Positions 1 to 64,000 of a stretch of 64,000 nt of DNA are shown here, piece by piece. Location: NCBI RefSeq assembly GCF_009663685.2, contig NZ_RCOG02000027.1, positions 204,240-268,239 of the forward strand, written 5' to 3'. The notes under the pieces were generated by a model. It had not been told where the DNA came from. It saw nothing but the letters and a program-made list of their open reading frames with translations, and searched no databases. A program made the position numbers and the translations under genes. Every line of letters starts with the position of its first letter. Position 1 is the first letter of the stretch. This DNA is from Cupriavidus sp. U2 (GTDB lineage Bacteria > Pseudomonadota > Gammaproteobacteria > Burkholderiales > Burkholderiaceae).

Positions 1-2
1 AG

Positions 3-353
3 TCGGGCGTGATCCGGCGCTTTGGCGCCATCCTGCGACACCGCCCCTTCGGCTACACCCACAACGTGATGTGTGTCTGGAACGTGCCCGATGCCCGGGT
101 GGACGCGGTCGGCCTGCGGCTTGCCCATGTGCCGCACGTGACGATGTGTTTCCGGCGCACGCGGCGGCTGCCGGCGTGGCAGTACAACCTGTTCGCGATG
201 ATCCACGCCCGCAGCGCCAACGAACTGCATACCACGCTGGCGCGCTTTGACGCCGTTGGCGGCCTGGCCGACGCGCCGTGCGCGGTGCTGCGGGCCAGCC
301 AGTGCTACAAGCAGCGCGGCACCCGCTTCGGTGGCGCCATGCCCGAGTTCTGA
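3..353 (+). CDS. Siroheme decarboxylase subunit (NirL/NirG/NirH type), 3' part only
   Basis: This is the C-terminal part of a heme d1 biosynthesis siroheme decarboxylase of the Lrp/AsnC-like NirDLGH family; the gene begins before the window. The frame is open from base 3. Visible family motifs are GYTHNVMCVW, HVTMCFRR and LPAWQYNLFAMIH. These proteins act in the cytoplasm and convert siroheme to didecarboxysiroheme for the cd1 nitrite reductase cofactor. The stop codon touches the stop codon of the convergent ubiT, so the nir cluster ends here. Which paralogue (L, G or H) it is cannot be settled from a fragment. Its presence implies denitrification capacity. Confidence 0.85.
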   Translation, partial: SGVIRRFGAILRHRPFGYTHNVMCVWNVPDARVDAVGLRLAHVPHVTMCFRRTRRLPAWQYNLFAMIHARSANELHTTLARFDAVGGLADAPCAVLRASQCYKQRGTRFGGAMPEF

Positions 354-806
354 TTAGGCGCCACGCGGCTCGGGGAACAGCAGCGACAGTCGCTGGGCCA
401 GTGCGCCCAGCCATTCGGGCCGAGGCGCCGCATCGAGCCAGTATTTGACTTCGAGACCGGGCGCCGTATCGCCGCGGATCGACAGACGGCGCTGGAAGAA
501 CAGCGTATCGGTGTCGGCATCGCCGCTGATCAGCCGCAGGTAGCTCAGCGCCGCCGCGTGCAGCGTCAGGTCGGTTTCCCGAGCATCGAACGGACCGGGA
601 AGGAACCGTCCATGGACGCACTGGAAGCGCACTTCCAGCCCCATGTCATCCACCGTCAGCGAAAATGTGCGGCCATCCAGCGCCGCGGGCGGTTCCAGCC
701 ACCCCGCGCGGCGCATGGCCTCCAGGGCCACGACCAGCGGCGCCGCACGCATCGGCGCGGGCATATGGCGATGCACGCGCGTCATCATCGATTTCAGAAT
801 CGTCAT
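354..806 (-). CDS. ubiT: Ubiquinone anaerobic biosynthesis accessory factor UbiT
   Basis: A 150-residue SCP2 sterol-carrier-like protein (YhbT family). In E. coli, UbiT binds the hydrophobic ubiquinone intermediates in oxygen-independent ubiquinone synthesis. The motif LFFQRRLSIRGDT followed by LEVKYWLDA is the family hallmark, and the length fits. The start overlaps the end of ubiV by 4 bases (ATGA), so translation is coupled. It is the last gene of a ubiU-ubiV-ubiT operon. Being next to a denitrification gene fits the known need for this pathway under anaerobic nitrate or nitrite respiration. Confidence 0.93.
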   Translation of the reverse strand: MTILKSMMTRVHRHMPAPMRAAPLVVALEAMRRAGWLEPPAALDGRTFSLTVDDMGLEVRFQCVHGRFLPGPFDARETDLTLHAAALSYLRLISGDADTDTLFFQRRLSIRGDTAPGLEVKYWLDAAPRPEWLGALAQRLSLLFPEPRGA

Positions 807-1729
807 GCCTCAGCCCCTTCCTCCGACAGCCAGCGAATGCCCGGCTTGCCGCTCCAGTAGCCATTGCTCGGGGCCGCGCCGGCCGGCAGCACGGCGCTTG
901 GCGATGCGGCGCGTTCCCCGCGCCGGATGGCATCGAGATGGGCAATCACTTCGCGCGTGCCCGTGGCGTGCGGGCTGACCCGCACGTAATCGATGCCCGC
1001 CGCCGCCATCTTCAATACCTGCGCGCAAAGATCGAGGCAGGTCGCCGACTGGGTCTGGATGCCGTTGAGCGTGAAAAAGTCCTGGCCGTCTCCCGTTTTG
1101 GCCACGAGGCCATCGGGATACGCCAGGCAGCGGAAATCGCATGCGTCCTTGCGCAGCCGGTGATGCCGCGCGGTAAAGCACCGCGCCGAGAACGCCAGCG
1201 GCATGCGCCCCCAGACCATGGCTTCCAGCGCCAGCCCTGCCGGGCGGCCCGCCGCCAGCGCCGTCATCGTCGTGCCATCCATCTCCACCGACACCACGCA
1301 GCCTTGCGCGCCCAGCCCGGCCAGCCACGCCAGTGTGTCGGCGTGATAGACATTCAGATGCGGGCCGCCGATAAAGGGCCGTCCGCGCATGCCATGCACG
1401 GCGCCCAGATCGTTGGCCTCCACCAGAAAGTCCTCCTGCGCGCAGACCCGACGCATCACCGCGATATCGCTGTCCGACTCGACCAGTACCGGGGTGGAGA
1501 GCACCACCTGCTTGCCGGCATCGCGCAACATCTGCCCGATTTCGATCCAGTCGGCCAGCCGCATCTCGTGCCGGCGCGTGCAGACTGCCTCGCCCAGATA
1601 AACGCGGTCGACCGCCGTGTCGGCGACCGATGCATAGAACGCCAGCACCGTGGTGCGTGGCCAGTAGTACAACAGCGGGCCGAGCGCGATGCGGAACGGC
1701 TCGGGATTCGGTAGGGTCATGGTTGCCAT
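803..1729 (-). CDS. ubiV: Ubiquinone biosynthesis protein UbiV (U32 peptidase-like, 4Fe-4S)
   Basis: A 308-residue U32-family protein. UbiV forms a heterodimer with UbiU that carries out O2-independent hydroxylation of the ubiquinone ring. The four cysteines expected to hold a 4Fe-4S cluster are present: C50 in GEAVCTRRHE, C184 in SARCFTAR, and C197 and C201 in KDACDFRC. It lies 72 bases after ubiU and overlaps ubiT by 4 bases. A second ATG is three codons in, at 1720, and neither start has a strong ribosome binding site. The identification is firm. Confidence 0.94.
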   Translation of the reverse strand: MATMTLPNPEPFRIALGPLLYYWPRTTVLAFYASVADTAVDRVYLGEAVCTRRHEMRLADWIEIGQMLRDAGKQVVLSTPVLVESDSDIAVMRRVCAQEDFLVEANDLGAVHGMRGRPFIGGPHLNVYHADTLAWLAGLGAQGCVVSVEMDGTTMTALAAGRPAGLALEAMVWGRMPLAFSARCFTARHHRLRKDACDFRCLAYPDGLVAKTGDGQDFFTLNGIQTQSATCLDLCAQVLKMAAAGIDYVRVSPHATGTREVIAHLDAIRRGERAASPSAVLPAGAAPSNGYWSGKPGIRWLSEEGAEA

Positions 1730-1801
1730 GTGAGGCTGGAATTGGGCAGGTCTGGAAGCGGAGCGGGCCGGCGGCGCCGTGGCCGCTCCGGGAGGATGGC
1801 A

Positions 1802-2830
1802 TTACCGCCAGGGCCGGTCGTACGCGCCCTGGGTCACCTGGTCGCCCTCGGCATGACGGCCCAGCGTGGCCTGCCAGTCCTGGCGTGGGACAAACCGCTT
1901 CGGGTCGCGGCACGCGTCATCGATGGCCGCACGCAGCACGCCCACCACATCGGCCACATAACGCGGGCTGCGCTGGCGGCCTTCGATCTTGATGGCCGCG
2001 ATGCCGATATCGATCAGCGACGGCAACAGCGACACCGCATTGAGGCTGGTCGGCTCCTCCAGCACGTAGCCGCGCTCGTCTTCCACGGTGAAGCGGCCCT
2101 TGCATAGCGTGGGGTAGCCGGCCGGCTCGCCCGGCGCATAGCTGTCGATCAGAATGCCCGACAGCCGCGCATGCATGGTGCCGTCCTGCTCGTCCCACCG
2201 CACCGCATGGGCCGGCGAACAGACGCCCTTGTTATTGGGGGAATCGCCCGTGGCATACGAGGACAGCAGGCAGCGGCCCTCGGCCATCACGCACAGGCTG
2301 CCAAAGCCAAAGACCTCCAGTTCGACATCGGTCTGCCGGGCCAGCCGGGCAATCTGGGGTACGGACAGCACCCGGGGCAGCACTACCCGGCGAATGCCGA
2401 ACTGCTTGCGCATCAATTCGATGGCGTCCGCATGCGTGGCCGAGCCCTGTACCGAAAGATGGATGCGCAGCGACGGGTGCCGCGTCGCGGCGTAGGCGAT
2501 CAGCCCGGCGTCGGCCATGATCACGGCATCGGCCCCCAGCGCGGCAGCGGCGTCCACGGCATGGTGCCAACGCTCCACGTGGCCCATCTGGGCAAACGTG
2601 TTGATGGCGAACAGCACCTCCGCGCCACGCGCATGCGCTTCGGCAACACCGGTGCGGATATCGTCCTCGCTGAAGTTCAGGCCGCCGAAGTTGCGGGCGT
2701 TCGTGGCATCGCGAAGGCCCAGGTAGACCGCGTCGGCGCCGTGTTGGAGCGCCATGCGCAGCGCCGCGAGCGATCCGGCCGGCGCTACCAGTTGAGGGCG
2801 GCGAACAGCGGTCGCCGTAGATTGTGTCAT
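1802..2830 (-). CDS. ubiU: Ubiquinone biosynthesis protein UbiU (U32 peptidase-like, 4Fe-4S)
   Basis: A 342-residue U32-family protein and partner of UbiV in anaerobic ubiquinone hydroxylation. N-terminal motifs are LVAPAGSLAAL and GADAVYLGL. Four cysteines match the iron-sulfur ligand pattern: C180 and C187 (SLCVMAEGRC), C204 (KGVCSPAH) and C243 (YPTLCKGRF). It is the first gene of the ubiUVT operon. An FNR/Dnr-like box sits 77-90 bases upstream of the start codon, which fits induction when oxygen is absent. Confidence 0.94.
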   Translation of the reverse strand: MTQSTATAVRRPQLVAPAGSLAALRMALQHGADAVYLGLRDATNARNFGGLNFSEDDIRTGVAEAHARGAEVLFAINTFAQMGHVERWHHAVDAAAALGADAVIMADAGLIAYAATRHPSLRIHLSVQGSATHADAIELMRKQFGIRRVVLPRVLSVPQIARLARQTDVELEVFGFGSLCVMAEGRCLLSSYATGDSPNNKGVCSPAHAVRWDEQDGTMHARLSGILIDSYAPGEPAGYPTLCKGRFTVEDERGYVLEEPTSLNAVSLLPSLIDIGIAAIKIEGRQRSPRYVADVVGVLRAAIDDACRDPKRFVPRQDWQATLGRHAEGDQVTQGAYDRPWR

Positions 2831-2906
2831 CGCGTGATGATCCGGGAAGGGGAACCCCCGGATGCTAGCGATTCAGCGAGATTGGGCCTTTGACCCTACG
2901 CAAACG

Positions 2907-2920
2907 TTGAGAACGATCAA
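2907..2920 (-). promoter_or_regulatory. FNR/Dnr-type box upstream of ubiUVT
   Basis: Read toward ubiU the site is TTGATCGTTCTCAA. One half-site is a perfect TTGAT and the other is CTCAA, so it differs from the FNR/CRP-family consensus TTGAT-N4-ATCAA at one position. It overlaps the last bases of the iclR-like gene. The distance to the ubiU start leaves room for a promoter with the site near -41.5. Binding is inferred from the pattern only. Confidence 0.65.
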
Positions 2921-3768
2921 CGCGCCGCCACGGTGTGCGTCGCCAATGCCGGCGCGCCCAGCCTGGCTGAAAGCCGGTCGGCCAGCGCGCGCACCTGCTG
3001 GCCGATGCGCTCGCCCGTGACCGTATCGATCTCGCTGGTCAGATAGCTGACGGCAATGGCGCCGGCGGCGCGGGCGGCCTGGGCGTCGAACACGGGCGCG
3101 CCGAAACAGGTCATGCCCTCGCGCATCTGGCCGTTGTCGACCGAATAGCCGATCGCCCGCACCTGCTGCAGTTCGGCGGCCAGCGCGTCCGTCGAGGCCA
3201 CGCTAGCCCGGGTGAGCGGCGGCGGCAGGCCGTCGGCGAACAGCCGCTGCACATCCGCGGCAGGCAGCGTGCTGAGCATGGCCTTGCCCGTGGCCGTGTA
3301 TGGCGCCGGCAGGCGCATGCCGATGCGGAACGTCACGCCCAGCGGGCGGTCGCCGTTCTGGCAGGCCAGGTAGACCACTTCGTCCCCTTCCAGCATCGAC
3401 AGCGTGACCGTGGCGTCGTGGAACGCGTCGGTCTGATCCCACAGCGCGCGGAATTCCTCGGTGATCTGCGTCTGCGCCAGGAACGCGTTGGCCCAGGTCA
3501 TCACGTGCGGACCCAGCGCCATCGCCCCGCCGGGCAGCCGCTTGACCAGTTGCAGTTGCACAAGCGTGTCGCACATGCCATGCAGCGAACTCTTGGGTGC
3601 CCCGGTCAGCCGGGTCAGATCGGCCAGCGTCAACGGATCGGACGACGCGGCGATGGCATCGAGCACCTGCACGGCCCGTACCACGGCAGGAGACGTGGGC
3701 CGGCTCGCGGCGCTGCCGGGGGCATCGGGATCGCTGGCGTAGGCGGTGGCGTAGGCGGATTTGGGCAT
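2917..3768 (-). CDS. IclR family transcriptional regulator
   Basis: A 283-residue regulator. The N-terminal winged helix-turn-helix lies around residues 25-85 (SPAVVRAVQVLDAI, LTLADLTRLTGAPKSSLHG). The C-terminal IclR effector domain includes PYTATGKAMLS and EGMTCFGAPV. I chose the ATG at 3768, because the longer frame from 3855 adds 29 residues unlike the family N-terminus. It is divergent from the aldehyde dehydrogenase gene at 3966, and a palindrome at 3895-3910 lies between them. It most likely controls the dehydrogenase/alcohol dehydrogenase pair and itself. The effector is unknown. Confidence 0.9.
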   Translation of the reverse strand: MPKSAYATAYASDPDAPGSAASRPTSPAVVRAVQVLDAIAASSDPLTLADLTRLTGAPKSSLHGMCDTLVQLQLVKRLPGGAMALGPHVMTWANAFLAQTQITEEFRALWDQTDAFHDATVTLSMLEGDEVVYLACQNGDRPLGVTFRIGMRLPAPYTATGKAMLSTLPAADVQRLFADGLPPPLTRASVASTDALAAELQQVRAIGYSVDNGQMREGMTCFGAPVFDAQAARAAGAIAVSYLTSEIDTVTGERIGQQVRALADRLSARLGAPALATHTVAAR

Positions 3769-3894
3769 GGATGTAACTCGCTGACAGGTTCGCGCATACG
3801 GCACGAGCCTGAACCATACGGAACGGGGGCGCCCTACTGGCGGTCTGCCCGGCATGGGCGTATGATCGGGTCATCGTTCGACATACGGAATATA

Positions 3895-3910
3895 GTTCAA
3901 TCTATTGAAC
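3895..3910. promoter_or_regulatory. Palindromic operator candidate between iclR and the aldehyde dehydrogenase gene
   Basis: GTTCAATCTATTGAAC has perfect 7-base arms and a 2-base centre. It lies in the divergent intergenic region, 56 bases before the dehydrogenase start, and is AT-rich compared with its surroundings. The position and symmetry suit a dimeric IclR-family regulator. This is inferred from sequence only. Confidence 0.5.
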
Positions 3911-3965
3911 GCAGGCAAGCGATTTCATTGGCAGGCCTGTATTCGTGACTTCGGGGAAATACGCC

Positions 3966-5414
3966 ATGCAACTCAAGGATCCTTCACTGTTTCGCCAGCA
4001 GGCCTATGTGGACGGCCAATGGCTGTCTGCCGACACGGGCGCCACGTTCGATGTGACCGATCCGGCCACAGGCGAGGTCATCGCCAAGGTGGCCGACCTC
4101 GGCGCCGCCGAGACGGCGCGCGCGGTCGCGGCCGCCGAAGTGGCCCAGAAAAGCTGGGCCGCGCTGACCGGCAAGGCACGCGCCAGCATTCTGCGCCGCT
4201 GGTTCGACCTGATGGTGGCCAATACCGACGACCTGGCCTACCTGATGACCCGCGAGCAAGGCAAGCCGCTGGCCGAAGCCAAGGGCGAGATCGCCTACGC
4301 CGCCAGCTTTATCGAATGGTTCGCCGAGCAAGCCAAGCGCGTGGACGGCGAGGTGCTGGCCAGCCCCGCCGCCGACAAGCGGCTGGTCACGCTGCGCCAG
4401 CCGGTGGGCGTCTGCGCCGCCATCACGCCCTGGAACTTCCCCGCCGCCATGATCACGCGCAAGGCGGCGCCGGCCCTGGCCGCGGGCTGTGCCATCGTCA
4501 TCAAGCCTGCCGAACTGACGCCGCTGTCGGCGTTTGCCCTGGCCGAACTGGCCCATCGCGCAGGCGTGCCGGCCGGCGTGCTGCAGGTGGTGACCGGCGA
4601 CGCCAAAACCATCGGTGCCGTCCTGACGGCCAGCCCGATCGTGCGCAAGCTGTCGTTCACGGGCTCGACCGAAGTGGGCCGCATCCTGATGGCGCAGTCC
4701 GCGCCCACGGTCAAGCGCCTGTCGCTGGAACTGGGCGGCAACGCGCCGTTCATCGTGTTTGACGATGCCGATGTCGATGCTGCCGTCGAAGGCGCCATCG
4801 CGGCCAAGTATCGCAACGGCGGCCAGACCTGCGTCTGCGCCAACCGCTTCTATATCCAGGACGGCATCTACGATGCCTTCGCCGCCAAGTTCGCCGAGCG
4901 CACCAGCCAGCTGCGCGTGGGCAATGGCCTCGAAGACGGCGTGGTCATCGGACCGCTGATCGAGGACGCCGCCATCGACAAGGTGGTGTCGCTGATGGAC
5001 GACGCCACGTCCAAGGGCGCCCGCGTGCTGACCGGCGGCGGCAAGCACAAGCTGGGCGGCACGTTCTACACGCCCACCGTGATCACGGGCGCCACGGCAG
5101 ACATGCGCGTGGCGCGCGAGGAAATCTTCGGGCCGGTGGCGCCACTGTTCCGTTTCAAGACCGACGCCGAGGCGGTGGCCGCCGCCAATGACACCGAGTT
5201 CGGCCTGGCGGCCTACCTGTACACGCGCGACATCGCCCGCGCGTGGCGTACCGGCGAGGCGCTGGAGTACGGCATGGTGGGTCTCAACACCGGCCTGATC
5301 TCGAACGAGGTGGCGCCGTTCGGCGGCATCAAGCAGTCGGGTGTCGGCCGCGAAGGCTCGCGCCACGGCATCGAGGAATACCTCGAGATCAAGTATCTTT
5401 GCCTGCAGGTGTAA
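3966..5414 (+). CDS. NAD(P)-dependent succinate-semialdehyde dehydrogenase family protein
   Basis: A 482-residue aldehyde dehydrogenase of the GabD type. Visible motifs are ITPWNFP, FTGSTEVG (nucleotide site), LELGGNAPF (general-base Glu) and GGQTCVCANR (catalytic Cys). GabD oxidises succinate semialdehyde to succinate in the cytoplasm. I chose ATG 3966 because GGGGAAA lies 7-12 bases before it; the upstream frame start at 3945 has none. It is followed 76 bases later by an iron alcohol dehydrogenase, and the divergent IclR gene probably regulates both. With that partner the pair could oxidise a hydroxy acid such as 4-hydroxybutyrate stepwise, but the substrate is inferred. Confidence 0.88.
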   Translation: MQLKDPSLFRQQAYVDGQWLSADTGATFDVTDPATGEVIAKVADLGAAETARAVAAAEVAQKSWAALTGKARASILRRWFDLMVANTDDLAYLMTREQGKPLAEAKGEIAYAASFIEWFAEQAKRVDGEVLASPAADKRLVTLRQPVGVCAAITPWNFPAAMITRKAAPALAAGCAIVIKPAELTPLSAFALAELAHRAGVPAGVLQVVTGDAKTIGAVLTASPIVRKLSFTGSTEVGRILMAQSAPTVKRLSLELGGNAPFIVFDDADVDAAVEGAIAAKYRNGGQTCVCANRFYIQDGIYDAFAAKFAERTSQLRVGNGLEDGVVIGPLIEDAAIDKVVSLMDDATSKGARVLTGGGKHKLGGTFYTPTVITGATADMRVAREEIFGPVAPLFRFKTDAEAVAAANDTEFGLAAYLYTRDIARAWRTGEALEYGMVGLNTGLISNEVAPFGGIKQSGVGREGSRHGIEEYLEIKYLCLQV

Positions 5415-5432
5415 GGTTGCCACGTGTGGCTC

Positions 5433-5456
5433 CCCTCACCCGCTGACGGGAGAGGG
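5433..5456. repeat. Short REP-like stem-loop (CCCTC...GAGGG family)
   Basis: Arms CCCTCACCCG and CGGGAGAGGG pair with one mismatch around a CTGA loop. It lies between the aldehyde and alcohol dehydrogenase genes. The same core recurs as a more elaborate element at 56696-56810, so this is a dispersed intergenic repeat, not a gene-specific signal. Confidence 0.7.
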
Positions 5457-5490
5457 AAGCACCCCAAAAGACTCATACCCCGGAGACATC

Positions 5491-6648
5491 ATGAACCCGT
5501 TTCGCTTCCAGACCGTGCCGACGGTCGTCGTCGAATCCGGCGCAGCGCGCCGGCTGGGCGCGCTGCTGCGCGAGGCGTTCCCGCAGGCGCGGCGCCTGTG
5601 CGTGATCACCGATGGCTTCCTGGCCAGGAGCGGGCTGCTGACGCCGGCACTGGAAGACCTGGGCAAGCATGACTGGCAGGTGACCGTGATCGACGACGTT
5701 GTCGCCGATCCGCCCGAGCATGTCGTGCTGGAAGCCACAGAACGGGCCCGGCAGGCCGATGCCGAAGTGGTACTTGGCCTGGGCGGCGGCTCCTCGATGG
5801 ACGTGGCCAAGCTGATTGCGGTGCTGTTGCCGGCCACCCAGTCCATCAAGGACATGTATGGCGTGAAGAAGGTCACCGGCACGCGGCTGCCGCTGGTGCA
5901 GATGCCCACCACGGCGGGCACGGGGTCCGAAGTCACGGCCGTGTCGATCGTCACCACGGGCGAGACCACCAAGATGGGGGTGGTGGCACCGCAGCTGTTT
6001 GCCGACCTGGCCATTCTCGATGCGGAACTGACGCTGGGCCTGCCGCGCGGCGCCACGGCGGCAACCGGCATCGACGCGATGGTCCATGCCATCGAGGCCT
6101 ACACCAGTGCGCATCTGAAGAACCCGGTCTCCGACATGCTGGCCGTGCGGGCGCTGGAACTGCTGTCGCAGAACCTGATGCGCGCCTGCGACAACGGCCA
6201 CGACCTGGCTGCCCGCGAGGCCATGCTGCTGGGCGCGATGTTCGCCGGCCAGTCGTTCGCCAATTCTCCGGTGGCGGCCGTGCATGCGCTGGCCTATCCG
6301 ATTGGCGGCATCTTCCACGTGGCGCACGGCCTGTCCAACGCGCTGGTGCTGCCGCACGTGATGAAGTTCAACGCGCCTGCGGCATGCAAGCGGTATGGCG
6401 AACTGTGCGACGTCGTGCTGCCCGGCACCACCGGCAGCGACGAGACCAAGACGGCTGCCCTGATCGCCCACATCGAGAGCCTGGTCGAGGCCACCGGCAT
6501 TCCGCGCACGCTGCGCGAGGTGGGCGTCAAGGAGCCGGACCTGAACCGGCTGGCCAGCGATGCCATGCTGCAGACGCGCCTGCTCGTCAACAATCCGCGC
6601 GAAGTCACCGAGGCCGACGCGTTCGCCATCTACCGCGCGGCGTTCTGA
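5491..6648 (+). CDS. Iron-containing alcohol dehydrogenase
   Basis: A 385-residue group III (Fe-dependent) alcohol dehydrogenase. Motifs are GLGGGSSMDVAK (NAD-binding loop), PTTAGTGSEVT, and the metal-binding histidine regions AVHALAYPIGG and HVAHGLSNALVLPHV. The ATG at 5491 follows a CGGAG site. It lies downstream of the GabD-like gene, and the two likely act in sequence (alcohol to aldehyde to acid). A 4-hydroxybutyrate dehydrogenase role is one possibility; the fold and family are certain, the substrate is not. Confidence 0.9.
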   Translation: MNPFRFQTVPTVVVESGAARRLGALLREAFPQARRLCVITDGFLARSGLLTPALEDLGKHDWQVTVIDDVVADPPEHVVLEATERARQADAEVVLGLGGGSSMDVAKLIAVLLPATQSIKDMYGVKKVTGTRLPLVQMPTTAGTGSEVTAVSIVTTGETTKMGVVAPQLFADLAILDAELTLGLPRGATAATGIDAMVHAIEAYTSAHLKNPVSDMLAVRALELLSQNLMRACDNGHDLAAREAMLLGAMFAGQSFANSPVAAVHALAYPIGGIFHVAHGLSNALVLPHVMKFNAPAACKRYGELCDVVLPGTTGSDETKTAALIAHIESLVEATGIPRTLREVGVKEPDLNRLASDAMLQTRLLVNNPREVTEADAFAIYRAAF

Positions 6649-6842
6649 GCCAGCGCCCGCGCCGCCCGGCCAGATGGCGCCTCGCAGGCATGGGCCGCAG
6701 GCGTCGTCTTATTCCTACACCCATATCAGCCCCTGCCCGCCTCTGGCGCGAGTGGTGCTGTCCTAACCTGCAAATAACAGGGACAGCCGCGCGGCGGCCC
6801 CAAAGCCGCAGCGTCGGTAGCACCACAACAAAGGAGCGCACT

Positions 6843-7001
6843 ATGGGTATCGGCACCATTCTTCTGATCGTCCTCGTCCTGCTATTGATTGGCGCACTGC
6901 CAACGTGGCCGTACAGTTCCGGCTGGGGCTACGGGCCAAGCGGCGGCCTGGGGCTGATCGTCATCATTGTCGTGCTCCTGGTTGTGTTGGGCCGGATCTA
7001 G
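6843..7001 (+). CDS. DUF3309 small membrane protein
   Basis: A 52-residue protein with two hydrophobic helices (ILLIVLVLLLIGALP and GLIVIIVVLLVVLG) joined by a Trp/Gly/Tyr-rich turn (TWPYSSGWGYG), the DUF3309 pattern. It presumably sits in the inner membrane. AAAGGAG lies 7-13 bases before the ATG. A small inverted repeat (CCGGATC/GATCCGG, 6992-7010) covers the stop codon. The function is unknown; relatives are common in stress-type gene groups like the one that follows. Confidence 0.85.
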   Translation: MGIGTILLIVLVLLLIGALPTWPYSSGWGYGPSGGLGLIVIIVVLLVVLGRI

Positions 7002-7040
7002 CCGATCCGGGCCATTCACCGCGAACCGAAGGAGATCGAC

Positions 7041-7229
7041 ATGCCAGCCAAATCCAAGGCACAGCAGATGGCGGCCGGAGCCGCCTTGTCAGCAAAGCGC
7101 GGCGAGCGCAAGGCCAGTTCGCTCAAGGGAGCATCGAAGTCGATGGCCAAGTCGATGAGCGAAGGGGAACTGAAGAAGATGGCGAGCACCAAGCAAAAGG
7201 GCAAGCCCACGCACAAGACCAAGAGTTAG
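7041..7229 (+). CDS. DUF3008 small basic protein
   Basis: A 62-residue Lys/Ser/Ala-rich protein starting MPAKSKAQQMAAGAAL and ending in KPTHKTKS, matching the DUF3008 family. A strong GAAGGAG site precedes the ATG. It is probably co-transcribed with the DUF3309 gene 39 bases upstream. It has no enzyme motif and is likely small and disordered. The function is unknown. Confidence 0.85.
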   Translation: MPAKSKAQQMAAGAALSAKRGERKASSLKGASKSMAKSMSEGELKKMASTKQKGKPTHKTKS

Positions 7230-7261
7230 GCCTGGCGCCAGGCCTGGCCGGCCTTCGGCAC

Positions 7262-7320
7262 ACGCCGCGGGCGGGCGCCCCCTTCGGCAGGACAAGGGGG
7301 CGTTCCTCCCGCGGCGTTTT
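7262..7320 (+). terminator. Nested-hairpin Rho-independent terminator
   Basis: The outer 10-bp stem ACGCCGCGGG/CCCGCGGCGT encloses an inner 9-bp stem CGCCCCCTT/AAGGGGGCG and is followed by TTTT and, after CG, TTTTC. It ends the DUF3309-DUF3008 transcript. An 18-bp perfect palindrome (7228-7245) lies just upstream, over the DUF3008 stop codon. Confidence 0.8.
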
Positions 7321-7353
7321 CGTTTTCACGTCCGTCACGTCGTCCGCCTGCCC

Positions 7354-7971
7354 TCACCCCGCCCGCTGGCACTTGCCCACAAAGCCCGGCAGGCGCTTGG
7401 CCTTGCTGCTTCGCGCGAGCTGGATGGCCTGGATCATCGCGCGTGCGAAGCCTGGAATGCTTTCCATGTCTTCTGCCACGTGCCGGCGGAAAAACCCCGC
7501 CCATTGAAAATCGCCATAAGCGTTGCCCGGCTTGCGGTAGGCGCCCGCATTACGCGTAAAGGCCGCCAGGCTGCGATACGGGTCGTCGCGCATGCCCATT
7601 ACCGTGGGGGGCAGGTCCTTGGACGACAGGTGTTCGCCGTGTTCGTCGTAAGCATGCAGATGGCCCAGTTCGCGCATCCGCTTCCAGAACTTGCCCGGCG
7701 CCAGGTGGCTCAGATCGTCGATGATGGCCACAGGTGCCTCGTGCCAGCCAAGTTCGAGCCACGCGCGGGCCCAATGGTGGTGGTCGGCGATATATAGTGC
7801 GCCACCCGGACCAGCGATCGTCTGGATGCGGTGCGCTTCCAGAAAACGCTTCTGCGCCGCGTTGCTGCGCGGCCGGGCCGAAACATCCATCTTCTCGCGC
7901 ACCTGATAGATGCCCAGCGTGATCTGGGTGGGCCGGAGCGTGTCGAGCTCGGCGGTGGCATGCGTCACCAT
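7354..7971 (-). CDS. ParBc_2 domain protein (ParB-like), copy 1
   Basis: A 205-residue protein of the ParB-like ParBc_2 family. Motifs are LRPTQITLGIYQV, ALYIADHHHWARAW, LAPGKFWKRM and DDPYRSLAAF. ATG 7971 follows a GGAAGAGG site. A paralogue is encoded at 9600-10250, sharing D-H-H-H-W, KFWKRM and DDPYRSL. Known ParBc_2 proteins are mostly uncharacterised. There is no HTH DNA-binding domain as in true ParB, so a partition role is not supported. Confidence 0.85.
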   Translation of the reverse strand: MVTHATAELDTLRPTQITLGIYQVREKMDVSARPRSNAAQKRFLEAHRIQTIAGPGGALYIADHHHWARAWLELGWHEAPVAIIDDLSHLAPGKFWKRMRELGHLHAYDEHGEHLSSKDLPPTVMGMRDDPYRSLAAFTRNAGAYRKPGNAYGDFQWAGFFRRHVAEDMESIPGFARAMIQAIQLARSSKAKRLPGFVGKCQRAG

Positions 7972-7990
7972 CGGCGCCTCTTCCAACTGG

Positions 7991-8470
7991 TCAGTTATGA
8001 CTGGCGACCTGCCGGTCGACGTAGTGTTCGAGTTCGCTGCCCGGGTCCTCGTTGCCCGTGCTGTCCTCGGCCACGGCTTCCTGCGCCACCGGCGCGGCGT
8101 GCGCGGGACGCGCATCGCCATCGGCACCCTTGGCCGCACCCTGCCCCGGGATCGGCCAGCATTCGCCCTCGGCCGCGTCCAGCAGTGCGGGCGCGCGGGC
8201 GGGATCGAAATCGGCCCACTGGCCGCCTTCCCACTTGCCCTTGGCCTCCTCGCAGTCGCAGGCCCCACCCTCACGCAGCACGTCGAGCGCCTCTTCGCGG
8301 CGCTCGCCCTTGGCACGGGCCGCCAGCAAGACGCCCGGCGGGCGGGCGCCGCCCGGGTCCACGGACATGATCGACACGTCCCACACGGAAAAGCCGCGCG
8401 CATACAGCTTCTGCGCTGCCTGCTCGGCATCGGGGATGGACGCGAAGCGCCCGGCAACAATCGAAGACAT
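7991..8470 (-). CDS. Hypothetical protein with N-terminal AGRF domain, copy 1
   Basis: A 159-residue acidic protein starting MSSIVAGRFASIPDAEQAAQKL. The first ~90 residues resemble the protein at 16855-17424: both carry an AGRF start, PPG or PGG, a V(L)LAA stretch, a heptad-like AL..LR.GGA segment and W.DFDP. The first part looks like the ferredoxin-like general-stress (17M/YflT-type) fold. The tail is acidic and probably disordered. A GGGAGAAA site precedes the ATG. The function is not known. Confidence 0.75.
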   Translation of the reverse strand: MSSIVAGRFASIPDAEQAAQKLYARGFSVWDVSIMSVDPGGARPPGVLLAARAKGERREEALDVLREGGACDCEEAKGKWEGGQWADFDPARAPALLDAAEGECWPIPGQGAAKGADGDARPAHAAPVAQEAVAEDSTGNEDPGSELEHYVDRQVASHN

Positions 8471-8487
8471 GAAGTTTCTCCCTGTGT

Positions 8488-9345
8488 TCAGGCGTTAACG
8501 ACTTCGCCGCCGTTGATATGGAGGATCTGTCCGGTGATATAGCTTGCCGCATCGGACGCCAGGAATACGTAGCCCGCAGCCACTTCGAATGGCTGCCCCG
8601 GACGGCCCATTGGCGTTTTCTTGCCAAACTCGGCCACTTCCTCGGCGGTAAAGGTCGATGGAATCAGTGGCGTCCAGATGGGGCCCGGCGCCACGCCGTT
8701 GACGCGGATGCCGCGCTCCACCACCTGCAGCGCCAGCGAGCGTGTAAAGGCCACGATGGCGCCCTTGGTAGCAGAGTAGTCCAGCAGATGCGCACTGCCG
8801 CGATACGCGGTGACCGATGTCGTATTGAGGACCACGCTGCCCTGCCCCAGGTGCGGCAGCGCCGCACGCGTCACGTGGAACATCGCGAACACGTTGGTCC
8901 GGAACGTGCGCTCCAGTTGGGCGGCGCTGACGTCTTCCAGCGATTCCTGCGGATGCTGCTCTGCCGCATTGTTGACCAGTACATCGAGCCGGCCGAAAGT
9001 CTTCAGCGTGTCTGCCACGACCTTGTCTGCGTGTTCCACCTCGCCGATATCGCCGGCGATGGCCAGTGCGCGCTGCCCGGCCTCTTTGACCAGCCTCTCG
9101 GTTTCCCGCGCATCGGCCTGCTCGTCAAGGTAGGCGAAGGCAACATCGGCGCCCTCGCGGGCAAATGCCACGGCGATGGCACGGCCGATCCCGCTGTCGC
9201 CGCCGGTTACCAGCGCCACCTTGCCCTTCAGGCGCCCACTGCCGACATAGTCGTCGGCGCCGCTGTCGGGCTTGGGCACCATTTCGTTTTCCAGGCCGGG
9301 CTGGCGGTCCTGATGCTGTGGCGGGAGTTTGCTTGGGGTGGACAT
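8488..9345 (-). CDS. SDR family oxidoreductase (general-stress type)
   Basis: A 285-residue short-chain dehydrogenase. After a polar N-terminal tail (to about residue 40) come VTGGDSGIGRA (dinucleotide fold), DVLVNNAAEQH, the active-site serine segment NTTSVTAYRG, YSATK (catalytic Tyr and Lys) and NGVAPGPIWTPLIPS. This extended SDR type, with the N-terminal tail, is like the B. subtilis general stress protein group. ATG 9345 has GGAAG upstream; the frame continues to 9639 without a better start. The substrate is unknown. Confidence 0.92.
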   Translation of the reverse strand: MSTPSKLPPQHQDRQPGLENEMVPKPDSGADDYVGSGRLKGKVALVTGGDSGIGRAIAVAFAREGADVAFAYLDEQADARETERLVKEAGQRALAIAGDIGEVEHADKVVADTLKTFGRLDVLVNNAAEQHPQESLEDVSAAQLERTFRTNVFAMFHVTRAALPHLGQGSVVLNTTSVTAYRGSAHLLDYSATKGAIVAFTRSLALQVVERGIRVNGVAPGPIWTPLIPSTFTAEEVAEFGKKTPMGRPGQPFEVAAGYVFLASDAASYITGQILHINGGEVVNA

Positions 9346-9599
9346 GGGCGCTTCCGGTGGGGGATCAATGCAGACATGCGGCGCAAATTCCGTGCCGCGT
9401 CGTCGAACCTTGGCGGCCCTTTCGCGGCCCCTGTCCGGCGGACCTCCGGCGAACACGTCGGCGCGCCTGGCGCCCTGGAGATGCGTAACGGTTACAAGGC
9501 GTGGCAACGATTGCCAAAGCCAGGCGCGGCCGAGCCTGAGGCGCACGGCACAAACCTTGCTGCTTCCCGGCCAGTTCCTGCTCCGGAGGCCCGATACCC

Positions 9600-10250
9600 A
9601 TGGCAAAACGCACGAGGCGGCTTGGCAAGGATGCGGCACTGATGGTGCCCATCGCTCACCTGCGTCCCACGCAGATCACCGTGGGCGCGTACCACGTCGC
9701 GCAGAAGATGCATGTCACCCGCCGGCTGGACCATGCCGACTTGCCGGCCTTTCTGGACCAGCACCGCGTGCATGTCGTGATCGGCCCCGAGCAAACGCTG
9801 TATATCGTCGATCATCACCACTGGGTGCGCGCATGGCAGGACATGGGCATCGACATGGTGCCGGCCCTTGTGCGCAACGACTTGAGCCACCTGTCGACCC
9901 GCAAGTTCTGGAAGCGGATGACTGACGACCACATGGTCCACCCTTACGATGAACGCGGGCGGCGCCGGCCGATCAGTGAATTGCCGGCCGACGTCCACAG
10001 CATGCGCGACGACCCGTACCGCAGCCTGGAGGCATTCGTCCAGCTGGCCGGCGGCTATCGCAAGGTCAAGACCGCCTATTCCGACTTTCGCTGGGCCGAC
10101 TTCTTCCGCAATCACATCAAGGGCCCGCTGGATACCCACCACACGTTTGCGACCGCCCTTGCCAAGGGTCTGAAGCTCGCGACGAGCCCGAAGGCGCGCG
10201 ACCTTCCCGGCTATCTCGGCCCCTGCAAGAAGACGCGTGGCAAGGCGTGA
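9600..10250 (+). CDS. ParBc_2 domain protein (ParB-like), copy 2
   Basis: A 216-residue paralogue of the protein at 7354-7971, with LRPTQITVGAYHV, YIVDHHHWVRAW, STRKFWKRM and DDPYRSLEAF. GGAGG precedes the ATG. It is divergent from the SDR gene, and a small palindrome (GTAAC-G-GTTAC, 9485-9495) lies in the 254-base gap between them. The function is unknown. Confidence 0.87.
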   Translation: MAKRTRRLGKDAALMVPIAHLRPTQITVGAYHVAQKMHVTRRLDHADLPAFLDQHRVHVVIGPEQTLYIVDHHHWVRAWQDMGIDMVPALVRNDLSHLSTRKFWKRMTDDHMVHPYDERGRRRPISELPADVHSMRDDPYRSLEAFVQLAGGYRKVKTAYSDFRWADFFRNHIKGPLDTHHTFATALAKGLKLATSPKARDLPGYLGPCKKTRGKA

Positions 10251-10286
10251 TGCCTATCCGCGTCCGCGGTCATCGGAAGGCGGCCG

Positions 10287-10889
10287 TCAGGCGCCAGACG
10301 TCATCCGGCCGCCCCGCGCGCCGCGCGCCGCGCCCCGTGCCTGCGCCCGCGCATTGTCGCGTGCCAGCGTGAGCACGCAGCACAGCAGCAGGTAGGCGCG
10401 CTTGAACTCGCCTGCCGCCTCGCGCGGATTGCCCCGGCGAGCGTGGCGAAAGCCTGCGTCCAGGCGCGCCTCGATGCTGCGTTCCACATCGGGCTGCGTG
10501 TACAGCGATCGCGTACGGTTCTGCCACAGCGCCATGGTCGCGGTATGCCGGCCGTCGAGCGCGGCGGACGAAAGCGCCTCGTCGTCCTCGCCCAGCACCA
10601 GTCGCATCTCGCATAACGCCTGCATCAGCACGCGTGCCTGGCGCAGGTCGCTGCCGCGCGGCGCGCGCGCCGAGGCGCCTTTGCCATGCTGCGCTTTCGC
10701 GGCGAGCCGCGCTGGAGAAATCCGCCGCGCCACACGGCCGGGGCCGGCTGCGCTGTGGTCGCCGGCAACGTCCGCGACATCGGATGTGAGGGAATTTCCA
10801 GCAGTGGAAAGCGACTGACGCGTTTCCGTGAGAAAGGTTGCCGGGCTGCTGCTGTCAGCCCCGAGGTAACCGATGACTGCGTGTTCCAC
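10287..10889 (-). CDS. Hypothetical protein
   Basis: A 200-residue protein that I do not recognise. The GTG start has a GAGG site at a suitable distance. The middle (residues ~85-180) looks like a helical domain (ARVLMQALCEMRLVLGEDDEA, SIEARLDAGFRHARRGNPREAAGEFKRAYLL) with TPR-like spacing. The N-terminal third and the Arg/Gly/Ala-rich tail look disordered. It is convergent with the ParBc_2 gene. It could be lineage-specific. Confidence 0.6.
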   Translation of the reverse strand: MEHAVIGYLGADSSSPATFLTETRQSLSTAGNSLTSDVADVAGDHSAAGPGRVARRISPARLAAKAQHGKGASARAPRGSDLRQARVLMQALCEMRLVLGEDDEALSSAALDGRHTATMALWQNRTRSLYTQPDVERSIEARLDAGFRHARRGNPREAAGEFKRAYLLLCCVLTLARDNARAQARGAARGARGGRMTSGA

Positions 10890-10994
10890 CTTGCGCCTCG
10901 ATTGCTATGCGTGTTCTGCTTGTTGTCGGTACAAGGAATCAATGCAATTGCCGTGCCGGTTGAAGCCGTGCGGCCGGGCGCCCCTTGCCCCCCG

Positions 10995-12104
10995 CTACGC
11001 CGCCCTGCGCGCCGTCCCCGCGAGCGTGGCGGTACTTTCCAGCAGCGCCAGCAATCGCGCCTCGTCGGTACGGAGGCGCGCCGCTGTACGCGGTGCCGGT
11101 AAAGCCTGCAATGCGTCGGCCATGAATGCTGCCAGCACGTCCGGATGCACATAGCACTTGCGGCAGACCGCCACCGTGTTGCGCAGCCGCTGCGCAACGC
11201 TGCGAATCACCTCCACCATCGCCTTCTTGCGTGCCGCCTCGGTATCGGCGCGGGTCTTGCGCAGCAGCGCCAGCGCATGCACGCTGCCCCCCCAGGTACG
11301 GAAGTCCTTGGCCGTGAACTCGCCGCCCGTCACTTCGTGCAGATAGGCGTTGACATCGGCCGAGCCGATCTCGCGTACCTCGCCGTCGCTGTCCTTGTAC
11401 TTGAACAACTGCTGGCCCGGCAGGTCCGCGCAATTGCGCACCACGCGCGCCAGCCGCGCGTCGTTGACCGACACGTCATGCGTGACGCCACTCTTGCCCG
11501 TGAACTGAAAGCGCAGGCGGCTGCCTTGCACGGCCACGTGCTTGCGCTTGAGCGTGGTCAGGCCGTAGGTGCGGTTCTGGGCCGCGTAGCGCGGCGTTCC
11601 CACGCGTACCAGCGTGGCGTCCAGCAGCGTCACCACGGCGGCCAGCACCTTCTCGCGCGGCATGCCATTGCGCGCGAGGTCGCGGGCCACGCGGCGGCGC
11701 AGATGGGGCAGCGCCTGCCCGAAGGCCATCAGCCGCGCGTACTTGTCGGCGTCGCGCAGCGCGGCCCAGTCGGGGTGATAGAGATACTGCTTGCGGCCGC
11801 GCGCGTCGCGGCCCGTTGCCTGCAGGTGACCGTCGGGGTCCAGGCAGATCCAGACCGATTCGTAGGCGGGCGGAATCGCCAGCGCATCGATGCGCGCCTG
11901 GGTGACGGCGTCCACGCGTTTTCCGTCAGGCAGGACATACGTGAACCCCTTGCCCGTACGCCGCCGCGAGATGCCCGGCTGGCTGTCGTCGACATGATGC
12001 AGCCCCGCCTTGCGCAGGGCTGCATCGAGCGAAGGGGTCTGGGTGTCGGGCTTGGCGACGGCGGTCGGGGTCATGTGCATGCGCCTACGCATGAGCCATG
12101 CCAT
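10995..12104 (-). CDS. DNA topoisomerase IB (poxvirus type)
   Basis: A type IB topoisomerase of about 360 residues that nicks one DNA strand through a 3'-phosphotyrosyl link and relaxes supercoils. The N-terminal domain has GISRRRTGKGFTYV and IPPAYESVWICLDP. The catalytic domain has YGLTTLKRKHV, FTGKSGVTHDV, KDFRTWGGSVHA (Arg/His region) and CRKCYVHPDVL, which contains the nucleophilic tyrosine. The start is uncertain: ATGs at 12104, 12080 and 12074 are in frame, and none has a strong ribosome site. Relatives are widespread in soil proteobacteria. Confidence 0.9.
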   Translation of the reverse strand: MAWLMRRRMHMTPTAVAKPDTQTPSLDAALRKAGLHHVDDSQPGISRRRTGKGFTYVLPDGKRVDAVTQARIDALAIPPAYESVWICLDPDGHLQATGRDARGRKQYLYHPDWAALRDADKYARLMAFGQALPHLRRRVARDLARNGMPREKVLAAVVTLLDATLVRVGTPRYAAQNRTYGLTTLKRKHVAVQGSRLRFQFTGKSGVTHDVSVNDARLARVVRNCADLPGQQLFKYKDSDGEVREIGSADVNAYLHEVTGGEFTAKDFRTWGGSVHALALLRKTRADTEAARKKAMVEVIRSVAQRLRNTVAVCRKCYVHPDVLAAFMADALQALPAPRTAARLRTDEARLLALLESTATLAGTARRAA

Positions 12105-12283
12105 CGCGCAATGGGCCGCCGAACGGGGTGACGCCCCAAACGCTTGAATATCTTACCGATCAAAAATGGCCCAGCGGGCGTGCTTTGCAAATTTCGCCAC
12201 CGGACGGGAATGCTTCTTGCGCGCCTGGGTCGCGTACATGCCGCACATCCATCTCGCCCAAAGGCAAATGAAGGAGCCCCGTC

Positions 12284-12913
12284 ATGCCCGAACATCGCAA
12301 ACCAGAACACACACCCCGGCGATGGCCATGCCATGTGGCGGCCGCCACCATCGCCCTGTGCGGCGCCGCAGCAATGTCGCTGGCGCTCGCCGCACCCCCC
12401 GCCGCCCGGTCCGCCCCCGATATACCGCTGGCACCGACCCTGCCCACACCGGCCAAGCCGCCGGTCGTGTCGCTGTCCACCGACGACCTGCGCTTTGTGG
12501 ATGAAGCGCAGATGACGAGCCACGTGGAGATCGCGGCCAGTGAAATGGCGCTCGAAGTGTCGAAGGATCCGAAGGTCCACGCATTCGCGCAGCAGATGTT
12601 GAAAGCGCACAAGGAGGCCCTGGGCACATTGCGCCGCATCGCCGCCGACAAGGGCATCACGCCGCAGGATCGCGTGCCGGAGGCGCCGGAGCTGACCCGG
12701 CTGAAATCCCTCAAGGATGAAGAATTCGACCAGGCCTATATCCGGACCATTGGCATCGACGCGCACGAACAGGCCGTGCTGCTGTTCCAGAACCAGGCCA
12801 CGCGCGGCAAGGACCCCGCCCTGCGCGCCTTTGCGGCCCGCATGCTGCCGGCGCTGCGCGACCACCTGAACCAGGCGCGTGCGATGGACCGGCGCGTGAC
12901 CGCCCGCCGCTGA
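12284..12913 (+). CDS. Exported DUF4142 protein (ferritin-like helical bundle)
   Basis: A 209-residue protein. The N-terminus is a signal peptide (basic start, then HVAAATIALCGAAAMSLALAA, cleavage near APPAARS). A Pro-rich linker leads into a DUF4142 domain of about 130 residues with DDLRFVDEAQMTSHVEIAASEMAL and AHKEALGTLRRIA. GAAGGAG precedes the ATG. It is predicted to be periplasmic. DUF4142 proteins are uncharacterised, helical and ferritin-like, and often found in stress regulons. Confidence 0.88.
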   Translation: MPEHRKPEHTPRRWPCHVAAATIALCGAAAMSLALAAPPAARSAPDIPLAPTLPTPAKPPVVSLSTDDLRFVDEAQMTSHVEIAASEMALEVSKDPKVHAFAQQMLKAHKEALGTLRRIAADKGITPQDRVPEAPELTRLKSLKDEEFDQAYIRTIGIDAHEQAVLLFQNQATRGKDPALRAFAARMLPALRDHLNQARAMDRRVTARR

Positions 12914-12920
12914 TCCGCGG

Positions 12921-13856
12921 TCAGGCGCCGCGCCCTGCCGGCGGCTGCGCGGCAATGACCTGAGGGTCGTTCTCGTCGTCGTTCCCGCCGGCCAGCATCG
13001 CCTCGCGCGCCTTGTCCTCGCCGCCGTCACCGTTGCGCTCGGGCTCCAGCCCGTCGTCATGATGCGGGGTCTTCGGCGCGGTCGATGCCTTGGACGGCCG
13101 CGCAGCCACAGCCGGCCCGGTACGGGCCTCAGTCACCATCTCGCGCAGCCAGCCCAGCAGCAGCTTGGTATAGGCACGCTGGCTGTCCTCGCTGGTCAGT
13201 CCGTGGTCGGCGCCCTTGAGCACGCGGTAGGTGATCGAACTGGCCTGGATACAGGCATCCACGTAGCTCAGCACCGCCGTGTGCGGCACGATATTGTCGT
13301 GCTGCGAGGCCACCACCAGCACATCGCCCTTGAAGTTGGTGCAGGCGCGCAGCGCGCGATTGGTGTCGGCTGCCACCACCTTGCGACGGTAGGCCACCAG
13401 GTCCTGGTCGCGGTGCAGTTGCCGTTTGGGCGACTCCCAGCCTTCGTCCATGTACAGCGCCGGGGCACGAAGCGCGAGCCAGCGCACGGGCCTGAGTTCG
13501 CACAGCACCGCGGCCAGGTAGCCGCCGTAGCTGCTGCCCACCACCGCAATGGCGTTGCGGTCCACCTCGGGATGCCGCACGAGCATGTCATAGGCGGCCA
13601 GCACATCGGCCAGGTTTCGCATGCGGCTGACCGTCTCGTACTGCGAAGACGTGCCGGCGTGTCCGGTCAGGTCGAAGGTCATGCAGACCGCGCCCAGGCC
13701 GGCCACCTCGCGGGCGCGGGCCAGGTACTGCTGCTGGCTGCCACCCCAGCCATGCACGAACAGCACGCCGGGCAGCTTGGTGGCGGGCGAGATCACGGTG
13801 CCCGCGATCATCCCCCCTTCGGTATGGAGCTGTATCGATTCTTCATGCGTGGCCAT
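12921..13856 (-). CDS. Alpha/beta hydrolase (dienelactone-hydrolase-like)
   Basis: A 311-residue alpha/beta hydrolase. The oxyanion segment FVHGWGGSQQQY, nucleophile elbow VVGSSYGGYLA (Ser), acid VVASQHDNIVP (Asp) and base GADHGLT (His) complete a catalytic triad. A charged tail of about 60 residues follows the fold. The start overlaps the end of the DUF3182 gene by 14 bases, so the two are translationally coupled. The substrate is unknown. Confidence 0.88.
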   Translation of the reverse strand: MATHEESIQLHTEGGMIAGTVISPATKLPGVLFVHGWGGSQQQYLARAREVAGLGAVCMTFDLTGHAGTSSQYETVSRMRNLADVLAAYDMLVRHPEVDRNAIAVVGSSYGGYLAAVLCELRPVRWLALRAPALYMDEGWESPKRQLHRDQDLVAYRRKVVAADTNRALRACTNFKGDVLVVASQHDNIVPHTAVLSYVDACIQASSITYRVLKGADHGLTSEDSQRAYTKLLLGWLREMVTEARTGPAVAARPSKASTAPKTPHHDDGLEPERNGDGGEDKAREAMLAGGNDDENDPQVIAAQPPAGRGA

Positions 13857-15138
13857 CGGATGTGGACTCCAGTCTTGCGTATTTGGTCAGTGCGCCGACA
13901 CTGCGGTCTTCTCCCTGAAAATAGACGTCCGCATCGTCGGGCACGGTTGCGTCCTCGCCGTAGATCTCGCGTGTGCACGCCGTCGCGCGCACGCATTGCG
14001 GATCGTCGCGGAACGCGGCCAGCGCCGCCAGCTCCGCGCCCGTGGCGCCGCCCACGCGCCACGACTGTTCCAGTACGCCCAGCCGCGGACGGCCGTTGTC
14101 GGTGCCGAACGCCACATCGTAGTTGCAGCGCGACATCACCGAACCGGGAAAGCACTCGATGGCCGCCGCATGATAGGCCATCGCGGCCTGCACGGCGTCG
14201 CGCTGGTGGACTTCGAGCGGATGCGTCAGCAGATCTTCCAGCGTGCCACGGACCACGCGCAGCGTGGACCCGCCATAGACCTTCCGGCCGGTATTGTCGG
14301 GCGTCAGGTCCTGCGTGCCGCAGTAGCTGGCGCACAGGTCGCCGATCTGTATCTGCCCCACGCTGAACGTGATCACGTCGTCAAGATTGCGCTCCAGCAC
14401 CAGCCCTTCGCGCTTCACGCGCTCCGCGTCCAGCGCCTGCAGCGCCTGGTCCAGCTCCGCCTCGGTTGCCACCACCTGCTGGCCAAGGCCGCCAATCCCG
14501 CACGGTTCCTTGATGCGGACCTTGCCATCGCGAAGCATCGCCCGTGCGCCACGGCTGGCGTCGTCGATCGAGAACGCCGTGAAGCCGGGCAGCACGTGCG
14601 CGTGTATGCGGGCGGCGAACGTGTCGCTCCACCCGGCGGGGACGGCAGCGTCGGGCGCAACCCGCCCATGCGAGATCGCCTTGGTGGCGATGAACGCATG
14701 CGGCACCACACCACCCAGCAGGTCGTCCGCCCCGGCGATGCCAAGCTGGCGCGCGCTGTCGACGCCGATCAGCGTATCGGCCGGCACGAAATAGAGCCGG
14801 CCATCCGAGGGTCTGTGCGTGGCCGCGTCGTAGCTGCCGGCAAACGTGAAGCCCGCAAGCCTGGCCACCCGCTGGGCAATGCCCTTTAGCGTGGCGCCCT
14901 GGTGGCTGCCCGGGTCATCGCAATCGGCGCGGCCGTACACCACCACGCGTACGTCGCGTGGCTGCGGATCGGGGGCCGGCGCGGCCTCCATGGCCACCGA
15001 GGTCGCTGCTGCATCGGGAGTCGGGGTTGCCAAGTCGGGCTCCTCTGCGGCCAGGCCGCGTGTTGAACGTTTCAGCGTTTCAGATGCGGGTGTAGCCGGT
15101 TGCCTGTGGCTACGCCGTGGCAGACGCCTGGGCGTCAT
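13843..15138 (-). CDS. DUF3182 family protein (ATP-grasp-like)
   Basis: About 431 residues. The DUF3182 region runs from about residue 60 to the end, with VVVYGRADCDD, KEPCGIGGLGQQVV, GLVLERNLDDVITFSVGQI and MSRCNYDVAFG. The order of Gly-rich loop, ELxERNL and NYDVA segments resembles an ATP-grasp ligase. The start is unclear: ATG 15138 lies inside the upstream gene and has no ribosome site, and a second in-frame ATG lies near 14991 (about 382 residues), just before the conserved region. The function is unknown; the gene is paired with the overlapping hydrolase. Confidence 0.8.
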   Translation of the reverse strand: MTPRRLPRRSHRQPATPASETLKRSTRGLAAEEPDLATPTPDAAATSVAMEAAPAPDPQPRDVRVVVYGRADCDDPGSHQGATLKGIAQRVARLAGFTFAGSYDAATHRPSDGRLYFVPADTLIGVDSARQLGIAGADDLLGGVVPHAFIATKAISHGRVAPDAAVPAGWSDTFAARIHAHVLPGFTAFSIDDASRGARAMLRDGKVRIKEPCGIGGLGQQVVATEAELDQALQALDAERVKREGLVLERNLDDVITFSVGQIQIGDLCASYCGTQDLTPDNTGRKVYGGSTLRVVRGTLEDLLTHPLEVHQRDAVQAAMAYHAAAIECFPGSVMSRCNYDVAFGTDNGRPRLGVLEQSWRVGGATGAELAALAAFRDDPQCVRATACTREIYGEDATVPDDADVYFQGEDRSVGALTKYARLESTSDGHA

Positions 15139-15619
15139 CAACCGGTTTGCGGCGGGCGTGCCGCACGCGGGACTTTTCGGCGTGATTCACGTTGGCTTCG
15201 TCGATGGAATGGCTGCACTTGACGCCGCCTTCCTCGTCGGCCAGTTCGGCCAGATGGCGATAGAACTTCACCAGCTGGCGCAGTTCTTCCTCGTCGAGGT
15301 CCTCGATGGACACCAGGTGGTTGCTGGCCTCGCGATGCGACGCCAGCAGTTCGTTGAGCTTCAGGTGAACCGCCATGGCGTCCTTGTTCTGGCTCTGCTG
15401 GATCAGGAACACCATCAGAAAGGTGACGATGGTGGTGCCCGTATTGATCACGAGCTGCCAGGTTTCGGAATAGCCGAAGAGCGGGCCGGTGACGGCCCAG
15501 GCCAGCACGACGAAGACGGCGAGCGCGAAGGCCACCGGCGAGCCGGCCTGGCGGGTTGCGGCACCGGCAAAGCGGTCGAACAGGTGAAACAGACGACGAC
15601 GCGTGGGCTGATGTGGCAT
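15110..15619 (-). CDS. Low-affinity iron permease (Fet4-like) family protein
   Basis: A 169-residue membrane protein. Two helices are visible, VAFALAVFVVLAWAVTG and LVINTGTTIVTFLMVFLIQ, followed by QQSQNKDAMAVHLKLNELL, the hallmark of the bacterial low-affinity iron permease family, and an acidic helix (SIEDLDEEELRQLV). ATG 15619 has a GGGAG site; the upstream frame extension to 15715 is not supported. Transport has not been shown for most bacterial members, so the iron role is by family name only. Confidence 0.85.
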   Translation of the reverse strand: MPHQPTRRRLFHLFDRFAGAATRQAGSPVAFALAVFVVLAWAVTGPLFGYSETWQLVINTGTTIVTFLMVFLIQQSQNKDAMAVHLKLNELLASHREASNHLVSIEDLDEEELRQLVKFYRHLAELADEEGGVKCSHSIDEANVNHAEKSRVRHARRKPVDDAQASATA

Positions 15620-15850
15620 GAAACGCTCCCGTGGCATGGCAGGACTGTCTACATTGTAGGGAGCACCCCAACGCAGTTTCAGTCGGTGGCGTCCTACAAG
15701 GATGTCATCCGGCACCGTGACATGTCGTTTTTACAAGCAACGATCCGGATACCCGGGTGCCCCGGTGGGCATGGCGATTGCGTCTCACCGGCATTCCGGA
15801 CGCGGCTTCACCGCCGCGCGCCATCACCTTACCAGACGAGGACCGCCATC

Positions 15851-16204
15851 ATGCAAACGGAAAGCGAAGCACCCCGCCGTACCAGCCCTGACGACGAAGA
15901 CGAACTGCTGCGCGAGCGTGTCGGCACCTGTATCGCGGAATTTTGCGGCGGTGACATGCCGGACGGCGTGGCGGTACACGTGGTGGAACGCCGCGTGACC
16001 ATCACGGGCCAGGTCGAGGACATCGACATCGCCCAGCGCATCGAAAAGGCTGCATCGACGCCGCCGGGCATCCTCGGCGTATCGAACCAGTTGACGACGC
16101 GGGTGCCGCCGCCGCGCGAAGCCCCCGGGCAGCCCCCGCAGGCCACGGGCATGCGCGCCGATCCGGCAGAGAAGCCGCCCGGGCAGATCAATCACAAGGT
16201 CTAG
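15851..16204 (+). CDS. BON domain protein
   Basis: A 117-residue protein. One BON-like domain (residues ~20-85) contains RVGTCIAEF, VHVVERRVTITGQVED and QRIEKAASTPPGILGVSNQL. It has no signal peptide, so it is probably cytoplasmic. GAGGA lies before the ATG. The Pro-rich tail looks disordered. BON domains bind phospholipids or ligands in other proteins; the role here is unknown. Confidence 0.82.
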   Translation: MQTESEAPRRTSPDDEDELLRERVGTCIAEFCGGDMPDGVAVHVVERRVTITGQVEDIDIAQRIEKAASTPPGILGVSNQLTTRVPPPREAPGQPPQATGMRADPAEKPPGQINHKV

Positions 16205-16212
16205 CACGGATA

Positions 16213-16243
16213 CGGCCCCGCTCCCGGAAAGGGAACGGGGCCG
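16213..16243 (+). terminator. GC-rich stem-loop after the BON gene
   Basis: CGGCCCCG/CGGGGCCG arms, extended inward by CTCCC/GGGA, form a strong hairpin 8 bases after the BON stop codon. No T-run follows, so it may act as a pause, Rho-assisted end or RNA-stabilising structure. Confidence 0.5.
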
Positions 16244-16307
16244 CGCGAGCCGACCAGGCGCCGGCTGAACGCCGCGCCTGCCGGCAATCCGGTTCAGTCC
16301 AGGCCGC

Positions 16308-16772
16308 TCAGGCCCACGGGTCGTACCGGTCCTTTTCCCAGTAAGGCGAAATGCCGTAGTACTCGTGGATGCTGGTGGCCCACTGCGAATTTGCCATGGT
16401 GGGCCAGTGCTCCTTGTCGAAACCCGGCGCCGCCTTGATGCGCTCCTTTTCAATGCCGAGCACAAAGCACTTGCGACGCGTGTCCAGCGTCAGCGCCGAC
16501 CATGGCAGCGCGTGGAGCTTTTCACCGATACCCAGAAAGCCGCCCATCGCCAGCACCGCATAGGCGATACGGCCGCCGAGCACGTCGAGCATGATGTGGT
16601 CGATGGTGCCGATTTCCTCGCCGGACGGATCGACCACCTTGTTGCCCTCGAGCGTGTCGGACGCCATCACGAACGGCCCGCATCCGGCCGTGGTCTGGTC
16701 AACGTCGCCAATGATAGACGCGCCGCGCGGCGGCGCACCGGCGGGCGGGGTCTGCGGGTCCATGGGCTTCAT
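16308..16772 (-). CDS. PRC-barrel domain protein
   Basis: A 154-residue protein. The PRC-barrel (residues ~35-105) contains ASDTLEGNKVVDPSGEEIG, IDHIMLDVLGGRIAYAVL and LPWSALTLD. A C-terminal extension (FDKEHWPTMANSQW, ISPYWEKDRYDPW) is common in stress-type PRC-barrel proteins. ATG 16772 is chosen because GGAGG lies before it; the 16808 start is weaker. The function is unknown. Confidence 0.88.
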   Translation of the reverse strand: MKPMDPQTPPAGAPPRGASIIGDVDQTTAGCGPFVMASDTLEGNKVVDPSGEEIGTIDHIMLDVLGGRIAYAVLAMGGFLGIGEKLHALPWSALTLDTRRKCFVLGIEKERIKAAPGFDKEHWPTMANSQWATSIHEYYGISPYWEKDRYDPWA

Positions 16773-16854
16773 GAGCGGTTCCTCCAGGTGTGGACAGTTG
16801 AACGGCAAAGCACTGCAAAGTCAAAAGACGTCGGGCGGTGCCCAGTCCGTCCGG

Positions 16855-17424
16855 TTAGCGGCTCGCCGGCACCGGCGGGGCCAGCGGGTCGAAGTCCTCC
16901 CAGCGGCCATCGCGCCACTGGCCTTCCGCACGCTCGACATCGCGCGCGCCGCCACGGCGCAGTTCGCTGGCCACCAAAGCCGTATTGGCATCACTGACAT
17001 GGGCGGCCAGCAGCACGCCGGCGTGCCGCACCGGGCCACTACCGCGCTCCGTACCGGCCAGCGCGCCCATCAACGACCCGGCATAGGCACCCACGCCCGT
17101 GGCAAACGCCATGACAAGCACCAGCACCCACGGCTGCACCGACGCGGCGCCGAACCAGGCGCGGGCGGCGGCCACCAGACAGATCCCGACCGCAAAGCCC
17201 AGCACGGCACCGATGGCGATGCCTCGCCCGGCACCGGGGCCAGCCTTGCGCGCACCGGGGTCCACGGCCTCGTCCCCCCCAATGGGGAAGGTGGCGTGCT
17301 GACCTGGCGGATTTACATAGAACATGGTCAGATCGTCCTGCCTGACGCCCTTGGCCATCAAACGTGATGCAGCAGTCTCGGCCCGGGCAAACGTTTCGAA
17401 TCGTCCTGCGATGATCGTAGACAT
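16855..17424 (-). CDS. Membrane protein with N-terminal AGRF domain, copy 2
   Basis: A 189-residue protein starting MSTIIAGRFETFARAETAASRL. The N-terminal ~50 residues look like the ferredoxin-like general-stress fold. Two membrane helices follow (GIAIGAVLGFAVGICLVAAA and VLVLVMAFATGVGAYAGSLMG), glycine-rich like a glycine-zipper. A C-terminal domain (GVLLAAHV...ALVASELRRGGARDVERAEGQW) is shared with the shorter protein at 7991-8470. It presumably sits in the inner membrane. The function is unknown. Confidence 0.8.
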   Translation of the reverse strand: MSTIIAGRFETFARAETAASRLMAKGVRQDDLTMFYVNPPGQHATFPIGGDEAVDPGARKAGPGAGRGIAIGAVLGFAVGICLVAAARAWFGAASVQPWVLVLVMAFATGVGAYAGSLMGALAGTERGSGPVRHAGVLLAAHVSDANTALVASELRRGGARDVERAEGQWRDGRWEDFDPLAPPVPASR

Positions 17425-17533
17425 CCTGAGGCTCCGTTCAAAGGCATGTTGCAGTGCGAGGGTGGGGCAGCGATCACATCACGACCGCACGGGCGAGGAA
17501 ATCGCCCTTGGCAGTTCCTGGCCCCATCCCAAC

Positions 17534-18897
<1,364 letters not shown>

Positions 18898-18926
18898 GTT
18901 CAACCATCGGATCGGCAATCAATTCG

Positions 18927-18944
18927 GAAACCCTCATGGGTTTC
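18927..18944. promoter_or_regulatory. Inverted repeat upstream of the kinase-like gene
   Basis: GAAACCC-TCAT-GGGTTTC has perfect 7-base arms and lies 30-47 bases before the kinase-like start codon, in the 134-base gap after the response-regulator gene. It could be an operator or an attenuating hairpin. There is no T-run. Confidence 0.4.
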
Positions 18945-19031
18945 ACACCACGCAAGAACCATGCACTGACACCGTCAGCCCGTCTTGCGCGCCACGCCGC
19001 ATGCGTTCGCAGCAGCCCTGTCCGACACCGC

Positions 19032-20435
<1,404 letters not shown>

Positions 20436-20745
20436 AGGAAGGTCGGGTGGCGTCGTATGACCGGCGTCTGTTTGTCATGGGCCTGCGGGTGGCGGCTGGT
20501 TGGCCAGGGCGAATGCGGACGGCACACGCCTGAGGATAGGCTGAAGTGTAACGACAGTCCCCTGGCCACGATGCCGGTGTCCGTCTGACACGCCTGTGGG
20601 ACCTTGCCGCAACAGCGTTTCAGGCTGTAGCCACCCGGCGCGTGAACAGATAGCATGATAGACATCTTCCACCATTGCGACGCGCCCGCGCGCACCGGCC
20701 GACCCGACATTTTTCCGCGCCGGACCGCAGGCTCCCTCTACGCCC
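20436..20745. other. Divergent intergenic region between two sigma54 activator genes
   Basis: A gap of 310 bases. I find no coding frame with codon bias, no -24/-12 element with correct spacing and no T-run terminator. There is a weak inverted repeat GTGTC-CGTCT-GACAC near 20577-20591. Promoters for both activator genes must lie here but cannot be placed with confidence. Confidence 0.5.
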
Positions 20746-21762
20746 GTGTCAACCACCGCCACGCTCCCTTCCGGCCGTCCCGCCGCGCCGCCGCGCCCGG
20801 CGGGACGCCGCGCCGCACCCGCGCAGGTTTCGCTGCTGTGGGAAAGTACCTCGCCAGCCATGCAGCGGCTGATCGGCCAGCTGAACCGGGTGGCGGCCAC
20901 CGACGTCACGATGCTGGCCGTGGGGGAAAGCGGCAGCGGCAAGGAGGTGGTGGCGCGTGCCGTGCATGAACGCAGCAGCCGCCGGTCGGGCCCGTTCGTG
21001 GCCGTCAATTGCGGCGCCATCGCGCCCACGCTGATCGAATCGGAGTTGTTCGGCCACGAGAAGGGCGGCTTCACCGGCGCACTGGAACAAAAGGCGGGCT
21101 ACTTCGAGCAGGCCCAGGGTGGCACGCTGTTCCTGGACGAAGTTACCGAAATGCCGCTGGAGATGCAGATCAAGCTGCTGCGCGTGCTGGAAAGCCGCTC
21201 GTTCCACCGCGTGGGCGGCGATGCGCCGATGATCAGCGACGTACGCATCCTGGCTGCCACCAACCGCGACCCCATGGACGCAGTGCGCGGGGGCCAGCTG
21301 CGCGAGGATCTGCTGTACCGGCTGGCCGTCTTCCCGCTGCATATTCCGCCGCTGCGCGAGCGTCCCGAGGACATCATTCCGCTCGCGCGCCATTTCCTGG
21401 ACGAGTTCAACGCGATGGAGCAGACGGAAAAGTCTTTCTCTCCCGGCTCGCTGGAACGGCTGGTGCGCTACGACTGGCCCGGCAATGTGCGCGAGCTGAA
21501 GAACTCCATCTACCGCGCCTACATCCTTGCCGATCGTCAGGTCGAGATCGGCAACCCGGGCCTGGCCAGCCAGCCGCCCCGCCCCACCACCGTGGACGGC
21601 GTGGTCAGCGTGCGCGTGGGAACCACGCTGGCCGACACCCAGCGCGAGATCATCCTGGCCACCCTGGCCAAGTACGACGGCGACAAACGCCAGGCCGCCA
21701 AGGCGCTGGGCATCAGCCTCAAGACGCTGTACAACCGTCTCGACGTGTATCGGGCCAGTTGA
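20746..21762 (+). CDS. Sigma54-dependent transcriptional activator lacking a receiver domain
   Basis: A 338-residue enhancer-binding protein. After about 28 Pro/Ala-rich residues comes the AAA+ domain (Walker A GESGSGKE at 60-67, contact loop GGFTGA, Walker [31 protein letters not shown]) and then a Fis-type HTH ([13 protein letters not shown]). It has no receiver, so it may be constitutively active or controlled by a partner, as PspF is. The start is taken as GTG 20746; an in-frame stop at 20656 limits upstream extension and no strong ribosome site is visible. It is read in the same direction as glgE, 339 bases ahead of it. Confidence 0.9.
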
Positions 21763-21862
21763 TCGCCCCGGCTTCCGCGGCCGACCATTCCTCCTTCTCC
21801 CGACTGGCCGCCTGGCGTCCGCCAGATCCGCGCGCACGCTGCGGCCCCCGTTCGGGTGTCCT

Positions 21863-21876
21863 GAATGCATGCATTC
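21863..21876. promoter_or_regulatory. Perfect palindrome, candidate activator site for the glgE promoter
   Basis: GAATGCATGCATTC is a perfect 14-bp palindrome, AT-rich for this genome, centred about 145 bases upstream of the -24 element. A further GCATTCCT copy follows at 21885. The distance suits an upstream activating site for an NtrC-type protein. Binding is inferred. Confidence 0.5.
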
Positions 21877-22014
21877 CTATCAGGGCATTCCTGCGTCCCC
21901 GCCATTTCGACCCTGTACTTCTTACATTGCCGACCGGGCAGCGGCGTTGGCGTCATCCGTGCCAACCCTTGCTGCGCCGCACTTCCAGCGCGATACCGGC
22001 GCCCGGCATCCCGC

Positions 22015-22030
22015 TGGCACGTCCTCTGCA
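22015..22030 (+). promoter_or_regulatory. Sigma54 (-24/-12) promoter for the glgE operon
   Basis: TGGCACGTCCTCTGCA matches the sigma54 consensus TGGCAC-N5-TTGCA at every defined position except one (C for the first T of the -12 part). GG and GC are in the required spacing. Transcription would start near 22042, about 60 bases before the glgE GTG. Two sigma54 activator genes lie just upstream. Confidence 0.75.
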
Positions 22031-22101
22031 TGTCCTTATGGAATTGACATGACGCGCGCCCGCTTGTCCTACGGGGCGCCCACGGCCAGAGGACGTGTGA
22101 C

Positions 22102-25100
22102 GTGCGCATTTGCCAACTCAACCTGACGGAATCGCGAGCCCTGGACAACGACACCCTGATGCGCACCGCCAGGCTCGGATTCGACCATATCCTGCTGGCC
22201 GGCTGGTCAGCGTCCCATTCCCGCCCTGACGTCCTGAAAGCGGCGTTCGAAGCGTGCCGCAAGCACGGCCTGGCGCCGCTGCTCGACCTTGCGCTGGACC
22301 GGCTTCCCAACGACACGGCGGCCATGCATGACGGATGGATCGATCATGCCCGCCCCGCCGGCAGCCCGGATGCCACCGACAACCACCTGCCTGGCGTTCG
22401 CGTGCGCTGGTTCGACGACGCCACGGCGGGGCAGTTGCTGGCCTGGTGGACTGCCCAGCTCGGCGATGCCCTGGCCGCCGGCGCGGCCGGCTTCTGCTGC
22501 AGGGCACCATCGCGGGTGGCGGGTCGGCACTGGGCCCAACTGATAGAGGCGCTGCAACGCGACACCCCACCGGCCAATGGCGGCAAGCCGCTATATGGCC
22601 GCAAGCCGCTATTCCTGGCCTGGACCCCCGGCTGCACACCCCAGCAACTCGATGACCTGGCCGCCGCGCCGTTCGACGGCGCGTTTTCGTCACTGCCATG
22701 GTGGGACTATCGCAGCGCGTGGCTGACCGAGGAAATCGCGCGCCTGCGCCGCTTTGGACGTGTGCTGGCCGCGCCCGCGCTGGCCCCTGACGGCGTAGAC
22801 GTCCTGGCTGCCCGGCGGGCGTTGTGGACGGCCGCCGCCATCGGAGACGGATGGTTGGTGCCAGCTGGTTACGAGACCGGCGCCGCTGCCGCGCATGGAG
22901 CGCCGGGCTCGGCGCTCGACGCGTCACCCGGCGCGCAGGCCGACGGCCATCCCGACGATATCGTTGACGCGCCTTACGACCTGACCCATGAACTGATGCA
23001 GGCCAACGCCTGGCTCGCCGCCCGCGATGACGAACCTGCCGTGGCAGTGCGACAGGTCAGCGGGCCCGATGCCCCGCTGACCGTGCTGGCCCGCGTGCCG
23101 CGCCACCTGGCCAACGGCGCCGCCGGCAAACCGGCGCTGACCGTGGTGCTGAACCCCTGTCCCGTGCAGCCTGCGTCGTTTGGCGTCGATCGGGTGCTGA
23201 GCGGCCTGCCGCAGCCGGCGGCCACCCTGACACCCGTGAACGGCGGCCCCGGGGGCACGCTGGAAGACGGTCTCGACAACCTCAGCCCATGCAGCACGAT
23301 CACGCTGCCGCCCGCCGATATCCGCCTGTTCGAGGCCGTGCCCGCGCCCGTGATCGCGACGAACGGGCGCAAGGATACGCGCAACGGCACGCGTAAATCA
23401 GGGGGCCGGTCGGCCGACCGCGCGCTGGCCGCCGCCATGGAAGCGCCGCGCGTGGCCATCGAGAACCTGTCGCCGGCCACCGACAACGGCCGCTTTGCCG
23501 TGCGCCGCACCGTGGGCGAACGCGTGGAAGTCAGCGCCGATATCTGGATGGACGGTCACGACAAGCTGGCCGCCGTGGTGCTGTGGCGCGGCCCCGGTGA
23601 ACAGGCGTGGCACAGGGCGCCGATGGTCCACATCGTCAACGACCGCTGGCGCGGCAGTTTCCCGATGGTGGCCATGGGTCGCCATGAATTCACGGTCGAA
23701 GCCTGGCGCGACACCTTCGCCAGCTGGCTGGACGAAGTCGGCAAGAAGCGCAAGGCCGGCGTCAATATCAAGCTGGAAATCGAGGAAGGCGCGCGCCTGG
23801 TGGCCGCTACGCTCGGCACGCCGGAAGCCAGTGGCATCGCCGATGCCGGCGCGATCCTGGCCGACCTGTCGGCGGCGGCCGACGACGCCCTGCGGCTGGA
23901 AATCCTGCTCTCGCCGCGTACCGAGGCCGCCATGCGCGCGGCGATGGAAACCCCGGCGGGCCGTCCGTTCGCCAGCCGCTATCCAGCCACCATGCCGGTC
24001 GAGGCAGACCGCCTGGCCGGCCGCTTTGCCAGCTGGTACGAACTGTTCCCGCGCTCCGAGAGCGGCGACGTGAATCGCCACGGCACGTTCGACGACGTGA
24101 TCCGCCGCCTGCCCGCCATTCGTGCGATGGGCTTCGACGTGCTGTACTTTCCGCCGATCCACCCGATCGGGCAGGCGCACCGCAAGGGCAAGAACAACAG
24201 CCTGAAGGCCGAGCCCGGCGACGTGGGCAGCCCGTACGCGATTGGCAGCGCCGAGGGCGGCCACGACGCCATCCATCCGCAGCTTGGCACGCTTGAGGAC
24301 TTCCAGCGCCTGCGCAAGGCCGCCAGCGACATGGGCATCGAACTGGCGCTCGACTTCGCCATCCAGTGTTCGCCCGACCATCCCTGGCTGCGCGAGCACC
24401 CCGAGTGGTTTTCCCATCGGCCAGACGGCACGCTGCGCTATGCCGAGAATCCGCCCAAGAAGTACGAGGACATCGTCAACGTCGATTTCTATGCTGCGCC
24501 ACCGGCCGGCGAGCAGCTTTGGCAGGCACTGCGCGACGTGGTGATGTTCTGGGCCGATCAGGGCGTGCGCATTTTCCGCGTGGACAATCCGCACACCAAG
24601 CCGCTGCCGTTCTGGGAATGGATGATCGCGGACGTGCGGGCAAAGCACCCCGATACGCTGTTCCTGGCCGAGGCCTTCACGCGGCCCAAGATGATGGCGC
24701 GTCTGGCCAAACTGGGCTTTTCACAGTCGTACACGTACTTCACCTGGCGCAACACCAAGGCCGAGCTGATCGAGTACATGACCGAGCTGACGCAAAGCCC
24801 GCTGCGCGAGTTCTACCGCCCGCACTTCTTTGTCAACACGCCCGATATCAACCCGTTCTTCCTGCATGGCGGCGAGCGCCCGGCGTTCCTGATCCGCGCC
24901 GCGCTGGCCACGCTGCTGTCGGGCCTCTGGGGCATGTACAACGGCTTCGAGGTCTGCGAGAGCGCGCCGCTGATCCTGAACGGCGTGGAGCGCGAGGAAT
25001 ACCTCGACTCCGAGAAGTACGAGCTGCGCGTGCGCGACTGGCACGCGCCGGGCAACATCGTGGCCGAAATCTCGCGGCTGAACCAGATCCGCGCGAGCCA

Positions 25101-25448
25101 CCCGGCACTCCAGAACCACCTGGGCCTGCGCTTCTATCACGCCAGCGACGACGCCGTGCTGTACTTCGCACGCTTCGTGCCCACCGGGGCCGAACATGCC
25201 GGCGCATTCGGAGACGACGTGCTGCTGGCCGCCATCAGCCTGGACCCGCGCGCCGCGCGCGAGACCGACATCGAACTGCCGCTGTGGGAATGGGGCCTGC
25301 CGGACAACGCCGCGCTGGACGCCGAGGACCAGATGTTCGGCACGCGCTTCACGTGGCACGGCAAGCGCCAGCACATCCGCCTGAATCCGCACGAACTGCC
25401 GTTCGCGCTCTGGCACGTCAGGCCTCAACAACAACCTGGAGACACGGC

Positions 25449-25452
<4 letters not shown>
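22102..25452 (+). CDS. glgE: Alpha-1,4-glucan:maltose-1-phosphate maltosyltransferase GlgE, with long N-terminal extension
   Basis: 1116 residues. GlgE transfers maltosyl units from alpha-maltose-1-phosphate to glucan ends. The usual GlgE starts at about residue 451 (RVAIENLSPATDNGRF, the DUF3416 N-domain), followed by the GH13_3 barrel with nucleophile Asp828 (RVDNPHTK) and acid/base Glu857 (FLAEAFTRP), 29 residues apart as in characterised GlgE. The first ~450 residues form an extra region that resembles a degenerate GH13 barrel (ARLGFDHILLAG) without clear catalytic acids. The GTG start has AGAGGA before it. The stop overlaps the treS start (ATGA). Confidence 0.93.
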
Positions 25453-28836
<3,384 letters not shown>

Positions 28837-28850
<14 letters not shown>

Positions 28851-31110
28851 TGCCGCCGCGCTTGAGTTACCGGCGCCGACACTGCCCGCCCCGGTCATCG
28901 ATGCGTTGCGCGAGGCGCGCCTGGCCGATCCGTTCGGCGTACTGGGCCCCCACCGCGACGAACAGGGCGTGGTGGTGCGCACCATCGTGCCCGGCGCGGC
29001 AGCCGTCCAGCTGACCGGCGCCGATGGCGAATTCCTTGCCGACATGACGCGGCTGCACGCCGACGGCGTGTTTGCCGGTCGCCTGCCCGGCTTCGAAGGC
29101 CGGCAACCGACCGCCCCCGACTACCGGCTGCGCATCCGCTGGCCGGACGGCAGCGAACAGTTCGGCGCGGACCCGTATGCGTTCGGGCTGCTGCTGGGCG
29201 AGCTCGACCTGCACCTGTTCAACGAGGGCCGTCACCTGGAACTTGGCAAGTGCCTGGGCGCGCAATGCCTGACGATCGACGGTGAGCCGGGCGTCCGGTT
29301 TGCCGTGTGGGCGCCGAACGCGCGGCGCGTGTCCGTGATTGGCGACTTCAATGGCTGGAACGCGGCGCGGCATCCCATGCGCCTGCGCCACGGCGCGGGC
29401 ATCTGGGAACTGTTCGTCCCGCAGGGCATGGGCGTCGGGCCGGGCAGCCGGTACAAGTACGACATGACCGGCCCGCATGGCGAAGTGCTGCCCGACAAGG
29501 CCGATCCGGTGGCGCAAGCCACCGAACTGCCGCCGGCCACCGCATCGGTGGTGGCGTGCGCCGGGCATGCCGCGCCGCCGTTCCGCTGGAACGATGCGGC
29601 GTGGATGGAGCAGCGCGCCCGCACCGACCCTCACGCCGCGCCGATGTCGGTCTATGAACTGCACGTGATGTCCTGGCAGCGCGCAGCCAACGACAGCGGC
29701 CGGGGCTGGGAAATCCTGGCCGAGCGCCTGGTGCCCTATGTGCGCGACCTCGGCTTCACGCATATCGAACTGCTACCCATCACGGAACACCCGTTCGGGG
29801 GCTCGTGGGGCTACCAGCCGCTGTCGCTGTTCGCGCCCACGGCGCGGCTGGGATCGCCCGAACAGTTCGCATCGTTCATCGACCGCTGCCACCAGGCCGG
29901 CATCGGCGTGATCCTGGACTGGGTGCCGGCGCACTTTCCGACCGACCCGCACGGGCTGGCGATGTTCGACGGCACGGCGCTGTATGAACACCAGGACCCG
30001 CGCGAAGGCTATCACCAGGACTGGAACACGCTGATCTACAACCTGGGCCGCAACGAAGTGCGCGGCTTCCTGCTGGCCAATGCCGTCCACTGGCTCGAAC
30101 ATTTCCATGCCGACGCGCTGCGCGTGGATGCGGTGGCGTCGATGCTCTATCGCGACTACAGCCGCAAGTCGGGCCAGTGGGTGCCAAACCGTTTTGGCGG
30201 CCGCGAGAACCTGGAATCGGTGGCCTTCCTGCGCGAGATGAACACCGTGGTGCACGAACGCTGTCCCGGCGCGCTGACCATCGCCGAGGAATCCACCGCC
30301 TGGCCCGGTGTGACGGCCAGTGTGGAATCGGGCGGACTGGGCTTCAATTTCAAGTGGAACATGGGCTGGATGCACGACACGCTGCGCTACCTTGGCCACG
30401 AGCCCATCCATCGTCCCTGGCACCACGGCGACATGACGTTCGGCATGGTCTACGCGTGGTCGGAGGCGTTCGTGCTGCCGCTGTCCCACGACGAGGTGGT
30501 GCATGGCAAGGGATCGATGATCGGCAAGGCGCCCGGGGACGACTGGCAGCGATTTGCCAACCTGCGGGCGTACTACGGCTTCATGTGGACGCACCCCGGC
30601 AAGAAGCTGCTGTTCATGGGCGGCGAGTTCGCGCAGTGGCGCGAATGGAACCATGACGACGAGCTGGACTGGGCGCTGCTGGACCAGCCCGCGCATCGCG
30701 GCGTGCATTCGCTGGTGCGCGACCTGAACCGCCTGTACCGCGACCTGCCGGCGCTGCACGCGATGGACCATCGGCCTGAAGGCTTCCAGTGGATCGTGGG
30801 CGACGACCACCAGAACAGCGTGTTCGCGTACCTGCGGCGCGCCGCGCCCGACAGCCAGGACGTGGTGCTGGCTGTCGTCAACATGACGCCGGTGCCGCGC
30901 CACGGCTACCGCCTGGGTGTGCCGTTCGCCGGGACATGGGAGGAATGCCTGAACACCGACGCCGAAATCTACGGCGGCAGCAACCTGGGCAATGGCGGGC
31001 GCGTGCAGGCCGACGCAACCCCATCGCACGGCCAGCCCGCGTCGTTCTCGCTGACCCTGCCGCCACTGGCCACGCTGATCCTGCGGTATGCGCCGGAGCA
31101 TGCCGGGTGA
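28837..31110 (+). CDS. glgB: 1,4-alpha-glucan branching enzyme GlgB
   Basis: 757 residues. GlgB makes alpha-1,6 branches in glycogen. An N-terminal beta-sandwich is followed by a CBM48 ([22 protein letters not shown] region, ~150-230), the GH13_9 barrel with nucleophile Asp431 ([10 protein letters not shown]) and acid/base Glu484 ([10 protein letters not shown]), and a C-terminal beta domain. The 53-residue spacing equals that of E. coli GlgB. GGGAG precedes ATG 28837, and the start lies 14 bases inside treS. It acts on the GlgE product in the cytoplasm. Confidence 0.96.
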
Positions 31111-31189
31111 CGCCGAAGCGCGCGCTGCCCGCGCGGCGGGCCATGACGACAACCGACAACCATAACCAGAACAACGAGGAGCTTTACGC

Positions 31190-33333
<2,144 letters not shown>

Positions 33334-33337
<4 letters not shown>

Positions 33338-35628
33338 GTCACGACGACGCGCTGCAACGGCTGGCTGAACGCGCGGGGCTGCAGGTGCATTGGCGCGACG
33401 CGTGGAACCAGCCGCAGACGCTGTCGCCGGAAGCCCTGCGCACGGTGCTGACCGCGCTGGACCTGCCCTGCGGCACGGCCTGCGAGTGCGAGGCATCGCG
33501 CGCCCGGCTGGCGGCCGACGACGCGGCGCACGCGCTGCCGCCGCTGATCACCGCGGACCAGGGCCGGCCCGTGGTCGTGCCATGGGCACACCCGTTGCCG
33601 GAGCGGCCTTATCGTCTGGAATGCGAGGACGGCACGACGATCGAGGGCATCGCCCGGCGCACCGGCGACGGCACGCTGCAAATCGCGCCGGTCTCGCAAT
33701 GGGGCTACCACCACCTGCTGCTGGGCGATGTGGCGACCACGCTGGCGGTGGCGCCGCCGCGCTGCTTCAGCGTGGCCGACGCGCTCGCGGCGTCGCCGCG
33801 CCCGGTGCTGGCAAGCAAGCCCTGGGGGCTGTCGGTCCAGCTGTACGGGCTACGGCGCGGCGCCGATGGCGGCATTGGCGACCTGACCACGCTGGCGCTG
33901 ACTGCCGAAGCGGCGGCAGGCGCGGGTGCCGACGCCATCGCCATCAATCCGTTGCATGCGGGATTTCCGGCACTGCCCGAGCGTTTCAGCCCGTACTCGC
34001 CGTCCAGCCGCATCTTTTTCAACCCGCTCTACGCCGACCCCGCGCGCATCTTTGGCCAGGCCGCCGTGGACCACGCGGTGGCGACCCTCGGCATCGGCGC
34101 GGCACTGGCCGAAGCCGAGCGGCGCACCGAGATCGACTGGCCGGCCGTCGCCCAGGTGCGGCTGCGCTTGCTGCACTGGCTCTGGCAGCATCACGACACC
34201 TTGCTGTCCGCTGTGCAGAAGCAGGCATTCGCCGCGTTTCGCGCACGCGGCGGCAAGGCATTGCTGGCGCACGCCACGTTCGAAACCATCCAGGCCGAGC
34301 GGCTGGCCGCCGCAGCCGACGGTGACGCCGCCCGCGACGCCGCCGACTGGCGACGCTGGCCGGCGTCGCTACGCCACCCCGATGGCGCGGCAGCCGCTGC
34401 CATCGCGACAAGCGCCGCCGACGCCATCGGCTATCACGCCTTCCTGCAATGGCTGGCCGCCGATGGCCTGGACGACGCGCAGCAGCGTGCGCGCGCGGCA
34501 GGCATGGCGATTGGCGTGATTGCAGACCTTGCCGTCGGCACCGACCCCGGCGGCAGCCACGCGTGGACGCGCCAGGCCGAAATCCTCAACGGCTTCCACG
34601 CCGGCGCCCCGCCGGACCTGTACAACCCGCTGGGGCAGGACTGGGGCGTGGCCGTATTCTCGCCGCGCGGCCTGCGCCGCAACGGCTATGCCGCCTTCAT
34701 CGAGATGCTGCGGGCCAATCTGGCCCACGCCGGCGGCCTGCGCATCGACCATGTGCTGGGTCTGGCGCGCATGTGGCTGGTGCCCGAAGGGGCGCCCGCC
34801 AGCGCTGGCGCCTATCTGACCTATCCGCTCGACGACCTGCTGCGCCTGGTGGCCATCGAGTCCTGGCGGCACCGCGCGATCATCATCGGCGAAAACCTTG
34901 GCACGGTGCCGGAGACGCTCGATACCGCACTGGCAGCACGTGGCGTGCTGGGCATCGACGTGCTGTGGTTCGTGCGCGAGGCGGACGAGGCGGACGAGGC
35001 AGACACGGCGGACGAGGCAGACGGCGATCGCGCCGCCGGCGATGCCCGGCCGGACACGCCCCCCTCGCCTCCCGCGCAGGCTCCCGGCGAAACCCCTGCC
35101 GCGGCCGGGCCTGCCTGCCCCGCATTCCTGCAGCCCGATCGCTGGCCCGCGCTGGCCGTGGCCACCACGACCACGCACGACCTGCCGACCATCGCGGGCT
35201 GGTGGGCGGGCCGCGACATTGCCTGGCGCGCCCGGCTGCACCAGCTGGCCGCCGACGAGACCGAGGCCGGCCTGATGGCGTTGCGCGCTGCCGAGCGCAG
35301 CGCGCTGTGGCAAGCCATGCGCGACGCAGGCGTGGCACACGGGGCCGAGCCGCCCGCCGACACCGCGCCCGTGGAAACCGTGCTGCGCTGGCTGCATCGC
35401 GCCCCTACCCCGCTGCGGCTGGTGCCGGTGGAAGACCTGCTGGCGCTGCGTGAACAGCCGAACCTGCCGGGGACGGTCTCCGGCCATCCCAACTGGCAAC
35501 GGCGACTGGACGCCGATCCGCGCGACCTGTTCACGCGCCCCGAGGTGGCGCGGCGGGTGGCGGCACTGCGCGACGGGGACGCGCAGGCAGACAGCGGGGG
35601 CGAAGACAGCGGAGACAGCGATGCGTGA
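33334..35628 (+). CDS. malQ: 4-alpha-glucanotransferase (amylomaltase) MalQ
   Basis: 764 residues. MalQ disproportionates malto-oligosaccharides. The N-terminal region (~1-150) is the beta-rich MalQ extension, and the GH77 barrel follows, with nucleophile Asp472 (LRIDHVLGLARMW) and acid/base Glu520 (IIGENLGTVP). Between WFVRE and FLQPDRWP (residues ~549-600) is an insertion of Glu-Ala-Asp repeats and a Pro/Ala stretch, absent from usual MalQ, encoded by a 9-base tandem repeat. The start overlaps the glgX stop. It is the last gene before the antisense hybrid kinase. Confidence 0.94.
34978..35022 (+). repeat. 9-base tandem repeat in malQ
   Basis: Five tandem copies of GAGGCNGAC (the fourth starts with ACG) encode (Glu-Ala-Asp) repeats. 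They lie in frame inside the malQ barrel between conserved segments, in what must be a surface loop. Copy number could vary by slippage without changing the frame. Confidence 0.85.
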
Positions 35629-35632
35629 CGCG

Positions 35633-37561
35633 TCAGGGCGCGTGCGGGTCCGTCAGCGCGCGGCAGAGCGCCTCCACGGTCAGCGGCTTGACCAGGTGCG
35701 CGTCGAAGCCCGCCGCTTCGGTGCGGCGCCGGTCGTCGGGCGAACTGCGTCCGGTCAGCGCAAACACGCGCGGCCCCAGGCCGCTCTGGCGCAGCGCATC
35801 CAGCACCTCGTAGCCGCTCATGTCTGGCATCTCCAGATCCAGCAGCACCACGTCGGGCGCGAAGCTGCGTGCCGCTTCCACCGCGCACATGCCCGTGTAG
35901 ACCGGCTGGGCGTGATGGCCGAGCACGGTCAGCAGTTCGGCCATGCTGTCGGCGGAATCGGCGCTGTCATCGACGATCAGGATGCGCTGGCCCGTACACT
36001 GGGCCGTTCCCGGACGCGGCACGCTGGCACCGTCCATCTGCACCTCGGGCAGCATGACGGTGAACGTGCTGCCATGGCCCTCGCCCGCGCTGCTGGCCTG
36101 GATGGCACCGCCGTGCGCCTCGATCACGGCCCGTGCCAGGGCCAGGCCGATACCCAGCCCGGAGCGCGCGGTCTCGTCGCCTTCCTGCGCGAACAGGTTG
36201 AAGATGCGGTCCAGCGCCTCCGGCGCGATGCCGCGCCCGGTATCGCTGATCGTGGTCACCACGTTGCCGCCGTCCGCGCGCACCCGCACCGTCACCGTGC
36301 CGCCGCGCGCCGTGTACTTGGTGGCATTGCTGAGCAGGTTCGACAGCACCTGCTCCAGCCGCGCCGCATCGCCGTTCACGAAGACGGGATCGGCGGGCAG
36401 CACCACGTCGAACTTCTGGCTGGCACCCTCCAGCGCGGGGCGCATCGCCTCGATGGCGGTGGCAACCACCTCGTTGTACAGCAAGGGCACTGGCTGCACC
36501 TTGAGCTTGCCCGACGTCACGCGCCCCACATCCATCAGGTCGCTGACCAGCCGCGTCAGCAACTGCAGTTGCCGGCCGATGATTTCCGCGCAATGGCGGA
36601 TGCGGGAGTCGGCCACCGGCGTCAGCCGGATCACATCGACCGCATTGCGGATCGGGGCCAGTGGGTTGCGCAGTTCGTGGGCCAGGATGGCAAGGAACGC
36701 CTGTACTCGGCGCCCCGCGTTATCGAGATCGGCCAGGCGGGCCGCGTCGGTCACATCGCGCGCGATCCACAGTACGCCCGACACGCCCTGGGCGGCATTG
36801 CGCAGCAATACCTGGCGGACATGGCACTGCACCAGCGTGCCGTCATGCCGCTGCAGGCGCTGCTCGCCCGACCATGCGCCGCTGCCCCGCACGGCATCGA
36901 GCAAGCCCGGGGTGACGGCGGGCCGGTGGCCGGATGGCACATCGGAAACCGTGTCCGGCGCCATGTCGGCCCGGGGGTGCACCAGCGACAGCGGCTGACT
37001 CACGGCCTCCTGTGCCGTGTACCCGAACAGCGCCTGGGCGCCGGCGTTCCAGCTTCGGATCTGCCCTTCGGGGTCAAGCTCGCAGATGGCACAGTCGTCC
37101 ATCGTGTCGAGCAGTTGGTGCCAGCGCGCCTCGACCGCACGCGCGTGCTCCTCGGCCGCGTACTGGACCGTGATGTCGCGGTAGACCACGCCAAAGGCTT
37201 CGGGTCCGCCATTGCGTCCTCCGTCGGGCCCCGGCAGGGCCACGATCACGGTGCTGGCATAGAACACGCTGCCGTCGCGGCGCAGGCGCCAGCCCTTGGA
37301 TTCGGCCCGTCCGGCCCTCCGGGCCGTCGCCAGCAGCTGATCGGCGCTGGCCGACCCGTCGTCCGGATCATCCGGATCGTCCGGCGTGGCGGGATGAAAG
37401 CGCGACAGCGGCGCACCGGCAGCCTCGTCGGCGGTGTACAGCAGCACGCGCCGCGCGGCCTCCGTCCACGCACTGACACGACCATCCGCCGACAGCGCGA
37501 AGATCGCGGTGTCGTCGACCGCATCGAGCGCATTGAGCAATGCGCAACCCGGCAGGGTCAT
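35633..37561 (-). CDS. Hybrid PAS-PAS sensor histidine kinase/response regulator
   Basis: 642 residues, soluble. Two PAS domains (residues ~10-135 and ~145-275), HisKA with His295 (LAHELRNPLAPIRNA), a complete HATPase (N-box SNLLSNATKYT, G1 ISDTGRGIAPE, G2 SGLGIGLALA) and a C-terminal receiver (Asp575 in LLDLEMPDMSG). PAS1 contains a short Pro-Asp-Asp triplet repeat from 9-base units. ATG 37561 has GAGGGAG before it. It lies antisense between malQ (5 bases apart, convergent) and glgP (divergent). A link to sensing energy or carbon status is inferred from location only. Confidence 0.92.
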   Translation of the reverse strand: MTLPGCALLNALDAVDDTAIFALSADGRVSAWTEAARRVLLYTADEAAGAPLSRFHPATPDDPDDPDDGSASADQLLATARRAGRAESKGWRLRRDGSVFYASTVIVALPGPDGGRNGGPEAFGVVYRDITVQYAAEEHARAVEARWHQLLDTMDDCAICELDPEGQIRSWNAGAQALFGYTAQEAVSQPLSLVHPRADMAPDTVSDVPSGHRPAVTPGLLDAVRGSGAWSGEQRLQRHDGTLVQCHVRQVLLRNAAQGVSGVLWIARDVTDAARLADLDNAGRRVQAFLAILAHELRNPLAPIRNAVDVIRLTPVADSRIRHCAEIIGRQLQLLTRLVSDLMDVGRVTSGKLKVQPVPLLYNEVVATAIEAMRPALEGASQKFDVVLPADPVFVNGDAARLEQVLSNLLSNATKYTARGGTVTVRVRADGGNVVTTISDTGRGIAPEALDRIFNLFAQEGDETARSGLGIGLALARAVIEAHGGAIQASSAGEGHGSTFTVMLPEVQMDGASVPRPGTAQCTGQRILIVDDSADSADSMAELLTVLGHHAQPVYTGMCAVEAARSFAPDVVLLDLEMPDMSGYEVLDALRQSGLGPRVFALTGRSSPDDRRRTEAAGFDAHLVKPLTVEALCRALTDPHAP

Positions 37562-38008
37562 GGGTACGCTCCCTCTTCTCTTGTTGCCGCTGCCCTTCTT
37601 GGAGGCAGTCGCCGCATCCAGCGCTCCGGCCCGGCGGGCCGGCATGTCTGCGTCGGTTGTAAAAACTACAAGGGGATGCCGAAAACGCTAGCCGTGTTCG
37701 CGCGCCGACCTGCTGACCGACGGCGGCGGCGGATGCTTGTCCGGCAGGTTGCGGGCGGGCTGGTCCCCTTTTTCCTTGTTGTGATCGGGGCTCTGGTCGG
37801 GCCGACGGTCCGGCCGACGCACGGGGTCATGCGGGATGTGGGTAGCCATGGCGCGTCTCGCAGTGGTTCGCAGGATGGGAAGGCTCATTGCGCTGCAGTT
37901 TCCATACCAGCACCGGCACTAATGATTCCCCGGTGCCCCCTCATTTCTTTTGTAGCCTGAAACCAGCACGAAGTCTCGATCCACGTTGATCTGTTCAGGA
38001 GTCAAGTG
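37562..38008. other. Divergent region between the hybrid kinase and glgP
   Basis: 447 bases. It holds one possible small antisense gene (37688-37849), an inverted repeat TTGTA-N5-TACAA (37657-37671) close to the kinase start, and a weak -24/-12-like stretch (37877-37892, with GG and TTGC at sigma54 spacing but a poor -24 half). The glgP ribosome site (AGGAG) is at the right end. The glgP promoter cannot be assigned with confidence. Confidence 0.5.
37688..37849 (-). CDS. Possible small disordered protein
   Basis: 53 residues starting MATHIPHDPVRRPDRRPDQ, rich in Pro, Arg, Asp and Lys, with no hydrophobic core. Short proteins of this style occur in the genus-level relatives I know, but there is no strong ribosome site and I cannot rule out a chance frame in GC-rich DNA. 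Confidence 0.3.
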   Translation of the reverse strand: MATHIPHDPVRRPDRRPDQSPDHNKEKGDQPARNLPDKHPPPPSVSRSAREHG

Positions 38009-40618
38009 ATGACCGATGCATCCCGGCTGCGGCCGGCCCCCGCCGATGCAACGCGCGGCACCCAGAGCACGACTGCCCAGGAGAACCCGGACGACACGCG
38101 CACCGCGATGTCCAGCGCCACCATCCGGCGCGCCTTTCTGGACCATGTGTTCTATACCCAGGGCAAGCTGCCCGGCCATGCCAGCGGCAACGATCTCTAC
38201 CAGGCGCTGGCGCACACCGTGCGCGACCGGCTCGTGCAACGCTGGATCAGCACCGCCGAGACCTACCAGACGCAGCCATCGCGCACGGTGGCCTATCTGT
38301 CGGCCGAATTCCTGATGGGCCCGCATCTGGGCAACAACCTCGTCAACCTGGGCATCGTCGACGAGGTGCGCGCGGCCATGACCACGCTGGACCTGGATCT
38401 GGACGACATCCTGTCGCACGAGGAAGAACCGGGGCTGGGCAATGGCGGCCTGGGCCGGCTGGCTGCCTGCTTCATGGATTCGCTGGCAACGCTTGAAATT
38501 CCCGCGCTGGGCTACGGCATCCGCTACGAATACGGCATCTTCCATCAGAACATCATCGACGGACAACAGGTGGAAACCACCGACACCTGGCTGCGCCACG
38601 GCAATCCATGGGAGATCCAGCGATCCGAATGGGCGGTGCAGGTGCGGCTGGGCGGTCACACCGAGCACTACACCGACGACCGGGGCCGTTACCGCGTGCG
38701 CTGGGTGCCCGAAAAGACCGTGGTGGGCGTGCCGTTCGATTCGCCCATCCTGGGCTACCGGGTCAACACCGTGAACACGCTGCGTCTGTGGCGCGCCGAG
38801 GCCACCGAGGCGTTCGACTTCCACACCTTCAACCGGGGCGACTACCTGGGCGCCGTCAGCAAGAAGGTGACGTCGGAAAACCTGACCAAGGTCCTGTACC
38901 CGAACGACGAAACCCAGCAGGGCAAGGAACTGCGGCTCGAGCAGCAGTACTTCTTCGTGGCGTGCTCGCTGCAGGACATGCTGCGCCTGCTGGCCTCGCA
39001 CGGCATTCCGGTGTCCCGCTTCCACGAGAAGTTCGCCGTGCAGCTCAACGACACCCACCCCGCCGTGGGCATTGCCGAGCTGATGCGGCTGCTGGTGGAC
39101 GATCACGGCCTGACCTGGGACGATGCCTGGTACATCACCCGCAACGCGTTTGCCTACACCAACCACACGTTGCTGCCCGAGGCACTGGAGCAGTGGCCCC
39201 TGGAACTGTTCCGGCGCGTGCTGCCGCGCCACCTGGAAATCATCTATGAGATCAACGCGCGCTTCCTGGACGAGGTGCGCATCCGCTTCTATGGCGACGA
39301 ATCGCGGCTGGCGCGGCTGTCGCTGGTGAACGAGAAGGACGGGCGCTACGTGCGCATGGCCGGGCTGGCCTGCGTGGGCAGCCACGCCATCAACGGCGTG
39401 GCCGACCTGCACTCGCGCCTGATGCGCGAGGACGTGCTGCAGGACTTTTACGCGATGTGGCCGGAGAAATTCACCAGCATCACCAACGGCGTCACACCCC
39501 GGCGCTGGCTGGCGCTGTCCAACCCCCGGCTGACCCGGCTGGTCAGCGATGCCATCGGTGATGGCTGGATCAAGGATCTGGACCAGCTGCAGGCGCTGGA
39601 GCCGTACGCCGACGACGCCGGCTTCCGGGCCCAGTGGCAGGCCGTGCGCCGCGACAACAAGCGCGACCTGGCGCAGCTGATCCGCGACACCACCGGGGTG
39701 ACGGTAGACCCGGCGTCGATGTTCGATGTGATGGTCAAGCGCATCCACGAATACAAGCGCCAGCACCTGGCCGTGCTGCACATCATCGCGCTGTATCACC
39801 AGATCAAGTCCGATCCGCATGCCGAGATCCCGCCGCGCACCTTCCTGTTTGCGGGCAAGGCCGCGCCGGGCTACCACTATGCCAAGCTGATGATCCGTTT
39901 TGTCACGTCGGTGGCGGAGGTGGTCAACCGTGACCCGCAGGTGCGCGACCGGCTCAAGGTGGTCTTCCTGCCAAACTTCAACGTGACCTACGGCCAGAAG
40001 ATCTACCCCGCGGCGGACCTGTCCGAACAGATCTCGCTGGCCGGCAAGGAGGCGTCGGGCACCGGCAACATGAAGTTCGCCATGAACGGGGCCATCACCA
40101 TCGGCACCATGGACGGGGCCAATATCGAACTGCGCGACGCCATCGGCGCGGACAATTTCTTCCCGTTCGGGCTGAACGCGTCCGAAGTCTATGCGCTGCG
40201 GGCGGCCGGCTACCATCCGTCCACGTATTACGAATCGAGCCCCGAACTGCGTGCCGTGGTGGACCTGATCCAGCACGGGTTCTTTTCCAAGGGCGACGCG
40301 GCCGTGTTCCGCCCGCTGTTCGACGGGCTGCTGCAGCACGACCCGTACATGCTGATGGCCGACTTCGCGTCGTACCTGCAGTGCCAGCGCGATGTTTCCG
40401 CCGCCTATGCGGACCCGGCGCGCTGGCAGCGCATGTCGGTGCTGTCCACGGCGCGCTCGGGCCGGTTCTCGTCGGACCGGGCAATCCGCGAATATTGCGA
40501 GCGGGTCTGGCATGTCGACCCGGTTCCCGTGTGCCTGCTGCGGCGGTCAAGCGGCCAGGTGCAGGGGCAGCGCCGCGCCGGCGACACCATCGCCGGCTTC
40601 AGCGAACGCTGCCAATAG
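38009..40618 (+). CDS. glgP: Glycogen/maltodextrin phosphorylase GlgP
   Basis: 869 residues. GlgP releases glucose-1-phosphate from glucan ends. GT35 motifs are YLSAEFLMGPHLGNNL, EEPGLGNGGLGRLAACF, VQLNDTHPAVG and VKRIHEYKRQ, and the PLP lysine is Lys689 (GTGNMKFAMNGA). The N-terminal ~35 residues are a disordered extension. ATG 38009 follows AGGAG; a GTG at 38006 is less likely. With GlgX it forms the degradative arm of the cluster. It is divergent from the hybrid kinase. Confidence 0.96.
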   Translation: MTDASRLRPAPADATRGTQSTTAQENPDDTRTAMSSATIRRAFLDHVFYTQGKLPGHASGNDLYQALAHTVRDRLVQRWISTAETYQTQPSRTVAYLSAEFLMGPHLGNNLVNLGIVDEVRAAMTTLDLDLDDILSHEEEPGLGNGGLGRLAACFMDSLATLEIPALGYGIRYEYGIFHQNIIDGQQVETTDTWLRHGNPWEIQRSEWAVQVRLGGHTEHYTDDRGRYRVRWVPEKTVVGVPFDSPILGYRVNTVNTLRLWRAEATEAFDFHTFNRGDYLGAVSKKVTSENLTKVLYPNDETQQGKELRLEQQYFFVACSLQDMLRLLASHGIPVSRFHEKFAVQLNDTHPAVGIAELMRLLVDDHGLTWDDAWYITRNAFAYTNHTLLPEALEQWPLELFRRVLPRHLEIIYEINARFLDEVRIRFYGDESRLARLSLVNEKDGRYVRMAGLACVGSHAINGVADLHSRLMREDVLQDFYAMWPEKFTSITNGVTPRRWLALSNPRLTRLVSDAIGDGWIKDLDQLQALEPYADDAGFRAQWQAVRRDNKRDLAQLIRDTTGVTVDPASMFDVMVKRIHEYKRQHLAVLHIIALYHQIKSDPHAEIPPRTFLFAGKAAPGYHYAKLMIRFVTSVAEVVNRDPQVRDRLKVVFLPNFNVTYGQKIYPAADLSEQISLAGKEASGTGNMKFAMNGAITIGTMDGANIELRDAIGADNFFPFGLNASEVYALRAAGYHPSTYYESSPELRAVVDLIQHGFFSKGDAAVFRPLFDGLLQHDPYMLMADFASYLQCQRDVSAAYADPARWQRMSVLSTARSGRFSSDRAIREYCERVWHVDPVPVCLLRRSSGQVQGQRRAGDTIAGFSERCQ

Positions 40619-40941
40619 TCGCGGGGCGTCACTGGGGGCAGCCAACGCAGTACCGCTGCCGCCACAATCCAGGGTGACCGATCCATCGATTGCAGATTGG
40701 TCGACGTCTGGCCCGCTTGCTGCACTTTCTACAAAAGTGGCGGCACCTTATACATCGGCGTTGCTCCGCGCCTCGTCGCGCCAGTCCAGCCGCCTCAGGC
40801 GTCACGCGGCACGCCAGCCTGCGCCGGGGCTGGCACAAAGTTCGCATTGCTGTTCCCCTGCATCCTGCGGCCCCTGTGTGCGGCGCCGCACGGAGCATCC
40901 ACCCCATCCCAGCAGAACGGCAAACCAGCGGGAGTCTTTCC
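40619..40941. other. glgP-glgA intergenic region
   Basis: 323 bases without a supported gene. It contains the strong -24/-12 element at 40831-40846 and a weaker sigma54-like match at 40709-40724. A GGGAG ribosome site for the glgA TTG lies at 40930-40934. No terminator with a T-run is visible after glgP, so read-through from glgP is possible. Confidence 0.6.
40831..40846 (+). promoter_or_regulatory. Sigma54 (-24/-12) promoter for glgA-treZ-treY
   Basis: TGGCACAAAGTTCGCA matches TGGCAC-N5-TTGCA with one mismatch (C for the second T); the invariant GG and GC have correct spacing. Transcription would start near 40858, about 84 bases before the glgA TTG. It is the same kind of element as that upstream of glgE. 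Confidence 0.7.
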
Positions 40942-42555
40942 TTGAACGCGAACACCCTGTTTGTGGCGGCAGAAGCCCAGCCCCTGGCCAAGACTGGCGG
41001 GCTGGCCGACGTGGTAGGCGGACTTGCCCGTGCGCTGCTGCAGCGCGGCGCCGATGTCACGATCCTGATACCCGGTTACCCGCGCGCCATTGCGGCGGCG
41101 CGCGACGTGCGCAGCCTTGGCGCGATCCACCTGCCGATGGCCCTGCCGCCGGGACACAGCCCTGCGCGCCTGCTGCAAGGCCAGATGCCGGATAGCGGCG
41201 TGCGCGTGGTGTTCCTCGACTGCCCCTCGCTCTACGACCGACCGGGATCGCTGTACGTTGACGCCACCGGCCGCGACTTCTGCGACAACGCCCAGCGTTT
41301 TGCCGCGCTGGCGCATGCCGCCACGGCCATCGCGGCGGGCGAAACGCCGCTGCCGGTGCCGAGCCTGGTCCATGCGCACGACTGGCACGCGGCGCTGACG
41401 CCGCTGCTGATGCGCACGCGCGGCCTGCGCACGCCCACCGTCTGCACGATTCACAATCTGGCCTTCCAGGGCGTGTTTCCCATGGCCGTGGCCGGGCCGC
41501 TGGGCCTGCCCCCGGAATCGCTGACGCCCGATGGCATCGAGTTCTGGGGCAAGATCAATTTCCTGAAAGCCGGCATCCGTTATGCCGACCGCATCACCAC
41601 GGTCAGTCATACCTATGCGCGCGAAATCCTGACGCCCCACTTCGGCCATGGGCTGGACGGCCTGCTGGTGCATCGCGCGGCCGTGCTGGGCGCCATTCCG
41701 AACGGTGTCGATACCGACACCTGGTCACCCCGCACCGACCGCCTGCTGCCGCAGTGCTACGACGCACGCAACCTGGCGGGCAAGCGCGCCTGCAAGGCCG
41801 CCCTGCAGCAGCGCCACGGGTTGCCGGTGGATGCCGACCGCCCGTTGATCGCCATGGGCAGCCGCCTGACACACCAGAAGATGGCCGATGTCGCGCTCGA
41901 CGCGATCGCCCTGGCACTTGCCACACACACCGACGCGCAGTTCGTGATCCTGGGCTGCGGCGATCCCAGGCTCGAAGCCGCATTTTGCGCACTGGCCCAG
42001 CGCCATCCGCAGCGCGTGGGCGTGGCCATCGGCTATCGCGAGGAAGATGCGCACCTGCTGCACGCAGGCGCCGACATGCTGTTGCACGGCAGCCGCTTCG
42101 AGCCCTTCGGCCTGACGCCGGTCTATGCCATGCGCTATGGCACCGTGCCAATCGTGTCGCGCGTGGGTGGCCTGGCCGACACCGTGCGCGACGTGGGCGA
42201 CGGCACCGCACCGGCCGCCCGCGCGAACGGCATTGTTTTCGACGGCGAATCCGTCGAGGCGATGTGCGCAGCCATGACCCGTGGACTAGGATGGTATGGT
42301 CGCCAGCGCCACTGGCGCAGCCTGCAGCGTACCGGCATGCAAACCGACTTCGGCTGGGAAGGCCCCGCGCGCCAGTACCTCGCCATGTATGGCTCGCTGG
42401 CACCGGCGCTGGCTCACGTGCCGGTCGTGGACGTGGAAGCCGTGGCAGCGGCGCCGACGGTACAGCCGGCGCGCGGTGGTCGCCGTCCGGTGGCAGTGCC
42501 CGACGCACCGGCGCTGTCGCCGTCCGACGCCGGCGCGGCCGCGACGCCCGCCTGA
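40942..42555 (+). CDS. glgA: Glycogen synthase GlgA (or GlgM-like maltose-1-phosphate synthase)
   Basis: 537 residues, GT5 family. KTGGLADVVGG (Lys17 binds the nucleotide sugar), HAHDWHAAL, THQKMADV and the C-terminal SRFEPFGLTPVYAMRYG motif are present. It uses ADP-glucose to extend glucan. The start is TTG with GGGAG 8 bases upstream; the protein then begins MNANTLFVAAEAQPLAK as usual. The last ~55 residues are Ala/Pro-rich and extra. No glgC is nearby, so its ADP-glucose source is elsewhere. It is probably co-transcribed with treZ and treY. Confidence 0.94.
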   Translation: MNANTLFVAAEAQPLAKTGGLADVVGGLARALLQRGADVTILIPGYPRAIAAARDVRSLGAIHLPMALPPGHSPARLLQGQMPDSGVRVVFLDCPSLYDRPGSLYVDATGRDFCDNAQRFAALAHAATAIAAGETPLPVPSLVHAHDWHAALTPLLMRTRGLRTPTVCTIHNLAFQGVFPMAVAGPLGLPPESLTPDGIEFWGKINFLKAGIRYADRITTVSHTYAREILTPHFGHGLDGLLVHRAAVLGAIPNGVDTDTWSPRTDRLLPQCYDARNLAGKRACKAALQQRHGLPVDADRPLIAMGSRLTHQKMADVALDAIALALATHTDAQFVILGCGDPRLEAAFCALAQRHPQRVGVAIGYREEDAHLLHAGADMLLHGSRFEPFGLTPVYAMRYGTVPIVSRVGGLADTVRDVGDGTAPAARANGIVFDGESVEAMCAAMTRGLGWYGRQRHWRSLQRTGMQTDFGWEGPARQYLAMYGSLAPALAHVPVVDVEAVAAAPTVQPARGGRRPVAVPDAPALSPSDAGAAATPA

Positions 42556-42615
42556 GCCGCGTCCCGCGTGCCACCTAACTGGATGTGCGATGTGCCTGCA
42601 CGAAGGTAGCCTCAG

Positions 42616-44568
42616 ATGATGACTGCTACGCCATCCCCGCCGCCCCGTGACGGCGCACCGGTCCGCCGGAACTGGCAAACCCTGGGCGCCGATGCGAGGC
42701 TGCTGCCCTGCGGCGACGAAGCCGCCGAGGGCTACTGGTTCGGCCCGGTGCGACTGGCAGACGGCCGCGTGCGCTTCCGCCTGTGGGCGCCCGACGCCGC
42801 CGCGCAGGGTTATGCGATACGGCTTGAAATCGCTGGCATGGCCCCCGTGGTGATGACGGAAGGCAAACGCGGCTGGTTCGAGGCGGTGGTGCCGTGCTGC
42901 CACGGCGTGCGTTACTGGTTCCGGCTCGACGATGGCACCATCGTGCCCGACCCGGCTTCGCGCCTGCAGGCCGATGACGTGCATGGCGCCAGCGTGCTGT
43001 GCCTGCCGGAGGCCGGCGCGGCCTACGCCTGGCAGCATACGGAATGGCGCGGGCGCCCGTGGCATGAAGCGGTGATCTACGAGCTTCACGTGGGCCTGTG
43101 CGGCGGCTACACCGGCGTGATGTCCGAACTGCACCGCCTGGCGGCACTGGGCTTCACCGCCATCGAACTGATGCCGCTGTCGGAGTTTCCCGGCGCCCGC
43201 AACTGGGGCTACGACGGCGTGCTGCCGTTTGCTCCCGAGCACAGCTATGGTTCGCCCGACGAACTGCGCGCGCTGATCGACGCCGCCCATGGGTTGGGCA
43301 TGATGGTGCTGCTCGACGTGGTCTACAACCACTTCGGGCCCGACGGCAACTACCTGCACCAGTACGCCAGCCCCTTTTTCCGCACCGACCGGCAAACCCC
43401 GTGGGGGCCGGCCATCGATTTCCGCCGCCCGGAGGTCCGCCGCTTCTTTGGGGAAAACGCGCGCTACTGGCTGGAATCGTTCCGCTTCGACGGGCTGCGG
43501 CTCGACGCCGTGCACGCCATCGAGGATGAGGGCTGGCTACCCCAGCTGGCGCAGGAACTGCGCGCATGCCTGCCGGACCGGCACGTGCATCTGGTGCTGG
43601 AGAACGATCACAACGACGTGGCGCTGATCGAGGCCGGTTACGACGCGCAGTGGAACGACGACGCCCATCACGCGCTGCACGTGCTGCTGACGGGCGAGCA
43701 TGACGGCTACTACCGCGAATATCAGTCGGCACTGCCCGGCGCCACGGCCGCGACAGACATCGGCACGCCCGCGCTGCATCACCTGGCACGGGTGCTGGGC
43801 GAAGGTTTCGCGTGGCAGGGCGAAGTGTCGCCGCACCGCAGCGGCGACGAGAATGGCCCGCTGCAGGGCCGCGAGGTCCGGCGCGGGCAGCCCAGCGCCG
43901 GGCTGCCTCCCACCGCCTTCGTGATGTTCCTGCAGAACCACGACCAGACCGGCAATCGTGCGTTCGGCGAACGCCTGACCACGCTGGCGGACCCCGACGC
44001 CCTGCGCGCGGCGGTGGCGCTGCAACTGCTCTGCCCGCAGATTCCGCTGGTGTTCATGGGCGAGGAGCATGGCGCGCGCACGCCCTTCCTGTACTTCACC
44101 GACCATCCGCCGGAACTCGCCCAGGCGGTGCGCGACGGCAGGCGGCGCGAATTCGCCGCGTCGTCGGCCTTCCGCGACGACGCCCATGCCGCGCGCATCC
44201 CCGACCCGAACGCGCCGGAGACGTTCGATGCCTCGCGTCCGGTCTGCGACGATACCGACGGCGATTGCCGCGCGTGGAACCACTACTACGGCGAACTGCT
44301 GTCGATCCGCCGCAACGAGATCGTGCCTAGGTTGCGCCATTGCCAGCCGATTGGCGTCACGCCACTGGCCGACCGCGCGCTGGTGGCGCGCTGGCGCCTG
44401 GGCGACGGGAGCCAGCTGTCGATCTGGCTCAACCTTGGCGCCGAGCCCGTGGAAGCCGACTGCGCCGGCGGCCGGATGCTGCATGCCAGCCAGGCAGGCG
44501 CCATTGCATCGCTCAACGCCGGCATCCTGACCGAACGCTGCTGCGTCACCTGCCTGCATCCCGCCTGA
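42616..44568 (+). CDS. treZ: Malto-oligosyltrehalose trehalohydrolase TreZ
   Basis: 650 residues. TreZ releases trehalose from maltooligosyl trehalose. The N-terminal CBM48-like domain (RVRFRLWAPDAAAQG) is followed by the GH13_10 barrel with Asp297 (GLRLDAVHAIED) and Glu329 (LVLENDHNDV), and FLQNHDQTGNRAFGERL. AAGG precedes the ATG (42616 or 42619). It lies 60 bases after glgA and 7 bases before treY, giving the complete two-step route from glucan to trehalose. Confidence 0.95.
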   Translation: MMTATPSPPPRDGAPVRRNWQTLGADARLLPCGDEAAEGYWFGPVRLADGRVRFRLWAPDAAAQGYAIRLEIAGMAPVVMTEGKRGWFEAVVPCCHGVRYWFRLDDGTIVPDPASRLQADDVHGASVLCLPEAGAAYAWQHTEWRGRPWHEAVIYELHVGLCGGYTGVMSELHRLAALGFTAIELMPLSEFPGARNWGYDGVLPFAPEHSYGSPDELRALIDAAHGLGMMVLLDVVYNHFGPDGNYLHQYASPFFRTDRQTPWGPAIDFRRPEVRRFFGENARYWLESFRFDGLRLDAVHAIEDEGWLPQLAQELRACLPDRHVHLVLENDHNDVALIEAGYDAQWNDDAHHALHVLLTGEHDGYYREYQSALPGATAATDIGTPALHHLARVLGEGFAWQGEVSPHRSGDENGPLQGREVRRGQPSAGLPPTAFVMFLQNHDQTGNRAFGERLTTLADPDALRAAVALQLLCPQIPLVFMGEEHGARTPFLYFTDHPPELAQAVRDGRRREFAASSAFRDDAHAARIPDPNAPETFDASRPVCDDTDGDCRAWNHYYGELLSIRRNEIVPRLRHCQPIGVTPLADRALVARWRLGDGSQLSIWLNLGAEPVEADCAGGRMLHASQAGAIASLNAGILTERCCVTCLHPA

Positions 44569-44575
44569 CACCGCC

Positions 44576-47215
44576 ATGACCACACCCGCCGACGTGCATC
44601 ACGCCGACCTCGATCATGCCGGCGTGCCCCGCGCCACGGCGCGGCTGCAACTGCATGCCGGCTTCACCTTTGCCGATGCCGCTACGCTGGTCCCCTATTA
44701 CGCCGGGCTCGGCATCAGCCACCTGTATCTGTCCCCGATCACCGAAGCGCGGCCGGGGTCCACGCACGGCTATGACGTCACCGACTGCACGCGCATCAGC
44801 ACGGCGCTGGGCGGCGAAGACGGCTTTGTGGCGCTGGCCAGCCAGGCGCGCGAAGCCGGCCGGGGCATCGTGCTGGACATCGTGCCCAACCACATGGCCG
44901 CCGACGCCAAGCACAACGCATGGTGGCGCGATGTGCTGGCGCAGGGCGAACGCAGCCCGTTTGCCCACTACTTCGATATCGACTGGCAATCGTCCGACCC
45001 CGCCCTGCGTGGCAAGGTGCTGCTGCCGGTTCTGGGCGACCCGTACTGGCAGGCGCTGGAGTCGGGAGCGCTGATCGTGGAACGCCGCAGCGATGGCCGG
45101 CCGACGCTGCGCTACGGCGACCACGACCTGCCGCTGTCGATACCGGACGGCTCAGCCTTGCCCACCGACGCGCAGGCACTGCACGCGCTGCTGGAACGCC
45201 AGCCCTACCGGCTGGCGTGGTGGCGCACCGGGGCCGCCATGCTGAACTGGCGCCGCTTCTTCGAGATCACGGAACTGGTAGGCGTGCGCCAGGAGTGCGA
45301 GGACGTGTTCGAGGCCACGCACGCGCTGCCGTTCCGGCTGTACCGCGAGGGCTGGATCGACGGGCTGCGCATCGATCATGTGGATGGCCTGGCCGACCCC
45401 GCCGGCTACTGCCGCCGCGTACGCGCGCGCCTGGACACCCTGCGGCCCGGCCGGCCTGCCGCGCTGGCGCGCGCGCATCCCTGGCTGGTCGTCGAGAAGA
45501 TCCTGGGCGAGCGCGAACCGTTGCCGCGCGACTGGCAGGTGGATGGCACCACCGGCTACGACTTCATGGACGAGGTGGGCGCGGTGCTCCACGACCTGCA
45601 CGGCGTGGCCCCGCTGAACATGCTCTGGCTGCAGATCAGCGGCGACGACCGCACGTTTGCCGAACAGGTCCATGCCGGGCGGCATCGCGTGCTGGCCCGC
45701 CATCTGGTCACCGAGGTCGCGTCGCTCTGCGCGCGGCTGCTTGCACGCGCACGCAGCGACATCGCCACGCGCGATCTGTCGCCGCACGCGCTGCAGCATG
45801 CGCTGTCGGCGTTCATGACGGCCATCCCGGTGTACCGCAGCTACTACGTGCCCGGCGACGATGACCGGGACCGCTCGTTCGACGAAGACATGGTGTCGGC
45901 TGCAGCCGATGCCGCGCGCCGCCACCTGGCGCCGGACGAATCGGCCGCGCTCGATTTCATCGTGGCCGCCTTGCACGCCGACGCCCCGCTCGACAGCGCC
46001 GCCGGGCAGCTTCGCACCAAACTCCAACAGCTGATGCCGGCGCTGGCTGCCAAATCCACCGAGGACACCGCGTTCTACCGCTATGGGCGGCTGTTGTCCC
46101 GCAACGAGGTGGGCAGCGATCCGGGCACGCTGGCCATTGCAGCCGAACGCTTTCACCAGCGGATGCAGGCGCGCGCCGATACATGGCCGCACGCCATGCT
46201 GGCCGTATCCACCCATGACCATAAGCGCGGCGAGGATGCGCGGATGCGGCTGGCCGTGCTGAGCGAGTTGCCCGAGGCATGGGCGGACGCCGTGGCCGGC
46301 TGGGAGACGCATCTGGCGCCGCTGCTGGCGGCATCACCCCGGGGCCCCGACGGTATCGACCGCCTGATGCTGTACCAGACGCTGGTGGGCGCATGGCCGG
46401 CCGATCCGCGCGCGCTGGCGTCCGAGGAAAGCCAGCGCGCCTTCGTCGACCGTATCCTGGCCTGGCAACGCAAGGCCATTCGCGAGGCCAAGCGTCACGG
46501 CAGCTGGACCCATCCTGACAGCGAATACGAGAACGCATGCGAGGCGTTTCTGCCCGCCATGGCCATCGGCGGCCCGGAAAGTGTGCTGGAGCGCATCGGC
46601 GCCTTCGCGGCGCGCATCGGCACGGCTGCGGCGCTGAACAGCCTGGCGCAGACGCTATTGCAGCTGACCGCGCCCGGCGTGCCGGACCGCTACCAGGGCA
46701 ATGAAACCTGGGACTTCAGCCTGGTCGATCCCGACAACCGGCGCGCACCCGATTACGCGCGGCTGCAGGCGCAACTGGAATGCCGCGCGGGCTGGCCGCA
46801 CTGGCTTGCGCACTGGCGCGACGGCCGCATCAAGCAGCAACTGATCCGCAGCGTGCTGGCTTTTCGGCGCGATAACCCGGCGCTGTTCGACCGGGGCAGC
46901 TACCGTGCGGTGTCCGTGAGCGGCGATCTGGCCGGGTCCGTGCTGGCGTTTGCACGACAGTGCGGCAACGTGGAAGCCGTGGTGGCCGTGACCCGGCTCG
47001 CCGCGCGCCATGTGGACCCGGCCGTGCCGCGTATCCCACCGCATTGCTGGCACGATACGGGCCTGCATACGGGCGATGGCGGCGGTAGCGGCATCAGTAA
47101 CGGCGACGGCTGGACCGACATCCTGACCGGTCATGCCGTGACATCGCACGCGGGATGGCTGCGTGCCAAGGACGTATTTGCCACGCTGCCCGTGGCGCTG
47201 CTGGTGCGACGCTGA
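44576..47215 (+). CDS. treY: Malto-oligosyltrehalose synthase TreY
   Basis: 879 residues. TreY converts the reducing-end alpha-1,4 bond of maltodextrin into an alpha,alpha-1,1 (trehalose) bond. GH13_26 motifs are ARLQLHAGFTFADA, YLSPITEARPGSTHGYDV, GLRIDHVDGLADP (Asp267), VVEKILGERE (Glu307) and AVSTHDHKRGEDARMRL. It follows treZ by 7 bases with no clear ribosome site of its own, so translation is probably coupled. It ends 9 bases before the convergent surE. Confidence 0.96.
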   Translation: MTTPADVHHADLDHAGVPRATARLQLHAGFTFADAATLVPYYAGLGISHLYLSPITEARPGSTHGYDVTDCTRISTALGGEDGFVALASQAREAGRGIVLDIVPNHMAADAKHNAWWRDVLAQGERSPFAHYFDIDWQSSDPALRGKVLLPVLGDPYWQALESGALIVERRSDGRPTLRYGDHDLPLSIPDGSALPTDAQALHALLERQPYRLAWWRTGAAMLNWRRFFEITELVGVRQECEDVFEATHALPFRLYREGWIDGLRIDHVDGLADPAGYCRRVRARLDTLRPGRPAALARAHPWLVVEKILGEREPLPRDWQVDGTTGYDFMDEVGAVLHDLHGVAPLNMLWLQISGDDRTFAEQVHAGRHRVLARHLVTEVASLCARLLARARSDIATRDLSPHALQHALSAFMTAIPVYRSYYVPGDDDRDRSFDEDMVSAAADAARRHLAPDESAALDFIVAALHADAPLDSAAGQLRTKLQQLMPALAAKSTEDTAFYRYGRLLSRNEVGSDPGTLAIAAERFHQRMQARADTWPHAMLAVSTHDHKRGEDARMRLAVLSELPEAWADAVAGWETHLAPLLAASPRGPDGIDRLMLYQTLVGAWPADPRALASEESQRAFVDRILAWQRKAIREAKRHGSWTHPDSEYENACEAFLPAMAIGGPESVLERIGAFAARIGTAAALNSLAQTLLQLTAPGVPDRYQGNETWDFSLVDPDNRRAPDYARLQAQLECRAGWPHWLAHWRDGRIKQQLIRSVLAFRRDNPALFDRGSYRAVSVSGDLAGSVLAFARQCGNVEAVVAVTRLAARHVDPAVPRIPPHCWHDTGLHTGDGGGSGISNGDGWTDILTGHAVTSHAGWLRAKDVFATLPVALLVRR

Positions 47216-47224
47216 CGGCAGGTG

Positions 47225-48010
47225 CTAACCGAGGGCGGCGGCCAGTTGCGTGGCCAGTTGCGCGGCCGCTTCGTCGTCGGTGCGCTCGAAGCGCAGCGGC
47301 GTGACCGACACCGCGCCCCGCCCCACCACCATCGCTTCGGCATCGTCCACATCGGGCCGGGGGCCGCGCGAGAACTGGAGCCAGTGGTACGGAATGCCGC
47401 GCGGGTCCACATGCGCGCGCACGTCGATGGCCTTGACCAGCCCCATGCCCTGGCGCGACACCACCAGCGGGCCGGCGTGCTCCGCTTCGACATCGGGAAA
47501 ATTCACGTTGAGGCACGCCCCTTCCGACCAACCTGTCGCCAGCAGGCGGCGGATCACATCCGGCGCCAGCGCGCGCGACGTCTGCCATTTCACTGCATCG
47601 CGATCGGTGAACACCTGGCTCAGCGCGATGGAACCGATGCCGAGCAGCATGCCGGTCATGGCGGCGCCCACCGTGCCGGAGAACACGGTTTCCAGCCCGA
47701 GGTTGCCGCCCCGGTTGATGCCGGACAGCACCAGATCGGGCGGCGCGTCGCGCATGAGATGGCGCGCGGCCATCACCACGCAGTCACCCGGCGTGCCGCT
47801 GATGCCGAAGCGGCGCGGGCCATGTCCGGTCACGCGCAGCGGCGCGTGCAGGCTGATCGAGTGCGACGTGCCGCTCTGGTCGTGATCCGGGGCGACGATC
47901 CACACCTCCCGGGCCAGCGTGGCCGCCACCTGCTCCAGCACGGCAAGGCCGGGTGCCTCGATGCCATCGTCATTGGTCAGCAGCACACGGTCGACTACGA
48001 AATCGGACAT
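47225..48010 (-). CDS. surE: 5'/3'-nucleotidase SurE
   Basis: 261 residues. SurE dephosphorylates nucleoside monophosphates and is a survival protein. The N-terminal LLTNDDGIEAPGL (metal-binding Asp pair), APDHDQSGTSHSI and LVLSGINRGGNLG match the family. It is convergent with treY and has no obvious functional link to the trehalose genes. This is probably a second SurE, since the usual copy lies beside pcm/rpoS in relatives; that cannot be checked here. Confidence 0.94.
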   Translation of the reverse strand: MSDFVVDRVLLTNDDGIEAPGLAVLEQVAATLAREVWIVAPDHDQSGTSHSISLHAPLRVTGHGPRRFGISGTPGDCVVMAARHLMRDAPPDLVLSGINRGGNLGLETVFSGTVGAAMTGMLLGIGSIALSQVFTDRDAVKWQTSRALAPDVIRRLLATGWSEGACLNVNFPDVEAEHAGPLVVSRQGMGLVKAIDVRAHVDPRGIPYHWLQFSRGPRPDVDDAEAMVVGRGAVSVTPLRFERTDDEAAAQLATQLAAALG

Positions 48011-48107
48011 GGGGGCACTCTTTGGAGGACGAATGAACGGCCCCTACTGTATCGCAACCATGCCCGCCCCCGTGGCTGCGCGATGGCCCGGGATGCCTCG
48101 TTGAAGC

Positions 48108-48137
48108 AAAAATACGCCCGCATCGCCGGATGCGGGC
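48108..48137 (-). terminator. Rho-independent terminator after the 48153 gene
   Basis: GCCCGCATC/GATGCGGGC form a perfect 9-bp stem with a 4-base loop (48116-48137). Read on the minus strand it is followed after three bases by TTTTT. It ends the transcript of the small unknown gene at 48153-48560. Confidence 0.75.
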
Positions 48138-48152
48138 ATGGCCGTCGCAGCC

Positions 48153-48560
48153 TTAGTGCAGGCGGTGCGCGTCGCTGTCCAGTGCCCGCTCTGCCGCGTC
48201 GCCGGTGGCGCCGCGATAGTAGAGATGGACGCCGATGGCCAGCGAATCGTGACGGATTTCATGCAGAGCACGCCACGCCTGCACGGGGTCCTTGAAGACC
48301 AGATAGTGCGCCTCGCGTTCCACCAGCGCGGCCACCTCGTGCAGCCCGTGGTTGTGCAGTGCGCCGACCAGGTGATCCAGACTGCGATGCGTGCGGGCGT
48401 CCGTACGCGGATAGAGCATGTGCAGCACGGCAACCGGCGAAGCCGCCGGCTGGGCGGTGAACGCGGCAACGATGTCCTGATGATGGATGGCCGTGACGGC
48501 ATCGTCATTGGCCTGCGTGTGGAAGGACTGAAGTCCTGCGTCGAGGGTCGTGTTGTTCAT
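48153..48560 (-). CDS. Hypothetical protein
   Basis: 135 residues that I do not recognise. An excellent AGGAGGTG site precedes the ATG and a terminator follows the stop, so it is a real single-gene unit. It is His-rich, soluble and probably helical (ARTHRSLDHLVGALHNHGLHEVAALVE). No signal peptide and no metal-binding pattern that I can name. Confidence 0.75.
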   Translation of the reverse strand: MNNTTLDAGLQSFHTQANDDAVTAIHHQDIVAAFTAQPAASPVAVLHMLYPRTDARTHRSLDHLVGALHNHGLHEVAALVEREAHYLVFKDPVQAWRALHEIRHDSLAIGVHLYYRGATGDAAERALDSDAHRLH

Positions 48561-48784
48561 CTCAGCACCTCCTGGTCAAAATCTGAACGACAGTGGTGCA
48601 AAGATAGGGGATATTTGACGCGCCGCAATACGCGTTTCTCGCAACAGTGAATTCCAGCTATTCCGCCGAACGGAACGCGGGGCAGGTTGTCCATGGATCG
48701 CATTTCTTTCGAGCAGCTTTCCACAGGCTTTCAGTTGGCTTTCGCCGCTGCCCCACGCACGGCGCAGCGGCAGCGACTTACCCG

Positions 48785-49792
48785 TTATTCGAACGGACGC
48801 GGCTTCGGCGTCTTGTCGTTCGAAGGCGGCAGGATGGGCAGCGTCAGGCGCGGCTGATCGCCCGTCAGCGTATGCAGGAAGGCCACGATATCGGCGTTTT
48901 CCTCCGCCGTGAACTTGCGTCCGAGTTGCAGACGCCCCATCACGTCCACCGCCTCGGTCAGCGTCGCCGCCTCGCCGTCGTGGAAGTACGGATACGTCAA
49001 TGCCACGTTGCGCAACGTGGGCACCTTGAAGCTGAAGCGGTCGGCGTCCTTCCCCGTCACGCCGGCCCGGCCTTCGGACGGGTTTTTCGTCTTGTAGGGC
49101 TCGATCAGGCCCATCTTCTGGAACGACCCACCGCCCAGGTTCGGACCGTTGTGGCAGGCCACGCAGCCGGACGACTTGAACAGCTGGTAGCCGCGCAGTT
49201 CCTGCGCGTCGATGGCCGTCTTGTTGCCTTTCAGCCATTTGTCGAAGCGGGCATTCGGCGTGACCAGCGTCTCTTCGAACGCGGCGATGGCCAGCGTGAT
49301 CTCGTTCATCGTCAGCTTGCCGGATGGGAACACCTTGCGAAACTCGGCCCGGTATTCGGGAATGGATTTCACGGTGTCGACGGCCAGGTCATGCGTAAAG
49401 GCCATCTCGATCGGATTGGCAATGGGCCCGTGCGCCTGCTCCTGCAGGTCCTTGGCGCGGCCGTCCCAGAACTGTACGAAGTTCAGGCTCGAATTGAGGA
49501 CGGTGGGCGAATTGAGCAGTCCCTTGTTCCATTTGTCGCCGATGGACGTCTTCAGGTTGTCCGAGCCGCCCATGCTGAGGTTGTGGCACGAATTGCAGGA
49601 AATAAAGCCCGAGCGCGACAGGCGCGGATCGAACCAGAGTTTTGCGCCCAGGGCCACGCGGGCCGGGTCCTTGATCTTTGCGGGTTCGATGGGTTGTACG
49701 GGTTCGGCCGGCTGCGACGTGGCGGACGCCACGCCGGCGGCGATCGATGCCGTGATCCACAGCAGTGCTGGTAGGAATTGTCTGAGCTTCAT
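48785..49792 (-). CDS. Di-heme cytochrome c peroxidase
   Basis: 335 residues. The signal peptide (MKLRQFLPALLWITASIAAGVASA) directs it to the periplasm. Two c-type heme sites are seen: CNSCH (66-70) and CVACH (210-214), with the MauG/CcpA-type segments RVALGAKLWFDPRLSRSG, LRNVALTYPYFHDG and DVMGRLQLGRKFTAEENADIVAFLHTL. It reduces hydrogen peroxide with electrons from cytochrome c. ATG 49792 has GGAG upstream; the in-frame extension to 49897 is not needed. No partner gene is adjacent. Confidence 0.94.
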   Translation of the reverse strand: MKLRQFLPALLWITASIAAGVASATSQPAEPVQPIEPAKIKDPARVALGAKLWFDPRLSRSGFISCNSCHNLSMGGSDNLKTSIGDKWNKGLLNSPTVLNSSLNFVQFWDGRAKDLQEQAHGPIANPIEMAFTHDLAVDTVKSIPEYRAEFRKVFPSGKLTMNEITLAIAAFEETLVTPNARFDKWLKGNKTAIDAQELRGYQLFKSSGCVACHNGPNLGGGSFQKMGLIEPYKTKNPSEGRAGVTGKDADRFSFKVPTLRNVALTYPYFHDGEAATLTEAVDVMGRLQLGRKFTAEENADIVAFLHTLTGDQPRLTLPILPPSNDKTPKPRPFE

Positions 49793-50023
49793 GGGAGGAC
49801 TCCGAATTTCTTTGGACCGCTCCGGCATCACCGATGCATTGGAACGGGCTCTCGGATTAGGCTCCCATGGCCTGTGGCTTACCCTGACGGGCATCAATGC
49901 CGCCCTGAAAGCCGACGGAAAGGTGCCCTCGCATATCCATACACGATCTTCTTCGTTGGCGCAGTGTTGCGCGCGCCCTACGATCTCGTCTTTGCCCTTT
50001 GGGAATTCGCGGCCTGGCCAGCG

Positions 50024-50890
50024 TCAGGCGCTGGCCAGGCCGCGTTGCAAGGCCGTTTTGAGCATCGAGAAGACATGTCGCGCCACAGGATTGACCGCAT
50101 TGGGACGCGCCCACAGGTAGTACGTGACATCGGGCAGCCGTGGCAGGCCATCGCTTTCGCCCAGGATGCGCATGTCGGCCTGCAGCAGGTCGATGCTGCG
50201 CGCCGTGATGCCCAGGCCGGCGCGCAACGCCGCCTTGATGCCGATCAGGCTCGGCGCCAGATAGGCGATGCGCCACGGCACGCCGGCCTGCGTCAGCGAT
50301 TCCAGCGACAGCTTGCGGAACAGGCTTGGCTCGTCGGCAAGGATCAGCGGCACCGCCGTGCCACGCTCATAGACAAAATCGGCCGCACAGACCCAGATGG
50401 TGGGCGTGGTACGCAGCACGATGCCTTCGAGCGCGCTGTCCTCGCGCGTGGAAACGGTCAGGTCGATCTCGCCGCGCCGCAGCGACTCCATCAGGAACGG
50501 GCTGCGGCCGACATGGATCTCCAGTCGCAGGGCCGGCGACGACCGCGCAATATGCGACAGCAGCACCGGCAGGATGGTGTCGGCCACGTCGTGCGGCGCA
50601 CCAATGCGCAGCGAACCCGTCAGGTCGCCCTCGCGCAACACCCGCAGCGCCTCGTCGTTGGTGCTCAGCAGTTGCCGCGCATACTCGAGCAGCTTCTTGC
50701 CATGCCGCGTGAACTGCTTGCTGCGGCCCTGCCGCTCGAACAGCGGCAGGTCGAGCTGCTCTTCCAGCCGCTGCATCTGCTGGGTCACCGCCGACTGGGT
50801 ACGCTGGACGGCCTCGGCGGCCGCCCCGAACGTATCGTGATCCGCAATGGCTACCAGCGTGCGCAGCAAGTCGAGGTCAAGGTTTCGCAT
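50024..50890 (-). CDS. LysR family transcriptional regulator
   Basis: 288 residues. The N-terminal winged HTH ([33 protein letters not shown]) is followed by a LysR substrate domain ([20 protein letters not shown]). It is divergent from the cysteine-dioxygenase-like gene, and a palindrome with T-N11-A character lies 2-18 bases upstream of its own start. It probably controls the sulfur-themed genes to its right. The co-inducer is unknown. Confidence 0.92.
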
Positions 50891-50891
50891 T

Positions 50892-50908
50892 CATTAGCGA
50901 CGCTAATG
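50892..50908. promoter_or_regulatory. LysR-type operator candidate
   Basis: CATTAGC-GAC-GCTAATG is a 17-base element with perfect 7-base arms. It contains the T-N11-A arrangement typical of LysR boxes and sits in the divergent intergenic region, next to the regulator start codon. A half-site CATTAAG follows near 50922. Confidence 0.6.
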
Positions 50909-51015
50909 GATTTTCGTCGCGCATTAAGTGGTTTTCAGAACAGGTGTTCATTACAGTGAAACACGAAGCACCGTTCTACCCCCGAAAAACAGAGATTGCA
51001 AGGATTGATCGCACC

Positions 51016-51603
51016 ATGTCCCTCGCAGCACAGCGCCAGTCCGCCGTTGGCGACACCATCGAATGCATTAGAAACATTGTAGACAAGGGCGGCGTGACGC
51101 GCGCCAGCCTGGCTGAAGTGCTACCCCTCGTGGAAGACCTGGCCGCCCGCACCGAACTGTGGAGTGAAGCCGACTATCCGCCGCCCGAGGCCAACGAGCG
51201 TCAGGCCCGCTACCTGATTGCCGAAGACCCGGACCAGACCTACGCGCTGTACCTGAACGTCATGCGGCCTGGCAAGCGTATTCCGCCGCACAACCACACC
51301 ACCTGGGCCTGCGTGGCCGGCGTGAGCGGCGTGGAGGTCAACGACGTCTACGTGCGCACCGACGACGGCAGCCAGGCCGGCGTGGGCACGCTGGAACATT
51401 CGCACACCGTGGAAGTGGGCCCACGCCACGGCATCGCCCTGCTGCCCGACGACATCCATTCGGTGGAAATCCGCGGCGATGCCGTCATCCGTCACCTGCA
51501 CATGTACGGTCGCGCGCTGGAAACGCTGACCGAACGGCTGACGTTCGACCTCGAGACCGGACGCTGCCAGATCATGAACATGGGCGTCCAGACCCGCCGC
51601 TAA
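51016..51603 (+). CDS. Cysteine dioxygenase family protein (thiol dioxygenase cupin)
   Basis: 195 residues. The cupin iron ligands are His92 and His94 (PHNHTTW) and His148 (DDIHSVEI). Family members oxidise cysteine or related thiols such as 3-mercaptopropionate to sulfinates with O2. AAGGA precedes ATG 51016; the longer frame from 50944 is less likely. It is the first gene after the LysR gene and precedes a rhodanese, which supports a thiol-oxidation role. The exact thiol cannot be told from the sequence. Confidence 0.88.
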
Positions 51604-51705
51604 GCCACACCTGACCGGGGCCGCCGAGCGCGCCCCGCCAACTCCTGAATCGAAGCCGACTCCTCGCTCCTGCGGCGAGGATGGCCCCCTTTTTGCCCAA
51701 TATTC

Positions 51706-53319
51706 ATGACCCAGCCCACCTACACCGCCGTCGATGCCGTCACCCTGAAGGGCTGGCTGCACGATGCCGACGAAATCGCGCTGTTCGACGTCCGCGAGCA
51801 CGGCCAGTATGGCGAGGGCCATCCGTTCTATGCCGTACCGATGCCCTACAGCCGGCTGGAACTCGATGTCGGCCGGCTGGCCCCGCGCACCGATGCCCGC
51901 ATCGTGCTGGCCGACGACGGCGATGGCGTGGCGCAGGCCGCCGCGGCGGCGCTGGCATCGCTCGGCTATACGAACCTTTTCGTGCTCGACGGCGGCATGC
52001 CGGCCTGGCGCGCCGCCGGCTATACGCTGTTTGCGGGGGTCAATGTTCCGTCGAAGACCTTCGGCGAACTGGCCGAGCACCACTACCACACGCCGCGCGT
52101 GACCGCGCAGGAGCTGGCCGCGATGCAGGCCGGTCCCCAGGCGCCGGTCGTGCTCGACGGACGCCCGGCCAGCGAATTCCGCAAGATGAACATCCCGGGC
52201 GCGATCTGCTGCCCCAACGGCGAGCTGGCCTATCGCCTGCGCGACCTGGTGCCCGACAGCACCACCCCGATCGTCATCAACTGCGCGGGCCGCACGCGCA
52301 GCATCATCGGCGCCCAGTCCCTGATCAACTTCGGCGTCGCCAATCCTGTCTACGCGCTCGAAAACGGCACGCAGGGCTGGTACCTGAACGATTTCCCGCT
52401 CGAACACGGCGGCACCGCGCGTTATCCCGACAATGGCCTGCCGCGGGACATCGACGCCGCCCGCAACGCCGCCCAGGCGCTGACGCAACGCTTCGACGTC
52501 CCCCACATCGACGCCGCCCAGGCCAAGGCATGGCTGGCTGACACGACGCGCACCACATTCCTGTGCGACGTGCGCACCGCCGAGGAATTCGCCGCCCAGA
52601 CGCTGCCCGGCGCACAGCACACGCCCGGCGGCCAGTTGATCCAGGCTACCGACCAGTACGTTGGCATCCGCCGCGCCCGGCTGGTGCTGTTCGATGCCGA
52701 AGGCGTACGCGCCCCGGTGGTGGCCAGCTGGCTGCGCCAGATGGGCCATGACGCCGTCGTGCTCGAAGGCGGCCTGCAGGCCGGCCAGGCCGCCGGCGTA
52801 CGCGCCCCCCAGGGCCCGACCCATGAAGTGACCGCACTGCCGGGCACATCCGCTGCGCAGCTGGCCGCGGGTCTGGCCGACCAGTCGATGCTGGCGCTGG
52901 ACCTGCGCGGCAGCATGGCCTACCGCGCCGGACATGTCGCCGGGGCGCGCTGGTCCATCCGGTCCCGCCTGGCGCAGGACCTGCGCGGCGTGCCGCACGA
53001 CACCACGCTGGTGCTGATCGGCGATGCCGATGGCGACGATCCCGCCGAGCTGGCCGTAGCCGATCTGCGCGCGCTGGGCTTCCGCGATCTGCGCCGGCTG
53101 CAGGGCGGCTTTGCGGCCTGGCGCGATGCCGGCCATGCGGTGCGCCAGGGCACCGACACGCTGCCCGACGCGCGCTGCATCGACTACCTGTTTTTCGTAC
53201 ATGACCGCCACGACGGCAACAAGGCCGCCGCGCGCCAGTACCTGGCCTGGGAAACGGGCCTGATCGCCCAGCTCGACGCGCAGGAACTGGCCACGTTCCG
53301 CTTCCCGCCTGCCGGCTGA
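51706..53319 (+). CDS. Four-domain rhodanese-like sulfurtransferase
   Basis: 537 residues made of four rhodanese-like repeats (about 1-110, 130-235, 265-360 and 375-490) plus a C-terminal helical tail. Only the second keeps the catalytic loop, with Cys193 in INCAGRTRS. The equivalent loops in domains 1, 3 and 4 read LADDGDG, LFDAEG and LIGDADG and lack cysteine. It moves sulfane sulfur from a donor to an acceptor. Lying directly after the thiol dioxygenase gene, it likely works on the same sulfur pool. It has no signal peptide. Confidence 0.9.
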   Translation: MTQPTYTAVDAVTLKGWLHDADEIALFDVREHGQYGEGHPFYAVPMPYSRLELDVGRLAPRTDARIVLADDGDGVAQAAAAALASLGYTNLFVLDGGMPAWRAAGYTLFAGVNVPSKTFGELAEHHYHTPRVTAQELAAMQAGPQAPVVLDGRPASEFRKMNIPGAICCPNGELAYRLRDLVPDSTTPIVINCAGRTRSIIGAQSLINFGVANPVYALENGTQGWYLNDFPLEHGGTARYPDNGLPRDIDAARNAAQALTQRFDVPHIDAAQAKAWLADTTRTTFLCDVRTAEEFAAQTLPGAQHTPGGQLIQATDQYVGIRRARLVLFDAEGVRAPVVASWLRQMGHDAVVLEGGLQAGQAAGVRAPQGPTHEVTALPGTSAAQLAAGLADQSMLALDLRGSMAYRAGHVAGARWSIRSRLAQDLRGVPHDTTLVLIGDADGDDPAELAVADLRALGFRDLRRLQGGFAAWRDAGHAVRQGTDTLPDARCIDYLFFVHDRHDGNKAAARQYLAWETGLIAQLDAQELATFRFPPAG

Positions 53320-53374
53320 TTGCCACCCGCGCCAGTCCACTTTCCACCTGCCATAGAAGAACGAGGTCGCCCCC

Positions 53375-54391
53375 ATGTCCCGTCCGATGTCATCCCGCCT
53401 GTCGTCACGTCTTGCGCAGTACCTGGTTGCCGTATGCACCGTCACGCTGTCCGCCGCCGCCCCGGCGCAGCAGCCCATGGCACCCGTCAACGGATTTCCG
53501 TCGCAGCCGCTGCGGATCGTCTCGCCGTTCCCGGCCGGCGGCGGCAACGATGCCGTGACCCGCGTGGTGGCCACGCGGCTGTCGCAGGTACTGGGCCAGA
53601 GCGCCGTGACCGACAACCGGGGCGGCGCGGGCGGCAACATCGGCACGCGCTACGTGGCCGAGGCCAAGCCCGACGGCTATACGGTGCTGACCTCGCAGGT
53701 GTCGATCATGGCCGTCAACCCGACGCTGTACCGCGCGCCCGGCTTCGATCCGGTCAAGCAGTTCATCCCGGTCACGCAGATCAACGCGGCGCCGCTGGCC
53801 ATCGTGGTATCGGCCAACGCCCCGTGGAAGACCTTCGAGGAACTGGCCGCGCAGGCCAGGGCGCAGCCGAACCGGATCACGTTCGCCACGCCCGGCAACG
53901 GCACGCTGTCGCACCTGGTGGGCGTGGTGCTCGACAAGGACAGCCAGGTTTCGCTCCAGCACGTGCCCTACAAGGGCGCGGGTCCGGCCATCAACGACCT
54001 GCTTGGCGGGCAGGTGGACGTGCTGATCACGTCCACCTCGTCGGTGTCCAGTTTCATCCAGACCGGCCGCATGCGTGCGCTGGCCGTCACCAGCCCGCGC
54101 CGTCTCGGGGTATTCACCAAGGTGCCGACTCTTGAAGAGCTGGGCTATCGCAATGCACGCTTCGAGGACTGGTACGGCTTCTTCGTACCGGCCGGCACGT
54201 CGCCGGAACGCGTTGCGCTGCTGAACCGCGCCATCGTGCAGGTGCTGCAGATGCCCGAGGTGGTGAAGACCATCAACGAAGGCGGCAGCGACGTGGTCGC
54301 CAACAGCTCCGAGGCGTTTGCCGCGCAGATGAAGCAGGACATTGCCCGCTGGTCGCAGATCGTCAAGCTGTCCGGCGCGCACGTGGACTGA
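53375..54391 (+). CDS. Bug-type (TctC) periplasmic binding protein, copy 1
   Basis: 338 residues. A signal peptide (hydrophobic stretch YLVAVCTVTLSAAAPAQ) is followed by a TctC fold with LRIVSPFPAGGGNDAVTR, NRGGAGGNIGTRYVA, QHVPYKGAGPAINDLLGGQVD and GYGFF-like YGFFVPAGTSPE. Bug proteins bind small carboxylates or amino-acid derivatives in the periplasm. No TctA/TctB membrane genes are here, as is usual for orphan Bug genes in Burkholderiales. The ligand is unknown; context suggests an organosulfur acid. Confidence 0.92.
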   Translation: MSRPMSSRLSSRLAQYLVAVCTVTLSAAAPAQQPMAPVNGFPSQPLRIVSPFPAGGGNDAVTRVVATRLSQVLGQSAVTDNRGGAGGNIGTRYVAEAKPDGYTVLTSQVSIMAVNPTLYRAPGFDPVKQFIPVTQINAAPLAIVVSANAPWKTFEELAAQARAQPNRITFATPGNGTLSHLVGVVLDKDSQVSLQHVPYKGAGPAINDLLGGQVDVLITSTSSVSSFIQTGRMRALAVTSPRRLGVFTKVPTLEELGYRNARFEDWYGFFVPAGTSPERVALLNRAIVQVLQMPEVVKTINEGGSDVVANSSEAFAAQMKQDIARWSQIVKLSGAHVD

Positions 54392-54432
54392 TCGACCGGT
54401 GCAGGCACGCGCCTTGCGACCCCTCACACAAC

Positions 54433-55671
54433 ATGCGCCAACCCACAGGCCAGCCAATGACGAAAGCGATCCCCACCCGCCTTGCCCATGCCGGACGCAC
54501 CGCCGCCGTGCCCGGCGGACAGCCGGTCAATCCGCCCGTGGTGCGCGCCAGCACCGTGCTGTTCGAGTCCGTCGCGCAGCAGCGCGAGATGCGCGCCCGG
54601 CGCGATACCGAGCGGCTGTTCACCTACGGCGCGCGCGGCAACCCCACCAACTTCGCGCTCGAAGACATGGTGACCACGCTGGAAGGTGGCTATCGCACGC
54701 GACTGTTTCCGTCGGGCCTTGCCGCCGCCGCGATGACGATCCTGGCCTACGTGCGCCCCGGCCAGCATGTGCTGCTGCCCGATTGCGTCTACGAGCCGGT
54801 GCGCAACCTGGCCAACGGCTTCCTGCGCCAGCACGGCATCGGGGCCGACTTCTATGCCGCCAACGGCGCCGACCTGGACGCCAAGCTGCGCCCGGAGACG
54901 CGGCTGGTCTATGTCGAGGCGCCCGGTTCGCTGGTGTATGAAATGTGCGACCTGCCCGCGCTGGCGGCCCGCGCCCACGCGCACGGTGCGCTGGTGGCGG
55001 CGGACAACACCTGGGGCTCGGGCCTGCTGTACCGCCCCTTGACGCTCGGCGCCGACATCTCGCTGATGGCCGCCACCAAGTACCTGGGCGGCCATTCCGA
55101 CGTGATGATGGGCACGGTGTGCACCACCGAGGCCGCGTGGCAGCCGCTGGCCACCATGGCCGATGCCTTCGGCATGACCGTGAGCCCCGACGACGCCTAC
55201 CTGGTGCAGCGCGGCATCCGTTCGCTCGGTGCGCGCCTGGCCCAGCACCAGACCAGCGCGCTGGCCGTGGCGCAGTGGCTGCTCGACCGCCCCGAAGTGG
55301 CCGATGTCTTCTGCCCCGCGCTGCCGCACGATCCCAATCACGCGCTGTGGCAGCGCGACTGCCACGGCACCAACGGCCTGCTGTCGTTCACGTTGCGCTC
55401 GCAGGCGCCGGTGGCGCCCGAACGCTTTGTCGACAGCCTGCAGCTGTTCGGCATCGGCGCCTCGTGGGGCGGCTTCGAAAGCCTGGCCGTGCTGGCCGAC
55501 ATGCGCCGCGCGCGCAGCGTCACGGACTGGTCGCAGCACGGCACCGTGATCCGCCTGCATATCGGCCTGGAAGCCGTCACCGACCTGCTGGCGGACCTGG
55601 ATCAGGCATTCGCCGCCATCGCTCATCTCGACTCCACAGAAAAGGACACTTCCCATGCCCATCATCGGTGA
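54433..55671 (+). CDS. metC: Cystathionine beta-lyase-like PLP enzyme (Cys/Met metabolism family)
   Basis: 412 residues (or 404 from ATG 54457). Fold type I PLP enzyme: SGLAAAAMTILAYVRPGQHV, the PLP aspartate in ADNTWGSGLLYRPL, the PLP lysine Lys216 in MAATKYLGGHSD, and GASWGGFESLAV near the end. It cleaves C-S bonds (cystathionine or cysteine) to pyruvate, ammonia and a thiol or sulfide. Position among sulfur genes suggests catabolism instead of methionine synthesis. Its end overlaps the next gene by 17 bases. Confidence 0.9.
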   Translation: MRQPTGQPMTKAIPTRLAHAGRTAAVPGGQPVNPPVVRASTVLFESVAQQREMRARRDTERLFTYGARGNPTNFALEDMVTTLEGGYRTRLFPSGLAAAAMTILAYVRPGQHVLLPDCVYEPVRNLANGFLRQHGIGADFYAANGADLDAKLRPETRLVYVEAPGSLVYEMCDLPALAARAHAHGALVAADNTWGSGLLYRPLTLGADISLMAATKYLGGHSDVMMGTVCTTEAAWQPLATMADAFGMTVSPDDAYLVQRGIRSLGARLAQHQTSALAVAQWLLDRPEVADVFCPALPHDPNHALWQRDCHGTNGLLSFTLRSQAPVAPERFVDSLQLFGIGASWGGFESLAVLADMRRARSVTDWSQHGTVIRLHIGLEAVTDLLADLDQAFAAIAHLDSTEKDTSHAHHR

Positions 55672-56686
55672 CTGGCTGCGCCAGCAATCCGTCCCCGCCC
55701 GCACCAGCGGCCAGCTGCCCGTTGGCTCGATGGCCTCGGGCATGTCCGTCACGCTGCCCTATGTGGCCGTACGTGGCGCACGGCCCGGGCGCACGCTCTG
55801 GCTGCATGGACAGGTGCATGGCGACGAGATCAACGGCATGGTGGCGGCTCTGCGTTTCGCGCGCAGCCTGGACCCCGCGGCCATGCGCGGCAACGTGGTG
55901 GTCACGCCCACCGGCAATCCGCAGGCGCTGGACGCGCGGCGCAAGCGCAATCCCTATGACGAGCTTGACCTGGACCAGACCTATCCGGGCAGCGCCGGCG
56001 GCCTGGTATCCGAGCGGCTGGCCCATGCGCTGATGACCGAGGTGCGCGGCGTGGCCGACGTGCTCATCAACCTGCATACGATGAATCCGCTGTTCGACGC
56101 CCGCCCCTACACGGTCTACAAGGTCCACCCGGGCAGCAGCGTGACCGAGGCCGAAGTGCTGGCCGCCATGGCGCCGTTTCATCCCCACGTGGCCTGCCAG
56201 CAGGACGTGGGCGGCAAGGGCGAGCTGCCCGGCAACATCGCCGGCGCGCTCGACTACCAGTGCCTGGCCGCCGGGGTCTGCGCGTTCATGCTCGAACTGG
56301 GCAGCGGCAGCCGCTTCGAGGCCGACAACATCGCCGTGGCCGAGACCGGCTTCCACACGCTGGCCGTGCAGATGGGCATTCTCGACGGCCCGCCGGCCAG
56401 GCCCGCCGCCACCACGCTGCGGCGCGTGACACGGCGCGGCTGGATCACCGCCGATGACGGCGGCCTGTTCATTCCGGCGGCGCGGGCCGGAGACAAGCTC
56501 GGCGAAGGCGCATCGATTGGCGACACCCTCAAGCTCGACGCCTCGCTCACGCCCGTCAAGCCGCTCATGCGCGACGGCGTGCTGATCGGCCTGCGCAGCG
56601 ACCCCGTGGTCCACACCGGCGAGCGCCTGGCGTTCGTGGCATGGGAATGGGACACGGTATCGATCCAGCCTTTACTTACGGCATGA
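55655..56686 (+). CDS. Succinylglutamate desuccinylase/aspartoacylase family (M14-type) protein
   Basis: 343 residues. The zinc-site motif LHGQVHGDEINGM (His and Glu) and a later LINLHTM (His) fit the AstE/AspA group of M14-like metallohydrolases. It removes an acyl group from an N-acyl amino acid or cuts a carboxypeptidase-type bond. Translation is coupled to the metC-like gene by overlap. In this operon it could deacylate an N-acylated sulfur amino acid before the lyase acts; that is inference. Confidence 0.88.
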   Translation: MPIIGDWLRQQSVPARTSGQLPVGSMASGMSVTLPYVAVRGARPGRTLWLHGQVHGDEINGMVAALRFARSLDPAAMRGNVVVTPTGNPQALDARRKRNPYDELDLDQTYPGSAGGLVSERLAHALMTEVRGVADVLINLHTMNPLFDARPYTVYKVHPGSSVTEAEVLAAMAPFHPHVACQQDVGGKGELPGNIAGALDYQCLAAGVCAFMLELGSGSRFEADNIAVAETGFHTLAVQMGILDGPPARPAATTLRRVTRRGWITADDGGLFIPAARAGDKLGEGASIGDTLKLDASLTPVKPLMRDGVLIGLRSDPVVHTGERLAFVAWEWDTVSIQPLLTA

Positions 56687-56695
56687 CAACGGCTT

Positions 56696-56810
56696 GCCCT
56701 CTCCCCCGCCCCTCTCCCGTGAACGGGAGAGGGGAGAAAACCATGGGCCATTCGCATGCGCTGGTTCGCTACCCTCTCCCGCCTGCGGGAGAGGGACCGG
56801 GGGAGAGGGC
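56696..56810. repeat. Composite palindromic repeat (two stem-loops within an outer stem)
   Basis: The outer 12-base arms GCCCTCTCCCCC (56696-56707) and GGGGGAGAGGGC (56799-56810) enclose two stem-loops: an 11-bp stem with TGAA loop (56709-56734) and a 10-bp stem with CCTG loop (56772-56795). All share the core CCCTCTCCCG/CGGGAGAGGG, and the first gene cluster has a single copy at 5433-5456. It lies in the 176-base gap before the second Bug gene. It could be a REP/BIME-like element or an RNA-processing structure. Confidence 0.8.
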
Positions 56811-56862
56811 AGACGCCACACCGCCTTACCAAGCCTTGAAGCAAGACCATCGGAGCCTCACC

Positions 56863-57822
56863 ATGTTTGCCCGCCGCGCCTTCGTTCTCAGCCTCGCCCT
56901 CATGACACCCCTGGCCCATGCGGCCTGGCCCGACCCGTCGAAGCCGATCCGCGTGGTGGTTGGCTTTCCGCCGGGCGGCGGTGCCGATGCGCTGGCGCGT
57001 GCCATTGCGCCGGCGCTGTCGGACCAGCTCAAGGCCAATGTCATCATCGACAACCGGCCCGGCGCGGGCGGCCTGATTGCCACCGACATGGTGGCCAAGG
57101 CCGCGCCCGACGGCTACACGCTCTACATCGCCACGCCGGGATCGTTCACGATCTGGCCGAACCTGCGCAAGCTGGCCTACGGCCCACAGAAAGACTTCGC
57201 GCCGGTCAGCGTGCTGGTGACCATGCCCAACGTGCTGGTGACCGGCGCCGACACGCCGTACAAGGACGTGCAGGGCCTGCTGGCGGCCGTGAAGCGCGCG
57301 GACGGCAAGTTCTCGTACGCATCGGGCGGCAATGGCACGATCGGCCAGATCGCTGCGGAGCAGTTCAAGATGCTGGCCGGCGTGCAGATGCAGCATGTAC
57401 CGTACAAGGGCACCACCCCGGCGCTGACCGACGTGATGGGCGGCGTGGTGCCGATCACATTCTCCGATCCGTCGGCCAAGCCGTTGATCGCGTCAGGCAA
57501 GCTGCGCGTGCTGGCGGTGACCACCGCCAAACGCTCGCCCCAGTTCCCCGGCGTGCCAACCGTGGCCGAAGCCGGCGTGCCCGGCTACGAGGTCACCAAC
57601 TGGTACGGGCTGGTGGCGCCGGCCGGCACCCCGCCCGATGTCATCACGCAGCTGAACAAGGCGCTGGTCAAGGTCATGGCCGACCCCGAGATCCGCCACC
57701 GGCTGGCCATATCGGGCATGGATGCCACCTCGGACACGCCGCAGCAGTTCGCGAAGCTGCTCGAAAGCGAGCGCGCCAAGTGGGGCGACCTGATCCGCAA
57801 GGCCGGCATCCAGGGCGATTGA
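56863..57822 (+). CDS. Bug-type (TctC) periplasmic binding protein, copy 2
   Basis: 319 residues. The signal peptide (FVLSLALMTPLAHA) is followed by IRVVVGFPPGGGADALARA, NRPGAGGLIATDMVA, QHVPYKGTTPALTDVMGGVVP and NWYGLVAPAGTPPDV, the Bug pattern. ATG 56863 begins the signal peptide. It is separated from the molybdoenzyme gene by only 4 bases. Compared with the copy at 53375 it is clearly a different lineage, so the two probably bind different ligands. Confidence 0.92.
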   Translation: MFARRAFVLSLALMTPLAHAAWPDPSKPIRVVVGFPPGGGADALARAIAPALSDQLKANVIIDNRPGAGGLIATDMVAKAAPDGYTLYIATPGSFTIWPNLRKLAYGPQKDFAPVSVLVTMPNVLVTGADTPYKDVQGLLAAVKRADGKFSYASGGNGTIGQIAAEQFKMLAGVQMQHVPYKGTTPALTDVMGGVVPITFSDPSAKPLIASGKLRVLAVTTAKRSPQFPGVPTVAEAGVPGYEVTNWYGLVAPAGTPPDVITQLNKALVKVMADPEIRHRLAISGMDATSDTPQQFAKLLESERAKWGDLIRKAGIQGD

Positions 57823-57826
57823 TACC

Positions 57827-60073
57827 GTGACTGTCCGCCGCTACCCGCAACTGGCGCACTGGGGAGCCTTCACGGCCGTCGTCGAGGATGGCAGGCTGGT
57901 CCGCTGCGAACCGTTCGCCGCCGACCCCAACCCGTCGCCCCTGCTCGATGCCATCGTGCCGATGGTCTACTCGCCCACGCGCATCCGTACGCCGATGGTG
58001 CGGCGCGGCTGGCTGGCGCAGCGCGAGGCCAGCGACGGCCATGCACGCGGACGCGACGATTTCGTCGAGGTGCCGTGGGACGTCGCGCTCGACCTGGTGG
58101 CGGGCGAGATCCGGCGCGTACGCGCGCAACATGGCCCGGCCGGCGTATTCGGCGGCTCCTACGGCTGGTCGTCGGCCGGGCGGCTGCACCACGCGCGCTC
58201 GCTGATCCGCCGTTTTCATTTCACGGGCGGCGGCTGCGTCGACCAGGTGGGCAACTACAGCTGGGGCACCGCGCAATTCCTGCTGCCCCACGTCATCGGC
58301 ACCGACCGGCCGCTGACCGGCCGCGTCACGGCCTGGCCCAGCCTGATCGCCCATACCGAGGTCTTCGTGGCCTTCGGCGGACTGGCGCTGAAGAACGGCC
58401 AGGTGTCGTCGGGCGGCGCCGCCGAGCATACGCAGGAGTCCTGGCTGCGCAAGCTGGCAGCCAGCGGCGCCACGGTCATCAATATCAGCCCCACGCGCGA
58501 CGATTGCCCCGATTTCCTGGGCGCCGAATGGATTCCGATCCGGCCGAACACCGATGTCGCGCTGATGCTGGCGCTGGCTTACGAACTGCGCCGCACGGGC
58601 GCGCACGACGCGGCATTCCTGCAGTCGCATTGCAGCGGCTGGGCCGAACTCGAATCCTATTTGCTGGGCCACGCCGACGGCGAGCCGAAGACGCCCGCGT
58701 GGGCGGCCGCCATCACCGGCATTCCGGCCGCGCGCATCGTCCAACTGGCCGCCCAGCTGGCCGGCAAGCGCAGCTACCTCACCTGCAGCTTCGCCGTCCA
58801 GCGCCAGCATCGCGGCGAGCAGCCGTACTGGATGGCCATTGCGCTGGCGGCCATGCTGGGCCAGATCGGCCTGCCCGGCGGCGGTTTCGGCTTCGGGCAC
58901 GGATCGATGAATGGCGTAGGCAACCCGCGCGTGGCCACGCCGGGCCCGGAAATGCCGGTCGGCCGCAACCCGGCCAATCTCGACATCCCCTGCGCACGGC
59001 TGTCGGACATGCTGCTGAATCCGGGCACCGCCTACCGCTTCAAGGGCGAGACGCGCCACTATCCCGATGTGAAGCTCGTGCACTGGGCCGGCGGGAACCC
59101 GTTCCATCACCACCAGCAGCTGGGGCGGCTGCGCCAGGCATGGGCGCGTCCGCAGACCGTGATCGTGCAGGACATCTGCTGGACGGCCACCGCACGTCAT
59201 GCCGATATCGTGCTGCCCGTGACTACCGCGCTGGAACGCAACGATATCGGCGGCTCTTCGCGCGACCGCTATGTGCTGGCCATGCACCAGGCCATCGCTC
59301 CATTGCATCAGGCGCGCAGCGATCTCGACATCTTTACCGATCTGTCCGACCGCCTCGGCTATCGCGAGGCCTTCACCGAGGACCGCGACGAACGCGGCTG
59401 GATCGCATCCATCTACGCCCGCTGCCGCGACGCCCAGGCAAGCGCCGGCATCGAGCTGCCGCCGTTCGATCAGTTCTGGCGCAGCGGGCATGTGGCCCTG
59501 CCCGCACCCACCGACGACTTCGTGCTATTCGACGATTTCCGGCAAGACCCGCTGGCGCATCCGCTGCGCACGCCAAGCGGACGCATCGAGCTTGCCAGCC
59601 CGACACTGGGCGCCATTTCCGAAGACTGCGGCACCCATCCGAACTGGCAGCCGCCCGTCGAATGGCTGGGCGCGGCCGAAGCGCGGCGCCACCCGCTGCA
59701 CCTCGTTTCCGTGCAGCCGGCCGACCGGCTCCATAGCCAGCTCGATGCCGCCCCACTGGCCCAGGCCGGCAAGGTGGCCGGCGCCGAACGGATCACGCTG
59801 CACCCGGCCGATGCCGCCGCGCGCGGCCTGCACCCCGGCATGCGGGTGCGCGTGCACAACGCCCGCGGCGCCATTGCCGCCGGCCTGGCGGTGAGCGACG
59901 GCGTGGCCCCCGGCGTGGCAATGATCGCCACGGGCGCCTGGTACGACCCCGATGCCGACGGCGTGGACCGCGCCGGCGCCGCCAATACGCTGACGCTCGA
60001 CATCGGCACATCGGACCTGACCCAAGGGCCGAACGCCATGAGTTGCCTGGTGGAGGTGTCGCGGGAGGGGTAG
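57827..60073 (+). CDS. BisC-type molybdopterin oxidoreductase (biotin/methionine sulfoxide reductase family)
   Basis: 748 residues. DMSO reductase family without an N-terminal Fe-S cysteine motif or Tat signal, as in cytoplasmic BisC. FGGSYGWSSAGRLHHARSL and VGNYSWGTAQ (Ser145, the likely Mo ligand) are diagnostic, and NGVGNPRVATPG and the C-terminal molybdopterin-binding domain (ITLHPADAAARGLHPG) follow. It reduces S-oxides such as biotin or methionine sulfoxide. The start is a GTG 4 bases after the Bug gene. It fits the sulfur theme of the operon. Confidence 0.9.
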   Translation: MTVRRYPQLAHWGAFTAVVEDGRLVRCEPFAADPNPSPLLDAIVPMVYSPTRIRTPMVRRGWLAQREASDGHARGRDDFVEVPWDVALDLVAGEIRRVRAQHGPAGVFGGSYGWSSAGRLHHARSLIRRFHFTGGGCVDQVGNYSWGTAQFLLPHVIGTDRPLTGRVTAWPSLIAHTEVFVAFGGLALKNGQVSSGGAAEHTQESWLRKLAASGATVINISPTRDDCPDFLGAEWIPIRPNTDVALMLALAYELRRTGAHDAAFLQSHCSGWAELESYLLGHADGEPKTPAWAAAITGIPAARIVQLAAQLAGKRSYLTCSFAVQRQHRGEQPYWMAIALAAMLGQIGLPGGGFGFGHGSMNGVGNPRVATPGPEMPVGRNPANLDIPCARLSDMLLNPGTAYRFKGETRHYPDVKLVHWAGGNPFHHHQQLGRLRQAWARPQTVIVQDICWTATARHADIVLPVTTALERNDIGGSSRDRYVLAMHQAIAPLHQARSDLDIFTDLSDRLGYREAFTEDRDERGWIASIYARCRDAQASAGIELPPFDQFWRSGHVALPAPTDDFVLFDDFRQDPLAHPLRTPSGRIELASPTLGAISEDCGTHPNWQPPVEWLGAAEARRHPLHLVSVQPADRLHSQLDAAPLAQAGKVAGAERITLHPADAAARGLHPGMRVRVHNARGAIAAGLAVSDGVAPGVAMIATGAWYDPDADGVDRAGAANTLTLDIGTSDLTQGPNAMSCLVEVSREG

Positions 60074-60079
60074 GTTCGG

Positions 60080-60469
60080 TTAGCCGTCCGCGGGGATGCG
60101 GTGGCCAAGGTAAGCATGGATCGCCGTCACGAACGATCCTGCCTGTTCGATCATTTGACGGGCGTCTTCGGACTCCACAGGCTCGCCTTCATAGTCGGCG
60201 ACATAGCGGCGCGTTTCCGCCTGCTTGAGCAAGCGGCCCATTTCACGGGGGATAGGGCCGTTCTTGATGAGTTGATCGCTGAAGGCGTTCAGGACACCCT
60301 TGTGGGTCTTGCCGATCTCGGCCCCTGCGGCAATCAGCGCGGCACGTGCGGCATCGAACATGGCGTAGTAGCCGCGGTTGCACGCACCATCGGGATCCCC
60401 CGCCTCGAGCAGAAGCCGGGCCGACGCCAGCGCCTGGTCCGCCTTGGCCATCAGGTCTGCGGCCTTCAC
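60080..60469 (-). CDS. HEPN domain protein (UPF0332 type), toxin of a HEPN/MNT pair
   Basis: 129 residues starting with GTG 60469, which overlaps the MNT stop (GTGA), with AAGGGG upstream. The HEPN four-helix motif DGACNRGYYAMFDAARAAL and the closing ETRRYVADYEGEPV are typical. HEPN toxins in such pairs are RNases or targets of AMPylation. A classical R-X4-6-H motif is not evident in this subfamily. The longer frame to 60538 lies inside the MNT gene and is not used. Convergent with the molybdoenzyme gene. Confidence 0.85.
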   Translation of the reverse strand: MKAADLMAKADQALASARLLLEAGDPDGACNRGYYAMFDAARAALIAAGAEIGKTHKGVLNAFSDQLIKNGPIPREMGRLLKQAETRRYVADYEGEPVESEDARQMIEQAGSFVTAIHAYLGHRIPADG

Positions 60470-60804
60470 AACCGCACCCCTTCTCTTGCAATATTCCGAA
60501 GCAGAGCCGGATTCGCGAATCGCTCGGGATGATCCCACTGGTCGAGCCAGATCGGCAGCGGAGAAATGTTGATGCCGGTGTCGAGTAGTACGTCGTACGC
60601 GACGTCGGCCATGGCCAGCGTTGTGGGTAGCGCACGCTGATGCTCCCCTTTCAGCAGGATAGCGACGTCCGCATCGCTGTCGGGACGGAAGGTGCCCCGG
60701 GCCCTGCTGCCAAAGACGATGGCGCCCGCCACGTCGAAACGCGGTGCGAGTACGGCCAGAAACTGACGAACGGCACTTTCAGTGTTAGGGTCAAGGCGAT
60801 TCAT
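60466..60804 (-). CDS. MNT-type nucleotidyltransferase, antitoxin of a HEPN/MNT pair
   Basis: 112 residues. A minimal nucleotidyltransferase with the motif IVFGSRARGTFRPDSDADVAIL (GS-X-R-G and Asp-X-Asp). In studied HEPN/MNT pairs the MNT protein neutralises the HEPN toxin, by AMPylation or complex formation. The pair is an operon with a 4-base overlap. The upstream gap (60805-60999) must contain the promoters of this and the divergent 2TM gene. Confidence 0.85.
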   Translation of the reverse strand: MNRLDPNTESAVRQFLAVLAPRFDVAGAIVFGSRARGTFRPDSDADVAILLKGEHQRALPTTLAMADVAYDVLLDTGINISPLPIWLDQWDHPERFANPALLRNIAREGVRL

Positions 60805-60999
60805 GTGTCACCTGCGATGCGATTCGTGTCAATCATAGCGCGTCTGGGTGAATCGGAAGTCAGTTGCCCGCCGCCGCTGGCGCCATGGTTCCGTCGCTGA
60901 CGCCGCAAACCCGTCGATTCAGCCCCTGCCCCTGGCAAGTGCCTCCGCCGTGGCTTATACCTGTCACATCGCAACGACATTCACGACGAGGAACGAGCC

Positions 61000-61341
61000 A
61001 TGCGCCCTATGCACCCCCCCTTTCCGAACGCCAGCGCCGATGACGACGAGGCCTGGGCCTACTGGCGTGCCCGCCGCATGGTGCGGGCGCTGCGCGGCTG
61101 GTATATCCATCTGCTGGTCTACGTGGTGGTGAACAGCTGGCTGTGGCTGCGCTTTTTCTACTTTCCGACACCGTCCTGGTCGCACTACGCCACCTCGGGC
61201 TGGCCGTGGCCGCTGACGACCACGCTGGCCTGGGGGCTGGGGCTGGGCGTGCATGGTATCCTTGTCTGGACGCGCCTGTCGCGTTGGGGCCGCGACTGGG
61301 AAACCCGCAAGATTCAGGAATTCATGAACCGGCAGCAGTGA
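61000..61341 (+). CDS. 2TM domain protein
   Basis: 113 residues. Two membrane helices (WYIHLLVYVVVNSWLWLRFFY and TTLAWGLGLGVHGILVW) with the motifs RRMVRALRGWYIH and WETRKIQEFM form the bacterial 2TM domain. GAGGAA precedes the ATG. The same block makes up the N-terminus of the sensor kinase at 62116-63093 (RRRVRALRFFYMH, GVHG/AVHGI, WEERKIAEFM), so the two are paralogous. It is convergent with the LytTR regulator gene, 16 bases away. Confidence 0.87.
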   Translation: MRPMHPPFPNASADDDEAWAYWRARRMVRALRGWYIHLLVYVVVNSWLWLRFFYFPTPSWSHYATSGWPWPLTTTLAWGLGLGVHGILVWTRLSRWGRDWETRKIQEFMNRQQ

Positions 61342-61357
61342 CCGGCCGGCCCGCCGG

Positions 61358-62119
61358 CTACATCTGCCGGAATTTGTGCACGTAGGCGCGCGATACCGGC
61401 AGTTCCGTGTCGCCGCCGCGCATCCGCACGAACAGGCGCCCGGAATCGTCGCGCCGCGTGCCGGCCACGTGCTCCATGTTGACGATGGTGGAGCGGTGCA
61501 CCTGCCAGAAGACTTCGGGGTCCAGCCCGTCGATCAGTTCCTGCAGCGGCGTGCGGATCAGGTGTTCACCGTCCTGCGTGTGGACCACCACGTATTTGTC
61601 GTCGCTCTGGAAATACAGCACGTCCTGGATCGGCACGTGGCTGGTGGTGTTGCCCCGGCTCGCGCGCACCCACCGCAGCGGCCCGGCACCTTCCGCGCGC
61701 GCCTGTCCCCGCGCCAGCTGACCCAGCAGCTGCGCCAGTTCGGGCAGCGGCGCGGACTCCTGAAACGCCTTGCGCAGCCGTTCGATAGTGCGGCCCAGCC
61801 GCTCGTCGGTGACGGGCTTCACCAGATAGTCGACGGCGGCGCGTTCGAATGCGTCGAGCGCGAACTCGTCGTAGGCGGTGACGAACACCAGGCGCGTGTC
61901 GGTCTCGATGCCCTGCGCCACTTCCAACCCGGACAGGCCCGGCATCTTGATGTCGAGAAAGGCCACGGCGGGCACCAGCCGGGCGATGGCCTCGGCCGCT
62001 TCCAGGCCGTTGGCGGCTTCGGCAACGATGTCCAGCTCCGGCCAGAGCCGGGCCAGCTTGCCCCGCAGATGCGCGCGCAGGTGTTCCTCGTCATCGGCGA
62101 TCAACGCGGTGGGCTTCAT
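61358..62119 (-). CDS. LytTR-family response regulator
   Basis: 253 residues. A receiver domain (residues 1-120, phospho-acceptor Asp56 in AFLDIKMPG, conserved Lys in YLVKPVTDE) is followed after a linker by a LytTR DNA-binding domain (~150-253: VLYFQSDDKYVVVHT, VFWQVHRSTIVNM, ELPVSRAYVHKFRQM). Its start overlaps the kinase stop by 4 bases. It and the kinase form a two-component system of the YehU/YehT type. Target genes are not evident in the window. Confidence 0.93.
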   Translation of the reverse strand: MKPTALIADDEEHLRAHLRGKLARLWPELDIVAEAANGLEAAEAIARLVPAVAFLDIKMPGLSGLEVAQGIETDTRLVFVTAYDEFALDAFERAAVDYLVKPVTDERLGRTIERLRKAFQESAPLPELAQLLGQLARGQARAEGAGPLRWVRASRGNTTSHVPIQDVLYFQSDDKYVVVHTQDGEHLIRTPLQELIDGLDPEVFWQVHRSTIVNMEHVAGTRRDDSGRLFVRMRGGDTELPVSRAYVHKFRQM

Positions 62120-63093
62120 GCGGGGTCTCCGTTCTGGCGCGCGCGTGGCAGCGGGATGTCGATCAGCACGGCGGTGCCGGGCGCGCGGTCCTCGATGCGG
62201 ACGTGGGCATCGCCGTCATAGAGCACGGTCAGCCGCTCGCGCAGGTTGGACAAGCCCACCCCGGCATTGCCGCCCGGCCTGAAGCCCATGCCGTCGTCCT
62301 CGATCGTGGCCAGCATGCGCGCCCCGCGCCGTTCCAGCCGCACGAGCAGGCGGCCGCCTTCCACCTTGGGCTCCAGCCCGTGCTTGACGGCGTTTTCCAC
62401 CACGGGCTGCAACAGCATCGGCGCCAGCGGCACGGTGTCCAGCGATCCATCGACGTCCACCATGTACTGCAGCCGCTCGCCCATGCGAATCTTGATCAGC
62501 GCCAGGTAGTCGCGCAGCAGCGTGGCTTCCTGCGCCACGGTGCCCTGCGTGGCCCGGCTGGCCGCCAGCGATGCCCGCAGGTACGCGATGAAGTGTTCGA
62601 GCATCAGCGTGGCCTTCTGCGGCGCGGGCTCGATCAGGCTCACCACGTTGGCCAGCGTGTTGAACAGGAAATGCGGCTCGATCTGGGCCTGCAGCAGCCG
62701 CATCTGCGCTTCCACGAGCTGTTTCTCGGTGGACAGCGTGCGCACCTGGTCGCGCGCCATGAATTCGGCAATTTTGCGTTCTTCCCAGCCCCGGCCCAGC
62801 AGGCCGACCCGGCTCCAGGTCATGATGCCGTGCACGGCCAGGCCGATGCCCCAGCCCATCAGCGGCGCACGCACCCACGGCCGCTCGGGCGACGTCACCA
62901 GGTTGACGACGATCAGCAGCGCGTTGACCCCCACATAGACCAGCGCATGCATGTAGAAGAAGCGCAGCGCCCGCACGCGGCGGCGCGCGTCCTGATAGGC
63001 GCGCTGGTCGGCGGCGGTACGCCAGAGTTCTGGATCGACGGAACGCAAGGTGGAATCCCGGGGGCGGGGGTGGAGTTGCCGCGAGATTACCAC
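62116..63093 (-). CDS. LytS/YehU-type sensor histidine kinase with 2TM sensor
   Basis: Up to 325 residues. The N-terminal ~110 residues are a 2TM domain (FFYMHALVYVGVNALLIVV and GWGIGLAVHGIMTWSRV). The rest is a His_kinase/HATPase pair with the phospho-acceptor histidine in QIEPHFLFNTLANVV and MLLQPVVENAVKHGL (N-box), DDGMGFRP and GVGLSNLRERL. The start is uncertain: GTG 63093 opens the frame, but a TTG at 63048 with GGGA upstream is equally possible. It is the partner of the LytTR regulator. Confidence 0.9.
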   Translation of the reverse strand: MVISRQLHPRPRDSTLRSVDPELWRTAADQRAYQDARRRVRALRFFYMHALVYVGVNALLIVVNLVTSPERPWVRAPLMGWGIGLAVHGIMTWSRVGLLGRGWEERKIAEFMARDQVRTLSTEKQLVEAQMRLLQAQIEPHFLFNTLANVVSLIEPAPQKATLMLEHFIAYLRASLAASRATQGTVAQEATLLRDYLALIKIRMGERLQYMVDVDGSLDTVPLAPMLLQPVVENAVKHGLEPKVEGGRLLVRLERRGARMLATIEDDGMGFRPGGNAGVGLSNLRERLTVLYDGDAHVRIEDRAPGTAVLIDIPLPRARQNGDPA

Positions 63094-63186
63094 CGGCCCG
63101 GCACGGCGGACACGGGAAAAGTGCGGATCGACAGGAATCCGGCGCCGCCCGTCGGTATGCGGCGCCAGTGGCCGATCTACGCCGGA

Positions 63187-63999
63187 CTACCTCGGAAACG
63201 GCCGGTGCAGCGGCAGTTCCGGGTTCAGCCGTACGCCAAACCCTGGCGCATCGAGCGCGGACGCCTTCATCCGGCCATTGATGGGCACCGGCTCGTCCAG
63301 CAATTGCGGATCGAACATCGGCACGATCTGGTCGGCGCCCGGCGACATGCTCAGGAACTCGGCAAACGGGCTGTTATGGCGCGTGATGACGAAGTGGTAG
63401 CTGTAGACCGACGACCCGTGCGGCACCACGAGCTTGCCGTGGGCGTCGGCCAGGGCCGAGATGCGGATCAGTTCGGTGATGCCGCCGCACCACCCCACGT
63501 CGGGCTGGATGATGTCGCAGCAGCCCATCTCCAGCAGCATCCTGAAGCCCCAGCGCGTGGCCTCGTGCTCGCCGGTGGTCACCAGCATGCCGCGCGGCAC
63601 GTTGCGGCGCAGTTCGGCATAGCCCCAGTAGTCGTCGGGCGGCAGCGCCTCCTCGATCCATTTCAGGCCGAAGTCGTGGTACGCCGCCTGCGCCAGGCGC
63701 GTGGCGTATTCCACGTCCAGACTCATCCAGCAGTCGTACATGAGCCAGAAGTCCGGGCCGCAGGCCTCGCGCATCTGCCCCAGCAGTTCCAGGTTCCTGC
63801 GCAGCCCCGCCTCGCCCTCCGCCGGGCCGTGGTGCAGCGGCAGCTTGCCGCCGATAAAGCCGTGCTTCCGGGCGAAGTCGGGCCGCGCCCCGGTCATGTA
63901 GAACTGCAGTTCGTCGCGCACCGGACCGCCCAGCAGCGCATGCACCGGTTCCTTTCTCACCTTGGCCAGCAGGTCCCAAAGCGCCAGGTCCACCCCCGA
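63187..63999 (-). CDS. rhmD: L-rhamnonate dehydratase (enolase superfamily), 5' end beyond the window
   Basis: About 270 residues are visible, and the N-terminal part lies past base 64000. The motifs [55 protein letters not shown] and [13 protein letters not shown] match L-rhamnonate dehydratase closely, including the metal ligands (Asp, Glu, Glu) and catalytic His. It dehydrates L-rhamnonate to 2-keto-3-deoxy-L-rhamnonate in non-phosphorylative sugar acid breakdown. The neighbours at the left are unrelated signalling genes. Confidence 0.9.
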
Positions 64000-64000
64000 T

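Follow-up and report, generated by a model that had tools for sequence, protein, structure and literature searches.

Predicted sigma54 control of the GlgE/TreS operon, and of glgA, in Cupriavidus and related bacteria

Is the GlgE glycogen/trehalose operon of Cupriavidus sp. U2 transcribed by sigma54-RNA polymerase and, if so, which activator would switch it on? The original prediction had placed a sigma54 promoter in front of glgE, beside two genes for sigma54 activators, in the window, i.e. the whole 64 kb stretch of DNA that we analysed here.

The promoter element before glgE

The features on which the question turns are the following:

22015..22030, + strand: predicted sigma54 (-24/-12) promoter of the glgE operon, TGGCACGTCCTCTGCA, assigned by sequence, matrix score and conservation
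21914..21926, + strand: candidate upstream activator sequence TGTACTTCTTACA, a TGTA-N5-TACA inverted repeat situated 101 nt upstream of the promoter
22102..25452, + strand: glgE, first operon gene, GTG start, 1116 aa; Pfam GlgE_dom_N_S and GLGE_C
24366..28850, + strand: treS-maltokinase fusion, longest ORF; TIGR02456 and TIGR02457 above cut-off
28741..31110, + strand: glgB, branching enzyme, longest ORF; TIGR01515 above cut-off
31190..33337, + strand: glgX, debranching enzyme; TIGR02100 above cut-off
33340..35628, + strand: malQ region within ORF 32059-35628; TIGR00217 above cut-off, match from residue 428

Position, -24 match and GC spacing of TGGCACGTCCTCTGCA are as claimed, and the Pfam domains identify the downstream gene as GlgE. 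A direct check of the sequence puts the GG at 22016-22017 and the GC at 22028-22029 with 10 nt between them, the -24/-12 spacing expected near the consensus TGGCACGNNNNTTGCA, from which the site differs solely in the first T of TTGC. Between the end of the site and the GTG of glgE at 22102 lie 71 nt, and the usual sigma54 spacing predicts a transcription start at about 22040-22042. The genome carries rpoN in a single copy (G000:C2:118004-119452, 484.1 bits). As the domain match of the treS-maltokinase ORF begins at residue 380, the true start of this gene is nearer 25500. The GlgE of the window has ~430 extra N-terminal residues, an extension limited to some groups, since 13 of 15 distant GlgE matches begin after it, at residue 425-449. 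Two genomes of the survey show GlgE matches in several pieces and different frames (G023:C6:182582-185821; G028:C2:179260-182627), perhaps broken genes or assembly errors.

By itself, the sigma54 pattern is weak evidence, barely rarer than chance and unremarkable: the whole genome contains 34 occurrences of TGGCACNNNNNYTGCW vs 22 of the backwards pattern, and a looser pattern with at most 2 mismatches matches 42 times in the window vs 40.5 expected. A generic sigma54 matrix, based on the general consensus and carrying no enhancer information, ranks the glgE site first (18.1 bits) among all positions of the window, both strands included. In 60 Markov shuffles, sites of at least 16 bits averaged 0.3 and never exceeded 2, vs 2 in the window; those of at least 14 bits averaged 1.4, vs 3 in the window.

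The original prediction had proposed looking for the element before glgE in relatives. We examined 36 genomes of the genus, our own included, of which 31 have GlgE, and with the upstream sequences turned to the gene strand we found TGGCAY-N5-YYGC with correct GC spacing 51-123 nt before glgE in 29 of these 31. The inverted repeat TGTA-N5-TACA is present upstream of glgE, with at most one mismatch, in 28 of the 31 genomes, while a 29th (L131) has GGCATTTTTTACA at the equivalent place; in all 29 measured genomes the enhancer-like element lies 92-134 nt above the promoter element, so that judged from sequence a conserved upstream site able to serve as an enhancer accompanies the promoter. In upstream alignments both elements form conserved islands amid otherwise hardly alignable DNA. 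The choice of sites required the GG and GC, and TTACA for the enhancer, and these columns are thus fixed by selection; a T two places past the -12 GC, a column unused in choosing the sites, is present in 29 of 29. The alignments before glgE and glgA were made without such selection, and those before glgE leave out rows whose strand had not been turned and which therefore cover the opposite gene end.

The same arrangement at glgA and at a small gene

Further copies of the arrangement stand elsewhere in the window, before these genes:

40721..40733, + strand: first tandem candidate glgA enhancer, TGCACTTTCTACA
40742..40754, + strand: second candidate glgA enhancer, GGCACCTTATACA, 21 nt further on
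40831..40846, + strand: predicted sigma54 promoter of glgA, TGGCACAAAGTTCGCA, ranked second in the window (17.6 bits)
40942..42555, + strand: glgA, TTG start, conserved in 10 aligned genomes
42616-44568 and 44576-47215: treZ and treY, after glgA
18064..18076, - strand: candidate small-gene enhancer, AGCACTTTTTACC
17930..17945, - strand: predicted small-gene sigma54 promoter, TGGCCCGGCGTTTGCA, ranked third in the window (15.6 bits)
17534..17866, - strand: small 110-aa protein, a probable third regulon member

The top three sigma54 scores of the window thus belong to the three promoters that also bear a candidate enhancer (glgE, glgA and the small gene). Scanning the window for pairs of the two elements gave 7 pairs vs 0 in the reversed sequence. 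The glgE and small-gene promoters account for one pair each and glgA for two (one per enhancer); the other three, weak pairs of 15.7-18.6 summed bits, we set aside as chance. Across 39 Cupriavidus and related loci we found 70 pairs vs 5 in the reversed loci, and 40 vs 0 at a summed score of at least 28. Because glgE sites from these very genomes served to train the enhancer matrix, the glgE pairs are in-sample; those of glgA and the small gene are not.

For glgA we surveyed 33 genomes with GlgA, 30 of them represented by loci. The 10 aligned genomes share TTTCTACAA before glgA, followed after 21 nt by a second CTT-N-TACA, as well as GCTGGCAC-N2-A-N-TTCGCATTG, and the pair recurs in five genomes of a second group (L232-L236). 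One locus (L237, from G023) has the sigma54-like TGGCACGCGCTTCGCG before glgA and lacks the enhancer; no such pair was seen in 14 other GlgA loci, one of which (L247) has a weak sigma54-like site alone. The small-gene arrangement is common to 13 genomes, themselves picked from pair-scan matches, and the 110-aa protein has no NCBIfam match at 1e-20.

Strict patterns run over the whole genome recover all three promoters, yet their counts do not beat the control. The first pattern gave 3 matches (glgE, one on the opposite strand beside it and one elsewhere) vs 3 in the control, the second 2 (glgE and, within a coding gene, L215) vs 3, the third 2 (glgA and one elsewhere) vs 2, and the fourth 1 (the small gene) vs 2. 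A pattern search across 40 genomes also matched before glgA in G001, G020, G031 and G033.

Other occurrences of the elements were observed along the way. An arrangement TTACACTCCGCA...TGGCAY recurs away from glgE (G013:C34:24236, G035:C90:161124, G009:C44:71841 and G060:C19:73490) and is possibly another sigma54 promoter. Necator-type Cupriavidus show a further pair ~3 kb above glgE, at 4119-4946 of L123 before a frame that by eye is CinA-like, with similar pairs in L124, L126, L128, L130, L136, L137, L139 and L140. Another locus (L125, 5716-5828) has GGCAGGAATTACA with a TGGCAYG-type element upstream of glgE, before a frame that by eye resembles a membrane protein; L129 (5475) and L181 (4582) have a like arrangement.

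The activator genes and their co-occurrence with the element

Next to the glgE site, the expected two genes for sigma54 activators are indeed present, both with the Pfam domain Sigma54_activat:

20746..21762, + strand: enhancer-binding protein (EBP), 338 aa, AAA+ and Fis-type HTH by Pfam, GGFTGA loop; likely activator
19032..20435, - strand: NtrC-type response regulator (RR), 467 aa, GSFTGA loop; receiver, Sigma54_activat and HTH_8 by Pfam
18076..18918, - strand: small histidine-kinase-like ORF downstream of RR; HisKA E 1.4e-4, 22.3 bits

EBP shows the features of a bacterial enhancer-binding protein, an AAA+ domain with a GAFTGA-type loop and an HTH (Sigma54_activat PF00158, 2.3e-66; AAA lid; HTH_8 PF02954, 2e-10), and Pfam found no receiver or sensory N-terminal domain in it. 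The HisKA match of the ORF at 18076-18918 is weak, its 22.3 bits lying under the Pfam cut-off of 26.9; the ORF is a possible partner of RR. EBP and RR are encoded divergently and are 55% identical over their common part. Their recognition helix (12 residues) is identical in the window, and EBP and RR may thus bind the same sites. The RR helix was also read in L208, L209, L211 and L212; across the loci read there are two variants of the helix, with one exception (L192, GISPKTLYNRL), and the Nevskia locus (L207) reads GISVKTLYNKL. Between and around the two genes (20301-20800) we found no sigma54 match above 4 bits that would point to autoregulation, and one enhancer-like TGTCCGTCTGACA at 20578 (9.3 bits).

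Neither protein reaches the threshold of a named family among those compared: EBP is below cut-off in the best 25 of 28 NCBIfam families, and RR in the best 25 of 91. EBP reaches 264 bits for PspF (TIGR02974, cut-off 443.55 bits); for NtrC (TIGR01818, cut-off 558.6 bits) RR reaches 370.8 and EBP 312.9 bits, and for NifA (TIGR01817, cut-off 528.85 bits) 332.2 and 314.2 bits, respectively. These scores lend no support to the suggested tie to nitrogen signals, neither activator reaching the NtrC or NifA cut-offs.

We sought EBP in 60 genomes at E 1e-100 and found an ortholog in 29 of the 31 Cupriavidus genomes with GlgE. The two without a match (G006 and G023, with 35 of 39 and 35 of 44 candidates scored, respectively) are the two genomes whose glgE has neither element (Fisher p 0.002 over the 31 genomes, relatedness ignored). 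Kinship makes such co-occurrence counts weaker than they look, there are only two exceptions, and both are atypical in other ways too. EBP adjoins glgE in 10 of the 31 genomes; the element is kept in 19 of the other 21, where EBP lies outside the upstream stretch that was fetched. By eye, glgE of G006 (L117) stands in a different gene setting, with no promoter, enhancer or EBP match; in G023, glgE follows glgA and the GlgE match is split into four pieces. Weak or weaker element pairs occur elsewhere in these loci, two in G006 (L117) and one in G023 (L180). An EBP without a GlgE match was found in G018 and G021. The former has enhancer and promoter before a short frame that by eye resembles a glgA start, with a TreZ-like frame coming next; despite this glgA-like frame, a profile search gave no GlgA match in G018. 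Neither EBP nor GlgE was matched in G022 and G030, and G012 is incomplete.

EBP and RR genes travel together, and the presence pattern consequently does not tell one from the other. Two matches, EBP and an RR-like protein, were found in all 31 EBP-bearing Cupriavidus genomes and in all 24 EBP-bearing genomes outside the genus; in G073 the two are on separate contigs, and three other genomes of the order have one match only rather than such a pair.

Outside Cupriavidus, 28 of 70 named GlgE loci, our own selection, were searched for EBP, which was found in 24 of the 28 genomes (57-61% identity). At the head of the cluster, 21 of these 24 have a sigma54 element of at least 13.5 bits, nine before glgE (L012, L015, L017, L018, L022, L028, L033, L035 and L072) and twelve before a glgA that precedes glgE (L010, L011, L034, L037, L042, L044, L049, L054, L057, L058, L061 and L064), in the latter 62-161 nt from the estimated glgA start. 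The element is absent in all four others, namely Belnapia, Inquilinus and Rhizobium (no EBP match at E 1e-85) and Nevskia (a 49% hit). The count of 21 comprises 19 plus the two Ralstonia loci L010 and L011, whose element lies 117 nt before glgA without a scored enhancer; the Fisher value of 0.006 refers to 19 of 24 and ignores relatedness. Three EBP-bearing loci (L014, L026 and L079) have no element of at least 13.5 bits at the expected place, and L026 carries the weaker GGGCACATGCCTTGCT.

In most of 11 aligned Paraburkholderia loci, TGGCACA-N4-TTGCT or a close variant lies below an inverted repeat, TGTAAAA...TTTTACA, and the geometry of the enhancer differs there; L017 and L025 have GGGCACA in place of TGGCACA. 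A pair scan of the 70 non-Cupriavidus GlgE loci gave 19 pairs vs 1 in the reversed loci, the remaining loci having none at the threshold; 17 of the 19 are located before glgE or ~2 kb above it on its strand, and the other two lie elsewhere in L014. We also examined 17 additional GlgE loci from the order and class (the 15 distant GlgE matches, not counting the window itself, together with L141 and L142); one of them (L257) had an element of at least 11 bits within the available stretch, and the promoter is thus not a general feature of GlgE loci. Judged from these sequence comparisons, such wiring appears to be characteristic of Cupriavidus, Ralstonia, Paraburkholderia, Caballeronia and relatives.

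A probable sigma54-driven GlgE/GlgA regulon and its alternatives

Taken together, sigma54 control of the GlgE/TreS operon is well supported by conservation of the site, by the paired upstream element and by the co-occurrence of the activator. The same arrangement at glgA and at the small gene suggests that a regulon is controlled rather than one operon. Our preferred reading, to which we assign a probability of about 0.86, is that of a sigma54-driven GlgE/GlgA regulon, most likely activated by EBP with or under RR. As established for such promoters, sigma54 polymerase binds and then waits for an activator; here it would wait at the promoter of glgE-treS/mak-glgB-glgX until an enhancer-binding protein, presumably bound to TGTA-N5-TACA ~100 nt upstream, opens the promoter through its AAA+ domain. 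The same arrangement would drive glgA, with two enhancers, and the small gene near the activators. The protein that binds is most likely EBP (20746-21762), acting with or under RR (19032-20435) and perhaps the kinase-like neighbour; EBP and RR may use common sites or form mixed hexamers, with a division of labour between them.

How far do other explanations account for these observations? It is conceivable, though highly improbable, that TGGCACGTCCTCTGCA is a chance sigma54-like sequence and that glgE is transcribed from a sigma70-type promoter, e.g. TTGACA at 22044-22049. This hexamer lies just downstream of the site in the window and in the nearest relatives, and sites of such quality do arise genome-wide, as the counts of 34 vs 22 illustrate; but TTGACA is absent from the aligned necator-type genomes, a promoter scan of 21500-22200 gave no sigma70-type match, and chance does not account for the glgE site because site and enhancer are conserved across the genus. 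We also regard it as improbable, albeit less so, that the promoter is real and answers to another activator (e.g. NtrC or a CbrB-like protein), the neighbouring EBP and RR being incidental. An argument for this is the position of EBP, which adjoins glgE in no more than 10 of the 31 Cupriavidus genomes, and in Pseudomonas syringae CbrB positively regulates trehalose and alpha-glucan, as stated in the available part of PMC8982409. Against it, presence and absence of EBP largely track those of the element, one enhancer-bearing promoter stands beside the EBP and RR genes, and the enhancer differs from the TGT-N10-ACA of NifA given in the available part of PMC2820453. For Pseudomonas putida, the accessible text of PMC6296734 reports CbrB near glgA by ChIP, which its authors judge not to be sigma54-dependent.

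The remaining alternatives concern the roles of the two proteins. In a variant of the preferred explanation, RR is the direct activator and EBP a modulator or mixed-hexamer partner only. The receiver domain would offer RR a route for signal intake, and both the identical recognition helix and the joint occurrence of the two genes are consistent with it, whereas EBP itself possesses an AAA+ domain bearing a GGFTGA loop; on balance we consider this variant rather unlikely. A more far-reaching idea, which we put forward tentatively and with some doubt, is that EBP and RR constitute a dedicated dual-activator switch, possibly with mixed hexamers, through which sigma54 would act as master regulator of both carbon storage and protection from desiccation in Cupriavidus, Ralstonia, Paraburkholderia, Caballeronia and relatives; other bacteria rely on RpoS or catabolite control for this purpose.

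With EBP acting together with or under RR, as we prefer, the system resembles known ones in part. Short enhancer-binding proteins consisting of AAA+ and HTH only are known from Pseudomonas syringae (HrpR/HrpS) and Escherichia coli (PspF), and HrpR/HrpS are two similar activators working together. The target genes here are others, the RR partner has a receiver, and EBP scores below the PspF cut-off. An enhancer ~100 nt above a -24/-12 element and an AAA+ activator with a Fis-type HTH are also found in the NifA and NtrC regulons, from which the present system differs in that both of its proteins lie under the cut-offs of these families and, compared with NifA, in its enhancer motif.

The idea that sigma54 control of this pathway would be without precedent did not hold. 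According to the available part of PMC8202526, an rpoN deletion in Pseudomonas fluorescens UK4 lowers the transcripts of glgA, glgX, glgB, glgE, malQ, treZ, treY and treS, and the same effect is cited there for P. aeruginosa in a kinB mutant; RpoN-dependence of the glg/tre transcripts has thus already been reported in Pseudomonas, for the same pathway genes and with glgE included, while that part of the paper describes no promoter element, enhancer or activator for them. Among the papers listed in our literature search, none deals with a sigma54 promoter, enhancer or activator of glgE; terms for glycogen and trehalose are absent from the main texts of PMC5979394 and PMC5748707, as are glycogen, glgE and trehalose from PMC3162934. 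In C. necator H16, the accessible portion of PMC4377017 lists H16_B1557, the trehalose synthase B1558, glgB, pulA, treY, malQ and glgP as up in the glycerol phase and among the 50 most changed genes, in the same phase in which the sigma54/HoxA-driven hydrogenase genes are on; the glg/tre genes are not tied to sigma54 in that portion. We infer from its place beside B1558 that H16_B1557 is glgE, and these published RNA data are compatible with sigma54 control. A hint of a nitrogen link comes from outside: a Pseudomonas stutzeri nitrogen-fixation microarray paper names glgA (PST2137) in one of its gene lists, in a part that does not include the heading of the list (PMC2820453). In nifA-mutant bacteroids of P. 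phymatum, treS (Bphy_7407) is lower, as given in the available part of PMC8305402.

A candidate enhancer, three predicted promoters and an uncharacterised activator pair make the control of GlgE glycogen/trehalose metabolism directly testable. Bacteria of these groups are used in bioplastic work and include plant symbionts. Activators of sigma54 stay idle until a specific signal arrives; identifying this signal would therefore reveal what the cell senses before storing carbon.
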